Source of the DNA: an uncultured Bacteroidota bacterium
Lineage (GTDB): Bacteria; Bacteroidota; Bacteroidia; B-17B0; Aurantibacillaceae
Reading direction: 5' to 3'
Assembly: GCA_903893815.1 (NCBI GenBank)
Contig: CAITNS010000081.1
Location: 1 to 64,000 of the forward strand
DNA length: 64,000 nt
The notes under the pieces are model-generated. The model had not been told where the DNA came from. It did no database searches and saw only the letters and a list, made by a program, of their open reading frames with translations. The translations under genes and the position numbers were made by a program. Positions 1-64,000 of the stretch are shown in pieces; position 1 is the first letter of the stretch, and every line of letters begins with the position of its first letter.

Positions 1-144
1 AACAAGGCTTTTCATTTTTCGTGGTAAATCATATTGCTGATTAGTTGCTCTCCAGCAGAGCTAATTTACTCTTCTGACTTACGGGACTAGTATAACAATT
101 ATTTTTATCAAAAACACCAACTATTTTTGGCACCATTACCCTTT

Positions 145-663
145 TCAACGAAGCATTTCCCATAACACAATTCCCATACTTACAGAAACGTTAAAGGAGT
201 GTTTGGTTCCAAATTGAGGAATTTCGATGCAGGCATGACTTTGGTTAATAATTTCTTGTTCTACACCATACACCTCGTTTCCAAAAACTAAAGCTAAAGC
301 TTGTTGTGGCTTTTGAAATTGGTTTAGCATTATCGAATCTTTTGCTTGTTCGATAGAGGCAATATAATAGTTGTTGGTTTTTAATTCATTAATAGCTTCT
401 TGAGTTGTTTTAAAGTATTTCCAAGAAACCGTTTCAGTGGCGCCTAAAGCTGTTTTTTCTATTTCAGGTTTTGGAGGAGTGCCTGTTACGCCGCATAAAT
501 AAATAGCTTCTATTAAAAAAGCATCGGCGGTTCTAAAAGCTGAGCCAACATTATTTAAACTTCTAATATTATCTAATACAAGAATGATGTTGTTTTTTTG
601 CGAAGCTTTAAATTCATCTGAACTTAAACGCCCTAAATCCTGCATACTGAGTTTTTCGTTCAT
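145..663 (-). CDS. TrmH/SpoU-family RNA 2'-O-methyltransferase
   Basis: 172-residue protein that looks like a single SPOUT methyltransferase domain, the short form that methylates ribose 2'-O in tRNA or rRNA with S-adenosylmethionine. Visible family motifs are motif 1 near residues 30-47 (LDNIRSLNNVGSAFRTAD), motif 2 near 127-133 (FGNEVYGV) and motif 3 near 147-165 (IEIPQFGTKHSFNVSVSMGI), which build the trefoil-knot cofactor site. It lacks the N-terminal substrate-binding extension of RlmB/TrmH, so the exact target nucleotide cannot be told. It lies downstream of sprA on the same strand with a 59-base gap holding a repeat fragment. The 144 bases after its stop show no gene. Confidence 0.85.
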   Translation of the reverse strand: MNEKLSMQDLGRLSSDEFKASQKNNIILVLDNIRSLNNVGSAFRTADAFLIEAIYLCGVTGTPPKPEIEKTALGATETVSWKYFKTTQEAINELKTNNYYIASIEQAKDSIMLNQFQKPQQALALVFGNEVYGVEQEIINQSHACIEIPQFGTKHSFNVSVSMGIVLWEMLR

Positions 664-668
664 ATGTA

Positions 669-712
669 TTTCCTAATTAACCGCAAATAACGCTGAGGTT
701 AAGCAAAGTAAG
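669..712. repeat. Partial intergenic repeat (TTAACCGC family)
   Basis: The short gap between the methyltransferase and sprA starts with TTAACCGCAAATAACGCTGA and continues GGTTAAGC. This matches the left half of the larger palindromic repeat at 59956-60065, which starts TTAACCGCCAAGAACGCAAA. Only the left arm is present here, so it appears to be a decayed copy. Confidence 0.4.
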
Positions 713-722
713 CAAAACTATA

Positions 723-3700
723 TTACTGTAAATTAAATCTTAAACTAAAGCCCGCATTGGTGTTAGCAGTTGGGAATGAATTGGATGTTTGCGGTGTTGT
801 TCTAATCCAATCGTAAAATAGTCGTAAGTTAATCGCTTGAGTTAATTGATAATCAAGAGCTGTTTTTAAAGTGATAATATTTTGTCCTCCTGTTGGTGTG
901 CTAATCTCATCTGCAATTCTTCTAATTACAGTCATGTTTTTACGGTACGACAAATCCAATTTAAAGTTCAAATCACTCTTTAACGGTTGACCTTTGATTT
1001 TTATTGCTTTAATAGTTAAATTCGGAAAACGGTATCCAATACCAACAACATACTCTTGGCCTTTAGTTTCAATAATTTGAGGACCAGTAATGTTTAAGTT
1101 AACGGTTTTATCTTTCTTAATCTCAAAATTGGCCAATAAACCTGGTTTATTAAATTTAAAGTCAAACTTAATTAATGGACTAAACGCTTCTGTAATCGTT
1201 GCTCCAGCAATGGTATATTTCGGGTTAAAGTTGGCAGATTGCTGAACACCAAAAATAGATGAGTTTTGAACAGGAACTCTGGATTCAGAATAACCATCAT
1301 TGTCTTTATCCACAAATAATAAGTTGTTTGAATATCCTCCAATTGTATACATTGAGCGGTAAGAATGACGTAACGTAACTGACTGGAAAAACTTCTTCAT
1401 AAATTTTAATTTACCTAAACCATCCCAACTTACTGTCCAATTTGGTAAAGGAATTTGTTTAAACATTTTATCTGTACCTACTCCTTTTACTTTTCTACCT
1501 GTGTAAGCTTCATGAAATGCACCTAACAATACATCTTGTTGAGTATTGCTATATCCATCGTAATAAGCATCACCTCTTCCATCAGTTTGAGGATCTTTAA
1601 TAGCAGTACTATTCGCAGCTGCTAAATCTCTAGCTACATCCTGTCTTATCGCTAAAAACTCTTCAAATAAAACAGAAGAACCATCTTTTACATTTCCTTT
1701 ATCTTTAAAGGATTGCCCTAATGTAAACACACTGATACTGTAGTTGCCTGTATTAGCAGGTGTTTCAAATAAATAACCTCGGTTACCATTATTTATTAAT
1801 GAATCTCCGCCATATCTTACAAAAGTAGATTGGTTTTGTCCAAACGTTTTAGTTCCGTTTAACTCAATTTTTAAACTTCCGTGTGGTTCAATGTTTCCGC
1901 GATACGTAAAGGTTTTGTTTTGGGTAGTTGTATAAGGCAAACTTTGATTCGGATTTTTCACTAACCAATTATTTTCAATTGATTTTCTTACAATACTATC
2001 GTTTGAACCACTAATAAAGCCAAATCCTGGCGCCATATTTTTACTAGGATCTAAACCCATATATTGAGAGCTTGGTAAAAATCCTGGCAATCCAGTTCCA
2101 TTTGTTTCTTGATAGGTTAACGACACTTGTTTAATCATCATGATACCTCTAGCCAAAAACTCACCAATATCTTTAGCTGCATTGGATTCATCCTTTTTAG
2201 TTTTAGAGGTATCTTTTGTTGAACTTGCTTTTTTATCGTCGCCTTTTTTGCCAGCACTACTTGATTTACCTCCCGTATTCACTTTTCTAAAATAAGGTAT
2301 CTTATTGTAAAGTGTCATCATGTTAAATGTTCCATTCAAATTTTTAGTATTGGTATTTTGAATGGTGTTACCTATACTTTCCTGTGCAAATGGTCTTCTA
2401 GTCCAAGTATAAGAGGTGCTGTAACGAGCAGTTGCATTAATGAAATCAAAAATCGGGATTTTATTAATTGGAATTTGAAAATTGATATTTGATTGATGTC
2501 TATAACCTGTTGTTGTACCTAATGCTAATAAATTTTGTTGAATACTATCTTTCTCTTCTTTAGTATCAATTCTACCAAGTGGTTCCAAAATACGACCATC
2601 ATTATTGGCAGTAAAATCAAACTTTAAATTTTTGGTGAAGTTCCATTGCAAATCGTAATTACGAGTAATGTTGAAAGTTTTATTAAACTGCGCTTGCGTT
2701 AAATTATCATTGCTTCCCGAATAGAAGCTTGTAATATCTCTGTTTAATAACTCGCTATAACCTCTATTCACATCCATGTTAAATCCTAAACGACTCGGCA
2801 ATGGCGTCAAATTAAATTCTTTTACTAAAGCCATCCACTTATTATTTAAAATTTTGGACTTAGTTTTCTTAAATGGAGTCCATGCTTTAGCATTAATAGC
2901 ATAGTTGTAGGATAAAGCTCCTCTATAAGTTTTAATAATACTGTTTTCAATATTTACATTTCGTCTGGAAACTTCATTATAAGCATAGGTTAACGAAAAG
3001 TTAGATACATCCCAAGGCATTGGTTTAACCCCTTCTTTTTTAAAACCATCTATTCTCACATTCGAAAAATTATAGCCTTTACGAACAGTAACATCCTGAG
3101 CATTATTTTTAATCTGTTTTTGTAAATCGTCAGGAATATTAGGATTATCAATTTTTATATCTGGGTCGTAAGGGCTAAACTGAGGTGTAATTTTAGTTTC
3201 GCCATAGGCATAATACACTGGTAAATTAACCTTCCATTTAACAGGGAAAAATTTACCTATTTGAAACGTAGAAGTGGCATCCCATTGAAAATTGGTTTCA
3301 CGGCTGCGCTCACTAATTTTCTTTTCAATACTTCCAAAAAATGGTTTACTGTAGGTTGCTGCTAAGGATATTTGTCCTAAATCGGCTAATTTTGCTTGCA
3401 CGCTTCCGGTTGTTGCCCAACCACCTTTATTTTCAAAATCAGTTAACCGTAACTCATTTACCCATACCTCTACACATTTTGGTAAACTTCCATCATCTTT
3501 AGGATTACGAATACCAATCATCATGCTTTTTATGCTAGCTAAATTTGGATTACCAACAATCGTGATTTTATTATTACCGTCATTATCTATATAAGGCACT
3601 TGCATTGCGGCTAAATCAGTTCCTACTGCAGAGTTACGCTGCACTTTGGCAGAAGTTAGTTTTTCAAAATCAATAACAAATTCATTTTCAGTTGGCCAAA

Positions 3701-6700
3701 CGGTATATTTCCCAGCATCTGTATTAGGATCATAATAACCTGGGTTTGTTAATTTTACTGGAACTTCATATTCATAATAGTTATTATTGTAATCAGAACC
3801 TAAACGAACAAAAACAGTTACATCACCATCATTTAATGGCTCATTTCCCATTTTTTCGGCGTGCATAAACAATTTCATTTTTTTAAATGAACGAACGTCT
3901 AACTCTGTATTTTTAATAATAGCTCTACTATCGCCGTCTTTTAAATTACAAGCTCTTAATGCTAAAGCTTGCTCATTTAATAATACATTATTAGTAGCTT
4001 GTATATTTTGTTGTTGTTCAATCTCTGGAGGCAATACATAGTTAACTGGCACTTTCGCTCCATTTTCTTGTAAACTCACACCCGACACATCAAATGTGGT
4101 CGTATTATCGTCATTGGCAATATATTCTCCTGGTTTTTGTAAATCAAAGGTATAACGTCTCCAATCACTTCTTACCAATTCCATACGGGCAATACGACAA
4201 ACCACTGGTTTATCAAAACCTTTCATAAATACACGCATAAAACGGATGGAGTTAAAACCTTCGATTGAACCAACTGCTTTTTCGAACTCTGTCACAGGAA
4301 CCTTAAATTGGTACCATTTTACAGACTTTTGAGTACTACCAATAGTAGTTGTTCCATCTAATACGTTTACAATGTAGTTTTTACCAACGTTATTTGGATT
4401 AATATCTTGAGGTGAAATGGCAATTTTGTATTGATAGTAGTTTTCTGTTTCGCTTAATGTATTATCCTTATTAATATCTTCGATATTAGGATTATTTGTA
4501 GCGGCACTTGGTATACCTGCATCAGGATATTGTTGTTCGGTTGGTGAGTTACCCTCTGCATTATTGTATTTTTTGTAGCGTTGAAGCGTATTTCCTTCTT
4601 CTTCTGATAAACCATCATAATCATTTCCTCTAAAGAAATGGTATCTATCCGAGCTTGGATCGGCAATGTTAGCCGTCACAATTGGACCAGATGCGGCTGT
4701 TTGTAATGCCGACAAAAATGGCGCAAATTTTCTAGCCTCTGCACTATCCACTAATCCATCATAACCTGCATCTTGAAAAGGTCTATCGTTTGGATCATTT
4801 ACAAATGAATTTGCAATTGGACTAATCAATGGTGATTTCCCTAGATTAGACTCTGTATTTGGCAAATTTGCGTTAGAACCTGATGGACTTCCTGGTAATC
4901 CATTTTCGTATAACATTTTACCATCTTTCAAAATATCTTCACTCACATTACCTAAGTTGATATACATTTCTCCACTTGGATATTGATTTGAACCAGCGGC
5001 AGGCATATCTGGATAGGTATCGCTATTATAATCGCTATTAAATGGATCCATCATCCAAAACTGCACGTACTCAATATTAGCCGCCTGAAAATCATTGGTT
5101 TCTAATCTTCTCATAATACCACCCCAACGTGATTCTGGATTTGCTAATCTTCCAGTTGATGTTACACCGGAAGAAATGCCACCAATTGCATTTACATCAT
5201 AGTTATAAGGGCCACGCTCACCTGGATAAAATGCTAAATCTAAAACCCCTAAAACAACAGGTTGACCATTTACAGGAGTTTTAGAAGGAAACAATTCTGT
5301 TTCTAAAACCTGGCGCATAAAGTTATTTGAGAAAGTAGCCTCTGGAATATTGCTAGGTTTTAAACTGGTATTTTGTTGTCCGTAAAATAAAGGGTCGATA
5401 TTATACCAGTTAAATTGAGCTCTGTTCATCCCTGATCTTAAATCGTCATTTAAGGATGCTTCTGGAAACAAGCTTGGTTGACCTTGAGGAATACTTGCTA
5501 GTGACCAAGCCTGTGGACTTTTTAAATCAATTAAAGAAATACTTCCTTCAAAATCATCCACATAGGAGTTACCATTTTTACCAATGGCTCTTGAGTTTCC
5601 TGGTATTAATTGAGCAAACTCACCACGTGTGGTAATACTACTCATTTCCTTAGTATTGATTAAAGGTATTTTATCAATTAAGCGTGTTAAAAAAGGAACA
5701 TCGGTGCGGTAATTATAATCTAAACCCCAAATAGTATTTGATACAGGCTCATCACCAATATTTACTTTTTGAGTCACTGGTTTTTCGTTTAAGTGTAATA
5801 CAGTTCCTCCAATGGTTAAATCTTTATTGACTTTAAAATCTAAACGGGTACCAAACAAACTTTTTTGCTGGACATTAAATAAGGAGTTACTCTCGGTACT
5901 CACTTTAATGTTGGCACCTGAGTTTAAGATACTTTCGTTAATAATTTTTACTCTACCTAATGTATAATCAACAGTATAATCTACGTTTTCGGTTAAGGCT
6001 TGTCCGTTTGCCGTAACTTGCACAGCGCCTTGAGGAATGTTTAAGGCATTTAAAGAAATCTCAGAACCTGAGGCAGATTTGTAGGAACCTTTAATTTTAA
6101 ATCTGTTTTTTTCGGGTAATTGCTGAGCTATTGTTCTTGTAGAGTCATATAACTCTTGATAAATATATTTATTGTAAACTGCTGGATCATCGGTTGACGA
6201 GAATTTACTTCTTAAGTTATTACCAAATGGTTCTTTTGAAGATAAATAAATACGTCCGTTATTGGAGTTAATGGTATAGCCATTCACAAAGTCAAATACA
6301 CCATCCGAAAAAGGATCTCCATTCACGCTCAATTTATCAAAGCCCATGGTTTGAACTAATAACTTACCATTTACACTACCATAAGGAATATAAGGAATAT
6401 CAACACCAGTTTCGATATTAGTATAATAGATGTCGCATTTAAAATCGGCTGCATTTAAATTATAAGCTCCTAATGAGTAAACGTTTTTCATCATTAAGTC
6501 CCAAGTACTAAATTTAGGGCTAGTGATAGAACCACTTTTTAATAATTTTAAATATAATGGTCCAGTAGTAAACTGATCAGAAAACTCACCCACTTGGTAG
6601 GTTTTTCCGTTGTAAGTATATTGATAAGCAACCGCTACAGTTTGATCGTTATTAATAGATTGGTTAATAGAGATAAAACCCAAACGATTATTAATTGTGA

Positions 6701-8168
6701 ATTCTGTTGGATTTAATTTACGAGCATTAGACACATATTCAAAATCGCGTGCTGCCACCATAAACTGACCGCCCGGGTTACATGTATTTGCACCTCCTGG
6801 AGCAACGGCTTGTAAGGTTGAGTTAATAACAGATAAGGTATTACTACGTTGAGATATTAAACCTGGCAAAAGAGGATCTGTTAATATATAGTACAAGCTA
6901 TTGGCGCCATTGTGAGGATTTACTCCGGCGCTATCTTTTATAACATAAGCAGATGTAGGAGGCTGGCAATTGTTTGTATTAAAACCTTTATCATTATTTA
7001 AAACAGGATTTACGTGAGCTGAATCCTCCCCTAAATCTGTAAAAGCGGCAACGCTTCGTACTTGCTCGGTACTACCCGTTTGGTTAGTAATATACACCTC
7101 TACTTTAGTAATTACAATTGGTGTGGTTACCACTGGCAATGTACCCATCCATTGGTCATAATTATCGCGGAAAAAGTGCCCTAAGAAATAATGTTTATTC
7201 ACCTCATAGTTATCGCCCGAAACGCTAAAGTACATGGTTTGTGCACCACCTTGCACCGAAACTTCTTGTTTTTTACCTCGCTGTTGCGAAAACAAAGTCG
7301 TGGCAGTTAACCTTCCAAACTGCATTTGCGTTTTTACACCAAATAAACTTTGACTTCCTTGAATTAACGAACTGTTTAATGGCAAGGTTACGTTACCAGC
7401 TTCAATCTTTTTTAAAATCTCATCTTCATAACCCGTATACTCTATTTTCATTTGGTTTTCCCAGTCAAATGAGGCTTCGGTGTTATAGCTGGTGGTAATT
7501 TTTAATTTGTCTCCAATTTTACCAATTAAATTTAATTGGATACGCATGTTAAAATCAAAATTGGTTACCTTTTGCTGACGCTGAGGAATAGCAGGATTTA
7601 AAGTTTTGTTTCGGTTTAAGGCAAAAATTAACTCGGCAGTACCTGTAGGTTTAATATCCACTTGGTTACCTCCAAAAATTCGGTCAAAAATCTCGCTATT
7701 AACAGTTAACTTAGGAATAATTCCTTTTTTGTTTTGATTTTGTAAATCTTCGGCTTTAATTTTTGATTTCCAGTGGTTCTTAACCGCATCCTTAAATAAC
7801 TGATCTTGGTAATCCTTAAACTCTACATACGTTTCGGGACGATAATCCATATCCCCAATTTTTTGAGTGATATCATAATTACCAGTTTGAGCATTATACT
7901 CTGTTTTTGTAGTAATATTGCTAGGATTGCTTAAATACAATCCACTTTTATCGTCAAAATTGGGCTGACCACCATTATTATCATTAAACGGAAACGGTAA
8001 ATCGTCTTTAGTAACAATAGGCGAATCGGGATTTAAAACTGGAACGGGAGAGTATAGATAATGTGGCTTGCTTAAAGGCTCTGTTTTGGCTTTGGAACCA
8101 ACAACAATGCTCATTAAGCCTAACGACACAGAACCTACAACAAGAAATTTTACGACTCCTTTTACCAC
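723..8168 (-). CDS. sprA: SprA, outer-membrane translocon of the type IX secretion system
   Basis: 2481-residue protein of the giant SprA/Sov family, which forms the single-polypeptide 36-strand outer-membrane channel through which type IX cargo leaves the cell; in gliding relatives it is also needed for motility. A hydrophobic N-terminal signal (about residues 5-25) is followed by the conserved proline-rich start (YLYSPVPVLNPDSP). The rest is rich in aromatic and alternating residues typical of beta-strands, up to a C-terminal strand ending in FSLRFNLQ. Hallmark text such as GNSYVDDFEG and YVQFWMMDPF is present. The start codon is GTG at 8168. A Lys/Ser/Asp-rich segment sits near residues 1963-1998. 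The gene begins 8 bases after the ruvA stop, so ruvA-sprA is one operon, an arrangement known in Bacteroidota. Confidence 0.96.
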   Translation of the reverse strand: MVKGVVKFLVVGSVSLGLMSIVVGSKAKTEPLSKPHYLYSPVPVLNPDSPIVTKDDLPFPFNDNNGGQPNFDDKSGLYLSNPSNITTKTEYNAQTGNYDITQKIGDMDYRPETYVEFKDYQDQLFKDAVKNHWKSKIKAEDLQNQNKKGIIPKLTVNSEIFDRIFGGNQVDIKPTGTAELIFALNRNKTLNPAIPQRQQKVTNFDFNMRIQLNLIGKIGDKLKITTSYNTEASFDWENQMKIEYTGYEDEILKKIEAGNVTLPLNSSLIQGSQSLFGVKTQMQFGRLTATTLFSQQRGKKQEVSVQGGAQTMYFSVSGDNYEVNKHYFLGHFFRDNYDQWMGTLPVVTTPIVITKVEVYITNQTGSTEQVRSVAAFTDLGEDSAHVNPVLNNDKGFNTNNCQPPTSAYVIKDSAGVNPHNGANSLYYILTDPLLPGLISQRSNTLSVINSTLQAVAPGGANTCNPGGQFMVAARDFEYVSNARKLNPTEFTINNRLGFISINQSINNDQTVAVAYQYTYNGKTYQVGEFSDQFTTGPLYLKLLKSGSITSPKFSTWDLMMKNVYSLGAYNLNAADFKCDIYYTNIETGVDIPYIPYGSVNGKLLVQTMGFDKLSVNGDPFSDGVFDFVNGYTINSNNGRIYLSSKEPFGNNLRSKFSSTDDPAVYNKYIYQELYDSTRTIAQQLPEKNRFKIKGSYKSASGSEISLNALNIPQGAVQVTANGQALTENVDYTVDYTLGRVKIINESILNSGANIKVSTESNSLFNVQQKSLFGTRLDFKVNKDLTIGGTVLHLNEKPVTQKVNIGDEPVSNTIWGLDYNYRTDVPFLTRLIDKIPLINTKEMSSITTRGEFAQLIPGNSRAIGKNGNSYVDDFEGSISLIDLKSPQAWSLASIPQGQPSLFPEASLNDDLRSGMNRAQFNWYNIDPLFYGQQNTSLKPSNIPEATFSNNFMRQVLETELFPSKTPVNGQPVVLGVLDLAFYPGERGPYNYDVNAIGGISSGVTSTGRLANPESRWGGIMRRLETNDFQAANIEYVQFWMMDPFNSDYNSDTYPDMPAAGSNQYPSGEMYINLGNVSEDILKDGKMLYENGLPGSPSGSNANLPNTESNLGKSPLISPIANSFVNDPNDRPFQDAGYDGLVDSAEARKFAPFLSALQTAASGPIVTANIADPSSDRYHFFRGNDYDGLSEEEGNTLQRYKKYNNAEGNSPTEQQYPDAGIPSAATNNPNIEDINKDNTLSETENYYQYKIAISPQDINPNNVGKNYIVNVLDGTTTIGSTQKSVKWYQFKVPVTEFEKAVGSIEGFNSIRFMRVFMKGFDKPVVCRIARMELVRSDWRRYTFDLQKPGEYIANDDNTTTFDVSGVSLQENGAKVPVNYVLPPEIEQQQNIQATNNVLLNEQALALRACNLKDGDSRAIIKNTELDVRSFKKMKLFMHAEKMGNEPLNDGDVTVFVRLGSDYNNNYYEYEVPVKLTNPGYYDPNTDAGKYTVWPTENEFVIDFEKLTSAKVQRNSAVGTDLAAMQVPYIDNDGNNKITIVGNPNLASIKSMMIGIRNPKDDGSLPKCVEVWVNELRLTDFENKGGWATTGSVQAKLADLGQISLAATYSKPFFGSIEKKISERSRETNFQWDATSTFQIGKFFPVKWKVNLPVYYAYGETKITPQFSPYDPDIKIDNPNIPDDLQKQIKNNAQDVTVRKGYNFSNVRIDGFKKEGVKPMPWDVSNFSLTYAYNEVSRRNVNIENSIIKTYRGALSYNYAINAKAWTPFKKTKSKILNNKWMALVKEFNLTPLPSRLGFNMDVNRGYSELLNRDITSFYSGSNDNLTQAQFNKTFNITRNYDLQWNFTKNLKFDFTANNDGRILEPLGRIDTKEEKDSIQQNLLALGTTTGYRHQSNINFQIPINKIPIFDFINATARYSTSYTWTRRPFAQESIGNTIQNTNTKNLNGTFNMMTLYNKIPYFRKVNTGGKSSSAGKKGDDKKASSTKDTSKTKKDESNAAKDIGEFLARGIMMIKQVSLTYQETNGTGLPGFLPSSQYMGLDPSKNMAPGFGFISGSNDSIVRKSIENNWLVKNPNQSLPYTTTQNKTFTYRGNIEPHGSLKIELNGTKTFGQNQSTFVRYGGDSLINNGNRGYLFETPANTGNYSISVFTLGQSFKDKGNVKDGSSVLFEEFLAIRQDVARDLAAANSTAIKDPQTDGRGDAYYDGYSNTQQDVLLGAFHEAYTGRKVKGVGTDKMFKQIPLPNWTVSWDGLGKLKFMKKFFQSVTLRHSYRSMYTIGGYSNNLLFVDKDNDGYSESRVPVQNSSIFGVQQSANFNPKYTIAGATITEAFSPLIKFDFKFNKPGLLANFEIKKDKTVNLNITGPQIIETKGQEYVVGIGYRFPNLTIKAIKIKGQPLKSDLNFKLDLSYRKNMTVIRRIADEISTPTGGQNIITLKTALDYQLTQAINLRLFYDWIRTTPQTSNSFPTANTNAGFSLRFNLQ

Positions 8169-8176
8169 GTTTAAAA

Positions 8177-8770
8177 TTACATATTTTTTAATGCTGCTTT
8201 AATCAGCAATTCAACATTATCTGTAGCTACACCTTGTTGCTTGGTTGCTTTTTCAATAGCTTTTTCGGCTACTAGTTTAGGAAACCCTAATGTAACTAGA
8301 GCCATTAACGCCTCATCTCTATTTTTATTGTATGATGGGTTTAAAATTTGGGATATTCCGCCCTCATGTTTACCCATTTTTCCTTTTAAATCAACTACAA
8401 TACGTTGCGCTGTTTTTTCGCCAATACCTTTAATGCTTTTTAATAAAGCCACATTAGCCGTATTAATAGCGCCAGCAATTTCGGGAGCACTTAAAGAAGA
8501 TAACATTAAAATAGCACTTCCGCCGCCAACACCCGACACTGAAATGAGTTTGCGAAACAAGTCACGTTCCTCAACATCAGCAAAACCAAAATAACGAGGA
8601 TTATCATCTCTCACGTAAACACTCTCAACAAATAACTTTGCGGTAGCTTTACCTTGAATTTGACTGTAGGTTGTTAAGGAAATTAACAAGCCGTAGCCTA
8701 CTCCATTGGTTTCTATAACTGCCTGGGCAGGATTTAGTTCGGCAACTTGCCCATTAATGTAACTTATCAT
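8177..8770 (-). CDS. ruvA: Holliday junction branch migration protein RuvA
   Basis: 197 residues, the normal RuvA length. It binds four-way junctions as a tetramer and loads the RuvB motor. The N-terminal OB-fold begins MISYINGQVAELNPAQAVIE; the central helix-hairpin-helix region contains LISVSGVGGGSAILMLSSL (about residues 74-92) and LKSIKGIGEKTAQRIVVDLK (about 109-128). The C-terminal RuvB-contacting three-helix domain (about 150-197) includes DEALMALVTLGFPKLVAEKA. ATG at 8770 begins exactly with the OB-fold. It is first in the ruvA-sprA transcription unit. No clear TAnnTTTG promoter was seen directly upstream. Confidence 0.97.
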   Translation of the reverse strand: MISYINGQVAELNPAQAVIETNGVGYGLLISLTTYSQIQGKATAKLFVESVYVRDDNPRYFGFADVEERDLFRKLISVSGVGGGSAILMLSSLSAPEIAGAINTANVALLKSIKGIGEKTAQRIVVDLKGKMGKHEGGISQILNPSYNKNRDEALMALVTLGFPKLVAEKAIEKATKQQGVATDNVELLIKAALKNM

Positions 8771-8825
8771 AGTTTAAGGAGTGTGAAAATACCATAATTT
8801 TTGTAATTGAAGAAAAATAATTGAT

Positions 8826-9020
8826 ATAAAATGGTATAAGAAATAGAACGCTGCTAACGCAGATTTAATAAGATTAAGTATGATTAATAATAGACAGCTT
8901 ATTTTGCTAGATTAATATGATTAGTAAAAAAAAAACCAAAAAAATCATATTTAATCAGCCTAATCAGTGCCATCTGCATTCCATTATTTCTACTTTTCTT
9001 TCAATTTTTAATAAATTACT
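8826..9020. repeat. Tandem palindromic intergenic repeat, copy 1
   Basis: First of three head-to-tail copies between ruvA and plsY (period 195 bases to copy 2). Each copy begins ATAAAATGGTATAAGAAATA, has a left arm AGAACGCTGCTAACGCAGAT, an AT-rich middle, and a right arm of the type CATCTGCGTTCCAT. The arms are imperfect reverse complements, so each copy can fold as a hairpin. In this copy the right arm reads CATCTGCATTCCAT. Confidence 0.85.
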
Positions 9021-9206
9021 ATAAAATGGTATAAGAAATAGAACGCTGATAACTCAGATTTAATAAGATTAAGTATGATTAATAATTGAAAGCTAATTTT
9101 GCTGGATTATATGATCAGTAATGAAAAAAATCATTTTTATCATAGTCAATCTGTGTCATCTGCGTTCCATTATTTCTACTTTTCTTTCAATTTTTAACAA
9201 ATTACT
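9021..9206. repeat. Tandem palindromic intergenic repeat, copy 2
   Basis: Second copy, 186 bases. It starts with the same ATAAAATGGTATAAGAAATA as copy 1 and ends with the same ATTATTTCTACTTTTCTTTC segment, showing that duplication included the linker. The right arm reads CATCTGCGTTCCAT. Confidence 0.85.
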
Positions 9207-9357
9207 ATAAAATTATATAGGAAATAGAACTCTGCTAACGCAGATTTAATAAGATTAAGTATGATTAATAATAGACAACTTATTTTGCTGAATTATATGA
9301 TTAGTAATAAAAAAATCATTTTTAATCATAGTCAATCTGTGTCATCTGCGTTCCATT
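9207..9357. repeat. Tandem palindromic intergenic repeat, copy 3
   Basis: Third copy, shorter because the trailing linker is lost after the right arm. The left part reads ATAAAATTATATAGGAAATA and AGAACTCTGCTAACGCAGAT, and the right arm CATCTGCGTTCCAT. No open reading frame or known RNA was recognised in the 706 bases between ruvA and plsY apart from these copies and the plsY promoter. Confidence 0.8.
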
Positions 9358-9425
9358 TTTCAACATAAAGCTGAATTTTAACAAAAAACTGTTTACATCT
9401 TTCAAACACCTAAAAAGTTTAGTAA

Positions 9426-9455
9426 TTTGCATCTTTTAAATAATTGTTATCTTTG
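9426..9455 (+). promoter_or_regulatory. Bacteroidota-type promoter for plsY
   Basis: TTTG at 9426-9429 and TATCTTTG at 9448-9455, 18 bases apart, fit the -33 (TTG) and -7 (TAnnTTTG) boxes used by the main sigma factor of this phylum. The plsY start codon is 21 bases past the -7 box. Confidence 0.7.
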
Positions 9456-9476
9456 TGTAACTAAAACTTAACACAT

Positions 9477-10109
9477 TTGGAAACCATTATTATCATTACG
9501 CTTCTTGTGACAGCTTATTTATTAGGTTCAATTCCATCTGCAGTATGGTGGGGCAAGCGCTATTACGGCATCGACGTAAGAGAATTTGGCAGTGGAAACG
9601 CTGGAGCTACCAATACATTTAGAGTATTAGGTAAAAAAGCAGGTATACCTGTTTTGTTTATTGATATTGTAAAAGGAACAGCGGCTGTTTTATTAGCTTT
9701 TTTATCTCCCTTTGTTTTTGAAAGTAACCAATTTGTTAACTTACAATTAGGTTTAGGAATTGCCGCTTTAGTAGGACATGTTTTTCCGATTTTTGCAGGC
9801 TTTAGAGGCGGAAAAGGAGTAGCAACCATTTTAGGGATTGTTATTTGCCTAACTCCAATAACTAGCTTAATGGTATTAGGGGTATTTTTAATTGTTTTAT
9901 TAGCAACGCGTTATGTATCCTTATCTTCGATGACGGCTGGTTTGAGTTTTCCTTTCTTTTTAAATATTATATTAAAAAACCAAAACCAAACTTTACTAAT
10001 TTTCTCGTTATTTGTTGCCGCACTTTTAATATTAACCCACAAAAAAAATATTGTTCGTTTATTAAAAAGCCAAGAAACTAAAGTTAAATTATTTGTAAAA
10101 AAGGCATAA
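9477..10109 (+). CDS. plsY: Glycerol-3-phosphate acyltransferase PlsY
   Basis: 210-residue polytopic inner-membrane enzyme that transfers an acyl group from acyl-phosphate to glycerol 3-phosphate, the first step of membrane phospholipid synthesis. The family motifs are visible: GSIPSAVWWGK (about 17-27), GSGNAGATNTFRVLGKKAG (about 38-56), GHVFPIFAGFRGGKGVAT (about 100-117), with at least five hydrophobic segments. The start is TTG at 9477; no upstream ATG fits, and the promoter distance supports it. It is a monocistronic unit between a TAnnTTTG promoter and a strong intrinsic terminator. Confidence 0.95.
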   Translation: METIIIITLLVTAYLLGSIPSAVWWGKRYYGIDVREFGSGNAGATNTFRVLGKKAGIPVLFIDIVKGTAAVLLAFLSPFVFESNQFVNLQLGLGIAALVGHVFPIFAGFRGGKGVATILGIVICLTPITSLMVLGVFLIVLLATRYVSLSSMTAGLSFPFFLNIILKNQNQTLLIFSLFVAALLILTHKKNIVRLLKSQETKVKLFVKKA

Positions 10110-10127
10110 GCAGTTTATTTATTATTT

Positions 10128-10162
10128 AAAAGCTCCTTTGGAAAACCAAAGGAGCTTTTTTG
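10128..10162 (+). terminator. Intrinsic terminator of plsY
   Basis: Perfect 14-bp stem (AAAAGCTCCTTTGG at 10128-10141 and its complement at 10146-10159) with an AAAA loop and a following T run. Confidence 0.9.
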
Positions 10163-10262
10163 TTTAAAATGATAAAATTTGAGAAACTAATAAGGATGAT
10201 AAAACCACCCCAATATATTGTCTTTGGTTCGCTTGGGGTAATAAAATCACTTTTATAAGCTA

Positions 10263-10269
10263 GTTAGGC
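10263..10269 (+). other. Possible integron-type core site GTTAGGC
   Basis: GTTAGGC fits the GTTRRRY core of integron recombination sites. It lies 15 bases before the start of the small secreted-protein gene, whose stop codon overlaps the inverse core GCCTAAC at 10693-10699. It also sits in a small inverted repeat, GCTAGTTAGGCACTAGC. No integrase gene is in the window, so this is only suggestive. Confidence 0.3.
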
Positions 10270-10284
10270 ACTAGCTACATAGAC

Positions 10285-10698
10285 ATGAAAACAATAATTC
10301 TAACAATATTTTTATTAATAGCACATGTTTCATTTGGACAATTAGACACCAATGAAGTTTTAGAACCTGTTGCATTTACAAAAGCATGCTTAGAAGTTGC
10401 TATTATACCTAGACCTGACACTTTAGAGTGTTATCCAAATGAAACTATACGTTTTACAAAGCTTATCGACCAGTATTTAGTAACATTAAGACCTAAATTG
10501 AAAGAAGAAGATCGTAAACAATTTGAAGAGCATCAGTATCTTTGGGAAGTAAATCTAGAAGTAACTCTATTTGTAACAAATAAAATTATTCAAGACAACA
10601 GCTTACCTTTGTTAACTCGAAGACAATCTGCAATTCAACAGTTTAAATATTTAGAAAAAAGAGCGCTTTATTTACGAAAATTAATAGCCAGCGCCTAA
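10285..10698 (+). CDS. Small secreted protein of unknown function
   Basis: 137 residues. Residues 1-18 are a clear Sec signal peptide (MKTIILTIFLLIAHVSFG) ending before QLDTNE. The mature part is mostly helical, rich in charged residues, with two cysteines (about 35 and 49) that could pair. A faint similarity of layout to LprI-type lysozyme inhibitors (short secreted helical protein, conserved Cys and Trp) was considered but no diagnostic motif is visible. The gene sits between GTTAGGC (10263) and GCCTAAC overlapping its stop, as a gene cassette would. Neighbours downstream are broken genes, so the locus is a likely site of insertions. Confidence 0.65.
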   Translation: MKTIILTIFLLIAHVSFGQLDTNEVLEPVAFTKACLEVAIIPRPDTLECYPNETIRFTKLIDQYLVTLRPKLKEEDRKQFEEHQYLWEVNLEVTLFVTNKIIQDNSLPLLTRRQSAIQQFKYLEKRALYLRKLIASA

Positions 10699-10858
10699 CA
10701 TCACCTACAAAAAATGCGGTTCTTCGGCTTCGGCTTTTGCAAATGCGGTAGACAATTAATTAATTTTCGCTTTGCAAAAGTCTAATAAATATTTATCTTT
10801 ATTTAAACATTTCGTCAGACATAGTTTCAAATCCCAAAAAACAAGCCGCAAAACGTTA
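10693..10858. repeat. attC-like or hairpin-bearing segment after the small secreted gene
   Basis: Begins with GCCTAAC (10693-10699, overlapping the stop codon) and ends near CGTTAGC (10854-10860). Inside is a strong hairpin: CTTTTGCAAATGCG (10734-10747) pairs with CGCTTTGCAAAAG (10768-10780) across one bulged base. It resembles an integron attC layout, but the 3' core GTTAGCT departs from GTTRRRY by one base and the length is at or beyond the usual upper end. Confidence 0.35.
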
Positions 10859-11146
10859 GCTTTAATTGCGCAGAATAGAACCTATATTATTCATTGCAAT
10901 GGGAATAGCGACCAGACCGTATTTGACATCGTTGTAAAAACTTCAAATATTACAAAAACTATTAGTTTACAATCAGTTTTAGGTCAATCATATTTAACAG
11001 CTTTTTCAACTGTTCTAAACATTGAAAAAACAATACAAACCCAAAATAACGGGCTATATTTTAGTCATCAATTATTTGAACCCAACGAATTTTACAACTT
11101 AATTAATTCATCAGAAACAATAAACATTAAAAAAGATTTTATATGA
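10772..11146 (+). pseudogene. Fragment, possibly the tail of a saccharopine-dehydrogenase-like protein
   Basis: The frame is open for 124 codons but has no credible start: the only start-like codon is a TTG inside the hairpin arm at 10768-10780, and no ATG follows in frame. The C-terminal 90 residues look like real protein, with a pattern (SYLTAFSTVL ... NGLYFSHQLFEPNEFYNLI) reminiscent of the end of saccharopine-dehydrogenase-like NAD(P)-binding proteins. The reading is weak. It overlaps the next gene remnant by ATGA, so the pair was probably once an operon of oxidoreductases whose 5' part was lost where the attC-like segment now lies. Confidence 0.35.
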
Positions 11147-11721
11147 AAAATATTCTAATAATAAATTGCCATCCAAACAAAGAAAGTTTCAATTTCGGTA
11201 TTGTAGAAGCATATAAAAAAGGAGCATTGCAGAACGGAACAAACGTAAAAGAAATTGTAATTACCGATTTGAAATTTAACCCAAGTATACAATTTGGCTA
11301 TCAAAAAAGAACTGAATTAGAACCCGACTTATGAGACGCTTGGGAAAAAATTAAATGGGCAGAGCATTTAGTTTGGGTTTGTCCTGTTTGGTGGGGTGGC
11401 CTTCCAGCTATTGCCAAAGGATTTATTGACAGATTATTCCTACCTGAATTTACATTTCAGTAAAGAGAAAACTCTGTATGGTGGGACAAACTTTTAAAAG
11501 GCAAAACGGCACATATCATAACAACTCTTGATCAACCAAGTTGGTATTATTGGTTTGCTTATGGGCGACCAAGTATTAATCAACTCAAAAAGGCAACGTT
11601 AGAATTTTGTGGTATAAAATCAGTCAAAATTTCTTATTTTATCGTAATTAAAACCGCAACAGACGAAACACGAAAAAAATGGCTTATAGAAATAGAGAAA
11701 ATGGGGAAGAATATGAAGTAA
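11143..11721 (+). pseudogene. NAD(P)H:quinone oxidoreductase-like flavodoxin-fold protein, two in-frame stops
   Basis: A 192-codon frame reads through as a complete flavodoxin-fold oxidoreductase (NQO/MdaB type): IINCHPNKESFN near the start binds flavin phosphate, then WAEHLVWVCPVWWGGLPAIA and GFIDRLFLPEF, and the C-terminal half with TTLDQPSWYYWFAYG. The frame is interrupted by TGA at 11332-11334 and TAA at 11461-11463, each in the same phase as the flanking protein, so simple point mutations explain it. Read-through or recoding is possible but nothing in the sequence favours it. It follows the fragment at 10772-11146 with an ATGA overlap. Confidence 0.8.
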
Positions 11722-11946
11722 CAAAAAGCTTCCAAAAATACTTAGTAGCATTATTTATTAAAAAAATCAATCATAATAGGTAAGGTTAAAGTTAACAAAT
11801 AATTACCCCTCCCCCATGCCCTTTTTCTGTTGTAAATCACATTATATCTTTATCATATGAAATAGCCATGTTTACCAAAACACAAACACAAATGAAGATA
11901 AACTGGCTAAACCATATGATAACTAAAAAACAATAATTATCTACAT

Positions 11947-13974
11947 ATGAAAAATATAAAAATACTGCTTCTCTTAATTTTAGCTATAAATTTTAATTCA
12001 ATTTTTTCTCAAGAAAGCGAAGATGACGAAACACTATTGCAACTAAAAAAAGCATTAGCGCCTCATATAAAAGATAAAACAAAAGAAGTTAAAAAAGTAT
12101 CAATCAACCAAGCTCTTCCAAAAGACCTATATGCATTACAAAAAAAAGAAACTTCAAGTTACCCTTCTTTAAACACATGTTTGTTTCCTTACCTGCATGG
12201 CGTAGCCTCCGGCGATCCTTTAGATAACCGAGTAATTATATGGACACGAATTACACCTATTACATCATCGATTACAACCATGCAAGTAACTTACGAGGTA
12301 GCAACTGATTTAAATTTCACATCTATTGTTTCAACGGGTTCTATTCAAACAGATAGCACAAAAGATTTTACGGTTAAAGTTGACATTATATCGCTAACGC
12401 CCAATACTTATTACTATTACCGCTTTATTACTGCTGGCTATGTATCCATAGTTGGACGAACAAAAACACTTCCTGTAGGCAATACCACAAATATAAAATT
12501 AGCATTTGTAAACTGTAACGATTACCGCACAGGATATTTTAATACATTTTATAAAATGGCTGAGCGTAACGATTTGGATGCTGTAGTACATTTGGGCGAT
12601 TATATTTATGAAGGCGGTGGTGGCCCCACCAATAGGCTTCACGATCCAAATGCAGAAATTTGGAAACTAGTAGATTATCGCACCCGACTATCGCAATATC
12701 GTTTAGATTCAAATTTAAGGCGCTGCCATCAAATATATCCTTGGATAAATATTTGGGATGATCACGATATTGTTGTAGATGCACTGCGTGATACATCGGA
12801 AAGACATAGCGGAACTTACGGAAGTTATCAAACACGAAAATACGCTGCTATAAAAGCCTTTAAAGAATGGTTACCAATAAGAGAAATAGATTCGACCGAT
12901 TTTTATAAAAATTGGAGGAAGTTTAGTTTTGGGGATTTACTTGACTTATTAATGATTGATGTCAGGTTATATGACCGGGACCGTTTTGCAACCGGCACAA
13001 CAGATCCAATCTATAATTCGCCAACTGCAAAAATGGTTGGTCCGGTTCAATTAAATTGGATAAAAAGTGAGTTGGCAGCCTCCACAAAAAAATGGAAAAT
13101 TATTGGAAACGGTTTAATGTTTGGGCAATTAAAAATTGCCGGCGTTCCCTTGGTTTTTGAAAACTGGGATGGCTATAATAATGAACGGAATCAACTATTT
13201 AATCATATCACTACTAATAATATTGATAATGTGATTATAACTTCTGGTGATTTCCACTGCTCTTTTGCCAACGATATCGCCTCTGATCCCTATAATATTT
13301 TTAATTATAACCCGTTTAATGGTAATGGTTCCTTAGCGGTAGAGTTTATTCCACCTAGTGCCTCTTCTGATAACTTTGATGAAGGCAACGATTATGGTTT
13401 AGGAGCTGGAAATGCTGGAGTAGCAGAAACATTAATAAAAACAGCCAACCCACACATTAAATTTGTGGAGTTAAGTGGGCATGGCTATATTTTATTAGAT
13501 ATTACACCTTCTCGATCGCAGGCAGAATACTGGTATATAAATGACGTTCATAATCCTAACAATTATACAGAAACATTAAAAGATGTTTGGTATACCAATG
13601 ATGGCAGCCAAAAATTATCTCATGGTACGACAGCCTCACTACCTAAAACCGGAGTTCCTGCAGCACCACCAAGCTCTTGTTCGTATAACGTTAGTGGAAT
13701 TACCTACGAATCCAAAAAAGAAATTATATTAAGTGTATATCCAAATCCTTTTAACGATTTTGTGTTTGTGAACTTTTTACATAACGTAAAAAGCACTTTA
13801 TTTGTCGAGCTTTTAGATGTGCAAGGAAAACAAGTATACAGCAACACTTTAAATAATTTAACAGCCGGAAACTATCAACTCTACATCCCATCGGATAAAT
13901 TAGCAAAAGGATTATACACTTTGAAGTTTGCTAATGATAAAGAAGTATATATAAAGAAACTCGTTAAAGAATAG
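11947..13974 (+). CDS. Secreted PhoD-type alkaline phosphatase with type IX sorting domain
   Basis: 675 residues. A signal peptide (about 1-21) leads to a short charged linker and then a PhoD-like metallophosphoesterase: the N-terminal beta domain contains HGVASGDPLDNRVIIWTRI (about 79-97), and metal-ligand motifs are seen at VNCNDY (about 188), HLGDYIYE (about 214), WDDHDIV (about 270) and SGDFHCSF (about 432). Such enzymes release phosphate from mono- or diesters extracellularly with Ca/Fe cofactors. Residues from about 597 form a type A type IX C-terminal sorting domain (LSVYPNPFNDFVFV ... GLYTLKF ... YIKKLVKE), so it is exported through SprA and attached to the cell surface or released. 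No pho operon partner is adjacent. Confidence 0.92.
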   Translation: MKNIKILLLLILAINFNSIFSQESEDDETLLQLKKALAPHIKDKTKEVKKVSINQALPKDLYALQKKETSSYPSLNTCLFPYLHGVASGDPLDNRVIIWTRITPITSSITTMQVTYEVATDLNFTSIVSTGSIQTDSTKDFTVKVDIISLTPNTYYYYRFITAGYVSIVGRTKTLPVGNTTNIKLAFVNCNDYRTGYFNTFYKMAERNDLDAVVHLGDYIYEGGGGPTNRLHDPNAEIWKLVDYRTRLSQYRLDSNLRRCHQIYPWINIWDDHDIVVDALRDTSERHSGTYGSYQTRKYAAIKAFKEWLPIREIDSTDFYKNWRKFSFGDLLDLLMIDVRLYDRDRFATGTTDPIYNSPTAKMVGPVQLNWIKSELAASTKKWKIIGNGLMFGQLKIAGVPLVFENWDGYNNERNQLFNHITTNNIDNVIITSGDFHCSFANDIASDPYNIFNYNPFNGNGSLAVEFIPPSASSDNFDEGNDYGLGAGNAGVAETLIKTANPHIKFVELSGHGYILLDITPSRSQAEYWYINDVHNPNNYTETLKDVWYTNDGSQKLSHGTTASLPKTGVPAAPPSSCSYNVSGITYESKKEIILSVYPNPFNDFVFVNFLHNVKSTLFVELLDVQGKQVYSNTLNNLTAGNYQLYIPSDKLAKGLYTLKFANDKEVYIKKLVKE

Positions 13975-14173
13975 TACTATTTAATTTCAAAATATTAAAA
14001 TTTATAGCAATCAGTTGCTATATAAATGGGTTAATTTTATTAAATGATATAAGAATTAACTATTGAGCATTTAGTGCATAGAAGCCAGCCTCCCAAATTT
14101 TCGCGTTTTGAAATAGCAAACCGAAAACAAAATATTAGATGTAAAACATAATTCTTAAATTAGTAAGATAAAA

Positions 14174-15598
14174 TTGAGTGATTTAAATAAATATATAGTT
14201 TGTGATTGGTTCTTTGATAACAATACCCAAGTAAGTATTGATAAAAACAAGAAAACAATTACCCTTTCGATTGCACCAGATCGACATCAATACAATGTGG
14301 AAAATGTTCGTTCATTTGATGCATTTTTAAAGGATAATTCTGGAATGAAATATATTATTTTGAGTAATCTTGATATTCAAAAAAAGAATGCTGCTGAATT
14401 AATAATAGAAACAGTAATCTATTATGCGTCAGAAAAGTATGTTCAAGATGTTGAACGCCAAAATCGTGAATCAAAGCTTTGTCACGCCTCTTTTGTCGAA
14501 CTGAAAGATTACCAGGATGTTCAAAACATAGAGAGATTAGCAACCATTCCCAATCATTCTGAAAAACAAATTTGGTCAGGAAAATATTTTTCACATGATT
14601 TAAATGAAGTTAAAGGCGATAAAACAATCTTTCATTTTAGCTTTGTATATAGTATATTTTTCAAATTACTAGATAGTATTTCAGGAGAAGAAATTGATAT
14701 AAAAATACCCCAAAGCGAAAATTTGGTTTTTTATAGCGGCTTTTTTGCAAATAGTCTCTATTTTTTTCGTGCAAAAGAACAGTTAATTGTCATGAATGAA
14801 CTAGGAGAAATGGTACAACAGTTCAATCTGAATGAACCAGTTTTGAACTACTATAGAATTTATAAAATCGCTTGGTTGGACAATACCGTATTCATAAAGC
14901 TCTCGAATAAAATTGATTATTCAGACACGATTTGGTTAGCTTGGGATTATAAAACTGGAATTATTCAAGGGAAGGTTTCAACGATTGCTAAAAAATTAGA
15001 AGTTGAAAAAAATCAAGATTCAAAAAATGTAGTTGAAAAGCCATTAGAGCTGAAACAAAAAACGGAAGAAGCTAAGGTGTCAAAAGGGAGTGAAAATCTA
15101 CAAAAAAAATTAAATGATACACGTACATTGGCAATCATTTCAAAAATCCAAAGTCAACAAAAAAATACAATTATTGCTTATGGAATTTTAGTTTTTATTT
15201 TAAATCTAGGTCCTACTATCGGGATTTTCTATAATGAAAAGGCGTTTTTCTTCTTAATTCCAACGATTATACTTTCAATCATTTTGGTAATTCAGATGGT
15301 TAAAATTGCTAAGTATACATTGAAATATGGCATTGCTTCTATAATCGAGATAACAGCTTCGTCAACTCCAACAAATTCAACCTATAAATATTCTACGGGT
15401 GTTAATTTTGTGCTTGTTAACGAACATATATTATATGACGCAAAAATTGATGGGATTGATCTCAAACAAAAGGAATCAGCTTTATCAACCAAATATCAAA
15501 TTTCGCAAGAAATGAGCCTATTAATAAATGATAAAAAAGAAATTAGTTTTATAACGAAAGGTAAAAACGAAATCGCTTCGATTTTGGAGATGAAGTGA
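14174..15598 (+). CDS. Unknown protein with two central membrane helices
   Basis: 474 residues, not recognised. A soluble N-terminal region of about 280 residues is rich in beta-strand-like segments (LVFYSGFFANSLYFFRAKEQ, then a switch to LNEPVLNYYRIYKIAWLDNT), suggesting a propeller-like or sandwich fold. A charged Lys/Glu/Gln linker follows (about 277-318), then two hydrophobic helices (about 332-352 and 357-377), and a C-terminal soluble domain of about 90 residues. No signal peptide, so both soluble parts probably face the cytoplasm. The start is TTG at 14174, giving MSDLNKYI; no ATG lies near. It stands alone in an accessory stretch. Confidence 0.6.
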   Translation: MSDLNKYIVCDWFFDNNTQVSIDKNKKTITLSIAPDRHQYNVENVRSFDAFLKDNSGMKYIILSNLDIQKKNAAELIIETVIYYASEKYVQDVERQNRESKLCHASFVELKDYQDVQNIERLATIPNHSEKQIWSGKYFSHDLNEVKGDKTIFHFSFVYSIFFKLLDSISGEEIDIKIPQSENLVFYSGFFANSLYFFRAKEQLIVMNELGEMVQQFNLNEPVLNYYRIYKIAWLDNTVFIKLSNKIDYSDTIWLAWDYKTGIIQGKVSTIAKKLEVEKNQDSKNVVEKPLELKQKTEEAKVSKGSENLQKKLNDTRTLAIISKIQSQQKNTIIAYGILVFILNLGPTIGIFYNEKAFFFLIPTIILSIILVIQMVKIAKYTLKYGIASIIEITASSTPTNSTYKYSTGVNFVLVNEHILYDAKIDGIDLKQKESALSTKYQISQEMSLLINDKKEISFITKGKNEIASILEMK

Positions 15599-15706
15599 TT
15601 ATAATTTAAGAGTATTCTTGATCAATTTTACTGCATTTATAGCGCTGTTGTTACTATTAGGTTCGCTTGAATTAAACTCTCCAAAAACTCTTTACAAAAT
15701 TTTTTA

Positions 15707-15898
15707 GTGTGTATAATAAGCTTTTCTAGTTTTAATAATAATGTCTTTGCTCAAACTAAATATGCGTGACTGATTAATGACACGAAGCCAAATAAAATCA
15801 CAGCTAAGGATATTTTGCCTACTGAAGTTGAAAAATCCATAAAGGATAACTTGCAGACAGGAAAACTATCGACAATTGAAAAGCACTATTTCCAATAA
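15707..15898 (+). pseudogene. Remnant of a small secreted protein
   Basis: A frame open from 15671 reads a signal-peptide-like stretch (VCIISFSSFNNNVFAQ), then TGA at 15767-15769, and continues in the same phase for 42 codons (NDTKPNKITAKDILPTEVEK and on) to TAA at 15896. No start codon is evident. It looks like a decayed short periplasmic protein. The rest of the 15599-15964 gap holds only a truncated repeat tail (CGGG at 15917 to ACGCCCAAA at 15954). Confidence 0.35.
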
Positions 15899-15916
15899 AA
15901 AGTAGCCCTTAACAAA

Positions 15917-15955
15917 CGGGTTGCCTTATTTTACAAGCTCGCAGGAACGCCCAAA
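15917..15955. repeat. Truncated copy of the ACGCCCAAA-ended intergenic repeat
   Basis: This short stretch begins CGGGTTGCC and ends CAGGAACGCCCAAA. It resembles the end of the full repeat at 40255-40354 (CGGGTCAGCCC ... CGGCACGCCCAAA). It lies at the 3' end of the AsmA-like remnant, the same position relative to a gene end as the full copies. Confidence 0.35.
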
Positions 15956-15964
15956 TAAAAGAAA

Positions 15965-16281
15965 CTAAAAATCGTCCTCGTTTTCTTCTTTTTTTTTGGT
16001 TGAAGCGGTTTATTAGCTTTTGGTTTTTCGTCGCCAACCTGTAATTGAAATTTTTGATTTGATTTTTCAGTTTCTTTAATTTTAATGCTATCCTTTTTAA
16101 AGAACCCAAACTCTTCTTTTAATAATTGTTTTAAGTTTTGTTTCTCTTGTTTAATATCTTCTTTAATTTTTTCTTTAGCACCTTTTCTATCGTACTTAAT
16201 TAACGGGTTATCAATTGGTCCAGTCATTAAAATAAAAACAGAACGTCTGTTTTCCGCATCAAAATTCAATTTTATAGCTTT
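15965..16281 (-). pseudogene. C-terminal remnant of an AsmA-like envelope protein
   Basis: About 105 codons reading AIKLNFDAENRRSVFILMTG, then PIDNPLIKYDRKG and the Lys/Glu-rich coiled-coil tail (KEKIKEDIKQEKQNLKQLLK, EEFGFFKKDS). This is the pattern of the extreme C-terminus of the large AsmA-like proteins of Bacteroidota. The frame is closed upstream by TAA (16282-16284), and the hundreds of residues that should precede it are absent. At the 3' side an A9 run shifts the frame: in the alternative frame the end becomes KKEENEDDF followed by TAG at 15965-15967, a more natural acidic tail than the Lys/Thr/Arg end of the open frame. Confidence 0.5.
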
Positions 16282-16389
16282 TTAATGGCGACACCTAATT
16301 ATTAAAATTATTTTATCATGTTGACCACACTAAACCTAGTCGACCAAAACGTATCGAACTAAGCGCAGAAAAAACACTTACTAACCATT

Positions 16390-17037
16390 TTACTCCATGT
16401 CTTCCGATTGCTTGTTTCTTGAACCTTTAAAGCTTATTTGACGGCTAACAGAAAGTACTAAACTTCTATTGTAAACTTGATGAGAAGTTTCCGGTAATTG
16501 TTTTCGAACAGGTAGAAGTGAGTGGCTCAATCGCAATCCAACAAACCATTTTTCTTTAAATACGAAACCAGTACCTAGATTAAAACACAAGTCTTTATTA
16601 CTAAAGGGATAAAGGTCTGTTTGGAAAGGAAACGCTCCTCTGTCCGTATATTCTCCAGTATTAATTAATGCTGCCAATGACGGGCCGAATTCAAAGTATG
16701 CCTTTTTCTTGTTATATTGAAAAAGGAATGGCACTTCAAAGTAAGATAGGCGTAAAAAATAATCGCCATAATTTGATTTATCATGATTTTCTCCTGCGGC
16801 TCCTTTGCCAATTTCATATAATTCAGCCTGCATAGTCCAACTTTTACTTATTTTTAACTGAACCCACATGCCACCCATCAAGGCAGGTTTTGGATGAGTT
16901 TTTACTGGATAGCCTGTAATAGTGTGCATTCCTACGCCTAATTTTAGCCCAATTTTAAATTGAGTATTTAATTTACTTTGAGACCTAACATCAAGGTAAA
17001 TAATTGACATGACAAAAAAAACGAAAAGCTTTTTCAT
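16390..17037 (-). CDS. Outer-membrane beta-barrel protein, PorT-like
   Basis: 215 residues with a signal peptide (about 1-19, ending DVRSQ). The mature part starts KLNTQFKIGLKLGVGMHTI and shows alternating strands with aromatic girdle residues (YFLRLSYFEVPFLFQYNKK; AYFEFGPSLAALINTG; LCFNLGTGFVFKEKWFVGLR), the form of the small eight-stranded barrels of the PorT/OMP_b-brl_2 families common in Bacteroidota. Function of the individual protein is unknown. The C-terminus is an odd charged tail (KGSRNKQSEDME) rather than a terminal aromatic residue. Confidence 0.75.
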   Translation of the reverse strand: MKKLFVFFVMSIIYLDVRSQSKLNTQFKIGLKLGVGMHTITGYPVKTHPKPALMGGMWVQLKISKSWTMQAELYEIGKGAAGENHDKSNYGDYFLRLSYFEVPFLFQYNKKKAYFEFGPSLAALINTGEYTDRGAFPFQTDLYPFSNKDLCFNLGTGFVFKEKWFVGLRLSHSLLPVRKQLPETSHQVYNRSLVLSVSRQISFKGSRNKQSEDME

Positions 17038-17213
17038 TGCTAATTAACGGAATTGTCATATAAAAAATTGTGCTAATAACAACGATTTTGTTAGCGAACA
17101 TTAAACATAAGCTAAACTGTGTACGTCACCATACTACTAACACGCCCTATTTAGCAATAGTAAATTCTTAATATAATAAAGAAGCGTCTCTTTTTTTCTT
17201 AATATTACCAATT

Positions 17214-17906
17214 ATGATAGATGTATCAAATACGGAGAATCAAATTCACTATGTTACCAACTTTGAAGAGCTATTTTCTACGGCTTTTTTTGGTGATGTG
17301 AATGCCATTTGCTGGCATCGTAAACTGGTAGGTGATTTTTCGGAAATTATAAATAAGGTAAAACTAAACAGCAATATAGTTGAGCTAAATGGAGTGCAAC
17401 TTTTAAAACTTGAGTTGAGTGAACAAGGCCAACTTGCTCGTGAACTAATTTTAAATGATTTTGAACTATTAAAAACTCATGGCGCCTCTCCAACACTTAA
17501 TGTCATTAAGTGCTACGAAAAAGATGAAAGCTTTTTTCCAACAGATGTTTATTCTTTTCATGTAGATCGTTCTCCTGTGCCAACAGATACTTTTTTATGT
17601 ACTTACTTTGGCGAGGCAAGCGAAATATTACCAAATGCGCAAGCCCAACAAAAAGTGCTTGTTCCAGAAATACGTGAAGAACTCAACAAACTATATGATG
17701 GTAAAGATGAAGACTTTGAATCATTTTTAACAGAGCATTTTTTTGATCTCCACTATCAACCTAAACCTACGGCGCAAATTATTAATTTAGGTGTCGGTCA
17801 CCTTTGGCGCTTGGCCGTTGATCATCCACAAAGTAAAGTACTTCCTTGTGTGCACCGAGCCCCAAATGAAAAAGCTGGTGAAAATCGTTTGTTAATGATT
17901 TGTTGA
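17214..17906 (+). CDS. DUF1826-like protein
   Basis: 230 residues, cytoplasmic (no signal or helix). The pattern YSFHVDRSPVPTDTFLCTYF (about 116-135) followed at the C-terminus by LPCVHRAPNEKAGENRLLMI fits the DUF1826 family, where an H-x-D and a later HR(S/A)P motif are conserved. That spacing recalls metal-binding cupin or 2-oxoglutarate-type sites, but no reaction is established. DUF1826 genes in other bacteria are often linked to metal homeostasis; here the next gene encodes a VIT-type Fe/Mn transporter, 117 bases downstream on the same strand, which fits such a link without proving it. Confidence 0.65.
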   Translation: MIDVSNTENQIHYVTNFEELFSTAFFGDVNAICWHRKLVGDFSEIINKVKLNSNIVELNGVQLLKLELSEQGQLARELILNDFELLKTHGASPTLNVIKCYEKDESFFPTDVYSFHVDRSPVPTDTFLCTYFGEASEILPNAQAQQKVLVPEIREELNKLYDGKDEDFESFLTEHFFDLHYQPKPTAQIINLGVGHLWRLAVDHPQSKVLPCVHRAPNEKAGENRLLMIC

Positions 17907-18023
17907 AGTTAAATGAATAATTAACCCTTACCTTTAATTTACCTTTTGATGTATTAGCAATATTTCAAAACCGCACACGTAACTTCAAAAACGACAAGGT
18001 GCAATTTTAAACCAAAATAAAAA

Positions 18024-18725
18024 ATGATAACCATCGATAACTATTTAGACAATCACTACATCCATAGAAGTAATTGGTTAAGAGCCGCTGTTTTAGGAGC
18101 AAACGATGGAATCATTTCCGTTTCAAGTCTTGCTATAGGTGTTGCTGCAGCAAGTTCAACAAGAGAGCCTATCGTTTTAGCAACTGTTGCCGGATTAGTT
18201 GCTGGTGCTTTATCAATGGCTGCAGGCGAATATGTGTCAGTAAGCTCTCAAACCGATACAGAAAAAGCAGATATCGAAAGAGAAATGCAAGAGCTGAAAG
18301 AAATGCCTGTAGAAGAATTAAATATTCTTGCTCAAATTTATGAGAAGAGAGGATTAAAAAAAGAAACGGCTATGCAAGTAGCTATTGAACTAACAGAGAA
18401 AGATGCCTTAGGAGCGCACATTAGAGATGAGTTGGGGATAAACGAAATTAGTCAAGCTAACCCTATCCAAGCAGCCATCGCCTCAGGAACAGCATTTACG
18501 GTTGGAGGTATATTACCTCTATTAGTTGTTCTTTTTGCGCCAGTTAAAGGAATGGAATATTGGTTATATGGCTTCACGACTATTTTTCTAATTATCTTAG
18601 GTGCTATAGCTGCAAAAACTGGAGGGTCAAGTATTCAAAAAGCAATTATCCGCATTACAATTTGGGGTACACTTGCCATGGGTTTATCGGCATTAGTAGG
18701 TTATATATTTGGCGTGAGAGTGTAA
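18024..18725 (+). CDS. VIT1/CCC1-family iron/manganese transporter
   Basis: 233-residue inner-membrane protein. It begins HRSNWLRAAVLGANDGIISV, the family signature of the first helix with the Asp and Gly residues of the transport path. It continues with LVAGALSMAAGEYVSVSSQT (helix 2 signature), a cytoplasmic Glu-rich loop with metal-binding glutamates (EREMQELKEMPVEELNILAQ), and three C-terminal hydrophobic segments. Members move Fe(II) or Mn(II) out of the cytoplasm by proton exchange. It follows the DUF1826-like gene on the same strand, possibly co-transcribed. Confidence 0.9.
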   Translation: MITIDNYLDNHYIHRSNWLRAAVLGANDGIISVSSLAIGVAAASSTREPIVLATVAGLVAGALSMAAGEYVSVSSQTDTEKADIEREMQELKEMPVEELNILAQIYEKRGLKKETAMQVAIELTEKDALGAHIRDELGINEISQANPIQAAIASGTAFTVGGILPLLVVLFAPVKGMEYWLYGFTTIFLIILGAIAAKTGGSSIQKAIIRITIWGTLAMGLSALVGYIFGVRV

Positions 18726-18811
18726 TATTGATTATTAAAATTCATTGATTGTAGAAAATAAAAATGCCAGGCTGCGATAGGTCGCATAAGTAATTAAAAA
18801 AAAATTTAAAA

Positions 18812-20173
18812 CTATTTCACTAAAGACTTTTTAGTTAAAGGAATTAAAGCTAGTATTCCAATAATAAAAAAGATAATTAAGGATAAAATAGAAGGGCGCA
18901 TACCATGCATCATTTGACTAATCAAACCAAAAGAAACCGTTCCTAAAATCATTCCTAGTTTTTCAATCACATCGTAAAAGCTAAAAAAGCTGGTATGATC
19001 TTCGGTTTCGGGTAAAAATTTACTGTAGGTGCTGCGCGATAAGGCTTGCACCCCGCCCATTACTAAACCCACTAAAAATGCAACAATATAAAACTGAATT
19101 GGTGTGCGCACTACTAAGTAAGTAAACACACAAATAAAAATCCAAATAGAAATAGATACCATTAACGCTTTAATATTTCCAATTTGGCGAGATAACCAAG
19201 AAAACAAGAAAGAGCCAGCAATACCAACAAACTGAATAATTAGTATACTTACAATTAATGAGGTTGTTTTTGCTTTTTCGGCTTCCTCACCTACTCCCCA
19301 ATCTATTTCGTTACGAGCAAATAAAACCGCTACAACCATAATGGTTTGCACTCCCATATTATAAAAAAAATACCCGGTTAAAAATTGTTTTAAAAATGGC
19401 AATTGCTTTATTTGAGCCCACACACCTCTTAATTCCTTAAAGCCTTTTGATAAAAGTCCTTTTCTATCTTTACCATGCGCATCATGCGACTTGTTGGGCA
19501 GATTAGCAAAGGTATATTGAGCAAAACCCATCCACCAAATACCCACTAATAAAAACGATACTCTAACATCAATGCCTTTATTGGTTTCTAAATCTCCCAT
19601 AAAATGCCATATAGTTTTGGTCATCACTAAAACCAAGCAAATAATCAATAATAATGAACTTCCAAAATAACCTAAAGCAAAGCCACGTGCACTCACTTTA
19701 TCCTGATTTTCAACAGAAACTATTTCTGGTAAGTAAGAATTATAATAAACCAAACTGCCCCAAAAACCAATGGTAGCAAAAATAAAAGAGATAAAGCTTA
19801 GTTCTAAATATTCTTTATTAAAGAAAAATAAGCTCATGCAAGATAAAGAACCCAAATAGCAAAAAAATTGAAGGAAACGTTTTTTATTTCCTAAGTAATC
19901 CGCCACTCCGCTTAAAATTGGTGTAATTAAAACAACAATTGCTAATGCAAATGAATATACAAACTCATATATAACATGATTATCTAATTCAAATCCAAAA
20001 TAATTTACTTTATGACTGATTACTTCACCTGCCAAATTTTTGGTAGAAGTAATAGCATCATAAAAATTAGGAAAGATAGCCGAAGTAATTACCAACGGAA
20101 ATACAGAGTTTGCCCAATCGTAAAATGTCCATGCTTTAATGGTTTTGTCGTTATCTTTTTCTATTAAATTCAT
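18812..20173 (-). CDS. MFS transporter, UMF1 (Atg22-like) family
   Basis: 453 residues with about 12 hydrophobic segments. The N-terminal signature AWTFYDWANSVFPLVITSAI and the later MGGVQALSRSTYSKFLPETE (about 368-387) are typical of the UMF1/Atg22 group of the major facilitator superfamily, whose yeast member exports amino acids from the vacuole; bacterial substrates are unknown. A mid-protein cytoplasmic loop (about 222-245) is rich in Lys and Arg. Its upstream side (toward 20280) holds a long locus-specific palindrome. Confidence 0.88.
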   Translation of the reverse strand: MNLIEKDNDKTIKAWTFYDWANSVFPLVITSAIFPNFYDAITSTKNLAGEVISHKVNYFGFELDNHVIYEFVYSFALAIVVLITPILSGVADYLGNKKRFLQFFCYLGSLSCMSLFFFNKEYLELSFISFIFATIGFWGSLVYYNSYLPEIVSVENQDKVSARGFALGYFGSSLLLIICLVLVMTKTIWHFMGDLETNKGIDVRVSFLLVGIWWMGFAQYTFANLPNKSHDAHGKDRKGLLSKGFKELRGVWAQIKQLPFLKQFLTGYFFYNMGVQTIMVVAVLFARNEIDWGVGEEAEKAKTTSLIVSILIIQFVGIAGSFLFSWLSRQIGNIKALMVSISIWIFICVFTYLVVRTPIQFYIVAFLVGLVMGGVQALSRSTYSKFLPETEDHTSFFSFYDVIEKLGMILGTVSFGLISQMMHGMRPSILSLIIFFIIGILALIPLTKKSLVK

Positions 20174-20200
20174 CTCTATTAGTTTAGTAATTTTTTATGA

Positions 20201-20280
20201 TTACGAATTAGTTACGAATATACGAATCTGCATGTACACAGCTTAAACCCAGATTCGTATATTCGTATTATTATTCGTAA
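20201..20280. repeat. Long two-step palindrome between two minus-strand genes
   Basis: Inner arms ACGAATATACGAATCT (20214-20229) and AGATTCGTATATTCGT (20251-20266) are perfect 16-bp complements around a 21-base loop. Outer arms TTACGAAT (20201-20208) and ATTCGTAA (20273-20280) extend the pairing. There is no T run, so it is not a standard terminator, and the word ACGAAT recurs inside the arms. Confidence 0.85.
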
Positions 20281-20288
20281 TTAATATC

Positions 20289-21374
20289 CTAATTCTTAAT
20301 AATCTCAAACTCCACCCTTCTGTTCTTTGCTCTATTAATATCCGTATCGTTACTGGCAATAGGCATTAAACTTCCATAACCTTTAAAGTACATTTTATTT
20401 TGTACACCTTTTTTAATCAAGTACTCAAATACTTCGCGGGCGCGTTGCTCAGAAATTTTTTGATTTTTACTTTTAGAGCCCACGTTATCCGAATGCCCGT
20501 TAATTTGAACTTCCATTTGAGGATTGCGTAATAAATATTGCGCCAACTTATTTAACTCTGCATAAGATTCGGGTAATAAATAGTAACGGGCATTTTCAAA
20601 AAAGATGTTTTTTAAAGCAATCTTTTCTCCCACTTTCACATCTTTCTTAACCTCTAATACCGAGTCTTGTTCCAAATTAAAAGAACCTACAATTTCCACT
20701 TTCACTTTTTCTATTGCTTCTTTTGCTTTTACAAGCGAAATATCATCCACAAAATAATAAGCTTCCTTAAATCCTAACTTAAATACATTCATTCGAACCA
20801 TGTCTTTTTTAACATTTGGCGAAAAATTACCGATGGTTAAATATTTCTCACCTCCATCCGCTAAATATTTACCTGAAATTTTAAACCATTGGTAACCATT
20901 AATAAAGCTTCCTTTTTTAGATACTGAATCAATTAATGCCGATTTAACCACATCGCCTTTGCTTTTATAGCCCATTTTAGTAAATAAAGCGCCAAACGAC
21001 TTCAAACTGGCATTGCTCCAAAAAGCCAATCGAATATACATTTCATATTCATAGGTAGTTCCGCGATGCAGAGGTTCGGCAAACTTAACTTGCACAAACT
21101 CTTTATATTTTTTTTGAAAGCGGAGGCCTGCGTAGCACTTTCCTGTTCTGGCACCTTTAAAACGAGAAGTATCGTTACTAATAGGTTCCTGATAAAAATC
21201 CACGCTGGCTATTTGTTGCCAAGGGATGGCCTGTTTAATACTTCCAGATTTCTTTCTGTAATTCTCAAAACTACCATTTGGAACCAAGTTTTTGATGATT
21301 TCGGGGCTTTGTTGGGCAAAAACCAGAGAAGAAAGACTAATTATGGCTAATATGTATGCTTTTTTAAGGTTCAT
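20289..21374 (-). CDS. OmpA-family protein with N-terminal PNGSFE domain
   Basis: 361 residues from ATG at 21374. A longer TTG start at 21386 is less likely because that codon lies inside a TACATTTG promoter box (21384-21391). A signal peptide (about 1-20) precedes a sandwich-like domain beginning NLVPNGSFENYRKKSG and containing GKCYAGLRF and VDDISLV, similar in layout to the N-terminus of the cargo protein at 39077. Residues from about 250 form an OmpA/MotB peptidoglycan-binding domain (INGHSDNVGSKSKNQKISEQ, RAREVFEYLIKKGV, NRAKNRRVEFEI). It probably links a surface-facing domain to the cell wall. Confidence 0.88.
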   Translation of the reverse strand: MNLKKAYILAIISLSSLVFAQQSPEIIKNLVPNGSFENYRKKSGSIKQAIPWQQIASVDFYQEPISNDTSRFKGARTGKCYAGLRFQKKYKEFVQVKFAEPLHRGTTYEYEMYIRLAFWSNASLKSFGALFTKMGYKSKGDVVKSALIDSVSKKGSFINGYQWFKISGKYLADGGEKYLTIGNFSPNVKKDMVRMNVFKLGFKEAYYFVDDISLVKAKEAIEKVKVEIVGSFNLEQDSVLEVKKDVKVGEKIALKNIFFENARYYLLPESYAELNKLAQYLLRNPQMEVQINGHSDNVGSKSKNQKISEQRAREVFEYLIKKGVQNKMYFKGYGSLMPIASNDTDINRAKNRRVEFEIIKN

Positions 21375-21383
21375 ATACAATGG

Positions 21384-21391
21384 CAAATGTA
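21384..21391 (-). promoter_or_regulatory. -7 promoter box of the OmpA-family gene
   Basis: TACATTTG on the minus strand (TAnnTTTG form), 9 bases upstream of the ATG at 21374. No convincing TTG at -33. Confidence 0.45.
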
Positions 21392-21429
21392 AGTTTTAGA
21401 CTATATTCCATAAATTTTTGTTATGAACA

Positions 21430-21459
21430 TTTGTTATTATAAAAAAAAGTGTATATTTG
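21430..21459 (+). promoter_or_regulatory. Promoter of rpsT
   Basis: TTTG at 21430-21433 and TATATTTG at 21452-21459, with 18 bases between, match the Bacteroidota -33/-7 consensus. The leader to the rpsT start is about 38 bases. Confidence 0.75.
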
Positions 21460-21497
21460 CAATCCAATTTAAAAAAACAGATTAATACCTAAATAGA

Positions 21498-21755
21498 ATG
21501 GCAAATCATAAGTCGGCAATAAAAAGAATTAGATCAAATAACGCTAAACGTTTACAAAATCGTTATTATGCAAAAACAACTCGTAATGCGATTAAAAAAT
21601 TACGTGGTTCTGAAACTAAGAAAGAAGCAGCAGCTTTATTACCAAAAGTAGTAGCGATGTTAGATAAATTAGCTAAAAAGAGCGTTATTCACAAAAACAA
21701 AGCAGCTAACTTAAAATCTAAGTTGACTAAAAAAGTAAATGCAATAGCAAAATAA
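21498..21755 (+). CDS. rpsT: 30S ribosomal protein S20
   Basis: 85 residues, very basic, the normal S20 length. [20 protein letters not shown] is the family signature; the rest is helical and Lys-rich, ending [12 protein letters not shown]20 binds 16S rRNA early in small-subunit assembly. It is a single-gene unit with its own promoter (21430-21459) and terminator (21777-21807). Confidence 0.97.
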
Positions 21756-21776
21756 TAATTGCTACAGAAATAATTC

Positions 21777-21807
21777 AAAATCCCGCTAATTAGTGGGATT
21801 TTTTTTT
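21777..21807 (+). terminator. Intrinsic terminator of rpsT
   Basis: AAAATCCC (21777-21784) pairs with GGGATTTT (21795-21802); the inner CTAATTAG segment can pair further around one G-T. A T run follows to 21807. Confidence 0.85.
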
Positions 21808-21888
21808 AAACTTAATACCAAATTAATTAGGCTTTAAGTAATTATTTTATAATTTTGTCGGATATAAAAAAATACATAACCCTTATAA

Positions 21889-23631
21889 ATGATGAATACT
21901 AAAACTTTACGAAATTTAAGTCTTGCTGTTGGTACAACTGCTTTATTAGTTGGTTGCAATGGTTTAGGAAAAATGGTAAAAAAACAATCCACTTTTTCTT
22001 ATGATGTTAAACCAAATCCATTAGAAATGCATGGAGATAGCGTAGGCTTTACCGTAACAGGAAAGTATCCTGCTAAAATTTTCGCTAAAAAAGCAACTGT
22101 TACTTTAACACCAGTTGTAAAATATGCAGGTGGAGAGAAAGCATTAAAGCCAGTTATTTTAGTTGGTGAAAAAGCTACTGATCCAGGTCAAAAAATTAGT
22201 TACGAAAAAGGTGGTACTTTTAGCTATACATCTGAGAAGTTTGTTTACGAGCCAGCAATGAAGGTTGCTACTGTTGAGTTACGAGCTCAAGGTGTTGTAA
22301 AGAAAAAATCAAAAGATTTCACTCCAGTTAAATTAGGTGATGGTACTGTTGTTACTCCTTTATTAGTTCGTAATGATGAAAAAGGAATTTATGCAAAAGA
22401 TGCTTTTGTTAAATCAACTCCAGTTAACCAAACATCTAACGTATATTATTTAGTTAACAAATCTGATGTTCGCGCTAGCGAAATGAAAAGTGATGAGGTT
22501 AAAAACTTAAATACTTTTATTAGCGAAAACATTAATAACGTTTGGTACGAATTCAAAGATATCAATGTATCAGCTTACGCATCTCCAGATGGTGAGTTAT
22601 CATTAAACGAAAATTTAGCTAAAGACCGTGCAAAATCTAGTTCTAAAGCTTTAATGAATGAGTTTAAGAAAAACAAAAATAAAGATCAAAAATTTGGTAA
22701 AGAAGAAGCAAACTATGTAACTCAAACTACAGCTGAAGATTGGAATGGTTTCAAATCTTTAATGGAAGGTTCTTCTATTGCTGATAAAGATTTAATTTTA
22801 CGTGTATTAACAATGTACACAGACGGCGATCAACGTGAAAAAGAAATCAAAAATTTATCTAAAACTTACACTGAAGTAGCTGATAAAATTTTACCAAAAT
22901 TACGTCGTTCAGTTTTAACGGTTAACGTTAACAAAAAATCTCGTACAGATGAGCAAATCACTAAATTAACAACTACTTTCCCTGATTCTTTATCAGTTGA
23001 AGAGATGTTATATGGTGCTACTTTAACTAATGATGTAAACACTAAAGTGGCTATTTACACTGCTGCTGAGAAAAAATATGGTTCAGACTGGAGAACATCT
23101 AATAATTTAGGTGTGGCTTTATTAATGAATAACAAAGTTTCTGAAGCTGGTGAAGCATTTAAACGTGCTGAAGTTAACGCTGCTGGAAACCCAATCGTTA
23201 TGAACCATTTAGGTATTATTGCTGCTAAAGCAGGTGACCGTAAAAAAGCTATGGAATATTATGACAAAGCTAACGGTGCTGGTTCTGAAGTAAATTATAA
23301 CAAAGGTATCATGAACGTTCGTGATGGTAAATATGCTGATGCAGTTTCTAACTTTGGTGATAACAAAGGATTTAACAAAGCATTAGCTGAATTATTAAAC
23401 GGTAACAATGGTGCAGTAGCAACTACTTTAGATAACAGTAATGAAAAAGATATGGCAATGGCTTCTTACTTAAAAGCAGTTGCTGCAGCACGTAACAATA
23501 ATACAGCTGACGTTATATCTAACTTAAAAACAGCTATCGAAAAAGATGGTTCTTTAAAAGCTTGGGCTAAAGATGATGCAGAGTTCTTAAAATTACGCGA
23601 CAACGCTGATTTCAAAGGAATGACTAACTAA
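21889..23631 (+). CDS. TPR-containing lipoprotein, probably abundant
   Basis: 580 residues. A lipoprotein signal (lipobox LVGC, Cys at 23) is followed by a beta-rich region (about 35-165), then a region with OmpA-like words (about 215-260: INVSAYASPDGELSLNENLA, KDRAKSSSKAL) and a C-terminal block of tetratricopeptide repeats (about 375-530: WRTSNNLGVALLMNNKVSEA; AGDRKKAMEYYDKANGAG). Codon use is strongly biased to a few U- and A-ending codons (GCT, GGT, GTT, TTA), like a ribosomal gene, implying very high expression. Similar TPR/OmpA-like lipoproteins are major envelope proteins in Bacteroidota, but the role is unknown. A TAATTTTG box at 21850-21857 and a strong terminator frame the gene. Confidence 0.8.
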   Translation: MMNTKTLRNLSLAVGTTALLVGCNGLGKMVKKQSTFSYDVKPNPLEMHGDSVGFTVTGKYPAKIFAKKATVTLTPVVKYAGGEKALKPVILVGEKATDPGQKISYEKGGTFSYTSEKFVYEPAMKVATVELRAQGVVKKKSKDFTPVKLGDGTVVTPLLVRNDEKGIYAKDAFVKSTPVNQTSNVYYLVNKSDVRASEMKSDEVKNLNTFISENINNVWYEFKDINVSAYASPDGELSLNENLAKDRAKSSSKALMNEFKKNKNKDQKFGKEEANYVTQTTAEDWNGFKSLMEGSSIADKDLILRVLTMYTDGDQREKEIKNLSKTYTEVADKILPKLRRSVLTVNVNKKSRTDEQITKLTTTFPDSLSVEEMLYGATLTNDVNTKVAIYTAAEKKYGSDWRTSNNLGVALLMNNKVSEAGEAFKRAEVNAAGNPIVMNHLGIIAAKAGDRKKAMEYYDKANGAGSEVNYNKGIMNVRDGKYADAVSNFGDNKGFNKALAELLNGNNGAVATTLDNSNEKDMAMASYLKAVAAARNNNTADVISNLKTAIEKDGSLKAWAKDDAEFLKLRDNADFKGMTN

Positions 23632-23645
23632 GATATTGTAATTCT

Positions 23646-23680
23646 AAAAAAGCTCTCTGAAAAATCAGAGAGCTTTTTTT
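23646..23680 (+). terminator. Intrinsic terminator of the TPR lipoprotein gene
   Basis: A perfect 15-bp stem (AAAAAAGCTCTCTGA at 23646-23660, complement at 23665-23679), AAAA loop and T run. Confidence 0.9.
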
Positions 23681-23726
23681 ATGCCTAAAAATCTGTATAT
23701 TTAAAAACGAAACTTTGTAAATAGTT

Positions 23727-24974
23727 ATGGCAAAAGTAATTCCGTTTAAAGCAATACGCCCTGAAAATGATAAGGTACATTTAGTGGCTTCTCGTTCGGT
23801 TGATGGTTATAATTCATCAGAGCTAAAAGATAAATTAGCAGGCAACCCCTACTCTTTTTTACATGTCATTAATCCTGATTTTGAAGATGGGATTAAAACA
23901 AAACCAGGCTCAAAAGAAAGATTACATAAAGTGAAAAATCACTTTAAAAAATTTGTTAGAGAAAAAATATTTTTGAGTGATGATAGTCCTTGTTATTATT
24001 TATACCGCCAAGTAAAAGAAGGCAATGAGTTTATTGGCATCATTGCTTGTACAAGTATTGATGATTACATGAGCGGAGTCATTAAAATACACGAACAAAC
24101 ATTAACTACTCGCGAAGAAAAATTAAAAGATTATTTAGAAGTATGTGAGTTTAATGCAGAACCAGTTTTATTTTGCTATCCTAATGATGAAGTGATTGAT
24201 ACTGTATCAGAAGAAATAGCTGCCACTCGCCCAGATTACGATTTTACAACCACAGATAAAGTACGACACACCGTATGGGTAATTAGTTCTCGTAAAATAG
24301 TCAAAGAAATTGCTGAACGTTTTACAGCTATTCCTAATATTTATATTGCTGATGGACATCACCGTTCGGCATCAGCAACATTGCTAGGTAAATTAAGACG
24401 AAGCACTCGCAAATCATATACTGGCGAAGAAGCGTTTAATTACTATTTAGGTGTATTTTTTCCGGAGACTCATTTAAAAATATACGATTATAACCGCGTT
24501 GTAAAAGATTTAAACGGTTTATCAGTTGGGCAAATCATACAACAACTAAAATCTAATTTTACCATTGAAGAAGTAAATGTTACTGACTTTAAGCCGACAA
24601 AAAAGCACGAAATATCTATGTATGCAGATAACAAATGGTATTCGTTAAAAGCAAAGGATACGATTTATAATTCTAAAGACCCCATTGATAGTTTAGATGC
24701 GGCTATCTTAACAAAATACATTTTATCTCCTGTGTTTGATATACATGATTTGAAAACGGATAAACGCATTGGCTTTATTCCTGGTGTGCGTGGTAGCAAA
24801 GAATTAAAAAAACAAGTTGACGAAGGTAAAGCGGCTATAGCCTTTGGCTTATATCCAGTAACCATGGAACATTTAAAATGGATTGCAGACACTAATAATA
24901 TTATGCCTCCAAAATCTACTTGGGTTGAGCCTAAGATGCGAAGCGGTTTATTGATTTATAGTTTGGAAGAATAG
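23727..24974 (+). CDS. DUF1015 domain protein
   Basis: 415 residues, cytoplasmic. The start MAKVIPFKAIRPENDKVHLV and the central IYIADGHHRSASA motif (about 207-219) are diagnostic of the DUF1015 family. FFPETHLKIYDYNRVVKDLN follows about 20 residues later. The double His motif could bind metal or nucleotide; no reaction is established. In some Bacteroidota it neighbours serine biosynthesis genes, which are not present here. The gene is followed by a GNAT and a YggS gene on the same strand. Confidence 0.88.
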   Translation: MAKVIPFKAIRPENDKVHLVASRSVDGYNSSELKDKLAGNPYSFLHVINPDFEDGIKTKPGSKERLHKVKNHFKKFVREKIFLSDDSPCYYLYRQVKEGNEFIGIIACTSIDDYMSGVIKIHEQTLTTREEKLKDYLEVCEFNAEPVLFCYPNDEVIDTVSEEIAATRPDYDFTTTDKVRHTVWVISSRKIVKEIAERFTAIPNIYIADGHHRSASATLLGKLRRSTRKSYTGEEAFNYYLGVFFPETHLKIYDYNRVVKDLNGLSVGQIIQQLKSNFTIEEVNVTDFKPTKKHEISMYADNKWYSLKAKDTIYNSKDPIDSLDAAILTKYILSPVFDIHDLKTDKRIGFIPGVRGSKELKKQVDEGKAAIAFGLYPVTMEHLKWIADTNNIMPPKSTWVEPKMRSGLLIYSLEE

Positions 24975-24978
24975 TTTT

Positions 24979-25012
24979 CAATTAGAAAATTAGTTAATGA
25001 GATAATTAGAAA
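24979..25012. repeat. Short degenerate AT-rich direct repeats
   Basis: The gap between the DUF1015 and GNAT genes is made of repeats of ATTAGAAAAT and close variants (ATTAGAAAATTAGTTAATGA, then ATAATTAGAAAATG). It resembles the low-complexity spacers at 56186-56246 and 59110-59222. Confidence 0.4.
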
Positions 25013-25540
25013 ATGTTAGAACAGGCAAGTGAGATATCAAAAGTAACTATTAATGAAGTTGAATTATTAAGAGCCATCAGCGTTCAAACATTTACAGAAA
25101 CCTTTGCACATCAAAACTCAGAAAATGATATGCAAAAATATGTATCTGAAAATTTAAGTATTGAACAACTAACTAAAGAACTAAACACAAAAGGCTCATC
25201 ATTTTACTTTTTAAATTTAAACTCAGACGTCATCGGTTATTTAAAAATCAATACTGGTAAAGCCCAAACAGAACTAAAGAACGACATTTCCCTTGAAATT
25301 GAACGCATCTATATAAAACAAGAATTTCATGGTAAAAATGTAGGCAAAAAACTTCTTGACAAAGCCATTGAAATTGCTAAAGAACATCATTACCAATATA
25401 TTTGGCTGGCAGTGTGGGAACTTAATTTAAAGGCTATTGCATTCTATAAAAAACATAACTTTGTGGAGTTTGATAAACATACCTTTAAATTAGGTGATGA
25501 CGAACAGATTGATATTATGATGAAAATGAACTTAAATTAA
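25013..25540 (+). CDS. GNAT-family N-acetyltransferase
   Basis: 175 residues with one GNAT domain. The acetyl-CoA loop is IKQEFHGKNVGKKLLDKAIE (about 102-121, the R/Q-x-x-G-x-G/K form), preceded by the strand LEIERIYI and followed by YIWLAVWELNLKAIAFYKKH (about 130-149) with the usual Asn and Tyr at the end of the fold. Substrate cannot be told. It ends one base before the YggS gene starts, so the two are translationally linked. Confidence 0.88.
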   Translation: MLEQASEISKVTINEVELLRAISVQTFTETFAHQNSENDMQKYVSENLSIEQLTKELNTKGSSFYFLNLNSDVIGYLKINTGKAQTELKNDISLEIERIYIKQEFHGKNVGKKLLDKAIEIAKEHHYQYIWLAVWELNLKAIAFYKKHNFVEFDKHTFKLGDDEQIDIMMKMNLN

Positions 25541-25541
25541 T

Positions 25542-26192
25542 ATGTCTATTTCAGAAAACATAAAACACATTCGCTCTCAAATTCCAGAGAACGTTACATT
25601 AATTGCGGTATCTAAAACAAAACCTAACGAGATGCTTTTAGAAGCTTATGAATCGGGACAAAGGCATTTTGGAGAGAATTACGTGCAGGAATTAGTTGAT
25701 AAAGAAGCTAAATTGCCAAAAGATATACATTGGCATTTTATAGGTCATTTACAAAGCAATAAAGTAAAATACATTGCACCATTTGTATATTTAATTCATG
25801 GCGTGGATAGCTTTAGCTTATTAAAGGAAATAAATAAACAAGCGCAAAAAAACAATCGTGTGATTGATTGCTTGTTGCAAATTTATATTGCGCAGGAAGA
25901 AACAAAATTTGGCTTAGACTTTAAAGAAGCTTCTGATATTTTAAACTCAGTTGAGTTTAAGGAGTTAAAAAATATCCAAATCAAAGGCTTTATGGCTATG
26001 GCTTCAAATACCGAAAACGAAGTTCAAATTAGAAAAGAATTTAAATCTTTAAAAGAGTTTAGTAAGCAATTTCCTGATTATAATACCTTAAGTTTTGGAA
26101 TGAGCGGCGACTATTTATTAGCTATAGAGGAAGGCTCAACGATGATAAGAGTTGGGAGCAGTATTTTTGGAGAAAGAAATTACAAGAAGTAA
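25542..26192 (+). CDS. YggS/PLPBP-family pyridoxal-phosphate homeostasis protein
   Basis: 216 residues, the single-domain alanine-racemase-like TIM barrel of the YggS family, which carries PLP without known catalysis and keeps the free PLP pool balanced. The PLP lysine is in LIAVSKTKPNEMLLEAYESG (Lys about 25). HFGENYVQELVDK, WHFIGHLQSNKVKYI and SFGMSGDYLLAIEEGSTMIR, then VGSSIFGERNY, are all family signatures; phosphate binding is by the MSGD and GS loops. Confidence 0.95.
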   Translation: MSISENIKHIRSQIPENVTLIAVSKTKPNEMLLEAYESGQRHFGENYVQELVDKEAKLPKDIHWHFIGHLQSNKVKYIAPFVYLIHGVDSFSLLKEINKQAQKNNRVIDCLLQIYIAQEETKFGLDFKEASDILNSVEFKELKNIQIKGFMAMASNTENEVQIRKEFKSLKEFSKQFPDYNTLSFGMSGDYLLAIEEGSTMIRVGSSIFGERNYKK

Positions 26193-26663
26193 TTATTTTG
26201 TCATGTACCTAAAATTAGCTAAATACATCCCAATAAAAGCTATTGATAGTATTATCGAAAAATAAGAACCTGATATGATGTCATAAGTTAAAGCTAATCC
26301 ATTAACTCCAGCGTAAATATAAAAACCCCACTTTTGTAACTTCCACATTTTAACAACGCCTAATAAAGAGGTCATATACATAATAATTGCAACAGCAATC
26401 ATTATTAAAAATTTTTGAGGTCCTAAGTCCAATAATGCTTGCAAGGCCTTTTGTTGATCTTCGCTAATAGGAGGCATTCCTTCTGCGCCCACTAATAATT
26501 TTTCCAAACCAGAAAAAATAGAACTACTAAAAATCAATAATATAAATAAGCAGAACAATAAAAATCCGCTCCAAATAAAACTCAAAACACATAATACAGT
26601 TAAAAACTGAGGTCTCTGGGGTTCTTGATTTTCCGGTAAAAAAGGATTGCTTTCTAAAATCAT
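26193..26663 (-). CDS. Small membrane protein of unknown function
   Basis: 156 residues with four hydrophobic helices (about 22-48, 80-105, 112-130, 133-150). It begins with a proline-rich segment (NPFLPENQEPQRPQFLTVLC). No recognised family motif. It is convergent with the YggS gene, with touching stop codons. Confidence 0.6.
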   Translation of the reverse strand: MILESNPFLPENQEPQRPQFLTVLCVLSFIWSGFLLFCLFILLIFSSSIFSGLEKLLVGAEGMPPISEDQQKALQALLDLGPQKFLIMIAVAIIMYMTSLLGVVKMWKLQKWGFYIYAGVNGLALTYDIISGSYFSIILSIAFIGMYLANFRYMTK

Positions 26664-26843
26664 ATGTTTTATGGTTATTAATTGAATTCAAAGATAGTTG
26701 TATTACATTCTAAATCAAAACCCTTAATTATTTCAAGTGTTTAAAACTCGAAAAATACATCGTGATAAATGCTATTTCTGTTGATAAAGCGGTTTCCTTA
26801 GATATTATTTTTTCAAAGATAATATAGTTAAAAAAAATAAAAT

Positions 26844-27161
26844 TTAAACATACCCTAAGTTTTTTGAAAATTTATTATAATCCATTTTGATATAAAAAAC
26901 AGCAAAAGGTATTACTATAAACAGAAGCCAATTTGTTTTAAATGCACCTAAAACATCTAGTTGTAATAATTTAATAAAGGCACTTGTTAAACCACAACCG
27001 GGACACTTAACTCCAAAAATAATATTCCAAATACAAGGTATGCAAACATTTATACTAAATCCGATATTTATAAGTATTGAAACAAGAAAATAAATACCTA
27101 ATAAAACTATTAGTTTATTGTTCCACAAATAATATACTATTTTTAAAACCGTGCTATTCAT
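26844..27161 (-). CDS. DUF2752 membrane protein
   Basis: 105 residues with three hydrophobic segments. The family signature is KCPGCGLTSAF (about 51-61) after the segment CIPCIWNIIFG; the CPGCG cysteines are conserved in DUF2752. Function is unknown. It follows the TM2 gene in the same direction but a terminator (27172-27197) lies between. Confidence 0.85.
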   Translation of the reverse strand: MNSTVLKIVYYLWNNKLIVLLGIYFLVSILINIGFSINVCIPCIWNIIFGVKCPGCGLTSAFIKLLQLDVLGAFKTNWLLFIVIPFAVFYIKMDYNKFSKNLGYV

Positions 27162-27171
27162 TTTTTAATAA

Positions 27172-27197
27172 AAAGAGCGAGATAAATCTCGCTCTTT
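27172..27197 (-). terminator. Intrinsic terminator of the TM2 gene
   Basis: A perfect 12-bp stem AAAGAGCGAGAT (27172-27183) with a 2-base loop and its complement to 27197. On the minus strand it lies directly behind the TM2 stop codon and is followed by TTTTTATT. Confidence 0.85.
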
Positions 27198-27199
27198 AA

Positions 27200-27415
27200 C
27201 TATTTTGATAATTCTCTACCGTCGGCCATTTTCATGCTTCCAGTAACAATTTTAATAAAGTCAACAAGTGTCCAAATACCACAACCACCAAAGGTAATAA
27301 GCATTAACCACCAATTAGAATAACCCATCATTAAACAATGAATACCTAGACCTCCTATAAAGAAACTAATAAGGATCATTGTTGTTTTTGATTGAACTGG
27401 TTTTTCGTTTTCCAT
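27200..27415 (-). CDS. TM2 domain protein
   Basis: 71 residues. TM2 domain with two helices joined by a short turn: ILISFFIGGLGIHCLMMGYS (about 14-33) and WWLMLITFGGCGIWTLVDFI (about 35-54), ending in VTGSMKMADGREL. The G(I/V)H..MMGY and GIW...D pattern is diagnostic. Small TM2 proteins are widespread and of unknown function. It precedes DUF2752, with which TM2 genes are commonly found. Confidence 0.9.
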   Translation of the reverse strand: MENEKPVQSKTTMILISFFIGGLGIHCLMMGYSNWWLMLITFGGCGIWTLVDFIKIVTGSMKMADGRELSK

Positions 27416-27550
27416 AATTTAATGTTTTTTATTTTAGTTTTTAATTATCACTAAACTAGAAAATTTTTATTGTTTAACCAAAAGTTCAAGCTTTAGTTAT
27501 TAACAACCGTCTAATAAAAAAACTAATTTATATATATAAATGGAATTCAT

Positions 27551-29269
27551 CTATGAATTCAACTCTATCCATCGTTTATAATTTATAGAGCCTATATCCT
27601 TTTGTTTAAGCTTTAATACATCAAAATAAGTCAATAGCTTAGAGTTTTTTACCAATTTTAGTGTTTTTAACTGTTGATTTGATGAAACCGTTAATACAAG
27701 ATCTGACTCTTTATAATACTGCATCCAATCATTAAAATCATTTTTTAAAGTATAGCCATTTACAGCCAAAATTTCATCGCCAATACTTAAACCCGCTTTC
27801 CAACTTGGTGAGTAAGGTGCAATTAAAGCTACTTTTCTATTCAATCCAAAGTCCAAGGTTTTAAAACCATAAAGCGATTCGCAAGATTGTAGACTAGCTG
27901 TTTTTACTAATTCAACATCAATATAACTCAAGCATTCATTTAACGGTATTTCAAAATCTTCTGTTCCATAAACGTATTTATCAAAAAATGGTTTTAATGA
28001 AGTCCCAGCCGCTTTTTCACATAAACTAATAATATCTTGTTCTGAATAACCTTTTTGTTTTTTACCAAAATCGTTATACAATGCTCTGCAAACATCACTT
28101 AAGCCTTTTTGATTATTGCTGTGTTTCATGATTAAAGTATCTAACATAAAGGCCACTAAATTTCCTTCGTCGTAGATAGAGGTTTTACGATATGGCGCTC
28201 CTGGCGCATAACCATCTAACCAGGTATCCCAGCTTGAATGTGCAACCGATAAATTAAAGCGTCCGTAATTATGAAAATGCTTCGTTAAACGCTCCTCTAA
28301 AGTGTCAAAATACTCTTGAGTGTTAAAAACACCGCTCGTTAGCAATAATAAATCGCCATAATAGGTTGTAAAGCCTTCATATACATAGCCACTGCGTGCA
28401 TAATTTTCTTTAGTGAAGTCGTAAGGTAACATTTCAACCGGGCGAATGTATTTGATATTCCACGTGTGAAATAATTCGTGACAAGACACTCCCAAAATAT
28501 CTTCGTACGTTTTTCCTTTGTTCACATTATATCCAGGACCAATAGCTATAACCGTTGATTTTTGATGTTCAACACCGTGATAAAATTTAAATGGCAAAAT
28601 TTGAAATAAAAAATGATACTCATCGGTTGGAATACCTTGCCAAAAATTCAGTTGAGTTTGAGTAAACTTCTTAAAATCTGTTTTAAACTTCTCAAAATCA
28701 GGCTTGCACTCGCCAATAAAATGTAACCAAAATTGAATGCCGTTCACTTCGTAATAGTCGGATTGCAAAGCTGCACTCGCCATAATCGGACTATCAGCTA
28801 ATTCATCAAAAGAAGATGCAACGAAATTCTTATCCACTTTTTTAAGAGACGTGGCTACTTTATAATTTTCAGGAACATCTAATTCAACCGTATGTTCTTC
28901 ATGCATTCTAGCAGGAACATACATGCACAAGTGCACTGGGTTGACATAGAGCTGAGTTTCATCGGCATAACAATTACCTGCATTAATTTCGGTAGTATGA
29001 TAACTATAAGTGACTTTTATTTTTTTAGCGCCATTAGTTTCAATTACCCATAAATCTTTAGTGGATTTTTGATAAACAAGAGGTTTGTCATTTTCATCAA
29101 AAACATCTACTCTCTTTACATTTTTAGCAAAATTACCTAATTCGTAACGCCCTGGTCGCCATGCTGATAATTGAAGTTCAAGACTTGGAGAAGAAACAGT
29201 GTCAATCGTTAAATCAACATATATATAATGAGATTGAGGGTTTTTGAGGTATAATTTGTAATGAATCAT
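27551..29269 (-). CDS. M61-family aminopeptidase with PDZ domain
   Basis: 572 residues, no signal peptide. The N-terminal beta domain (about 1-165, WRPGRYELGNFAKNVKRVDV) is typical of M61 glycyl aminopeptidases. The zinc motif is CHELFHTWNIKYIRP (HExxH at about 264-268), and the third ligand Glu is in YVYEGFTTYYGDLLL (about 297-311). A C-terminal PDZ domain (about 460-540) contains the substrate-loop-like words APYSPSWKAGLSIGDEILAV. Such enzymes remove N-terminal Gly or Ala from peptides; this one is predicted to be cytoplasmic or periplasm-facing without cleavage. Confidence 0.93.
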   Translation of the reverse strand: MIHYKLYLKNPQSHYIYVDLTIDTVSSPSLELQLSAWRPGRYELGNFAKNVKRVDVFDENDKPLVYQKSTKDLWVIETNGAKKIKVTYSYHTTEINAGNCYADETQLYVNPVHLCMYVPARMHEEHTVELDVPENYKVATSLKKVDKNFVASSFDELADSPIMASAALQSDYYEVNGIQFWLHFIGECKPDFEKFKTDFKKFTQTQLNFWQGIPTDEYHFLFQILPFKFYHGVEHQKSTVIAIGPGYNVNKGKTYEDILGVSCHELFHTWNIKYIRPVEMLPYDFTKENYARSGYVYEGFTTYYGDLLLLTSGVFNTQEYFDTLEERLTKHFHNYGRFNLSVAHSSWDTWLDGYAPGAPYRKTSIYDEGNLVAFMLDTLIMKHSNNQKGLSDVCRALYNDFGKKQKGYSEQDIISLCEKAAGTSLKPFFDKYVYGTEDFEIPLNECLSYIDVELVKTASLQSCESLYGFKTLDFGLNRKVALIAPYSPSWKAGLSIGDEILAVNGYTLKNDFNDWMQYYKESDLVLTVSSNQQLKTLKLVKNSKLLTYFDVLKLKQKDIGSINYKRWIELNS

Positions 29270-29334
29270 AGGCTAAATTTAGCTTCTAAATTATATAAAG
29301 CATAAGTAAAAACAAATTATATTTACAGATAATA

Positions 29335-30423
29335 ATGAAGCTAATTATCATATCTATTCTATTATCATTTGCTGGCTTTAGTCAATTAAATGATTCGTTG
29401 TTATATCAAATCAAAACTATTGAAAACGATACAGAAAGAGTTAACCAATTATACAAAACCGGTTTTGATATTAGAAATACAGATCCTGAACTATCCTACA
29501 AAATTGCAACTCTATGTGAAAAAGAAGCTCTAAAAAGTAAGAGTATAGTACATCTTGCTAAAAGTAATAATTTATTAGCGCTTTTATTTTACAAAAAAGG
29601 AGATTATACCAAAGCCCTTCAATATCAAAAAAAAACATTGCTATTAAGTCAGGCCATCAATAACCAATTTTGGATTGCTATTAATCAAGCTAATCTTGGC
29701 AATATCTATAGCGATATTAATTACCCTAAATTAGCTGAATACTCCTATTTACAATCCTTACAAGCATCTAACCAAACAGGAAATACACTTCAAATTGCTC
29801 GTTGCTTAATTAATATTGGCGTTTTAAAACATGAACAAAAAGAATTTAATGCTGCAATTAAGCAATTTGAAGAGGCAATGAAATATGCCAATGACATAGG
29901 TAACCAAGAGTTAATGGCTGATTGTTATAATAATATAGGCACCATGTTGAGAGAGCAACATAAATTAGATAGTGCTTTATTGTATTTAGAAGAGGGATTA
30001 AAAATAAGACAGTTAATTGATAACGAATTTGAACTGGCTGATAGTTATAATAATATTGCGATGGTGTATGTTTTACAAAAAAACTTTAATCAAGCTTCAA
30101 ACTATATTTTATTAGCTAACAACATTTGTTCGAGATATGAATATCCAGAGGCATTAGTTGAGTTATATCAAACACAATCTGAATTTTATGAAGCTCAACA
30201 AAATTTTGAACAAGCGAACATTTTCCTAAAAAAGCATTATGCCTTAAAAGACAGTTTAAAACAAATAGACCAAGAAAATAAAGATTTGATATTTATCGAC
30301 GAAGAAATTTCCTTGAAAAGTAAAAATAATAGCACTTCAAATACCTCAAACAATTGGTTATTATTTCCTTTAATCATATTACTAATTGGCATTCCTTTAT
30401 TTTTAATCCGTTATAAAAGATGA
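29335..30423 (+). CDS. TPR-repeat protein with C-terminal membrane anchor
   Basis: 362 residues. A signal peptide or anchor (about 1-16, ISILLSFAGFSQ) precedes about six tetratricopeptide repeats (about 45-280; for example QIARCLINIGVLKHEQKEFN and LMADCYNNIGTMLREQHKLD) and one transmembrane helix near 340-358 (WLLFPLIILLIGIPLFLIRY). It resembles the sensory halves of Bacteroidota TPR histidine kinases or LuxR-like regulators but stops before any output domain. Its stop overlaps the start of the SUI1 gene (ATGA), so they are coupled. Confidence 0.8.
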   Translation: MKLIIISILLSFAGFSQLNDSLLYQIKTIENDTERVNQLYKTGFDIRNTDPELSYKIATLCEKEALKSKSIVHLAKSNNLLALLFYKKGDYTKALQYQKKTLLLSQAINNQFWIAINQANLGNIYSDINYPKLAEYSYLQSLQASNQTGNTLQIARCLINIGVLKHEQKEFNAAIKQFEEAMKYANDIGNQELMADCYNNIGTMLREQHKLDSALLYLEEGLKIRQLIDNEFELADSYNNIAMVYVLQKNFNQASNYILLANNICSRYEYPEALVELYQTQSEFYEAQQNFEQANIFLKKHYALKDSLKQIDQENKDLIFIDEEISLKSKNNSTSNTSNNWLLFPLIILLIGIPLFLIRYKR

Positions 30424-30761
30424 GTAAAAAAGATAAAACAAGAGTTAATGTAGTTTATTCTACAAATCCTAATTTCAGTTATGAAAATGAGGAAGAAACT
30501 AACCATGATACATTACCGCCACAACAACAAAATTTAAAATTGTTTTTAGACCGAATTGGTGGCGGGAAACTCGTAACACGTATTAGTGGTTTTGTTGGAA
30601 CTGAAAACGATTTAAATAATTTAGCAAAAACGCTCAAACAAAAATGTGGCGTTGGAGGTAATGCCAAAGACGGTAATATTTTGATTCAAGGAGATAACCG
30701 CGACAAACTATTAGACCTATTAACCAAAGCAAGCTACAAAGCCAAAAAAGCAGGAGGTTAA
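30420..30761 (+). CDS. SUI1/YciH-family translation initiation factor homologue
   Basis: 113 residues, a single SUI1 (eIF1-like) domain in the C-terminal 75 residues: GGKLVTRISGFVGTENDLNN, LAKTLKQKCGVGGNAKDGNI and LIQGDNRDKLLDLLTKASYK match the bacterial YciH form. The family binds the small ribosomal subunit and affects start-site fidelity. An acidic, Asn-rich N-terminus precedes the domain. It overlaps the TPR gene by four bases. Confidence 0.93.
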   Translation: MSKKDKTRVNVVYSTNPNFSYENEEETNHDTLPPQQQNLKLFLDRIGGGKLVTRISGFVGTENDLNNLAKTLKQKCGVGGNAKDGNILIQGDNRDKLLDLLTKASYKAKKAGG

Positions 30762-30838
30762 ATTAAGGTGTAATTTTTAAAAATAATTGAATTATAGCGT
30801 AAAAATCCCGATATTAGAAACTCTAAAAATAAACTACT

Positions 30839-31363
30839 ATGAGCGCACTTGTTGAAATTTTAAAAATCATGATTCCTGCCGGAGCAGTTTTTGCAGCGGC
30901 CTATTTTTTAGTTAAACGTTTTTTAGATAATGATCAGAAAAGACGTGAACACGAATTAAAAAAAACAACGCTTGGAACCATCACTCCATTAAAAATTCAA
31001 GCCTTTGAAAGAATTGTTATTTATTTAGAACGTATTAATCCAAATAGCCTAGTAATTCGTGTTAACAAAAATGGTATGTCTGCTCGTCAGTTACATATGG
31101 AATTAGTAAATGCTATTAAAACAGAATACGAGCATAACTTATCACAGCAAATTTACTTAACAGCTGGTGCATGGGAATTAGTAAAAACATCTAAAGAAGA
31201 GATTATTCAACTAGTAAATATTTCATCATCAAAAGTACAAGCTGATGCCAATAGCTCTGAATTAGCTATGATGATTTTAAACATTACCGCTAATCTTGGA
31301 AAAAAATTACCAAACGACGTAGCGATTGATTATCTTAAAAAAGAAATTGCTCAAATATTTTAA
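30839..31363 (+). CDS. Conserved membrane-anchored protein beside methylmalonyl-CoA mutase
   Basis: 174 residues. One N-terminal helix (about 6-25, ILKIMIPAGAVFAAAYFLVK) anchors a helical cytoplasmic region with QAFERIVIYLERINPNSLVI (about 58-77), QQIYLTAGAWELVKTSKEEI and VAIDYLKKEIAQIF. Proteins of this form are found next to methylmalonyl-CoA mutase genes in Bacteroidota, from memory of gene order; no function is known. It is 67 bases upstream of the mutase small subunit, and the gap holds a short repeat that may form a hairpin. Confidence 0.65.
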   Translation: MSALVEILKIMIPAGAVFAAAYFLVKRFLDNDQKRREHELKKTTLGTITPLKIQAFERIVIYLERINPNSLVIRVNKNGMSARQLHMELVNAIKTEYEHNLSQQIYLTAGAWELVKTSKEEIIQLVNISSSKVQADANSSELAMMILNITANLGKKLPNDVAIDYLKKEIAQIF

Positions 31364-31377
31364 ATAAAATTTTGTTA

Positions 31378-31413
31378 GTGCGCTTGTTACGCTGAGTATA
31401 GTCTAAGCGCATG
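31378..31413. repeat. Degenerate copy of the CGCTGAG...GTCGAAGCG repeat
   Basis: The gap contains TGCGCTTGTTACGCTGAG followed by TATAGTCTAAGCGCA. The ends TGCGCTT and AAGCGCA are complementary, and the interior matches the repeat at 40001-40024 (GTCACGCTGAGCGGAGTCGA then AGCG) with several changes. Confidence 0.5.
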
Positions 31414-31430
31414 AACATAAAACAAATACC

Positions 31431-32690
31431 ATGCAAAAATTATTTACTGAATTCAACCCAACTAATGCTGCTCAATGGAAAGAGCAATTAGTGAAAGATT
31501 TAAAAGGCATTGATTACAATACATTAGTTTGGAAAACAAACTCAGGCATTGATGTTCAACCTTTTTATACTAAAGAAAACATAAGCACAAACCCAACTCC
31601 CATTTTTGCTAAAAACAATTGGGCTATTTGCGAGAATGTTTTTGTATCAGATGCAAAAACTGCAAACACTCAAGCCTTAAATGCTTTACAAAACGGTGCA
31701 TCTGGTTTAGTGTTTCATATTACCAAAAAAACAGACTTTGCTGTTTTATTAAAAGGAGTTTTATTACAACACATCTATTCTCTGTTTATGGTTAAGCCTG
31801 AATTTGAGAAAGAACTAACTACTTTTTTAAGTTCTATCCCAACTGGAGATAGTTGCTTTGTTGAATATGATAATGCTTTAAACGGAACAATTGAATTAAA
31901 TAATACTTCCTCTATTTGCATTAATACCAATTTGTATCAAGAGGCAGGCTCAAACACTGTAAACGAATTAGCGTTTTCTATTGCTCACTTAAATGAATAT
32001 TTGAATATTGCTCCTTCTAACATAAAAAATGTCCACTTAAACATTTCTGTTGGTGGCGATTTTTTTATGGAGATTGCTAAACTAAGAGCTCTTAGAAAAT
32101 TAGCGAACTTCTTACTTAACCAATATGAAATTAAAGCAAGTGTTCATATTCATGCTCAAACGACTTTAATTAATAAAAGCACCATAGATAGCTACAACAA
32201 CATGCTACGTTCTACCACAGAAGCCATGAGTGCTTCCATTGGTGGCGCAAACAGTATTGTTGTTTTACCTTTTGATGTGGAATTTAATGCGCAAAACGAT
32301 TTTAGTTCTCGTATGGCTCGTAACCAACAATTAATTTTAAAAGACGAAAGTTATTTAAATGTGGTTGCTGATATGGCAGCGGGTTCATATTACATTGAAA
32401 CTTTGACCGAAACGCTTTGCGAAAAAGCTTGGGAACAATTTAAAGTGATTGAATCGAAAGGTGGTTTATTAGCGTGCTTAAAATCAAACTATATACAAGA
32501 CATCATTTCTAAAGATGCAGAAACATTGATTCAACAATTTAAAGAAGGGAAATTAGTTTTAGTAGGCGTTAATAAATTCCAAAATAAAAACGAAGAAGTA
32601 AAATCTGTTAAAAGAAAAAACACTAGTCATTCGTCTGGAATTAAAACTATTAATTTGAGTGAATCTTTAGAACAACAATTAGCCAATTAA
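31431..32690 (+). CDS. mutA: Methylmalonyl-CoA mutase small (beta) subunit
   Basis: 419 residues, homologous to the mutase barrel but without the cobalamin-binding domain. It begins [20 protein letters not shown], and carries the barrel words [20 protein letters not shown] (about 288-307) and [20 protein letters not shown] (about 317-336). Dimeric mutases use this non-catalytic subunit with the large one to interconvert succinyl-CoA and (R)-methylmalonyl-CoA, linking propionate metabolism and the TCA cycle. At 419 residues it is shorter than the 600-residue form of actinobacteria, as usual in this phylum. It is two bases upstream of mutB. Confidence 0.93.
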
Positions 32691-32692
32691 TT

Positions 32693-34825
32693 ATGAGAAA
32701 AGATTTTTCAAACATATCCTATAAGAACTCTAATGTCAAGCTAAGCGGAGTCGAAGCGTCAGAAAAGTATACAACAGCAGAACAAATCACCTTAAATACA
32801 TCTTATACTTTAGCAGACACTAAAGACTTTGAACACTTAAATTTTGCAGCAGGAACACCACCTTTTTTACGTGGTCCCTACTCTAGTATGTATGTTCAAA
32901 ATCCTTGGACAGTTCGTCAGTATGCAGGTTTTAGTACAGCTGAAGAAAGTAATGCGTTCTATCGTCGTAACTTAGCGGCAGGACAAAAAGGCTTATCAGT
33001 TGCGTTTGACTTAGCTACTCACCGTGGTTATGATAGTGATCATGAACGCGTAGTTGGTGATGTTGGAAAAGCAGGTGTTGCTATTGATTCTATTTTAGAT
33101 ATGAAAGTATTGTTCGATCAAATTCCACTAGATGAAATGAGTGTGAGTATGACCATGAATGGTGCTGTATTACCCATTTTAGCATTTTACATTGTAGCTG
33201 CGGAAGAACAAGGTGTATCAATGGATAAACTTTCTGGTACTATTCAAAACGATATTTTAAAAGAATTCATGGTGCGTAACACTTACATTTACCCACCAGA
33301 GCAATCGATGAAAATTATTGCGGATATTTTTGAATTCACTTCTCAAAAAATGCCGAAATTTAATTCTATTTCTATTAGTGGTTACCACATGCAAGAAGCA
33401 GGTGCAACAGCAGATATTGAATTAGCGTACACTTTAGCAGATGGATTAGAGTATATCAGAACTGGTATTAAAGCAGGATTAGATATTGATGCCTTTGCTC
33501 CTCGCCTTTCTTTCTTTTGGGCTATTGGCATGAACCATTTTATGGAAATTGCTAAAATGCGCGCAGGTCGTATGCTGTGGGCTAAAATGGTAAAACAGTT
33601 TAATCCAAAATCGGCTAAGTCGATGGCATTACGTACACATTGTCAAACCAGTGGTTGGAGTTTAACAGAACAAGATCCATTTAATAACGTCACTCGTACT
33701 TGTGTTGAAGCTTTAGCGGCAGCGATGGGACATACACAAAGTTTACACACGAATGCCTTAGATGAAGCCATTGCTCTGCCAACAGATTTTAGCGCTCGTA
33801 TTGCTCGTAACACACAATTGTTTTTACAAAACGAAACTAATGTATGTAAAGTAGTTGACCCTTGGGCAGGTTCATATTATGTTGAAACCTTAACACATGA
33901 GTTAGCTCACAAAGCCTGGGAATTAATTGAAGAGGTTGAAAAACTTGGCGGCATGGCTAAAGCCATTGAAACAGGAATTCCTAAAATGCGTATTGAAGAG
34001 GCCGCTGCTCGCAAGCAAGCACGCATTGATGGTGGAAAAGATATTATTGTTGGTGTTAACTTATATCAAACCAACGAAAAAACAAACATCGATATTTTAG
34101 ATGTAGATAATGCTAAAGTTAGAACACAACAGCTAGAGCGTTTAGCAAAATTAAAAGCAGAACGTAATCCAAAAGAAGTTGAAGCAGCTTTATCTGCATT
34201 AACAGAAGCGGCTAAAACTGGTAAAGGAAATTTATTAGAATTAGCTATCAGTGCCGCTCGTGTTCGTTGTAGTTTAGGGGAAATCTCTTACGCCTTAGAA
34301 CTTGTATTTGGAAGATATAAAGCTAACATCAGAAGTATAGCTGGAGTTTACAGTAAAGAAATTAGTATGGATAAACACTTTTTAAAAGCAAAAGAATTAG
34401 CCGACAAATTTGCTGAAATGGATGGTCGTCGTCCTCGTATTATGATTGCAAAAATGGGACAAGACGGACATGATAGAGGTGCAAAAGTTATCTCCACCAG
34501 TTTTGCCGATATGGGATTTGATGTGGATATTGGCCCTTTATTTCAAACACCTGCCGAAGCAGCTAAACAAGCAGTTGAAAATGATGTGCATATTTTAGGT
34601 GTATCATCTTTAGCTGCGGGACATAAAACCTTAATTCCACAAGTCATTGAAGAATTAAAAAAATATGGTAGAGAAGATATTATGGTGATTGCTGGAGGCG
34701 TTATACCTCAGCAAGATTATGATTTCTTATACAAAGCAGGGGTATCTGGTGTATTTGGCCCTGGAACTGTTATTAGTATTTCTGCTATTGATATTTTAGA
34801 GAAATTAATAGAGAAGAATAAATAG
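32693..34825 (+). CDS. mutB: Methylmalonyl-CoA mutase large (alpha) subunit
   Basis: 710 residues. The catalytic TIM barrel begins at [20 protein letters not shown] (about 51-70) and contains [40 protein letters not shown] and [20 protein letters not shown]. The C-terminal cobalamin domain (about 575-710) has the base-off motif GQDGHDRG (about 591-598, His binding cobalt), [12 protein letters not shown] and VIAGGVIP. The N-terminal linker carries an in-frame copy of a dispersed repeat (32735-32760, giving VKLSGVEAS), a segment not expected in homologues. A palindrome at 34839-34881 with a following T-rich run probably ends the transcript. Confidence 0.97.
32735..32760. repeat. In-frame dispersed repeat inside mutB
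   Basis: GTCAAGCTAAGCGGAGTCGA followed by AGCGTC matches GTCACGCTGAGCGGAGTCGA then AGCG at 40001-40024 with two changes. It is translated as VKLSGVEAS in the variable linker before the conserved mutase barrel. Confidence 0.75.
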
Positions 34826-34838
34826 AGTTAAATTTTAA

Positions 34839-34881
34839 AATGGCCGTTAATCCAAAGTTCAACTTTCATTTAACGGTCATT
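34839..34881. repeat. 43-bp palindrome, left copy, after mutB and at the ATPase 3' end
   Basis: A 43-base inverted repeat centred on 34860: the right arm AACTTTCATTTAACGGTCAT plus T pairs with 17 of 21 bases of the left arm. It ends one base before the ATPase stop codon (34883-34885) and lies 13 bases after the mutB stop. A T-rich run (TTTTTATTTTAT) follows on the plus strand and TTTTAAAATTT on the minus strand, so it can terminate both genes. Confidence 0.9.
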
Positions 34882-34882
34882 T

Positions 34883-36061
34883 TTATTTTATCAATTTTGG
34901 TAAATTCGTTTTTAAAAAGTCATAAACACCGCATACAGTAACAGTTTCACTCATTTTATAGGTTACTTGTTGATATGGGGTAACTACAAATCCATTAGTA
35001 CATTTTAAATCAGTTATCGATTCATAAAACCCTCTTGATAAAACTGGATTATTACTTGTTTTAATTTCGATACAGGCAATTGGTTTTAATCCTTTAACTA
35101 ATACCAAATCCATTTCGCTACCATCATGTGTTCGATAATAATAAGGCGTTATATGATATGGCAGTAGCTGAGTAATTTGTTCAATCACATATCCTTCCCA
35201 AGCATTACCAACATTTGAATTAAATAATAATTCCTTAGCCGAATGTATATCTGATAAATAATGTAACAAACCACTATCTCTAATATAAACCTTTGGGCTT
35301 TTTATTAATCGTTTTTTAGTGCTTATAAAATAGGCAGGTAATTTGCGTAACATAAAAGCACCTTCTAAATACTCAATATAACGATTAACTGTAACTGCAC
35401 TTACATCCAAGCCTTTTGCAAATGATTGAGCATTCCAAACACTTCCATTAAAATGACCTAGCATTTTCCATAATTTAAACATTAATTCGGCAGAGAATGT
35501 CACACCAAACAGTGTATTCAAATCTCTTTCAATAAAAGTTCTAAAAAAATGATTCATCCAAGCGTTGCTGTCTTTATCATTTTTACTGAGCCACGCATCT
35601 GGAAATCCACCTCTAAACCAGTGTTTATTAATATCCGATTGCTTTTTATAAATCTCTGTTAAATTAAATGGACAAACTTCCGAATAAGCAATTCTGCCAG
35701 CCAAGGTTTCTGAAACACCTTTTATTAAATGCGGGCTTGCCGAGCCTAATAATAAATATTTACCTGCTTTTTTGTTTTTATCTACTAAGGAACGTAGCAA
35801 TTCAAAAAGCTCTGGTAAACGTTGAACTTCATCAATGATAATTGTTTTAGCTTCCAATGAAGAAAGGAAAAATTCAGAATCTTTAAATTTGCTCTTATCT
35901 GCTGGACTCTCTAAATCAAAATAATAGCTATCATTTTTTTTGGTTAAATACAATTGCTTAGCAATAGTGGTTTTGCCACATTGTCTTGGGCCAATAATGG
36001 CAACAACAGGAAATTGTTTCATATATCGGCTAATTTCTTGCTCTTTTAATCGATTTATCAT
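34883..36061 (-). CDS. AAA+ ATPase with DUF4143 domain, palindrome-flanked
   Basis: 392 residues from ATG at 36061 (MINRLKEQEISRYMKQFPVV). A longer start at 36109 would place 16 codons inside the flanking palindrome and upstream of the promoter box, so it is rejected. Walker A is GPRQCGKTTI (about 23-32), Walker B TIIIDEVQRLPELFELL (about 90-106), followed by a GSASPHL sensor motif and a helix-turn-helix-like region (about 210-240). The C-terminal DUF4143 part contains SEMDLVLVKGLKPIACIEIK (about 328-347), the D...E-x-K arrangement of PD-(D/E)xK nuclease folds. Members have no settled function; some are toxin- or defence-linked. It lies alone, opposite to its neighbours, between two 43-bp palindromes. 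Confidence 0.9.
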   Translation of the reverse strand: MINRLKEQEISRYMKQFPVVAIIGPRQCGKTTIAKQLYLTKKNDSYYFDLESPADKSKFKDSEFFLSSLEAKTIIIDEVQRLPELFELLRSLVDKNKKAGKYLLLGSASPHLIKGVSETLAGRIAYSEVCPFNLTEIYKKQSDINKHWFRGGFPDAWLSKNDKDSNAWMNHFFRTFIERDLNTLFGVTFSAELMFKLWKMLGHFNGSVWNAQSFAKGLDVSAVTVNRYIEYLEGAFMLRKLPAYFISTKKRLIKSPKVYIRDSGLLHYLSDIHSAKELLFNSNVGNAWEGYVIEQITQLLPYHITPYYYRTHDGSEMDLVLVKGLKPIACIEIKTSNNPVLSRGFYESITDLKCTNGFVVTPYQQVTYKMSETVTVCGVYDFLKTNLPKLIK

Positions 36062-36065
36062 AGCA

Positions 36066-36073
36066 CAAATATA
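36066..36073 (-). promoter_or_regulatory. -7 promoter box of the DUF4143 ATPase
   Basis: TATATTTG on the minus strand (TAnnTTTG) ends four bases before the ATG, so transcription would begin at or next to the start codon. The -33 region falls inside the palindrome at 36079-36121. Confidence 0.6.
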
Positions 36074-36078
36074 TAAAT

Positions 36079-36121
36079 AATGACCGTTATATGAAAGTTT
36101 AACTTTCATATAACGGTCATT
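36079..36121. repeat. 43-bp perfect palindrome, right copy, upstream of the ATPase
   Basis: Perfect 21-base arms around the single base 36100: the left arm begins AATGACCGTTATATGAAAGT and the right arm is its exact complement. The arm differs by one base from the right arm of the copy at 34839-34881. It lies 17 bases upstream of the ATPase start and across its presumed -33 region. Confidence 0.95.
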
Positions 36122-36189
36122 TTAACAAAATAATTTATCAGTTTTATCTTATAAATTATTCGTATTTTTAGTGCTTTAATAACCTAAAT

Positions 36190-36543
36190 ATGTCTCGCGG
36201 CCTACAAACCATATTATTGCTATTAGCTTCTAACACCTTTATGACGATTGCTTGGTACGGACATTTAAAATTTAAAAACGTAGGGATGCTTTTAGCTATT
36301 GCTATTAGTTGGGGAATTGCATTACTCGAATATAGTTTGATGGTGCCAGCTAATAAAATTGGAAGCGATATGAATGGTGGGCCATATAATATGTTTCAGT
36401 TAAAAATTATTCAAGAAGTTATCTCTATCAGTGTTTTTATCATATTTACTTTATTAGTATTTAAAACTGAAACGCTGAAATGGAATCATATCATTGGGTT
36501 TTTAGCACTATTTATTGCCGTCTATTTCTTTTTTAAAAAGTAA
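36190..36543 (+). CDS. DUF486 (DMT-type) small membrane protein
   Basis: 117 residues with four hydrophobic helices. The words ASNTFMTIAWYGHLKFK (about 13-29), IAISWGIALLEYSLMVPANK (about 37-56) and GPYNMFQLKIIQEVISISVF (about 64-83) are the signature of DUF486, a small branch of the drug/metabolite transporter superfamily. Substrate unknown. It is followed 14 bases later by the GT87 gene on the same strand. Confidence 0.9.
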   Translation: MSRGLQTILLLLASNTFMTIAWYGHLKFKNVGMLLAIAISWGIALLEYSLMVPANKIGSDMNGGPYNMFQLKIIQEVISISVFIIFTLLVFKTETLKWNHIIGFLALFIAVYFFFKK

Positions 36544-36557
36544 ACCATTAAATCATT

Positions 36558-37811
36558 ATGCAATTATCTCCTTCTTCTAAAAAAATAACCATAGGAGTTG
36601 TCTGCCTTGCCTTAATTATCTATTTATTTTTTGAATCTTCAAACAAAGGCGATTTTTATATTTTTCTAGAGGCGTCTAAAAGCTTACTTAACGGGGAAAA
36701 TATTTTTCAAAAAACCTATTTTGATGGCTACCATTATTTTTACTCGGTTCTATTTGCGCTCCTCATTTATCCTTTAACGTTTATTCCTATTCATGTAACC
36801 GTATTTTTATGGTTAGGTTTTAATGTATGGCTTTTATACAGATTGTATCGCATCGTTAGCTCTCTTTTGCCGTTACAAAATCTTTCACAAAAACAAAAAA
36901 ACATATTTTGGATTTTGACATTTGTGTTTAGCTCTCGATTAATTATTGAGAATTTGCATGTTGCTCAAATGACCATTCTTTTGCTGTATTTATGTTTAGA
37001 AGGAATTCATTCCATTCAACATAATAAAATAATACAAGGTGCTTTTTTGATTGCTTTAGGCATTAATATTAAACTCCTTCCTATTGTATTACTCCCCTAT
37101 TTAGTATACAGAAAACAATTTAAATCAAGTTTATTGATTTTACTGTTTTATGGCGTTTTCGCTTTTATTCCTTCGTTAATTATTGGTTATGAGCAAAACA
37201 ACCTCTTATTAAAAACATGGTTACACCTCATCAATCCTTTAAATTCAAACCACATTTTAGATGTGGATGAAAGAAGTTTCCATGGTCTTTCCACATTACT
37301 TTCAACACTTTTAGTAGAAAATGTGCCTGACATGTACGCATTAAATTTAAAACGAAACATTGCTGATGTGAGTTTAACCCAACTCAGTTTTATTTTAACC
37401 ATAACAAGACTGTTGCTCGTTGTATTTACTTTTTATTTTCTACGTACATTTCCATTCAAATCTATCACCAATAAATACCATCAATTTTGGGAATTGAGTT
37501 ATATATTGCTTTTAATTCCTTTGATATTTCCACACCAACAACATTATGGCTTTTTGTTTATCGCTCCCGCCTTTTTATATTGTTTATATCAAATTATTCA
37601 ACAGAAGCCAGAAGTGCTCACTATAAAACAGTACATTCTTTTTTCAATAATGGTGATCGTTTATTTAACGGTAAATCTTAAACTTATTTTAGGGGAATTT
37701 AATCCGTATTACGAGCATTATAAACTATTAACTTACGGAACTTTATTATTAATTATCCCATTATCCATATTAAGACCTAAAAGCGAATCTGAGACTTTAA
37801 CTTCTAGTTAA
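36558..37811 (+). CDS. Glycosyltransferase family 87-like polyprenol-sugar transferase
   Basis: 417 residues with about 10-12 hydrophobic helices. The N-terminal DFYIFLEASKSLLNGENIFQ (about 31-50) carries the Asp-containing first loop and the LLNGENIFQ word typical of GT87 (DUF2029) enzymes, which use polyprenyl-phosphate sugars on the outer face of the inner membrane. A second motif GALIALGINIKLLPIVLLPY-like segment is at about 158-178 (AFLIALGINIKLLPIVLLPY). The acceptor is unknown. Confidence 0.8.
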   Translation: MQLSPSSKKITIGVVCLALIIYLFFESSNKGDFYIFLEASKSLLNGENIFQKTYFDGYHYFYSVLFALLIYPLTFIPIHVTVFLWLGFNVWLLYRLYRIVSSLLPLQNLSQKQKNIFWILTFVFSSRLIIENLHVAQMTILLLYLCLEGIHSIQHNKIIQGAFLIALGINIKLLPIVLLPYLVYRKQFKSSLLILLFYGVFAFIPSLIIGYEQNNLLLKTWLHLINPLNSNHILDVDERSFHGLSTLLSTLLVENVPDMYALNLKRNIADVSLTQLSFILTITRLLLVVFTFYFLRTFPFKSITNKYHQFWELSYILLLIPLIFPHQQHYGFLFIAPAFLYCLYQIIQQKPEVLTIKQYILFSIMVIVYLTVNLKLILGEFNPYYEHYKLLTYGTLLLIIPLSILRPKSESETLTSS

Positions 37812-37874
37812 ATTGTTTATTTTTTGTTTTAAAATTATTGCCTAAAAGCTGCGTTTTAAAAGTAAATTCAACCT

Positions 37875-38942
37875 GTGAAAGAAGTTAATCAAATACTCAC
37901 CGATTTAAAACGAAAAATCTTTAAACCCGTTTATTTTTTAAGCGGCGAAGAAGCGTATTATATTGATTTGATTAGTGATTATATTGAAAAAAACGTCCTA
38001 GACGAAAGTGAACAGGAATTCAATCAAACCATTCTATACGGAAAAGATGTTGATTTAAACGCCATCATTTCGGCTGCCAAACGTTTTCCAATGATGAGCG
38101 AATACCAAGTGGTAATCGTTAAAGAAGCTCAGAACTTAAAAGAATTAGGAAAAGCTTCGGGCGGCGATGACGACGATGATGATGTTCCTGTAAAAAAAAC
38201 AGCTGCTACTTCAAACGCATTAGCGGGCTATTTACAACAACCTCAACCTTCTACCATATTAGTATTTTGTTATAAGTACAAAACACTAGATAAGAGAAGT
38301 GCCGTTTATAAATCTCTGCAAAAAAATCATGTTTTTTTAGAGACTAAGAAAATGTATGATAATCAAATCCCTGAATGGATTACATCATTTGTACAAGAAC
38401 AGAAATTTAAAATAGGTCCAAAAGCCTCTTTTCTACTAGCAGAGTTTTTAGGAAACGATTTATCTAAAATCACCAATGAGGTTGAAAAGCTATTTATTAA
38501 TTTAAAAGAAGGCGAAGAAGTAACAGCTGAAGCTGTTCAAGATAACATTGGAATTAGTAAGGAATTTAATGTGTTTGAATTGCAAGATGCCTTAGCCAAA
38601 AAAGATATTTTAAAAGCTAATCGCATCATTAACTATTTTTCAGCTAACGAAAAAGAACATCCTGCGGTAATGACCTTGAGTACATTGTATGGTTACTTCT
38701 CAAAAATACTCGTCTATCACTTTGCTCCCGATAAATCTAAATTTGCCGTTGCGCAAACCTTAGGCGTTAATCCTTTTTTTGTGGATGGTTATGCTAAAGC
38801 GGCTCAAAACTATGGTACTGCCAAACTAAAAGCCGTTTTTTCTTATTTAAAAGAATACGATTTAAAAACCAAAGGCGTTGATAATTCAGGCGTGAATAAT
38901 GGGGAGTTGATGAAGGAATTAATTTTTAAGATTTTGCATTAG
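37875..38942 (+). CDS. holA: DNA polymerase III subunit delta
   Basis: 355 residues, the HolA length. It begins KEVNQILTDLKRKIFKPVYF with the delta signature YFLSGEEAYYIDLISDYIEK (about 19-38), then FPMMSEYQVVIVKEAQNLKE, YKTLDKRSAVYKSLQKNHVF, and FLAEFLGNDLSKITNEVEKL-like text (about 189-207). It is the clamp-loader subunit that opens the sliding clamp; degenerate Walker motifs are normal. An acidic run of six Asp (about 97-102) inside a loop is unusual. Start is GTG at 37875. An inverted repeat lies directly after its stop. Confidence 0.93.
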   Translation: MKEVNQILTDLKRKIFKPVYFLSGEEAYYIDLISDYIEKNVLDESEQEFNQTILYGKDVDLNAIISAAKRFPMMSEYQVVIVKEAQNLKELGKASGGDDDDDDVPVKKTAATSNALAGYLQQPQPSTILVFCYKYKTLDKRSAVYKSLQKNHVFLETKKMYDNQIPEWITSFVQEQKFKIGPKASFLLAEFLGNDLSKITNEVEKLFINLKEGEEVTAEAVQDNIGISKEFNVFELQDALAKKDILKANRIINYFSANEKEHPAVMTLSTLYGYFSKILVYHFAPDKSKFAVAQTLGVNPFFVDGYAKAAQNYGTAKLKAVFSYLKEYDLKTKGVDNSGVNNGELMKELIFKILH

Positions 38943-39037
38943 TTTGGGCGCGTCCGCGAAAAGCGGACCAGGCTTTCCGTTACAATCTTTTGCATCAAAA
39001 AAAGATGCAAAAGGATTTTCACTGCAATCCTTCACGC
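38943..39037. repeat. ~95-bp dispersed repeat, left (inverted) copy
   Basis: Begins TTTGGGCGCGTCCGCG directly after the holA stop and ends CAATCCTTCACGC. Its reverse complement (GCGTGAAGGATTGCAGTGAA, AATCCTTTTGC, AAAAGATTG and on to ACGCGCCCAAA) aligns along its full length with the copy at 40255-40354. Internal self-complementary segments (CTTTTGCATC and GATGCAAAAG) form a hairpin. Confidence 0.85.
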
Positions 39038-39076
39038 AAAATCTAAACCTCGATGCTTTTTTTGTATATTTATAAT

Positions 39077-40252
39077 ATGAAGTACTGGGTATTAATAGTT
39101 TGTATGTTGTTTTGTTTTGCTAAAAAACAATATGCGCAAAACTTAGTTCCTAATCCGAGTTTTGAAACTTATACAACATGCCCAAATAATTATGGGCAAA
39201 TAAATAAAGCCGTAGGTTGGAATTATGTTCAAGCAGCGCAATCAGCTGAGTATTACAATTCTTGCGCAACAGGTACACAGATTTCTGTTCCGAGAAATTT
39301 TTTTAATTCAAATTATCAACTTCCTAGAACTGGAAATGCTTATGCTGGATTACAGACACTGAGACCATATGATAATTTACGAGGTAACATTTGCACTCAA
39401 CTATCAACACCATTAATAGTTAATAATTACTATTTAGCTAAATTTTATGCTGTTAGTGTGCAAGGATATAAAATAGTAAGCAATAATCTTGCACTTAATT
39501 TTTCAAATACATTAAGTTATACAGTAGCTCCAAATACCACTTTAAATTTACCCATGCATATTTATAAATATGGCAATCCTGTACTAAATGATACTTTGAA
39601 TTGGACGGAAATTATTGGGATATATAAAGCAAACGGGACAGAGCAATTTATTATTATTGGAAATTTTAGAGATAGTTTAAATACAAAAGTCGATACAATT
39701 GATATAAATGGATTTGCATGGGCTACTTATTACATGATAGACGACGTTAGCGTAGAACCCATTTGCACTCCTTTTTGGAGTTACAGAGACACAACAGTTG
39801 CAATTGGAGATAGTGTACTAATTGGCCCCGCCATTACTGGCTTAAACATTAATTGGTATGATGCCACGGGAACTTTTATTACTAATGCACCTGGCATTTA
39901 TGTAAAACCAAATTCTCCCACTTTTTATGCGGCTACAGAGGATTTTTGTGGTAGTACAATTACTTATACCATAAACGTTGGAGTAAATTCTGTTGGCCTT
40001 GTCACGCTGAGCGGAGTCGAAGCGCCTTCTATCCTTCCAAATCCAACAAATAATTTACTCACTATTAGCAGCCAAAATGATTTTAATAAAATAGAATTGC
40101 TCAGTATCACTGGACAGATTTTATTGTCAGAGTCAGTTCGCGCAAAATCACATCAACTACAATTGCAAAATTTTGCTGAGGGTATTTATTTTGTAAAGGT
40201 GTTTTATGGTAATGGCTTAAATATTACAAAGAAGTTAATATTGAATAATTAA
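39077..40252 (+). CDS. Type IX-secreted protein with PNPSFE domain and C-terminal sorting domain
   Basis: 391 residues from ATG at 39077 (MKYWVLIVCMLFCFAKKQYA is the signal peptide); the frame is open to 39053 but that start would place 8 extra residues before the signal. The N-terminal domain begins NLVPNPSFETYTTCPNNYGQ and has GNAYAGLQTL and YMIDDVSVEPIC, like the OmpA-family protein at 20289. An immunoglobulin-like region follows (about 235-300). The C-terminus is a type A sorting domain (ILPNPTNNLLTIS, LLSITGQILLSESV, GIYFVKVFYG, TKKLILNN). An in-frame dispersed repeat (40001-40024) sits just before this domain. The gene is bracketed by two inverted repeats. Confidence 0.9.
   Translation: MKYWVLIVCMLFCFAKKQYAQNLVPNPSFETYTTCPNNYGQINKAVGWNYVQAAQSAEYYNSCATGTQISVPRNFFNSNYQLPRTGNAYAGLQTLRPYDNLRGNICTQLSTPLIVNNYYLAKFYAVSVQGYKIVSNNLALNFSNTLSYTVAPNTTLNLPMHIYKYGNPVLNDTLNWTEIIGIYKANGTEQFIIIGNFRDSLNTKVDTIDINGFAWATYYMIDDVSVEPICTPFWSYRDTTVAIGDSVLIGPAITGLNINWYDATGTFITNAPGIYVKPNSPTFYAATEDFCGSTITYTINVGVNSVGLVTLSGVEAPSILPNPTNNLLTISSQNDFNKIELLSITGQILLSESVRAKSHQLQLQNFAEGIYFVKVFYGNGLNITKKLILNN
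40001..40024. repeat. In-frame dispersed repeat inside the cargo gene
   Basis: GTCACGCTGAGCGGAGTCGA followed by AGCG, translated as VTLSGVEA. It lies at the junction between the extracellular domains and the type IX sorting domain, a flexible linker. Confidence 0.8.
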
Positions 40253-40254
40253 CA

Positions 40255-40354
40255 GCGTGAGGGATGCAAGCGAAAATCCTTTTTGTGTTCCTTTACAAAA
40301 AGATTGAAGCGGGTCAGCCCGACGGCGCTGTCTCTTTGCGCCGGCACGCCCAAA
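40255..40354. repeat. ~100-bp dispersed repeat, right copy
   Basis: Begins GCGTGAGGGATGCAAGCGAA two bases after the cargo-gene stop and ends CCGGCACGCCCAAA. It contains two hairpins (CTTTTTGTG...TTTACAAAAAG and GGCGC...GCGCCGG). It is the reverse-complement partner of the copy at 38943-39037, and a truncated tail of the same family occurs at 15917-15955. Confidence 0.85.
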
Positions 40355-40380
40355 TTAATAGTATAAGAATTTTTAAACCC

Positions 40381-41760
40381 TTACTTATACAATTCCACCT
40401 TCGTTTCGATATCCGACTTCACGGTGAACTTCTTTTCAATCGTATAAATAGAACCTTTTAAAGATTTCGCTCTCCACTCTATTCTATAATTACCTGGCTG
40501 TAAATAATAAACCTGAGAAGTTGTATTATTTAAATTACAAACCCACTCCAATTTCTTCGTGTCTTTATAAATACTGCCATCTCCATTATCCAAAGCCTTT
40601 ACAGTTAGCATACCAGCATTTGGTAATTCAATGAGTTTAGTTTGAGATTGAGCAACTGTAACTGCATTAATATATGTACGAGGCAGGGTTAGTATTTCTA
40701 AATCATAATTCCCTGTAATATATTTCTCCGTTGTATTCATTATCTGAACATTTAAAGTTTGCATGTTTCCGTTTGATTTACGAACGATACTTTTTATTTT
40801 TTCATTAAAATTATACACGCCTGATGGTCTTCTTAATTCAATAAATCCTTGCGGCGCATCAATAGGAATAATGGTATGTTTTCCTTGCGTTAATTTTACT
40901 TCTTTACTTTCGGTTGGCGGAATGGTATGTGCGACAACTTTGTAAGTTGGAAAATCATCTAAATACAAAGTATCTGGATTACCTTTTTGATTTAAGGTAT
41001 GCATGTAATTATAAACATAATTGCCCGTTGCGGTATTGTAAAACGTCATGTTTACATTCGTTTCTGTTGGCAACGATTTTGTATCTAATAAATTTACTTG
41101 CGACGATGTTTTATTTAATTTTTGTTTAGAGATAATCGAACTAATATCTGTTACCAAGTTCGCATTATCAAAATCGTAGTAATCGCCTACACATTCAAAA
41201 GTTTTAATTTGTTCAACCGTTAAACCAATACCGATAATAAACGGTTTAAATACAATTCCCTTTTCCATTAATTTCATTCGGGCTTTGCATGGATCGCCTT
41301 CGCACTCTTCAATTCCATCTGTAATTAAAATAATCATGTTCACGGCTTTAGCATCTGGAAAATCATTTGCTGATTCGGTTAACGAATGCTCTATTGGTGT
41401 AATGCCAGTTGGTTTAGCTTCGGCAACTTTACTTTTAATAAATGCCACATTATTTTTCCCGAAAGGCACTACCAATTTAGAATCTTTGCAATCTCCTGGA
41501 GGATATTTTACTGTATGTCCATACATACGCAAAGCAAACTGAATGTTTTTTTGCTTGTTTAAACTATCCAAAAACTTGTAAAATAATTCTTTAGCGCCAT
41601 TAATACGAGTGGTGTTTTTGTGTTTGGTTTTCATACTATTGCTAGCATCAAACACAAATAATACTCTCGTTAAAGAAGGTTCTGTTTTTTTTACTTGCCC
41701 ACAAATAGATTGAGAACTTAATAAAACAACGCTAAAAATTATGAATCGAAGTAATTTCAT
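40381..41760 (-). CDS. Exported VWA-domain protein
   Basis: 459 residues. A signal peptide (about 1-21, ending SICGQ) is followed by a von Willebrand factor A domain: the metal-site motif LFVFDASNSMKTKHKNTTRI (DxSxS at about 37-41), the Thr in GITPIEHSLTESA and the final Asp in MIILITDGIEECEGDPC (about 143-159). The C-terminal 250 residues are beta-rich and include an Ig-like end (YYLQPGNYRIEWRAKSLKGS; KKFTVKSDIETKVELYK). It probably binds a protein partner at the cell envelope through Mg/Mn coordination. A TAAATTTG box (41775-41782) precedes it. Confidence 0.85.
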   Translation of the reverse strand: MKLLRFIIFSVVLLSSQSICGQVKKTEPSLTRVLFVFDASNSMKTKHKNTTRINGAKELFYKFLDSLNKQKNIQFALRMYGHTVKYPPGDCKDSKLVVPFGKNNVAFIKSKVAEAKPTGITPIEHSLTESANDFPDAKAVNMIILITDGIEECEGDPCKARMKLMEKGIVFKPFIIGIGLTVEQIKTFECVGDYYDFDNANLVTDISSIISKQKLNKTSSQVNLLDTKSLPTETNVNMTFYNTATGNYVYNYMHTLNQKGNPDTLYLDDFPTYKVVAHTIPPTESKEVKLTQGKHTIIPIDAPQGFIELRRPSGVYNFNEKIKSIVRKSNGNMQTLNVQIMNTTEKYITGNYDLEILTLPRTYINAVTVAQSQTKLIELPNAGMLTVKALDNGDGSIYKDTKKLEWVCNLNNTTSQVYYLQPGNYRIEWRAKSLKGSIYTIEKKFTVKSDIETKVELYK

Positions 41761-41774
41761 TTAAATTATAACTT

Positions 41775-41782
41775 CAAATTTA
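41775..41782 (-). promoter_or_regulatory. -7 promoter box of the VWA gene
   Basis: TAAATTTG on the minus strand, 14 bases upstream of the ATG at 41760; fits TAnnTTTG. Confidence 0.55.
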
Positions 41783-41847
41783 CACGAGGTTACAGTTTAA
41801 AACCGAAAGAAAATGGAAACTTATTAAAAATACAATGCTAAGAAAGC

Positions 41848-43878
41848 CTAACGAATAATCGTTAAATGCCCTTTGAGCTGAATGTATTCGCCTCGAGCAT
41901 TTTTGTATTCAATTAAATACACATAAACATCATCTGTTGCTGCATCGCCTGTCCAACCTTCGGTGTCGCTTTGAGTTTCAAAAATTTTAACGCCATATCG
42001 GTTAAACACCATCACTTTATAGTCTGTTTTTTCAACATATTGTGCCACTGGTAACCATACGCTATTAAGTCCTTTTGGTGCAAACGCATTAGGCACAAAT
42101 ACACTCACCTCAACATAAGCATCGGCAGGATTTGATTTTGCTTTATCCATAAAGCCATAAATGTTTCCTGCTCCTTCAACCGCTTCAACATAATAGGTAA
42201 ATTTGCCTTGTGCGCTAACAAAATCTTGAACATTATCAATATACATTTTAGTGCCAACGGGTACATTACTAATTGGTGTTGGATCAAAAACACCATTTAC
42301 AGCTCGGTAAATATTAAAAGAAGATACTCCTCCGCTCCATTTAGTATAATCGTCCCAAGTTAAAGTATTATTAAAAATATTTTCTTTATCGTTGCTTACA
42401 TGCAGCACAACCGACTTAGAAGTATCACTCCAAACCCCAGGATTATTACAATCATCTGCCGCTTGTATTTTATAGTAATAGTTTTTTTCAAGAGTTTTTA
42501 CATTAACATCAGTATATGTTTGAGGCATTAAGGTCGAAGAAGCAACAAAGACTAATTTGGTAAAATTAACACCGTCTTCTGATTTGTAAATATTACATCC
42601 TTTAAATGGATTAGTTAAATCAACGGTATATGTAATTTCCATTTGCTTGCTGCCTGTATTTACACTTACAGAATTAATATAAACATAGCTTGGACCTGGT
42701 AAACCTGTTGCGGTAAAACAAGTTGTATTAGAACTCGCTGTAATGGTTAAATCATTGTTTCGAACTCTAACAAAATAACAATACACATCTCCAGGATTTA
42801 AACCTACATGTGAAAAAGAAGTACCCGTTGATGAACCAATTATAGCGAAAGTTCCTCCGTTTACAGAACAATACACATCATACTTTAAAATGCCCTTTGG
42901 TAAATTAGAATATGGAGTCCAAGCTAAACTAGCGGTTCGGGAACATAAATCATAAACTGGTGCAGTTAAAAATATTGTATTATAGGTTACACTTGGTATT
43001 GCATAGTTACCACAGCTATCAACAGGCGAAATACAATAACCTAAAGACGAACTACCTGGTGAAGCACCAAGAACAGTATATGTTGTATTATTATAACCTT
43101 GAATGGTATCTATACCAGTTAATCCAGAACCGTTTGAGAAAAAAATCACATAACTATCTACATCTAAACTAGAGGATGGTTGCCAACCCATTACTACTTG
43201 TCCGGATGCATTAACAGATACAGAATCTACTATGATAATAGGTGGAGGTTGAATATTTTTACAAGTATCGCCTTTTATATTGGATACAGAAGTACATCCC
43301 GAAGCATCAGAAATTTCGACTTTATAATTGTAAAATACTTTGCAACGGTAAATCGTGTCTTTGTAATTTAATTTATTACCAGTGTATATAGTTGTCCATG
43401 TGCCTGTTGGATACTCTCTTGAAAGTGTATAATTTGAAGAGGATGTTAGCAATAAAGGCGTATGCATCGCATTCCAATTTAAACTAGCAACTCCATTAAC
43501 ACTTGCTCCAGTCATATTTAAAAATATAGACTTTAATGTGTCTGAAGGAGTAGACGTTGATGTTCCAGCACTGCTAATGGTCACCACATAATAGTAATAA
43601 GATTGTGAACTGGTATTAGATGGCGCATGAACAAAAGTGCTTTGTACGTATGAATTAACCGTACCTGCTAAACTAAATCCAACACCTGTAGGAGATGTCC
43701 AAATTTGATATTGTGTAAATAAACCTCCTGGATCTGGCGGAATAATCCAAGATAAAGTAGTACTTGTTGGAGAAGTAACCGAAACACATCTTAAAACAGG
43801 AGCAGCTACTTGTGCTCCCAATTTTATATAGAAAAATACGTTTACGAATAATAAAAAATATAAAAGTCTTGTTTTCAA
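41848..43878 (-). CDS. Type IX-secreted fibronectin-like protein with gliding-type C-terminal domain
   Basis: 676 residues. The start is TTG at 43878, giving MKTRLLYFLLFVNVFFYIKL as signal peptide. The body is a chain of about five fibronectin type III-like domains (about 25-560), with words such as TTLSWIIPPDPGGLFTQYQI and ASLAWTPYSNLPKGILKYDV. The last about 85 residues are the gliding-motility type (type B) sorting domain: VFVPNAFAPKGLNSVWLPVA, YKVMVFNRYGVKIFETQSDT, EGWTG and the end KGHLTIIR. It is thus a surface or secreted adhesin-like protein handled by the SprA pathway. Confidence 0.9.
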   Translation of the reverse strand: MKTRLLYFLLFVNVFFYIKLGAQVAAPVLRCVSVTSPTSTTLSWIIPPDPGGLFTQYQIWTSPTGVGFSLAGTVNSYVQSTFVHAPSNTSSQSYYYYVVTISSAGTSTSTPSDTLKSIFLNMTGASVNGVASLNWNAMHTPLLLTSSSNYTLSREYPTGTWTTIYTGNKLNYKDTIYRCKVFYNYKVEISDASGCTSVSNIKGDTCKNIQPPPIIIVDSVSVNASGQVVMGWQPSSSLDVDSYVIFFSNGSGLTGIDTIQGYNNTTYTVLGASPGSSSLGYCISPVDSCGNYAIPSVTYNTIFLTAPVYDLCSRTASLAWTPYSNLPKGILKYDVYCSVNGGTFAIIGSSTGTSFSHVGLNPGDVYCYFVRVRNNDLTITASSNTTCFTATGLPGPSYVYINSVSVNTGSKQMEITYTVDLTNPFKGCNIYKSEDGVNFTKLVFVASSTLMPQTYTDVNVKTLEKNYYYKIQAADDCNNPGVWSDTSKSVVLHVSNDKENIFNNTLTWDDYTKWSGGVSSFNIYRAVNGVFDPTPISNVPVGTKMYIDNVQDFVSAQGKFTYYVEAVEGAGNIYGFMDKAKSNPADAYVEVSVFVPNAFAPKGLNSVWLPVAQYVEKTDYKVMVFNRYGVKIFETQSDTEGWTGDAATDDVYVYLIEYKNARGEYIQLKGHLTIIR

Positions 43879-43999
43879 AAAATGTAACTAAGCATTTGTT
43901 ATTCAATTACAAAGGAACGAAAATCTAACCGTTTTAGTGTGTAAAAAAACATAAAACTATTAAAACAGCTATTTTAATGAGTAAGTCTTAAAAAAACGA

Positions 44000-44007
44000 T
44001 ATTTTTG
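44000..44007 (+). promoter_or_regulatory. -7 promoter box of the thiolase/cysteine desulfurase operon
   Basis: TATTTTTG fits TAnnTTTG and lies 20 bases before the thiolase ATG at 44028. No strong TTG at -33. Confidence 0.5.
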
Positions 44008-44027
44008 TGCTAATAAACTTAACCATT

Positions 44028-45233
44028 ATGCAACAAGCTTATATTATAAATGGCGTTAGAACTGCCATTGGAAATTTTGGAGGAACGCTTTCAACTGTTC
44101 GTACAGATGATTTAGCTGCTTTAGTTTTAAAAGAATTAATGTCAAAAAATCCGTCGGTTGATTTTAGTAAAGTGGTAGATGTTATAATGGGCTGTGCTAA
44201 CCAAGCTGGAGAAGATAATCGCAATGTAGCTCGTATGGCTTCATTAATGGCTGGTTTACCAATCACCGTTCCAGGTCAAACTATTAATCGTTTGTGTGCT
44301 TCAGGCTTAAGTGCTACCGTTGATGCAGCAAGATATATACAATTAGGCGAAGCAGATTTAATGATTTCTTCGGGTGTTGAAAATATGACTCGTGGACCAT
44401 TAGTTATGAGTAAAGCAAGTTCAGCTTTTGGACGCGATCAACAATTATTTGATACAAGTTTTGGATGGCGTTTTATCAATCCAAAATTAAAAGAACAATA
44501 TGGAGTTGATGCCATGGGCGAAACCGCTGAAAATGTTGCCGAAATGCATAAAATAAGTAGAGAAGACCAAGATGCTTTTGCTTTATGGAGTCAACAAAAA
44601 GCAGCTATTGCGATAGCTTCGGGTAGATTTGAAAAAGAAATTATTCCTATTGAAATTCCGCAAAAAAAAGGAGATGCTCTAATTTTTAAAACAGATGAAT
44701 TTGCAAAAGTAAATACAACAATTGAAGGTTTACAAAAATTAAAAGCGTCTTTTAGAAAAGACGGAACAGTAACAGCAGGCAATGCATCTGGATTAAATGA
44801 TGGTGCTGCGGCTATTTTATTAGCAAGCGAAAATGCAATAAAATCTTATAACTTAAAACCATTAGCGCGCATTGTGAGCAGTGCTGTGGTTGGTGTTGAA
44901 CCTCGAATTATGGGATTAGGACCAGTTGAAGCAGCTAACTTAGCCTTAAAAAAAGCTGGTTTAACCTGGAATGACATCGACCTTATTGAATTAAACGAAG
45001 CTTTTGCAGCGCAAGCATTAGGCTGTACTCGTCAATGGAAATTAGATGATAATGATCCTCGTATCAATCCAAATGGTGGCGCTATTGCTTTAGGTCATCC
45101 ATTAGGAATGAGTGGTGCCCGTATTATCAATTCAGCAGCTATCGAATTAAATCTTCAAAATAAAAAATACGCCTTAGCTACGATGTGTATTGGTGTTGGA
45201 CAAGGTTACGCTACTATTATCGAGAAAGCTTAA
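44028..45233 (+). CDS. Acetyl-CoA C-acyltransferase (thiolase)
   Basis: 401 residues from ATG at 44028 (MQQAYIINGVRTAIGNFGGT); an upstream in-frame TTG (44007) falls inside the promoter box. The active-site nucleophile is in TINRLCASGLSATVDAARYI (Cys about 90); the second motif is GGAIALGHPLGMSGARI (His about 357) and the third MCIGVGQGYATIIEKA (Cys about 387). It cleaves beta-ketoacyl-CoA with CoA, or condenses two acetyl-CoA. It abuts the cysteine desulfurase gene with no spacer. Confidence 0.95.
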   Translation: MQQAYIINGVRTAIGNFGGTLSTVRTDDLAALVLKELMSKNPSVDFSKVVDVIMGCANQAGEDNRNVARMASLMAGLPITVPGQTINRLCASGLSATVDAARYIQLGEADLMISSGVENMTRGPLVMSKASSAFGRDQQLFDTSFGWRFINPKLKEQYGVDAMGETAENVAEMHKISREDQDAFALWSQQKAAIAIASGRFEKEIIPIEIPQKKGDALIFKTDEFAKVNTTIEGLQKLKASFRKDGTVTAGNASGLNDGAAAILLASENAIKSYNLKPLARIVSSAVVGVEPRIMGLGPVEAANLALKKAGLTWNDIDLIELNEAFAAQALGCTRQWKLDDNDPRINPNGGAIALGHPLGMSGARIINSAAIELNLQNKKYALATMCIGVGQGYATIIEKA

Positions 45234-46361
45234 ATGATTTACCTCGATTATAACGCCACAACCCCAGTAGATGAAAGAGTATTAGCAGAAATGCTTCCGT
45301 TTTTTACTGAGCATTTTGGGAATGCAAATAGTAATACACATCCTTTTGGCTGGTATGCGCAAGGTGCTGTTGAAAAAGCACGACAACAAGTAGCCAATTT
45401 TATTGGCGCAGAAAGTTCTGAAATCATCTTTACTTCAGGAGCTACCGAAGCTATAAATATGGCTTTTAAAGGGGTTTTTGAAGCATACCAATCAAAAGGC
45501 AATCATATCATTACATGTAAAACCGAACATAAAGCGGTTTTAGATACTTGCGCTTATTTAGAAGAAAAAGGGGCAATTGTCACTTATCTTAACGTCGACA
45601 GAGAAGGTCGAATTGATTTGGATGAACTGAAAGAAAGCTTTACTGATAAAACCATTTTAGTAGCAATTATGGCTGCTAATAATGAAACTGGTGTATTACA
45701 GGACTTAGAAAAAATTGCAGAAATTACTCACCAACATAACACTATTTTTTTTAGTGATACAACTCAACTAGCTGGCAAACTCCCTATTGATGTGAATGAA
45801 ATGGGATTGGATTTATGCTGTATTTCGGCTCATAAACTATACGGTCCAAAAGGAGTTGGCGCATTATATGTTCGTCGTAAAAATCCTAGAGTGAGTTTAA
45901 TTCCTTTATTTCATGGTGGCGGACACGAGAACAACAAACGTAGCGGCACTTTAAATGTTACTGGAATTGTTGGTTTAGGCAAGGCCTCTGAAATTGCTAA
46001 AAACGATTTTTGGGATAATAATATGAATATCTCAAAAGTGAGAGGTTATTTAGAACATCAATTACTTGAAATACCTAACTTAACAATCAATGGATCAACC
46101 AAATACAGACTTTACAATACTTCAAATCTTTACTTTCCAAAATTAAAAGACGGAAGTAGTGTATTTTCACACATTAAAAATCAGTATGCTGTTTCTTTAG
46201 GTTCTGCATGCAATTCTGCAAATGCCGAGTCTTCTCATGTTTTAATGGCAATGGGTTTAAATAAAGAAGAATCGAATAATTGTGTTCGATTTTCTTTTGG
46301 TAAAAAAAGCCAAAAACAAGAAGTTGAAAAATTAGCAGAATTAATCTTGTCGCTTTATTAA
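45234..46361 (+). CDS. Cysteine desulfurase (NifS/IscS-like)
   Basis: 375 residues, class V aminotransferase fold. It begins MIYLDYNATTPVDERVLAEM, the family start. The PLP lysine is in CCISAHKLYGPKGVGALYVR (about 200-219) and the persulfide cysteine in AVSLGSACNSANAESSHVLM (about 319-338). Such enzymes take sulfur from cysteine for Fe-S clusters or tRNA thiolation. The start codon follows the thiolase stop directly, so translation is coupled, although no metabolic link is obvious. Confidence 0.94.
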   Translation: MIYLDYNATTPVDERVLAEMLPFFTEHFGNANSNTHPFGWYAQGAVEKARQQVANFIGAESSEIIFTSGATEAINMAFKGVFEAYQSKGNHIITCKTEHKAVLDTCAYLEEKGAIVTYLNVDREGRIDLDELKESFTDKTILVAIMAANNETGVLQDLEKIAEITHQHNTIFFSDTTQLAGKLPIDVNEMGLDLCCISAHKLYGPKGVGALYVRRKNPRVSLIPLFHGGGHENNKRSGTLNVTGIVGLGKASEIAKNDFWDNNMNISKVRGYLEHQLLEIPNLTINGSTKYRLYNTSNLYFPKLKDGSSVFSHIKNQYAVSLGSACNSANAESSHVLMAMGLNKEESNNCVRFSFGKKSQKQEVEKLAELILSLY

Positions 46362-46446
46362 TAGCTTTCCTCTCAGAAATTAGTCTTTACATCCCCTAAA
46401 ACGAATTACAAACTATAAAATGTTCATTATTAACATTTTAACAATC

Positions 46447-46477
46447 TTGATTTTTGACTTTTTATAGCTTATCTTTG
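46447..46477 (+). promoter_or_regulatory. Promoter of the fatty-acid desaturase
   Basis: TTG at 46447-46449 and TATCTTTG at 46470-46477, spaced 20 bases, match the -33/-7 consensus; the leader to the ATG at 46503 is about 20 bases. Confidence 0.65.
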
Positions 46478-46502
46478 ACACTCTAACACAAAAACAACAA
46501 CA

Positions 46503-47603
46503 ATGAGTACCCAAACAATTAGATTCAACAACGCAAACCGTTCCTTTTATAACACCGCAAAAAAAAGAGTAGACGATTACTTCAAAGAAAACAATCTTTC
46601 ACGTTACGGAAATGCTCAAATGGTAATAAAATCCATTTTTATGTTTGCTCTGTATTTTACCCCTTTCATTTTACTGATATTTAATGTATTCGATAATTTA
46701 TGGTTACAATCCTTATTATGTGTACTGATGGGATTTGGTATGAGCGGAATTGGTTTATCTATTATGCATGATGCCAACCACGGTTCTTATGCAAGAAATG
46801 CAAAACTAAACGCTTTAATGTGCCGCAGTATGAATTTTATTGGAGGTAGTTCTTTAAACTGGCAATTGCAGCACAACAATCTTCATCATACATATACTAA
46901 TATTGAAGGCCATGATGAAGATATTGCGCCTCCAGGATTTTTAAGATTTTCGCCTCATGCTGACTATAAAAAAATTCATAAATTCCAGTATTTATACGCT
47001 TGGTTTTTTTACGGCCTGATGACAATTATGTGGGCTACTACAAAAGATTTTCAGCAATTAGCTCGATATAATAAAATGGGCTTACTAGCTATTAAAAAGA
47101 CGACTTTTAAAAAGGAATTATACTTATTGATTTTAAATAAAATGTTTTATTTAGGATACAGTTTAGGATTACCTTTATTAATTATGGAAAGTCCGTGGTA
47201 TCAAATTTTAACAGGTTGGGCCATAATGCATTTTACATGCGGAATGATATTAGCCTTAATATTTCAACCAGCGCATGTGATTGACTTAACTGAATTTCCA
47301 TTACCAGATAATACAGGAAATATGGAAGATGATTGGGCAGCACATCAATTAAAAACTACCACCAACTTCGCTCAAAAAAGTTGGTTTTTCTCCTGGTTTG
47401 TAGGTGGCCTAAATTTTCAGGTAGAACATCATTTATTCCCAAATATTTGTCATGTTCACTACAAAAAATTAGCTCCAATTATTGAACAAACTGCAAAAGA
47501 ATTTAATTTACCTTATCATACTAAAAAAACTTTTGTTGGCGCTGTTGCAGCTCATGCAAAACTATTGTACCTATTAGGGCAGCCAAGTCCAAAGTTGGCA
47601 TAA
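46503..47603 (+). CDS. Membrane fatty-acid desaturase, front-end/acyl-lipid type
   Basis: 366 residues with about four hydrophobic helices. The three di-iron histidine boxes are IMHDANHGSYA (HxxxH about 90-94), QHNNLHHTYTN (HxxHH type, about 123-128) and NFQVEHHLFPN (QxxHH about 305-309), the form of delta-5/6 and linoleoyl-CoA desaturases. It inserts a double bond into acyl chains and so tunes membrane fluidity, taking electrons from a separate donor since no cytochrome b5 domain is fused. It is a single-gene unit between a TAnnTTTG promoter and an intrinsic terminator. Confidence 0.94.
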   Translation: MSTQTIRFNNANRSFYNTAKKRVDDYFKENNLSRYGNAQMVIKSIFMFALYFTPFILLIFNVFDNLWLQSLLCVLMGFGMSGIGLSIMHDANHGSYARNAKLNALMCRSMNFIGGSSLNWQLQHNNLHHTYTNIEGHDEDIAPPGFLRFSPHADYKKIHKFQYLYAWFFYGLMTIMWATTKDFQQLARYNKMGLLAIKKTTFKKELYLLILNKMFYLGYSLGLPLLIMESPWYQILTGWAIMHFTCGMILALIFQPAHVIDLTEFPLPDNTGNMEDDWAAHQLKTTTNFAQKSWFFSWFVGGLNFQVEHHLFPNICHVHYKKLAPIIEQTAKEFNLPYHTKKTFVGAVAAHAKLLYLLGQPSPKLA

Positions 47604-47626
47604 TTACTTAACAAATCATTGTTTAA

Positions 47627-47660
47627 AATGCAGACTCATACAGTCTGCATTTTTTGTTTA
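47627..47660 (+). terminator. Intrinsic terminator of the desaturase gene
   Basis: A perfect 12-bp stem AAAATGCAGACT (47627-47638) with a CATAC loop and its complement (47644-47655), followed by TTTG. Confidence 0.85.
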
Positions 47661-47697
47661 AAAACACTTACTTCGTATAAATAAAAACAGTTCAATT

Positions 47698-49065
47698 ATG
47701 CGCGTTCATTTAATTGCAATAGGCGGAAGTGCCATGCACAATATGGCTTTAGCTTTACACGAAAAAGGCTTTAATGTTACCGGTAGTGATGATGAAATTA
47801 ATGAACCCTCAAAAACTCGTTTAAAAAATGTGGGTATTTTACCTGAAGAAATTGGTTGGTTTCCTGAAAAATTAACGAGCGATATTGACGCTGTAATTTT
47901 AGGAATGCATGCTCGTGAAGATAATCCTGAATTAATTAAAGCTAAAGAATTGGGATTAAAAGTATATTCTTATCCCGAATATATTTATGAAGCTACAAAA
48001 GATAAAACACGTGTAGTAATCGGCGGTAGTCATGGAAAAACGACAATTACCGCCATGATTTTACATGTTTTGAATTTTCATAAAATTGACACAGATTATT
48101 TAGTGGGTGCACAGTTGGAAGGTTTTAATACCATGGTAAAATTAACTAAAGAAGCACCGATTGCTATTATTGAAGGCGATGAATATTTAGCATCACCTAT
48201 TGACCGCCGACCGAAATTTCATTTATATAAACCAAATGTAGCTATACTAAGTGGCATTGCCTGGGACCACATAAATGTCTTTCCAACCTTTGAAAATTAT
48301 GTAAATCAGTTTGAAATATTTGTTAATTTAATTGAACCTAATGGAAGTTTAATTTATTGTAATGAAGATTCAGAATTACAAAAAGTAGCAGCTAATTCTG
48401 GTTTATCAAACAACATCACTAAAACCCCCTATTCTATTCCAACACATCGTATAGAAAATGGAACTACCATTCTAGAGGACAAAAAACGAGAAATTCCCTT
48501 GCAAATATTCGGAAACCATAATTTAATGAACTTAAATGGAGCTCATTTAGTATGTAACAAATTAGGCTTAACTGATACTCAATTTTACGAAGCTATTCAA
48601 TCTTTTAAAGGTGCTGCCAAACGTTTAGAACTAGTTTCTAAAACGGATAGCTTTGCTTTTTATAAAGATTTTGCTCATTCTCCATCTAAATTAAAAGCTA
48701 CTACACAAGCTACCAAGCAACAGTTTACTAATCGTAAAATCTTAGCGTGTATGGAACTACATACATTCAGTAGTCTTAATGAAACTTTTTTAGCAGAATA
48801 TGACGGAGCTATGAATGATGCTGATGAAGCTATTGTTTACTTTAATCCTCATACTATTGCCCATAAAAAACTAAAGCCAATTACCGAAGAACAAGTGCTA
48901 AATTACTTTAATCGCAAAGATTTAAAAGTATTTACAGATAGTAACATTTTAGTAACTTATCTTAAAACTAAATCATTAAAAAACCACGTACTTTTGATGA
49001 TGAGTTCAGGTAACTTTGATGGCATTGATTTTAAACAATTATCAACTGAATTAAACCTGAATTAA
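47698..49065 (+). CDS. mpl: UDP-N-acetylmuramate:L-Ala-gamma-D-Glu-meso-DAP ligase (Mpl)-type Mur ligase
   Basis: 455 residues with all three Mur ligase domains. The start MRVHLIAIGGSAMHNMALAL is the nucleotide-sugar domain; the ATP loop is VIGGSHGKTTITAMILHVLN (about 106-125); the third domain includes AFYKDFAHSPSKLKATTQAT (about 319-338). Mpl attaches recycled tripeptide to UDP-MurNAc. The GSAMHNMA variant of the first loop is typical of Mpl rather than MurC. It is followed after 4 bases by a glycosyltransferase, likely one operon. Confidence 0.9.
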   Translation: MRVHLIAIGGSAMHNMALALHEKGFNVTGSDDEINEPSKTRLKNVGILPEEIGWFPEKLTSDIDAVILGMHAREDNPELIKAKELGLKVYSYPEYIYEATKDKTRVVIGGSHGKTTITAMILHVLNFHKIDTDYLVGAQLEGFNTMVKLTKEAPIAIIEGDEYLASPIDRRPKFHLYKPNVAILSGIAWDHINVFPTFENYVNQFEIFVNLIEPNGSLIYCNEDSELQKVAANSGLSNNITKTPYSIPTHRIENGTTILEDKKREIPLQIFGNHNLMNLNGAHLVCNKLGLTDTQFYEAIQSFKGAAKRLELVSKTDSFAFYKDFAHSPSKLKATTQATKQQFTNRKILACMELHTFSSLNETFLAEYDGAMNDADEAIVYFNPHTIAHKKLKPITEEQVLNYFNRKDLKVFTDSNILVTYLKTKSLKNHVLLMMSSGNFDGIDFKQLSTELNLN

Positions 49066-49069
49066 TATT

Positions 49070-50251
49070 TTGATTAAAGTCCTTCGTATCATTAACCGTT
49101 TTAACATTGGCGGCATTACATATAATGTTAGTTATCTTTCTAAGTATTTAGAAGACGATTTTGAAACGCTTTTGGTAGGTGGGCCAGAGGAAGAAGGTGA
49201 AGACAGTTCTTTATATATACCTGAAGGTTTAGGATTAAAGCCAAGAGTTTTACACGAATTTCAAAGAGAAATTAATTTAAAAAGCGATTACAAAGCTTAT
49301 AAAGAAATTAAAAAAATAATACGAGAATTTAAGCCTGACATAGTTCATACTCATGCTTCAAAAGCTGGAGCCATTGGACGATTAGCTGCAATAGATTGTA
49401 ATGTTCCTATTATAGTACATACTTATCATGGACATGTATTTCATTCTTATTTTGGTAAACTAAAAACCGCTTTTTACAAAACCATCGAAAGATATTTAGC
49501 GAAACATTCAACCGCTATTGTTGCCATCAGTAATAAGCAAAAGCAAGAATTGTCGAAAACCTTTGAAATTGCGCCTGAAAATAAAATCCACGTAGTTCCA
49601 TTAGGTTTTGATTTAACTAAGTTTACTTTAAATAAAGAATCAAATCGAAAAGAGTTTAGAGAGAAATATAACTTAAAGGGTGACCAACTTGCTATAGGTA
49701 TCATCGGAAGATTAGCGCCTATTAAAAACCATAGTTTGTTTATAGAATCTATTGCTCACCTAAAGCATAAAGGAATCAAGAATTTTAAAGCCTTTATTAT
49801 TGGCGATGGAGATACGCGAGATGCGATTACAGAGGCCTGCAAGCAGTTTAATGTATCTTGGTCAAAAAATCCGAGCGATAGTGTAGACCTTATTTTCACC
49901 TCATGGATTACTAATGTTGAATGGGCATTGCATGGTTTGGATATAGTGACATTGACTTCTTTGAACGAAGGAACTCCCGTTAGTATTATTGAGGCGCAAG
50001 CAGCAGGGAAATACGTGGTTTCAACCAATGTGGGCGGAATTGAAGACGTTTTACATCCGGAATGCGGTTTATTATCTGAATTAAACGATAAAACTTCCTT
50101 TTTCGATAATTTATATAAAGCTTGTACCCAAAAAGAGCAATTGCAAAAATCAGCTGAAAAGGGCGAAATATGGGCGCTTTCTAAATTTAGTTATATACGA
50201 TTAGTCGATGATATGAGACATTTATACGCTCAATTATTAAAAAGCGCATGA
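49070..50251 (+). CDS. Glycosyltransferase family 4-like
   Basis: 393 residues, GT-B fold. It starts with TTG at 49070 (MIKVLRIINRFNIGGITYNV), with the typical GG acceptor loop, and ends with the nucleotide-sugar-binding region LTSLNEGTPVSIIEAQAAGK (about 301-320; the E-x7-E motif) then VVSTNVGGIEDVL. It probably adds a sugar to a lipid carrier or to the exopolysaccharide built by the operon that begins 50 bases downstream. Donor and acceptor are unknown. Confidence 0.9.
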   Translation: MIKVLRIINRFNIGGITYNVSYLSKYLEDDFETLLVGGPEEEGEDSSLYIPEGLGLKPRVLHEFQREINLKSDYKAYKEIKKIIREFKPDIVHTHASKAGAIGRLAAIDCNVPIIVHTYHGHVFHSYFGKLKTAFYKTIERYLAKHSTAIVAISNKQKQELSKTFEIAPENKIHVVPLGFDLTKFTLNKESNRKEFREKYNLKGDQLAIGIIGRLAPIKNHSLFIESIAHLKHKGIKNFKAFIIGDGDTRDAITEACKQFNVSWSKNPSDSVDLIFTSWITNVEWALHGLDIVTLTSLNEGTPVSIIEAQAAGKYVVSTNVGGIEDVLHPECGLLSELNDKTSFFDNLYKACTQKEQLQKSAEKGEIWALSKFSYIRLVDDMRHLYAQLLKSA

Positions 50252-50253
50252 TT

Positions 50254-50283
50254 TTTGATATTAAGGGATAAATTTTAACTTTG
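50254..50283 (+). promoter_or_regulatory. Promoter of the exopolysaccharide operon
   Basis: TTTG at 50254-50257 and TAACTTTG at 50276-50283 with 18 bases between fit the -33/-7 consensus. The leader to the Wza-like ATG at 50301 is about 17 bases. Confidence 0.65.
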
Positions 50284-50300
50284 TGATATAATATATAACT

Positions 50301-51059
50301 ATGCGTTTTTTTAAATATTTCCTATTATTATCTTTAGCATTCTGGTTTACTTCTTGTAAGATCTTTCGTTCAAATTTAATGCTTAAAACGCCTAAAGATT
50401 ACACCTACGATAAAATAGCAGACTCGTTATCAAAGCAAGATTATAAAATTGATGCAAATGACCTTGTAAATATTAGAATTTTTGCGAATGACGGATTTAA
50501 AATTGTCGATTTAGCTACTTCCAATCAAATGACTCGTTTTATTGAATTAGACTACGTAGTTAATATGGATGGTACAGCTAAACTTCCTCTTGTGGGAAGA
50601 GTAAAATTAGCTGGATTAAGTGTAAGAGAAGCTACTGAGTTCCTCGAACAAATTTATGCTGATTACTATGTGAAACCCTTTGTTTTTATGACAGTAACCA
50701 ATAAACGTGTTATTGTATTCCCTGGAAATGGTGGAACTGCAAGAGTTTTAAATCTTACTAATAATAACACCACAGTTATTGAAGCATTAGCATTAACTGG
50801 AGGTATTTCTGAGGATGGAAAAGCCTATAAAGTTAAATTAATAAGAAATCAAGAAAACCAAAAACCAAAAGTGTATTTAATGGATTTGTCTAAAATAGAA
50901 GGTATAGCTGTAGGTAATACAGTTGTGTTGGCTCACGATATTATTTATGTTGAGCCTCGCTACCGATTTGCAAGGACATTAGTAGCAGAAATAACGCCGA
51001 TTGTGTCTTTAATTAGTACGACATTTTTATTGTATACTCTAATTGGAAGAGCTAGATGA
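50301..51059 (+). CDS. Polysaccharide export outer-membrane lipoprotein (Wza-like)
   Basis: 252 residues. A lipoprotein-type signal (lipobox near FTSC, Cys about 19) precedes the poly-export domain (about 50-130: YKIDANDLVNIRIFANDGFK, YVVNMDGTAKLPLVGRVKLA) and one soluble-ligand-binding beta-grasp domain (about 135-215: VIVFPGNGGTARVLNLTNNN, ALALTGGISEDGKAYKVKLI). A hydrophobic C-terminal segment (about 225-245) is probably the outer-membrane helix. It forms the exit channel with the Wzc-like protein, whose start overlaps its stop by 4 bases (ATGA). Confidence 0.92.
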   Translation: MRFFKYFLLLSLAFWFTSCKIFRSNLMLKTPKDYTYDKIADSLSKQDYKIDANDLVNIRIFANDGFKIVDLATSNQMTRFIELDYVVNMDGTAKLPLVGRVKLAGLSVREATEFLEQIYADYYVKPFVFMTVTNKRVIVFPGNGGTARVLNLTNNNTTVIEALALTGGISEDGKAYKVKLIRNQENQKPKVYLMDLSKIEGIAVGNTVVLAHDIIYVEPRYRFARTLVAEITPIVSLISTTFLLYTLIGRAR

Positions 51060-53491
51060 TACAACCACAGGGAAATAATTCTATAGATAAATATAGAGAT
51101 AGGGTTTCAAAATTTAGCAGCGAACTAGATTTAGCGCTTGTATTTTATATCGTAAAAAAAAGTCTGTGGTTTGTAGCTGCATTTTTTGCTGTTACACTTG
51201 GGATTGCAGCCATCTATTTAAGATATAGTCAGCCCGAATATGAATCCTCTACATTAATTCAAATTAATGATAATAATCAAGCATCTAAGGTTCTTCAGAT
51301 GACAAAATATGATGAAGGTGACAATAAGATTGCGACTGCCATGGAGCAAATTCACTCCAAGATTTTCCTAAAACGAGTAGTTGAAAAATCTGATTTTCAA
51401 ATAAGTTACTTTAATGAAGGAACATTTAAAAACAATGAACTTTACTCTTCCTCTCCTTATTTAGTGAAATTTAATGTAAAACATATTTGTATTTATGGCT
51501 CTAAAATTTATATAAATTTTAATACTATAAATTCCGGTACATTGACCTTCAATGCTGAAGGAAAAAAATTTTCATTGCCTTTTACAACTTCAAATGTATT
51601 AAGTACACCGTACTTTGAATTAAGTATTTCACCTAATTCGGAGCTAGACAATACTATCATAAAAAGTCAACTCACAGAAAATAATAAATCTTATTTTATA
51701 ATAAATAATATTGATAATGTTACTGCTGCTTTACAATCAAAAATTGATATTAAGCTAATTAATGAAGCAGCGAGAACCATTCAGATAAAAGTAAAAGATA
51801 TAAACTCAGATAAATCAAGAGATTTAGTAAATTTAATATCTAATGAATACTTAAAATTTGATGTAGAACGTAAAAGTGAAAGTTCAAAAAGTATAATTTC
51901 GTTTATTGATGAGCAATTAGATCTCGTTTACAATGATCTAAAATCATCAGAAAACAATCTACAAGAATTTAGGAAAAACAACAACTATACCGTTAAAGAA
52001 AGCACTGTAGATCCTAATTTAATCCGCTTAACAAAAATAGAGGACGATATGTTAAAGGTTGAATTAGATGAGAAAATTCTTGCCGAACTTCAACAAAATA
52101 TTTCTAAAAACAAAAGCATCGACACTTATCAATTAATTTCATTGATTTCGGGTACAGAATACGAAAGTGCTATAAAAGAGTATACTCAAAGTATTCAAAA
52201 ACTATTACTAGAAAAAGAAGACCTTTTGTATATGGTTACACCTAATAGTGAAAACATTAAACAAATAAATTTCAATATAGAAACTCAAAAAAAACTATTA
52301 ATTGAAACTATTAATGCACTTCGATTAAGATATAAATCACAATATAGTAGCCTAACTCAAAAATATTCTGAGTATCAAAACAAAAGTGTTAATAATCCTG
52401 ATGAAGACTTAGAGCATTCAAGATTAATGCGTTTGTTTAGCATAAGCGAAAAATATTATACCATGTTATTAGAAAAGAAAACTGAGTTTTCAATTAATAA
52501 AGCAGGTTTTGTATCAGAAAATGTGATTTTAGAAGAAGCAGTTAATTCAGGAACTTGGGTATCACCCAATAAAAAAATGACCATTATTATAGCGTTGTTA
52601 GTAGCTCTAATTATTTCACTGCTTCTAGTATTTGCTCGTTACTTTTTACATGATAAAATTACATCTGTGAATGACGTCGTAAATAATATTGATGCTTCTG
52701 TTTCTGTATTAGGTATAGTTCCAAATTATGAAAGTGATGTTCCTATTTCTCAATTAGTAGTTGATAAAAACCCTAAATCTCAAATTGCAGAAGCGTTTAG
52801 AAGTATCCGTTCAAATCTAAATTTCATAAATAATTCTGATGGTTCAAAAATAATCGCCGTAACGTCCTCCATCTCGGGAGAAGGTAAAACATTTGTATGT
52901 TTAAATATTGCTGGTATTTTAGCTTATACAGGCAAAAAAGTAATTCTATTGGACTTAGACATGAGAAAACCAAAAATCCATAAAGGATTTGGTGTTTCTA
53001 ATGATGTAGGTATGAGTACAATTTTAACAGACATGACTCCTGTAAAAGATTGTATTAATAAAAGTCATTTCCCGAATTTGGATTATATAACCGCAGGTCC
53101 AATTCCTCCAAATCCATCCGAATTAATTATCAGTAATCGTTTAAATACTTTAATTGAAGAATTAAAGCTAAGTTATGATTATATTGTATTTGATAATCCG
53201 CCGATTGGCTTAGTTACAGATGGAATTACCACGATACAAAAAGCCGATTTCCCTATTTATGTATTTAGAGCGGATTATTCGAAAAAAGGATTTGTTCAAA
53301 TATTAGATAAATTAATTAATGAAGGTAACATAAAAAATTTATCAATGATTTTAAATGGTGTTGATACAACGCGTTCAAATTATGGTTATAAATATGGCTA
53401 CGGTTACGGCTATGGGTATGGCTATGGAAATGGTTATTATTCGGATGATAAAGTAGAGAAAAAGACTGGTATATCTAAATTATGGAAGTAA
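51056..53491 (+). CDS. Wzc-like polysaccharide co-polymerase and tyrosine autokinase
   Basis: 811 residues. Transmembrane helix 1 (about 36-57) and helix 2 (about 507-530) enclose a large periplasmic loop with coiled coils (about 275-330 and 395-470). The cytoplasmic BY-kinase has Walker A SSISGEGKTF (about 604-613), Walker A' VILLDLDMRKPK (about 630-641) and Walker B YDYIVFDNPPIGLVTDGITT. The C-terminus has a run of Gly-Tyr repeats (53380-53440, about residues 776-797), the tyrosine cluster that is autophosphorylated to control chain length. It overlaps rfbC by 10 bases. Confidence 0.94.
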   Translation: MIQPQGNNSIDKYRDRVSKFSSELDLALVFYIVKKSLWFVAAFFAVTLGIAAIYLRYSQPEYESSTLIQINDNNQASKVLQMTKYDEGDNKIATAMEQIHSKIFLKRVVEKSDFQISYFNEGTFKNNELYSSSPYLVKFNVKHICIYGSKIYINFNTINSGTLTFNAEGKKFSLPFTTSNVLSTPYFELSISPNSELDNTIIKSQLTENNKSYFIINNIDNVTAALQSKIDIKLINEAARTIQIKVKDINSDKSRDLVNLISNEYLKFDVERKSESSKSIISFIDEQLDLVYNDLKSSENNLQEFRKNNNYTVKESTVDPNLIRLTKIEDDMLKVELDEKILAELQQNISKNKSIDTYQLISLISGTEYESAIKEYTQSIQKLLLEKEDLLYMVTPNSENIKQINFNIETQKKLLIETINALRLRYKSQYSSLTQKYSEYQNKSVNNPDEDLEHSRLMRLFSISEKYYTMLLEKKTEFSINKAGFVSENVILEEAVNSGTWVSPNKKMTIIIALLVALIISLLLVFARYFLHDKITSVNDVVNNIDASVSVLGIVPNYESDVPISQLVVDKNPKSQIAEAFRSIRSNLNFINNSDGSKIIAVTSSISGEGKTFVCLNIAGILAYTGKKVILLDLDMRKPKIHKGFGVSNDVGMSTILTDMTPVKDCINKSHFPNLDYITAGPIPPNPSELIISNRLNTLIEELKLSYDYIVFDNPPIGLVTDGITTIQKADFPIYVFRADYSKKGFVQILDKLINEGNIKNLSMILNGVDTTRSNYGYKYGYGYGYGYGYGNGYYSDDKVEKKTGISKLWK

Positions 53492-54024
53492 TTGAAACAA
53501 AAATAAAGGATTTATTAATTATAAACCCAAAAGTATTTGCAGATTCAAGAGGTTACTTTTTTGAAAGTTATAACGCAGATGTTTTTAAACAAAATAACAT
53601 TACGGTAAATTTTGTTCAAGACAATCAATCACTTTCCAGCACTGGTGTGTTGAGAGGATTGCATTTTCAAGCACCCCCGTTTGATCAAGGGAAATTAGTG
53701 CGTGTAATAACAGGTGCTGTTTTAGATATTGCTGTTGATATTAGAAAAGACTCACCGTCATACGGAGAACATATTGCGATAGAGTTAACTGAAGAGAATA
53801 AAACCATGTTTTATATTCCACCAGGATTTGCACATGGCTTTTTAACGTTGAGAGACAATACAATTTTTTCCTACAAATGTACCAATGTATACAACAAACT
53901 ATCAGAAGGTTGTGTATTATGGAATGATACTGACTTAAATATAAATTGGAATGTTGTTAATCCTATTTTATCCGAAAAAGATTTATTTGGAACTCCTTTC
54001 AAAGAATTTAACAGCCCTTTCTAA
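53482..54024 (+). CDS. rfbC: dTDP-4-dehydrorhamnose 3,5-epimerase
   Basis: 180 residues, cupin fold. Family motifs are VFADSRGYFFESYNADVFKQ (about 13-32), STGVLRGLHFQAPPFDQGKL (about 53-72; catalytic His about 62), VDIRKDSPSYGEH (about 88-100) and IPPGFAHGFLTL (about 113-124). It epimerises C3 and C5 of dTDP-4-keto-6-deoxyglucose for dTDP-L-rhamnose. The companion genes rfbA, B and D are not in this window. It sits inside the exopolysaccharide operon, with no spacer before the WecA-like gene. Confidence 0.95.
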   Translation: MEVIETKIKDLLIINPKVFADSRGYFFESYNADVFKQNNITVNFVQDNQSLSSTGVLRGLHFQAPPFDQGKLVRVITGAVLDIAVDIRKDSPSYGEHIAIELTEENKTMFYIPPGFAHGFLTLRDNTIFSYKCTNVYNKLSEGCVLWNDTDLNINWNVVNPILSEKDLFGTPFKEFNSPF

Positions 54025-55113
54025 ATGCCATTTTCCCAAAATAATATTCTGTTATTTACTGTACTGACTATCGGTATTACATTTATATTGTCCGCCGTTT
54101 TTAATTCTATCTTACTTAAATTTTCTCAAACATTAGGTGTTAGAAACCAGCAAGCAAATCAAAAACAAATTCGTTGGAGTTCATCAGATAGACCATCCAT
54201 AGGAGGAATTTCATTTTTTGTAATATTCTTAATTACTTTTATTATTCTGAATTTTATTGATCACTTGCTCCCACTCAATTATAGTAGTTTAAAGATTATA
54301 GGAATATTCGTGATTTGCACTCTTTCATTTTTAATGGGGTTGGCAGATGATGCCTATAATACTCAACCTCTTTTAAAGTTCATAGCTCAATTAATATGTG
54401 GTTTAATCCTCTATTTCACAGGCACAAAAATCAACATCTTTACGGTTGAAGCATTTAATTTCGGATTAACTGTATTTTGGGTTGTTGGATTTATGAATTC
54501 GATTAATATGTTAGACAATATGGATGCAATTACAACTATTGTATCTATTGTTATTTTACTATTTGTAATATTCTTAAACATTAATTTAAATCTAATTTTA
54601 AGTCCTGTCCCCATCCTAAGTTTAGGTTTATTAGGTGCTTTATTAGGCTTTTTAGTATACAATTGGCACCCCGCCAAAATGTTTATGGGTGATACCGGTA
54701 GCCAATTTTTAGGTGCATTTCTATCTGTCGTTGGAATTGATTATTGTTGGAACTCATTTACGCTTGTTAACAATTCTTGGTTTTCAGTAAATCCTGTCTT
54801 ACAAGGGTTTTTATCCATTGCCTTGGTGTTCATATTGCCTATTACAGATACTATTACCGTTAGTATTAATCGCATCAAAAAAGGACAATCTCCCTTTGTA
54901 GGTGGTAAAGACCATACAACGCATCATTTATTTTTTAAAGGACTTACTGAAAAAAGAATAGCCATCTTATTTTGCGGAATAGGAATGACAGGTTTATCCC
55001 TAGCCCTTAATCAAATTTTAAATTATCAAACCACTTGGTTGATAGTTTCCATTATTTTTTGTGCTATCACTTTCGTATCTTTATATCTAAATACGATTAT
55101 AAAAGGAAAGTGA
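54025..55113 (+). CDS. WecA/MraY-family undecaprenyl-phosphate sugar-1-phosphate transferase
   Basis: 362 residues with about 11 hydrophobic helices. The catalytic loops are GLADDAYNTQPLLKFIAQLI (about 111-130), FMNSINMLDNMDAITTIVSI (about 155-174; NxxDNMD form) and MFMGDTGSQFLGAFL (about 219-233), with the His-rich loop GGKDHTTHHLFFKGL (about 293-307). It transfers a HexNAc-1-phosphate to the lipid carrier to start glycan synthesis. MraY itself is elsewhere; this is the WecA/TagO branch. Its stop overlaps the next start (GTGA). Confidence 0.92.
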   Translation: MPFSQNNILLFTVLTIGITFILSAVFNSILLKFSQTLGVRNQQANQKQIRWSSSDRPSIGGISFFVIFLITFIILNFIDHLLPLNYSSLKIIGIFVICTLSFLMGLADDAYNTQPLLKFIAQLICGLILYFTGTKINIFTVEAFNFGLTVFWVVGFMNSINMLDNMDAITTIVSIVILLFVIFLNINLNLILSPVPILSLGLLGALLGFLVYNWHPAKMFMGDTGSQFLGAFLSVVGIDYCWNSFTLVNNSWFSVNPVLQGFLSIALVFILPITDTITVSINRIKKGQSPFVGGKDHTTHHLFFKGLTEKRIAILFCGIGMTGLSLALNQILNYQTTWLIVSIIFCAITFVSLYLNTIIKGK

Positions 55114-56183
55114 CCATATCTGTTTGGATATTAAAAATTTTTCGCGAACCAACTCCTCTTTACAAAAAAACCTACCTGAGTTTGGCATTGTGGACATTGA
55201 TTAGTTTTATAATCATGTTCATCTCCTTTGATCCTAATAACATAATTAATCTCGATTACGCTAATTCCAATTTTAAAGTATTAGGATTAAACATACCTAT
55301 TAATTTAGAGTTTGCTGGCGAACGTGTTCCACAAAACGATTACCAAATTAAAGAAAATCTCGAAAAAGAATTCTTCGCTAATAAATCCTGGAAAAACTCA
55401 TCATTATCTCTATTTAATAAAGCTCAAAAATGGTTTCCTCTAATAGAACCTATTTTAAAAAAAGAAGGTGTGCCTGATGATTTTAAATATGTGGCCATCA
55501 TCGAAAGTCATTTATCAAACGTTATTTCCCCAATGGGAGCTTCTGGTTTTTGGCAACTTATGCCTGTAACTGCTCAGCATTATGGATTAATTATAAATAA
55601 CGAAGTAGATGAGCGCCTAGACGTTGAAAAAGCAACCCTAGTAGCATGCAAACATTTTAAAGATGCTCATCATTATTTTAAAAACTGGACGCTCTCTGCT
55701 GCTGCATATAATGTGGGAATTGGCGGCATTCAAAATGCTTTAAAAAAACAAAATACAAATAACTATTACGACCTTCTTTTAAATAACGAAACAGGAAGTT
55801 TTATCTATCGCATCTTGGCATATAAAACCCTACTCTCCAACCCGACTCACTTTGGTGTAAAAAACAAAATCAAAAAGTCTGGTAGCTTCCCTGCCTTCAA
55901 AATTGTGAAAGTGGATTCCTCTATTACCAATTTATCGGCCTTTGCAAAACACATAGGTACAAATACCATTGTATTAAAAACATTTAATCCTTGGCTTATT
56001 GGTGAACAACTCACAAATCTTGATAAAAAAACCTTTCAGTTTAAAATACCTAAAAACAAAAACATTGATTTAAGTGTTTACATTAACGATGTCTTTCCGC
56101 AAGAATCCATCATTGATACCATTTTAAAAACAACAACTTTAACAGACACATTAAAAATAATTACAGATACTTTAAAGAAATGA
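55110..56183 (+). CDS. Membrane-anchored lytic transglycosylase (GH23, MltD-like)
   Basis: 357 residues from GTG at 55110, chosen because a Shine-Dalgarno-like AAAGGAA precedes it and the earlier in-frame ATG (55035) lies deep inside the WecA-like gene. One helix near residues 20-40 anchors it; the SLT domain follows: GVPDDFKYVAIIESHLSNVI (catalytic Glu about 132), SPMGASGFWQLMPVTAQHYG, and AAYNVGIGGIQNALKKQ. A LysM-like segment may lie near 275-315. It cuts the glycan strand between MurNAc and GlcNAc, possibly making room for the export channel of the operon. Confidence 0.9.
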   Translation: MTISVWILKIFREPTPLYKKTYLSLALWTLISFIIMFISFDPNNIINLDYANSNFKVLGLNIPINLEFAGERVPQNDYQIKENLEKEFFANKSWKNSSLSLFNKAQKWFPLIEPILKKEGVPDDFKYVAIIESHLSNVISPMGASGFWQLMPVTAQHYGLIINNEVDERLDVEKATLVACKHFKDAHHYFKNWTLSAAAYNVGIGGIQNALKKQNTNNYYDLLLNNETGSFIYRILAYKTLLSNPTHFGVKNKIKKSGSFPAFKIVKVDSSITNLSAFAKHIGTNTIVLKTFNPWLIGEQLTNLDKKTFQFKIPKNKNIDLSVYINDVFPQESIIDTILKTTTLTDTLKIITDTLKK

Positions 56184-56185
56184 TA

Positions 56186-56246
56186 AAAGATGAAAGATAT
56201 AAGATTTAGGTCATAAATTAAATCTTTAATCTTATATCTTTAATCT
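56186..56246. repeat. Imperfect palindrome of AAAGATATAAGATT words
   Basis: AAAGATATAAGATT (56193-56206) is perfectly complementary to AATCTTATATCTTT (56228-56241). Flanking bases repeat the same word in degenerate form. It fills the gap between the transglycosylase and uvrA. Confidence 0.75.
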
Positions 56247-56255
56247 GCCCTCAAT

Positions 56256-59105
56256 ATGGAAGAAGAACAAATAGAAGTTATTGGCGCACGTGCACATAAC
56301 TTAAAAGATATATCACTCAAAATACCTCGCAATAAATTAGTAGTACTTACTGGACTCAGTGGAAGTGGAAAATCATCACTAGCATTTGACACCATTTATG
56401 CGGAAGGGCAACGCCGCTATATCGAAAGTTTTTCAAGTTACGCTCGTCAGTTTCTTGGTAATATGGAACGACCTGATGTAGATAAAATTTCAGGATTAAG
56501 TCCAGTTATTTCTATTGAACAAAAAACCGTTAACAAAAATCCTCGTTCTACCGTTGGCACAATTACCGAAATTTACGATTTTTTACGTTTATTATTTGCT
56601 CGTTCTGGTGAGGCATACTCTTACGTTACGGGCGAAAAAATGGTGCGTTACAGCGACGATCAAATCATTGATTTAATCCTTGAAAAATACAAAGATAAAA
56701 AAATAAATCTTTTAGCACCTGTGGTTAAAGGTCGTAAAGGACATTATAGAGAATTGTTTGAAGATGTTCGCAAAAAAGGTTTTAATAAAGTACGAATTGA
56801 CGGCGCTATTGTAGACATTACGCCTAAAATGCAGGTGGACCGATACAAAATTCATGATATTGAAATTGTGATTGATCGATTAGAAATCACGAAAGACATT
56901 AAGCCTCGTTTGCATCAATCTTTACAAACTGCTATGAAGCAAGGTAAAGGAACCATTATGGTAATGGAGCACGAAGAGATTGATGCAAAAGCAAAAAAGA
57001 AAACAACACAAGCGTTTGGTTTTGGAAAAGTGCAATTTTTCAGTCGCTCATTAATGTGTCCAACTTCTGGTATTTCGTATGATGAACCTGCTCCAAATTT
57101 ATTTTCTTTCAACTCACCTTACGGTGCATGTCCACATTGCAACGGACTAGGTGTTGTATCAGAAGTTGATATTAGTAAAATCGTTCCTAATCAAAAAATC
57201 TCCATTCGCAAAGGTGCTATTGCTCCACTAGGGCCATCAAAAGGTATTTGGGTATTTAAACAAATTGAAGCCATTGGATTAAAATATAATTTTACATTAG
57301 ATACTCCATTTGAAGATATTGCTGAAGAAGCTGTTAATATTTTATTAAACGGAACCGAAGAATTATTTACCGTAAAATCAGACGCTAACAGTTACAGTTC
57401 AGCTTTTGATGGTATAGCCACTCATATTTCACGTCAGGCAGAAGAAGATCCTTCGCCTGCTATGCTTCGTTGGGTAGAAGGTTTTACCAATAAAATAAAT
57501 TGTTCTGTTTGCGAAGGCACTCGTTTAAAAAAAGAAGCGCTTTATTTTAAAATTGATGGAAAAAATATTTCTGAATTATCAGAAATGGATATCAATATTT
57601 TAGGCGATTGGTTTAAAGGCATCGAAAAACGTTTAAGTAAATCTCAAAACGTAATTGCTAAAGAAGTCTTAAAAGAAATACGCACTCGTATTGGCTTTTT
57701 ATTAGAAGTAGGCTTAGATTACGTGACACTTAACCGTTCTTCTAAAACCTTGAGTGGTGGCGAAGCACAACGTATTCGTTTAGCTACTCAAATTGGCTCA
57801 CAGTTAGTAGGTGTATTATATATTTTGGATGAACCTAGCATTGGCTTGCATCAACGTGATAATGTGCGCTTAATTGAAGCTCTAAAAAATTTACGTGATG
57901 TTGGTAATAGTGTTTTAGTTGTTGAGCACGACAAAGACATGATTATTGAATCTGACTATGTGATTGATATTGGCCCTGGTGCTGGTGTGCATGGTGGACG
58001 AGTGATTGCGGCCGCTCCACCTAAAGAAATGCTAAAATTTAATACCATTACAGCTGATTATATTACAGGTAAACGTAGTATCGAAGTTCCAAAAGTTCGC
58101 CGAAAAGGAAACGGAAAAAAATTAGTTTTAAAAGGCTGCACGGGACATAACTTAAAAAACGTAAGTGTTGAAATTCCTTTAGGAAAATTTATTTGTGTAA
58201 CCGGTGTTAGCGGAAGTGGTAAATCAAGTTTGATTAATGAAACCTTATATCCAATTTTAAGTAATTACTTTTATAATTCAGAAAAGCGTCCCCTACCCTA
58301 CAAATCATTTACAGGTATTGAACACATTGATAAAGTCATCGACATTGATCAATCGCCAATTGGAAGAACACCTAGAAGTAATCCTGCCACTTACACTAAT
58401 GTATTTTCTGACATCAGAACTTTGTTTTCTGAATTACCAGAAGCTAAAATCAGAGGTTATAAACCAGGTCGTTTTTCATTTAACGTTAAAGGTGGCCGTT
58501 GCGAAACATGCGGCGGCGCTGGTGTAAAAACGATTGAAATGAATTTTTTACCAGATGTATACGTTAACTGTGACGAGTGTAATGGCAAACGATATAACAG
58601 AGAAACTTGCGAAGTGCGTTACAAAGGCAAATCAATCAGTGATGTATTAAACATGACGATTGACCAAGCTTGCGAGTTCTTTGAAAATCTACCAAATATT
58701 TTTCGTCAAATAAAAACCTTACAAGATGTTGGTTTAGGATACATTACGCTTGGACAACAAGCCACAACCTTAAGCGGTGGCGAAGCCCAACGTGTAAAGC
58801 TATCAACAGAACTAAGTAAACGAGATACAGGAAATACTCTATATATTTTAGATGAACCAACAACGGGTTTACACTTTGAGGACATTCGTATTTTATTAGG
58901 TGTATTAAATCGTTTAGTAGAAAGCGGAAATACGGTTTTAGTCATCGAACATAATATGGATATCATCAAAGTAGCCGATCATTTAATTGACGTTGGAATG
59001 GAAGGCGGCAAAGGCGGCGGAGAAATATTATTTACTGGTACTCCCGAAGAATTAGTGAAATCGAAAAAAGGATATACGGCACCATTTTTGAAAAAAGAAT
59101 TATAA
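56256..59105 (+). CDS. uvrA: Excinuclease ABC subunit A
   Basis: 949 residues, complete. Two ABC cassettes: Walker A LTGLSGSGKSSLAFDTIYAE (about 31-50) and VTGVSGSGKSSLINETLYPI (about 648-667); signatures LSGGEAQRIRLATQIGS (about 497-513) and LSGGEAQRVKLSTELSK (about 839-855). Zinc-binding cysteines are at CPHCNGLG (about 292-299), NCSVCEGTRLKKE and GGRCETCGGAGVKTIEMNFL with CDECNGKRYN (about 748-780). It scans DNA for bulky lesions with UvrB. The locus is flanked on both sides by low-complexity repeats. Confidence 0.98.
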   Translation: MEEEQIEVIGARAHNLKDISLKIPRNKLVVLTGLSGSGKSSLAFDTIYAEGQRRYIESFSSYARQFLGNMERPDVDKISGLSPVISIEQKTVNKNPRSTVGTITEIYDFLRLLFARSGEAYSYVTGEKMVRYSDDQIIDLILEKYKDKKINLLAPVVKGRKGHYRELFEDVRKKGFNKVRIDGAIVDITPKMQVDRYKIHDIEIVIDRLEITKDIKPRLHQSLQTAMKQGKGTIMVMEHEEIDAKAKKKTTQAFGFGKVQFFSRSLMCPTSGISYDEPAPNLFSFNSPYGACPHCNGLGVVSEVDISKIVPNQKISIRKGAIAPLGPSKGIWVFKQIEAIGLKYNFTLDTPFEDIAEEAVNILLNGTEELFTVKSDANSYSSAFDGIATHISRQAEEDPSPAMLRWVEGFTNKINCSVCEGTRLKKEALYFKIDGKNISELSEMDINILGDWFKGIEKRLSKSQNVIAKEVLKEIRTRIGFLLEVGLDYVTLNRSSKTLSGGEAQRIRLATQIGSQLVGVLYILDEPSIGLHQRDNVRLIEALKNLRDVGNSVLVVEHDKDMIIESDYVIDIGPGAGVHGGRVIAAAPPKEMLKFNTITADYITGKRSIEVPKVRRKGNGKKLVLKGCTGHNLKNVSVEIPLGKFICVTGVSGSGKSSLINETLYPILSNYFYNSEKRPLPYKSFTGIEHIDKVIDIDQSPIGRTPRSNPATYTNVFSDIRTLFSELPEAKIRGYKPGRFSFNVKGGRCETCGGAGVKTIEMNFLPDVYVNCDECNGKRYNRETCEVRYKGKSISDVLNMTIDQACEFFENLPNIFRQIKTLQDVGLGYITLGQQATTLSGGEAQRVKLSTELSKRDTGNTLYILDEPTTGLHFEDIRILLGVLNRLVESGNTVLVIEHNMDIIKVADHLIDVGMEGGKGGGEILFTGTPEELVKSKKGYTAPFLKKEL

Positions 59106-59109
59106 TAAA

Positions 59110-59222
59110 TTGAGAAGGTTATGAAAGTTTGAAAGTTAAAAAGTTTGAATGCAATGAAGAATAACTTTTTTAACTTTGATAGATTAACTTTTAACCTTTC
59201 TAAACCTTTTAACTTTCTAAAC
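59110..59222. repeat. Degenerate AAAGTT/AACTTT palindromic spacer
   Basis: The gap between uvrA and the LOG gene is composed of GAAAGTTTGAAAGTTAAAAA-type words on the left and complementary TTTAACTTTC-type words on the right, so the strand can fold on itself. No gene or T-rich terminator tail is seen. Confidence 0.6.
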
Positions 59223-59233
59223 TAATAAAATAT

Positions 59234-59947
59234 ATGACCCAAGATAAAGAAGATAAAATTAGAAGAGCATTTGCAACCAAAGAATCAAGAGAAGTGATGG
59301 CTTCTGATAGCTGGAAGATTTTTAAAATTATGAGCGAATTTGTAAATGGATTTGAAAGAATGCAACAAATTGGGCCATGTGTTTCAATTTTCGGTTCGGC
59401 TCGTACAAAACCAGAAAACAAATACTATATCTTAGCCGAAGAAATAGCTTATAAACTAACACAAGAAGGCTATGGCGTTATTACAGGTGGCGGACCAGGT
59501 ATTATGGAGGCTGCTAACAAAGGCGCTAAACGTGGCGGTGGAAACTCCGTTGGATTAAACATTAATTTACCTTTCGAACAAAAACCAAACGACTATATTG
59601 ATAGAGATAAAAGCATCGATTTTAATTATTTCTTTGTTCGAAAAACCGTTTTCTTAAAATACTCACAAGGATTTATTGGTATGCCTGGTGGTTTTGGCAC
59701 CATTGACGAATTATTTGAATCATTAACCTTAGTTCAAACCAATAAAATTGCGGAGTTTCCTGTAGTATTAGTAGGTAAAGAATATTGGAGTGGTTTAATT
59801 GATTGGATTAAAACAACCATGCTAGAACAAGAACACAATATTAACGAAGCTGATTTAGATCTTTTTAAAATTGTAGATACTGCTGATGAAGCAGTAAAAC
59901 ACATTGTAGATTTCTACAGCAAATATATGTTGAAACCAAATTTCTAA
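59234..59947 (+). CDS. LOG-family (TIGR00730-type) protein
   Basis: 237 residues, Rossmann-like. It has SIFGSARTKPENKYYILAEE (about 54-73), YGVITGGGPGIMEAANKGAK (about 82-101) and the signature MPGGFGTIDELFESLTLVQT (about 152-171). The PGG-x-GT-x-x-E region is the nucleotide-binding and catalytic loop of phosphoribohydrolases that free cytokinin-type bases from nucleoside 5'-monophosphates; bacterial members act on nucleotides of uncertain identity. The N-terminal 45 residues are a charged helix usual in this subfamily. Confidence 0.92.
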   Translation: MTQDKEDKIRRAFATKESREVMASDSWKIFKIMSEFVNGFERMQQIGPCVSIFGSARTKPENKYYILAEEIAYKLTQEGYGVITGGGPGIMEAANKGAKRGGGNSVGLNINLPFEQKPNDYIDRDKSIDFNYFFVRKTVFLKYSQGFIGMPGGFGTIDELFESLTLVQTNKIAEFPVVLVGKEYWSGLIDWIKTTMLEQEHNINEADLDLFKIVDTADEAVKHIVDFYSKYMLKPNF

Positions 59948-59955
59948 AAAAATGC

Positions 59956-60065
59956 TTAACCGCCAAGAACGCAAAGATTTAGCGCGGAGAAAATGAGACT
60001 ATTTTATTAAACAAATACAAACCTCCGCGGCCTCTGCGAGAAAACTCTCCACTCTCCGCGGTTAA
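59956..60065. repeat. 110-bp palindromic intergenic repeat (TTAACCGC...GCGGTTAA)
   Basis: It begins TTAACCGCCAAGAACGCAAA and ends CTCTCCGCGGTTAA; the end octamers TTAACCGC (59956-59963) and GCGGTTAA (60058-60065) are complementary. The interior has CCTCTGCGAG and GCGCGGAGAA words. It is far more GC-rich than its flanks. A left-arm fragment occurs at 669-712. Confidence 0.8.
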
Positions 60066-60080
60066 ACAACCAAAAACTAA

Positions 60081-60851
60081 ATGAAAACAATCTTAATTAC
60101 AGGAAGCACCAGCGGTATTGGCCTAGGAATTGCTATCGAATTTGCAAAAACAAAACAGTACAATATTGTATTTAACGGACTTGAACCTAACGGACAAGAA
60201 ATTGCAGATGGTATTGCCAAACAATATGGTATTGAAGTGATGTTTAGCAATGCTAACATGTTGCAACCTGCCGATTTAAGAAAAATGGTAGATGATGCTG
60301 TTGCTAAATTTGGAAAGATTGACGTTTTAGTAAATAATGCAGGTATTCAATTTGTATCACCTATCGAAGATTTCCCAGAAGATAAATGGAATGCCATTAT
60401 TGGTATTAACTTAACCTCTGCTTTTCATTTAACCAAAGCTGTTTGGAAAGGCATGAAGGAACGCAAATTTGGACGCATCATCAATATCGCATCAGCACAT
60501 GGATTAGTAGCTTCAGAATTTAAAAGTGCTTATGTAGCCAGTAAACATGGCATTGTAGGCTTCACCAAAACCATTGCATTAGAAGGAGCACCTTTTGGAA
60601 TTACAGCTAATGCCATTTGTCCAGGTTATGTAAAAACTCCTTTGGTAGAAAAACAAATTGCTGACCAAGCAAAAGCACATAGCATGAGCGAAGCAGACGT
60701 AGTAAATAAAGTGATGCTCTACAAACAAGCGGTGAAAGAATTTGTAAGCTTAGAAGAGTTAGGACAGCTTTCGGTGTTCTTAGCTTCTGACGTTGCCAAA
60801 ACTATGACAGGAACAGCGTTGCCAGTGGATGGCGGTTGGAATGCTCAATAA
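60081..60851 (+). CDS. 3-hydroxybutyrate dehydrogenase-type short-chain dehydrogenase
   Basis: 256 residues, classical SDR. The NAD loop is ITGSTSGIGLGIAIEFAKTK (about 6-25), NNAGIQFVSPIEDFPEDKWN (about 89-108) and the active site is S-x12-YVASKHG (ASAHGLVASEFKSAYVASKH, about 138-157; Tyr about 153, Lys about 157). NAICPGYVKTPLVEKQIADQ (about 179-198) is the typical 3-hydroxybutyrate dehydrogenase segment. It oxidises D-3-hydroxybutyrate to acetoacetate with NAD. It could also be a related polyol dehydrogenase. Followed by an intrinsic terminator. Confidence 0.9.
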   Translation: MKTILITGSTSGIGLGIAIEFAKTKQYNIVFNGLEPNGQEIADGIAKQYGIEVMFSNANMLQPADLRKMVDDAVAKFGKIDVLVNNAGIQFVSPIEDFPEDKWNAIIGINLTSAFHLTKAVWKGMKERKFGRIINIASAHGLVASEFKSAYVASKHGIVGFTKTIALEGAPFGITANAICPGYVKTPLVEKQIADQAKAHSMSEADVVNKVMLYKQAVKEFVSLEELGQLSVFLASDVAKTMTGTALPVDGGWNAQ

Positions 60852-60873
60852 TCCAATTTTAATTTTAAATAAA

Positions 60874-60905
60874 AAAACCTCCGATACTCTCGGAGGTTTT
60901 CTTTT
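60874..60905 (+). terminator. Intrinsic terminator of the dehydrogenase gene
   Basis: The 11-bp stem AAAACCTCCGA (60874-60884) pairs with TCGGAGGTTTT (60890-60900) around TACTC, then CTTTTT. Confidence 0.9.
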
Positions 60906-60930
60906 TACAAAAATCAAAACAATTAAACCA

Positions 60931-61530
60931 CTATATATAAATTTCAATATTTTTCTCTTCTAACATTTTCTTTAAGTTAATTAACGCATAACGCATTCTG
61001 CCTAAAGAGGTATTTATAGATACATTAGTTATTTCTGCAATTTCTTTAAAACTCATATCGTAATAGGTTCTCATAATTACCACTTCTTTTTGATCTTGAG
61101 GTAAATCATTTACAATAGAGCGAATAGATTCTTTAAAACGTTTGGTTTCTTCGGCATCTTTGCCATTATCTGTATTATCAGGAATAATATCAAAAATACT
61201 GGTCTCTTCTCCTTCATCATTAATGACTGTACTAATAGAAGGCATTTTTTTCACTTTACGGAAGTGATCAATAATTAAGTTTTTAGCAATGCGTAATATC
61301 CAAGGTAAAAATTTACCTTCTTCGTTATACTGTTGCTTTTTTAAAGTTTGAATCACTTTAAAAAATGTTTCCTGAAACACATCTTCAGTGAGCGCTTTAT
61401 TGCGCGTAATTAAATAGATGTATGAAAAAATACGGCGTTTGTGACGTTTTACAAGAATAGAAAGTGATTCTTCATTACCATTCATGTAAAGCTTAACTAG
61501 CTCATTATCTGAAAGAAGTTGCATAGACAT
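60931..61530 (-). CDS. ECF-type RNA polymerase sigma factor
   Basis: 199 residues. Region 2 is MNGNEESLSILVKRHKRRIF (about 13-32) with LITRNKALTEDVFQETFFKV (about 37-56), and region 4 is LPQDQKEVVIMRTYYDMSFK (about 144-163) and EIAEITNVSINTSLGRMRYA. The linker between them (about 90-130) is acidic and rich in Asp, Glu and Ser. No adjacent anti-sigma gene is visible on the same strand; the neighbour upstream (the histone-like fusion) is 146 bases away. The start is an ATG-TCT-ATG; the first or the second ATG could serve. Confidence 0.93.
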   Translation of the reverse strand: MSMQLLSDNELVKLYMNGNEESLSILVKRHKRRIFSYIYLITRNKALTEDVFQETFFKVIQTLKKQQYNEEGKFLPWILRIAKNLIIDHFRKVKKMPSISTVINDEGEETSIFDIIPDNTDNGKDAEETKRFKESIRSIVNDLPQDQKEVVIMRTYYDMSFKEIAEITNVSINTSLGRMRYALINLKKMLEEKNIEIYI

Positions 61531-61676
61531 AGGACTACAATTAAATTATTGGTTCAATAAAAATTTAAGTAGATGTCTATGCGATGGTTATAAAAATTTA
61601 AGTTAATTAATGGATAAAAATACTAAATTTCATTAAGTATAAACTGTTAATTTGGGTGAAACTGCAGTTTCACTTA

Positions 61677-62657
61677 TTAAAAGAATGAACCTAGTACGTG
61701 AAGCAATTTATCCACTTGGCTATGCCATAATAATCTTGCTGATTCTTCGTCTGCTTTATCGCTTGCAAAGTCTGTGATTATCAAAGAGATATCATTCGTT
61801 AACTCGTCTTTTTGAGTTTTAAATTCAAAATAACTACCGTCATTTTTATCTAACCATTGGTATCTGATAGAAATTGGCGGAATTTCTTTAATTAATTTTG
61901 CTTGTTGAATTTGTCCGTCCCAGTTAAACGTAAATACACCATCTCTGATGTTTACATCATCACAAAACCATTCTGACAATCCACTTTCGGTACTTACAAA
62001 TTCAAATACCATATCTTCTGAAGCTCTAATCACAAATTCCATTTCAAATTTACCTGCAGGTTCTTTTACAAACTTGGTAGGCACTTCATTTTCTGTTTTT
62101 CTGAAAGTGGTTGGGGCAACAATTGGTTTTTTAATCACAGATGCTTTTTCCTTTTTAACCTTAGCTGGTTTTTCGGCTTTTACAACTGGTGCTTTTACTA
62201 TTATTTCTTTAACTGGTTTAACAACAGCCACTTTAACAGAAGCTGCTTTTTTTACTGGTTTAACGGCCTTTTTAGGCGCTACCTTTTTTGCAACTGCTTT
62301 ATTAAAAACAGCTTTTTTAGCTGGCTTTATTACTTTTTTTGGAGCAACCTTTTTTACGACTTTTTTAACTACTGCCTTCTTAATCGCCTTTTTTGCGACA
62401 ACTTTTTTTACCGGCTTAGCAACTTTTTTGGGAGATACCTTTTTAACTAGCTTTTTTGCAACAGCTTTTATGGCAACAACTTTAGTCACGCCTTGGCGTG
62501 ACAACGACTTTTTAACTGGCTTAGTCTTAGCTATTGTTTTCACAACTTTTTTCTTAGCAACAGGTTTTTTTGCAACTACTTTCTTTACTGCTTTTTTGGT
62601 CACGCTAGGGCGTGATGCTTTTTTATTTTTTGACGAAGCTTTAGTTTTAGTCGACAT
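61677..62657 (-). CDS. Histone H1-like Lys/Ala-rich domain fused to START-like (SRPBCC) domain
   Basis: 326 residues. Residues 1-185 are Lys/Ala/Val/Pro-rich with about 14 units of the KKVAPKKAVKPVKKA type, resembling histone H1-like Hc1/AlgP tails that bind DNA. Residues about 190-326 form a START-like domain: KFEMEFVIRASEDMVFEFVS, TESGLSEWFCDDVNIRDGVF, TFNWDGQIQQAKLIKEIPPI, YFEFKTQKDELTNDISLIIT, DFASDKADEESARLLWHSQV; the end LLHVLGSF is typical. This domain in other Bacteroidota is a stand-alone protein of about 130 residues. Two in-frame palindromes (62485-62502, 62599-62616) interrupt the basic part. Transcribed divergently from mutL. Confidence 0.85.
   Translation of the reverse strand: MSTKTKASSKNKKASRPSVTKKAVKKVVAKKPVAKKKVVKTIAKTKPVKKSLSRQGVTKVVAIKAVAKKLVKKVSPKKVAKPVKKVVAKKAIKKAVVKKVVKKVAPKKVIKPAKKAVFNKAVAKKVAPKKAVKPVKKAASVKVAVVKPVKEIIVKAPVVKAEKPAKVKKEKASVIKKPIVAPTTFRKTENEVPTKFVKEPAGKFEMEFVIRASEDMVFEFVSTESGLSEWFCDDVNIRDGVFTFNWDGQIQQAKLIKEIPPISIRYQWLDKNDGSYFEFKTQKDELTNDISLIITDFASDKADEESARLLWHSQVDKLLHVLGSFF
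62485..62502. repeat. 18-bp perfect palindrome inside the histone-like gene
   Basis: GTCACGCCTTGGCGTGAC: 8-bp complementary arms around TT. On the minus strand it encodes SRQGVT, breaking the Lys/Ala pattern. Confidence 0.85.
62599..62616. repeat. Second in-frame copy of the 18-bp palindrome, degenerate
   Basis: GTCACGCTAGGGCGTGAT: the arms GTCACGC and GCGTGAT agree in all but the last base with the copy at 62485. On the minus strand it encodes SRPSVT. Confidence 0.8.
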
Positions 62658-62775
62658 AACCTATTTATTTTTTGGGAAATATATAAAATAAATAGCTGAG
62701 ATGAAAATTAAAATGTTAAAAATTAAATCATTTTTTAAAAAATAGCTCTTTTTTAGGGTAAATCAAGTAAAAAAT

Positions 62776-62783
62776 TACCTTTG
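62776..62783 (+). promoter_or_regulatory. -7 promoter box of mutL
   Basis: TACCTTTG (TAnnTTTG) ends 5 bases before the mutL ATG at 62789, so the transcript would be leaderless or nearly so. Confidence 0.6.
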
Positions 62784-62788
62784 CACCC

Positions 62789-64000
62789 ATGCAAAATGTC
62801 ATAACTCTTTTACCCGAAAGTGTAGCTAATCAAATAGCTGCCGGAGAGGTGGTTCAACGCCCCGCTTCCATTGTAAAAGAACTCCTAGAAAACGCTATTG
62901 ATGCTAAAGCTACTTTCATTAAATTGATTGTTAAAGATGCTGGTAAAACGCTAGTTCAAGTGATAGATAATGGTTTGGGCATGAATCCTGTGGATGCTCG
63001 AATGGCTTTTGAACGCCACGCTACCTCTAAAATTAAGAAAGCTGAAGATTTATTTCATTTACATACCAAAGGTTTTAGAGGCGAAGCTTTAGCTAGTATA
63101 GCGGCGGTGGCTCAAGTGGAGTTAAAAACAAAACGCGAAGAAGATATTGTAGGCCAATTAATTAAAATTGAAGGCAATAAGTTTATTAAACAAGAAGAAT
63201 GTCAGGCACCAACTGGCTCATCTTTTAGTGTAAAAAATCTATTTTTTAATATTCCAGCTCGTCGTAATTTTTTAAAAGACGATAATGTTGAGCTAAAACA
63301 TATTATTGATGAATTTGAGCGTGTGTGTTTACCTCATGCAAATATTCATTTTCAATTATACAGCAACGGAAACGAAATTTATAATTTACCGCCATCCACA
63401 TTAATTGAGAGAATCTCTGGCTTGTTTAGTAAATCGTTGCAAGGTAAATTGGTTCAAATAAACGAAGTAACGGATGTTGTAAAAATATCAGGTTATGTTG
63501 GAAAACCCGAGAGTGCAAAAAAACGCCGTGGCGACCAATACTTTTTTGTAAATGATCGCTTTGTAAAAAGTCCGTATTTACACCATTCTATTGCTGAGGC
63601 TTATCGTGAATTAATTTCGCACGACACGCATCCTGCTTATTATTTATTTTTAGAGGTAAATCCCGAAACGATTGATATCAATATTCATCCAACAAAAACA
63701 GAAATTAAGTTTCAGGATGAAAAAATAATTTATGCCTTATTACATAGTGCTGTTAAAAGAGCATTAGGGAAGGCGAACCTTGCTCCTAGTCTTGATTTTA
63801 GTAGTGAGATGAGTTTTGAGATTGATTATACAAAGGCAGTTTCTCAACCAACAGTTACTGTGAATCCTGATTACAATCCTTTTTCTACAAGCTCTTCTAA
63901 ATTCTCTTCTGGTGGTGGTTACAAACAACCTCCTGAAAGCGATTTGCAAAAACACAATAAACAAAACTGGGAAAGTTTATATCAAAACTATGCCGATGCA
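62789..64000 (+). CDS. mutL: DNA mismatch repair protein MutL (5' part, cut by the window end)
   Basis: 404 codons are visible and the frame stays open to the window end. Residues 1-330 are the GHKL ATPase and transducer: LPESVANQIAAGEVVQRPAS (about 8-27), ELLENAIDAKATFIKLIVKD (about 31-50, catalytic Glu and Asn), VIDNGLGMNPVDARMAFERH (about 62-81), HATSKIKKAEDLF and HTKGFRGEALASIAAVAQVE (about 92-111). The second half has RRGDQYFFVNDRFVKSPYLH (about 248-267) and NPETIDINIHPTKTEIKFQD (about 291-310). The end holds the variable, Ser/Gln-rich linker. It pairs with MutS, which is not in the window. Divergent from the histone-like gene. Confidence 0.97.
   Translation, partial: MQNVITLLPESVANQIAAGEVVQRPASIVKELLENAIDAKATFIKLIVKDAGKTLVQVIDNGLGMNPVDARMAFERHATSKIKKAEDLFHLHTKGFRGEALASIAAVAQVELKTKREEDIVGQLIKIEGNKFIKQEECQAPTGSSFSVKNLFFNIPARRNFLKDDNVELKHIIDEFERVCLPHANIHFQLYSNGNEIYNLPPSTLIERISGLFSKSLQGKLVQINEVTDVVKISGYVGKPESAKKRRGDQYFFVNDRFVKSPYLHHSIAEAYRELISHDTHPAYYLFLEVNPETIDINIHPTKTEIKFQDEKIIYALLHSAVKRALGKANLAPSLDFSSEMSFEIDYTKAVSQPTVTVNPDYNPFSTSSSKFSSGGGYKQPPESDLQKHNKQNWESLYQNYADA

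Follow-up and report, generated by a model that had tools for sequence, protein, structure and literature searches.

The window, that is, the whole 64,000-nucleotide stretch analysed here, carries on its minus strand a gene for a protein in which a long Lys-rich tail precedes a START_2 domain. The features of the locus are as follows.

61677..62657, minus strand: START_2 gene, 326-aa protein with an H1-like N-terminal tail and a START_2 domain (ORF, Pfam)
62061..62657, minus strand: polycationic tail, residues 1-199, disordered by model (composition, pLDDT, pS > pN)
61689..62051, minus strand: START_2 (PF19569) helix-grip domain, residues 203-323 (Pfam and model)
62100..62132, minus strand: linker motif KKPIVAPTTFR, residues 176-186 (read off the genus alignment)
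60931..61530, minus strand: ECF sigma factor, downstream and on the same strand as START_2 (Pfam, ORF)
62789..64000, plus strand: divergent neighbour that runs off the window, which we take to be mutL (ORF)
62486..62501, plus strand: palindrome TCACGCCTTGGCGTGA in the tail-coding part (sequence search)
62600..62615, plus strand: second palindrome TCACGCTAGGGCGTGA in the tail-coding part (sequence search)

Positions 61677-62657 of the minus strand form a single unbroken frame of 326 aa that starts with ATG, and Pfam places PF19569 on residues 203-323 at 119.4 bits (E = 1e-34, cut-off 23.6, model positions 6-125 of 126). An earlier reading of this DNA from its letters (the sequence-only reading) had proposed a one-frame fusion of a basic tail to a START-like domain, and the frame and the Pfam match bear this out. 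The tailed gene is present in one copy in its own genome, and the protein had no match in PADLOC and NCBIfam.

When the START_2 domain was modelled alone from an input of 89 sequences, the pLDDT reached 90.9. Its elements follow the order of a strand, two helices, six strands and a long helix, which corresponds to the helix-grip fold, where the long C-terminal helix lies on a curved sheet. Solved relatives by fold include 3q63 (Z 16.6, 2.3 Å over 123) and 2m89 (Z 16.0), and the structural neighbours of the model include PYL receptors, PR-10 proteins and aromatase/cyclases. The best solved sequence relative is 2lio (E = 1.5e-18; Foldseek E = 5.9e-9 against the model), an uncharacterised protein, BfR322 of Bacteroides fragilis, which belongs to the same START_2 family but is a chain of 136 residues, in contrast to the 326-aa tailed protein of the window. 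The next solved sequence relative is 2m89, named an Aha1 domain protein, with a weak phmmer match (E = 0.056). The START_2 domain may bind a lipid or another small ligand, or may make an Aha1-like protein contact.

The predicted fold, shared with the ligand-binding helix-grip proteins named above, and the H1-like composition of the tail would suit the suggestion of the sequence-only reading that chromosome compaction could be linked to a small-molecule signal: the protein would be a chromatin factor whose START-like domain, by binding a ligand, tunes the coating of DNA by the tail. We consider such a factor improbable: the nearest solved relative is uncharacterised and the next is named for Aha1, the linkage to mutL was seen in the genus only, and the same kind of tail is found on adenylate kinase (Adk), uroporphyrinogen-III synthase (HemD), RsfS and others, as described below.

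The tail (residues 1-199) consists of 33% Lys, 21% Val, 14% Ala and 8% Pro, and has a net charge of +63. It contains 22 KK pairs, many of which are spaced by 4-7 residues. In the full-length AlphaFold model, residues 1-202 have no secondary structure, with block means of pLDDT of 44-52 across residues 1-190, and the domain that follows is folded. In the length and predicted disorder of its tail, and in the tail's richness in Lys and in KK pairs, the window protein resembles the H1-like nucleoid proteins of the AlgP, PhaF, Hc1 and Hc2 type. The composition is similar to that of chlamydial Hc2 (PF07382), but the window tail has no Pfam match itself; residues 1-189 matched no family at E up to 1, and thus neither Hc2 nor any other H1-like profile. 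The earlier description of the tail as H1-like holds with regard to its Lys-rich composition and its predicted disorder. It had also been put at about 185 residues rich in Lys, Ala and Pro, of which the richness in Lys stands, whereas the length is 199 residues and the leading residues are Lys, Val and Ala, with Pro at 8%.

The fusion is common in the order of the source organism. START_2 is present in 61 of 65 genomes of this order, all of one family code, and 60 of the 62 matches lie within frames of at least 270 aa. The remaining two start at contig ends; one is in genome G072, and the other is one of two copies in G094, for which the contig end was read from the position of the match. At 52 of 53 own-family loci measured, the domain carries a tail of 136-277 aa with 24-39% Lys and a net charge of +37 to +72, and the only locus without a tail is that of G072, cut by the contig end. 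The linker KKPIVAPTTFR occurs in variant forms in 14 of 16 genus members, as read from the alignment. A frame artefact or frameshift fusion is ruled out by the long frames of 60 of the 62 matches together with the coding selection on the tail. Thus, the search for the same fusion in related genomes, which the sequence-only reading had suggested, was successful, and the two separate proteins that it had named as a refutation were not found in own-family relatives. The fusion is genuine and conserved.

The sequence-only reading had also named an internal start as a refutation, by which the START_2 domain would be made separately and the fusion would be only partly real as a protein. GTG or TTG codons lie 26 and 8 codons upstream of residue 200 in the window gene, and at 12 of 13 loci of family code f21 an ATG lies 18-23 codons upstream of the domain; because of this ATG, a shorter START_2 form is possible in f21. 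On the other hand, the first codon of the window gene is its only in-frame ATG up to the start of the domain, and among the 52 own-family tailed loci an ATG lies within 30 codons ahead of the domain at 5 and a GTG or TTG at 14. The own family therefore has no conserved internal start codon, and separate production of the domain is very unlikely there; the point keeps some force for f21.

In the class as a whole, START_2 was found in 354 of 396 genomes drawn. At least one tailed START_2 occurs in 14 of 41 family codes (f1, f4, f6, f7, f9, f16, f19, f21, f27, f28, f36, f42, f68 and f73), in a sample that is non-random, as it includes every family code showing a long frame among the matches listed. 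The other 27 codes have only bare START_2, most starting a few residues ahead of the domain; START_2 can thus perform its core function without a tail. Tailed and bare forms are both present in f28 and f68, and each of the 38 named Flavobacteriaceae-side loci has the bare form. The view of the sequence-only reading that the domain normally stands alone does not hold for this part of the class: the own family has the fusion as a rule, and 13 further family codes have it too. With tails in 14 of 41 codes, sampled with a preference for long frames, the combination can hardly be called unusual. Neither a tailed START_2 nor a comparable set of tails in Bacteroidota appeared among the matches listed from the open-licence PMC literature.

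A tree of the START_2 domain was built on 123 rows, of which 52 are tailed and 71 bare. A branch with an SH-aLRT of 96 separates off a group made up of 43 tailed rows, and the remaining nine are dispersed over the tree. Parsimony requires a minimum of 7 changes of tail gain or loss, 2 of which are forced by well-supported branches; the tree was built on few columns and 64 of its 118 forks are open, which leaves the number of separate gains unsure.

In the comparison of the window gene with 15 genus members, pS of the tail exceeded pN in 15 of 15 pairs (pN 0.16-0.42, pS 0.50-0.78), where the alignment of the repeats is uncertain and dS is close to saturation. This indicates that the tail is translated and constrained, with a constraint weaker than that on the START_2 domain. 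The order of the repeats and the length of the tail differ among close relatives in the genus alignment. The net charge per residue is 0.267 ± 0.049 over 83 extensions of at least 45 aa from 14 family codes. In the single genome with a GC-rich locus (66% GC), the tail contains 14% Arg and 13% Lys, so that Arg provides half of the positive charge, and the charge density of 0.26 is the same as elsewhere. The conserved property of the tail is its charge and not its sequence.

These data also bear on whether the tail has much function at all, since Lys-rich repeats could expand by slippage and be tolerated. The variable order and length of the repeats among close relatives, the coming and going of tails on the tree with at least 7 changes by parsimony, and the differing sets of tailed proteins among relatives would all be expected of such repeats. 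However, pN stayed lower than pS in all 15 pairs, the charge density stays constant even through the Arg-for-Lys swap of the GC-rich genome, and every uncut own-family locus measured is tailed (52 of 52), and we regard a tail of little function as unlikely.

The adjacency of mutL had been taken as relevant in the sequence-only reading. MutL adjoins START_2 at 15 of 16 genus loci and at none of the coded own-family loci outside the genus, most of which were seen with about 1.5 kb of flank. The ECF sigma gene lies downstream of START_2 at 16 of 16 genus loci and at the single locus of genus g6, and a sigma gene is also present at one f53 locus. At the named loci, mutL and ECF sigma occur at 12 and 13 of 17, respectively, most of which repeat own-genus genomes. 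As the adjacency is found in the genus only, the link to mutL was rejected as a functional clue.

Three other layouts were recognised, with neighbours identified by Pfam on representatives. In the first, START_2 precedes LptF/LptG (37 loci, 11 family codes); in the second, a PAP2 phosphatase (30 loci) and a PMT_2-type mannosyltransferase (21 loci) lie downstream; and in the third, found in f52 and at the named Flavobacteriaceae-side loci, the neighbours are aminotransferase IV, an AlgH-like protein, HU and Fmt. Since no layout spans the range of the domain, no function is drawn from the neighbourhood.

Similar tails are present on other proteins of the same genome. They were sought with the tail as the query, which gave four weak protein hits, and with the pattern KK[AV]x[AV]KK, which gave 31 hits compared to 5 for the reversed control; the list obtained from this one DNA pattern and the four weak hits is incomplete. 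According to Pfam, Adk and topoisomerase I (TopA) carry C-terminal tails, and HemD and RsfS carry N-terminal tails. A DksA/TraR-type zinc-finger protein has an N-terminal tail, the ribosomal proteins L21 and Thx have short C-terminal tails, and a NUMOD4/HNH protein and a DUF5606 protein are also tailed; the tails of L21, Thx and the latter two are shorter than that of START_2. The tail of Adk matched HC2 (PF07382) weakly, at 24.2 bits, below the curated cut-off of 40. Over 20 genomes of the own genus, the pattern averages 25.6 hits per genome compared to 4.6 for the control. In other genera, it is not above the control in G022 (3 compared to 10) and G028 (7 compared to 14), which have tailed START_2, yet it is high in G046 (24 compared to 1), which has bare START_2. 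In this lineage, the tail resembles a general-purpose addition and is not specific to START_2.

Several further hits in this genome are recorded for themselves. In the DksA/TraR-type protein (L225:487-1689, contig C30), a Lys/Pro/Ala tail is followed by a very acidic stretch and then the zinc finger. A single frame at L242:991-2352 (contig C45) joins an HhH-GPD domain, presumably endonuclease III-like, through a Lys-rich stretch to an AhpC-TSA/Redoxin domain, presumably a Bcp-like peroxiredoxin; the second part may in truth begin at a MATKK inside this frame. At L230:1447-1620 (contig C43), a free peptide of 58 aa consists after its Met of just Ala, Lys, Val, Pro and two Thr, with 43% Lys, and has no Pfam match. 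The single pattern hits L228 (short, with a signal-like start), L232 (a frame we take to be dihydroorotase-like) and L248 are ordinary Lys pairs and were excluded from the list of tails, and no frame was obtained for the hit L226.

The tails of Adk and HemD were followed in 20 stretches from relatives, chosen for long frames. Adk has a C-terminal tail in 7 of 7 own-family genomes checked and also in f21 and f6, and a Lys tail was absent from the f8 and f9 stretches checked. HemD has an N-terminal tail in 6 of 6 own-family genomes checked (the weakest with a K+R of 0.21), and none was found in the f9 and f20 stretches checked. In G041 of f6 (L298), a basic tail of 90 aa is placed at the C-terminus of HemD, in contrast to the N-terminus in the own family. 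Adk frames reach at least 300 aa in 33 of the 36 own-family genomes with a match, where Lys content was checked in the examined stretches only; of the exceptions, G001 is cut by a contig end, and G021 and G030, both of genus g3 within the own family, have short frames of 195-199 aa. The Adk of G021 was verified as bare, and START_2 and HemD are tailed in the same genome. HemD frames reach at least 330 aa in 35 of 36 own-family genomes with a match, and that of G019 is split over two contig pieces.

Frame length alone was rejected as evidence of a tail on Adk or HemD, as the Adk extension of G043 is non-basic and the long Adk and HemD frames of G044 lack a Lys tail that begins with ATG. The Adk frame of G043 (L310, f8) is 519 aa long with a C-terminal extension of 331 aa that is not Lys-rich, and represents an Adk fusion of a different kind. 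Which proteins are tailed varies between relatives, and the set is not fixed. The switching of the tail between proteins, and even between ends, indicates a modular add-on. Since tails of this kind occur on several unrelated housekeeping proteins of the genome, the tail is probably a general anchor rather than a special chromatin sensor.

Comparable arrangements are known in other bacteria. PhaF and AlgP of Pseudomonas resemble the window protein in combining a non-H1 domain with a Lys-rich tail, theirs being of Lys/Ala/Pro. The window tail differs in lying at the opposite end and in being rich in Val instead of KPAA repeats, and its folded partner is a helix-grip domain in place of a phasin or AlgP N-domain. 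HupB/MDP1 and TopA of actinobacteria are likewise housekeeping proteins with a Lys-rich tail, with the difference that their folded partners themselves act on DNA. START_2, Adk and HemD have no known action of their own on DNA.

As to the tails themselves, the literature states that AlgP binds DNA and that PhaF is believed to link granules to the chromosome (PMC9239181, PMC13052382), that the Lys-rich tail of HupB is required for association with the nucleoid (PMC5676037), and that the Lys-rich C-terminal tail of actinobacterial TopA confers processivity (PMC7398561). Since the tails of AlgP, PhaF and HupB bind DNA or the nucleoid and that of TopA raises processivity, the tail of the window protein is taken as an electrostatic tether. 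By this analogy, we infer polyanion binding and tethering, and a modular polycationic tether with the nucleoid as its first target is, with somewhat better than even confidence, the best explanation. A conserved, single-copy, AHSA1/SRPBCC-like START_2 protein of Bacteroidia has acquired a long, disordered, polycationic tail in this lineage, and this tail, acting as a non-specific electrostatic tether, would keep the folded domain attached to a polyanion. The polyanion would be the nucleoid in the first place, with RNA, ribosomes and polyphosphate as alternatives. The tail is a modular decoration, and the own job of the START_2 domain need not change. Adk and HemD, which do not obviously require DNA, speak against a tether to DNA. 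The bare START_2 of 27 family codes, the unfixed set of tailed proteins and the pattern counts of G022, G028 and G046 also weigh against the modular tether.

Among the alternative targets, the tail may bind rRNA, ribosomes or mRNA instead of DNA, in which case the tailed set would be ribosome-associated. Tails are found in the same genome on L21, Thx, RsfS and the DksA/TraR-type protein, and because L21, Thx and RsfS are ribosomal, RNA is as natural a target for them as DNA. However, TopA is tailed too, the tails of L21 and Thx are short, and the better-studied bacterial tails of like composition act on the nucleoid. An RNA or ribosome target is the main rival and a possibility to be taken seriously, if on the whole unlikely. 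A tail that holds START_2, and perhaps the enzymes, on polyphosphate or the nucleoid, in the manner of AlgP and PhaF with polyP or PHA granules, would have its model in AlgP, whose H1-like tail is required for the spacing of the polyP granules on which the protein is located (PMC9239181). The present data contain no connection between START_2 and granules, and we hold this analogy to be decidedly unlikely to apply.

The modular tether with the nucleoid as first target can be extended, quite tentatively, to a "tail code" in an order of Bacteroidia. Interchangeable H1-like tails might gather START_2, Adk, HemD, TopA, RsfS, L21 and others on a nucleoid or nucleic-acid condensate, which would tie the activity of START_2, along with the metabolism of energy and haem, to the chromosome or ribosomes. 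The interesting part of the locus lies in the set of tailed proteins, beyond the single START_2 fusion. If the tails are true tethers, one uncultured lineage offers several natural H1-like anchor fusions on proteins without a known DNA role, and the tailed and bare forms of Adk, HemD and START_2 make the function of a bacterial tail directly testable. An H1-like tail on one protein also calls for caution against reading a special chromatin function into that protein.

A separate observation concerns the DNA of the tail-coding part. The segments 62486-62501 and 62600-62615 are near-identical palindromes TCACGCCNNGGCGTGA that encode SR[PQ][SG]VT, where the chance expectation in the window is 0.03 at up to 2 mismatches. 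At up to 1 mismatch, 8 such sites occur in the genome compared to 0 for the reversed control, and several of the other genomic sites look intergenic by eye.
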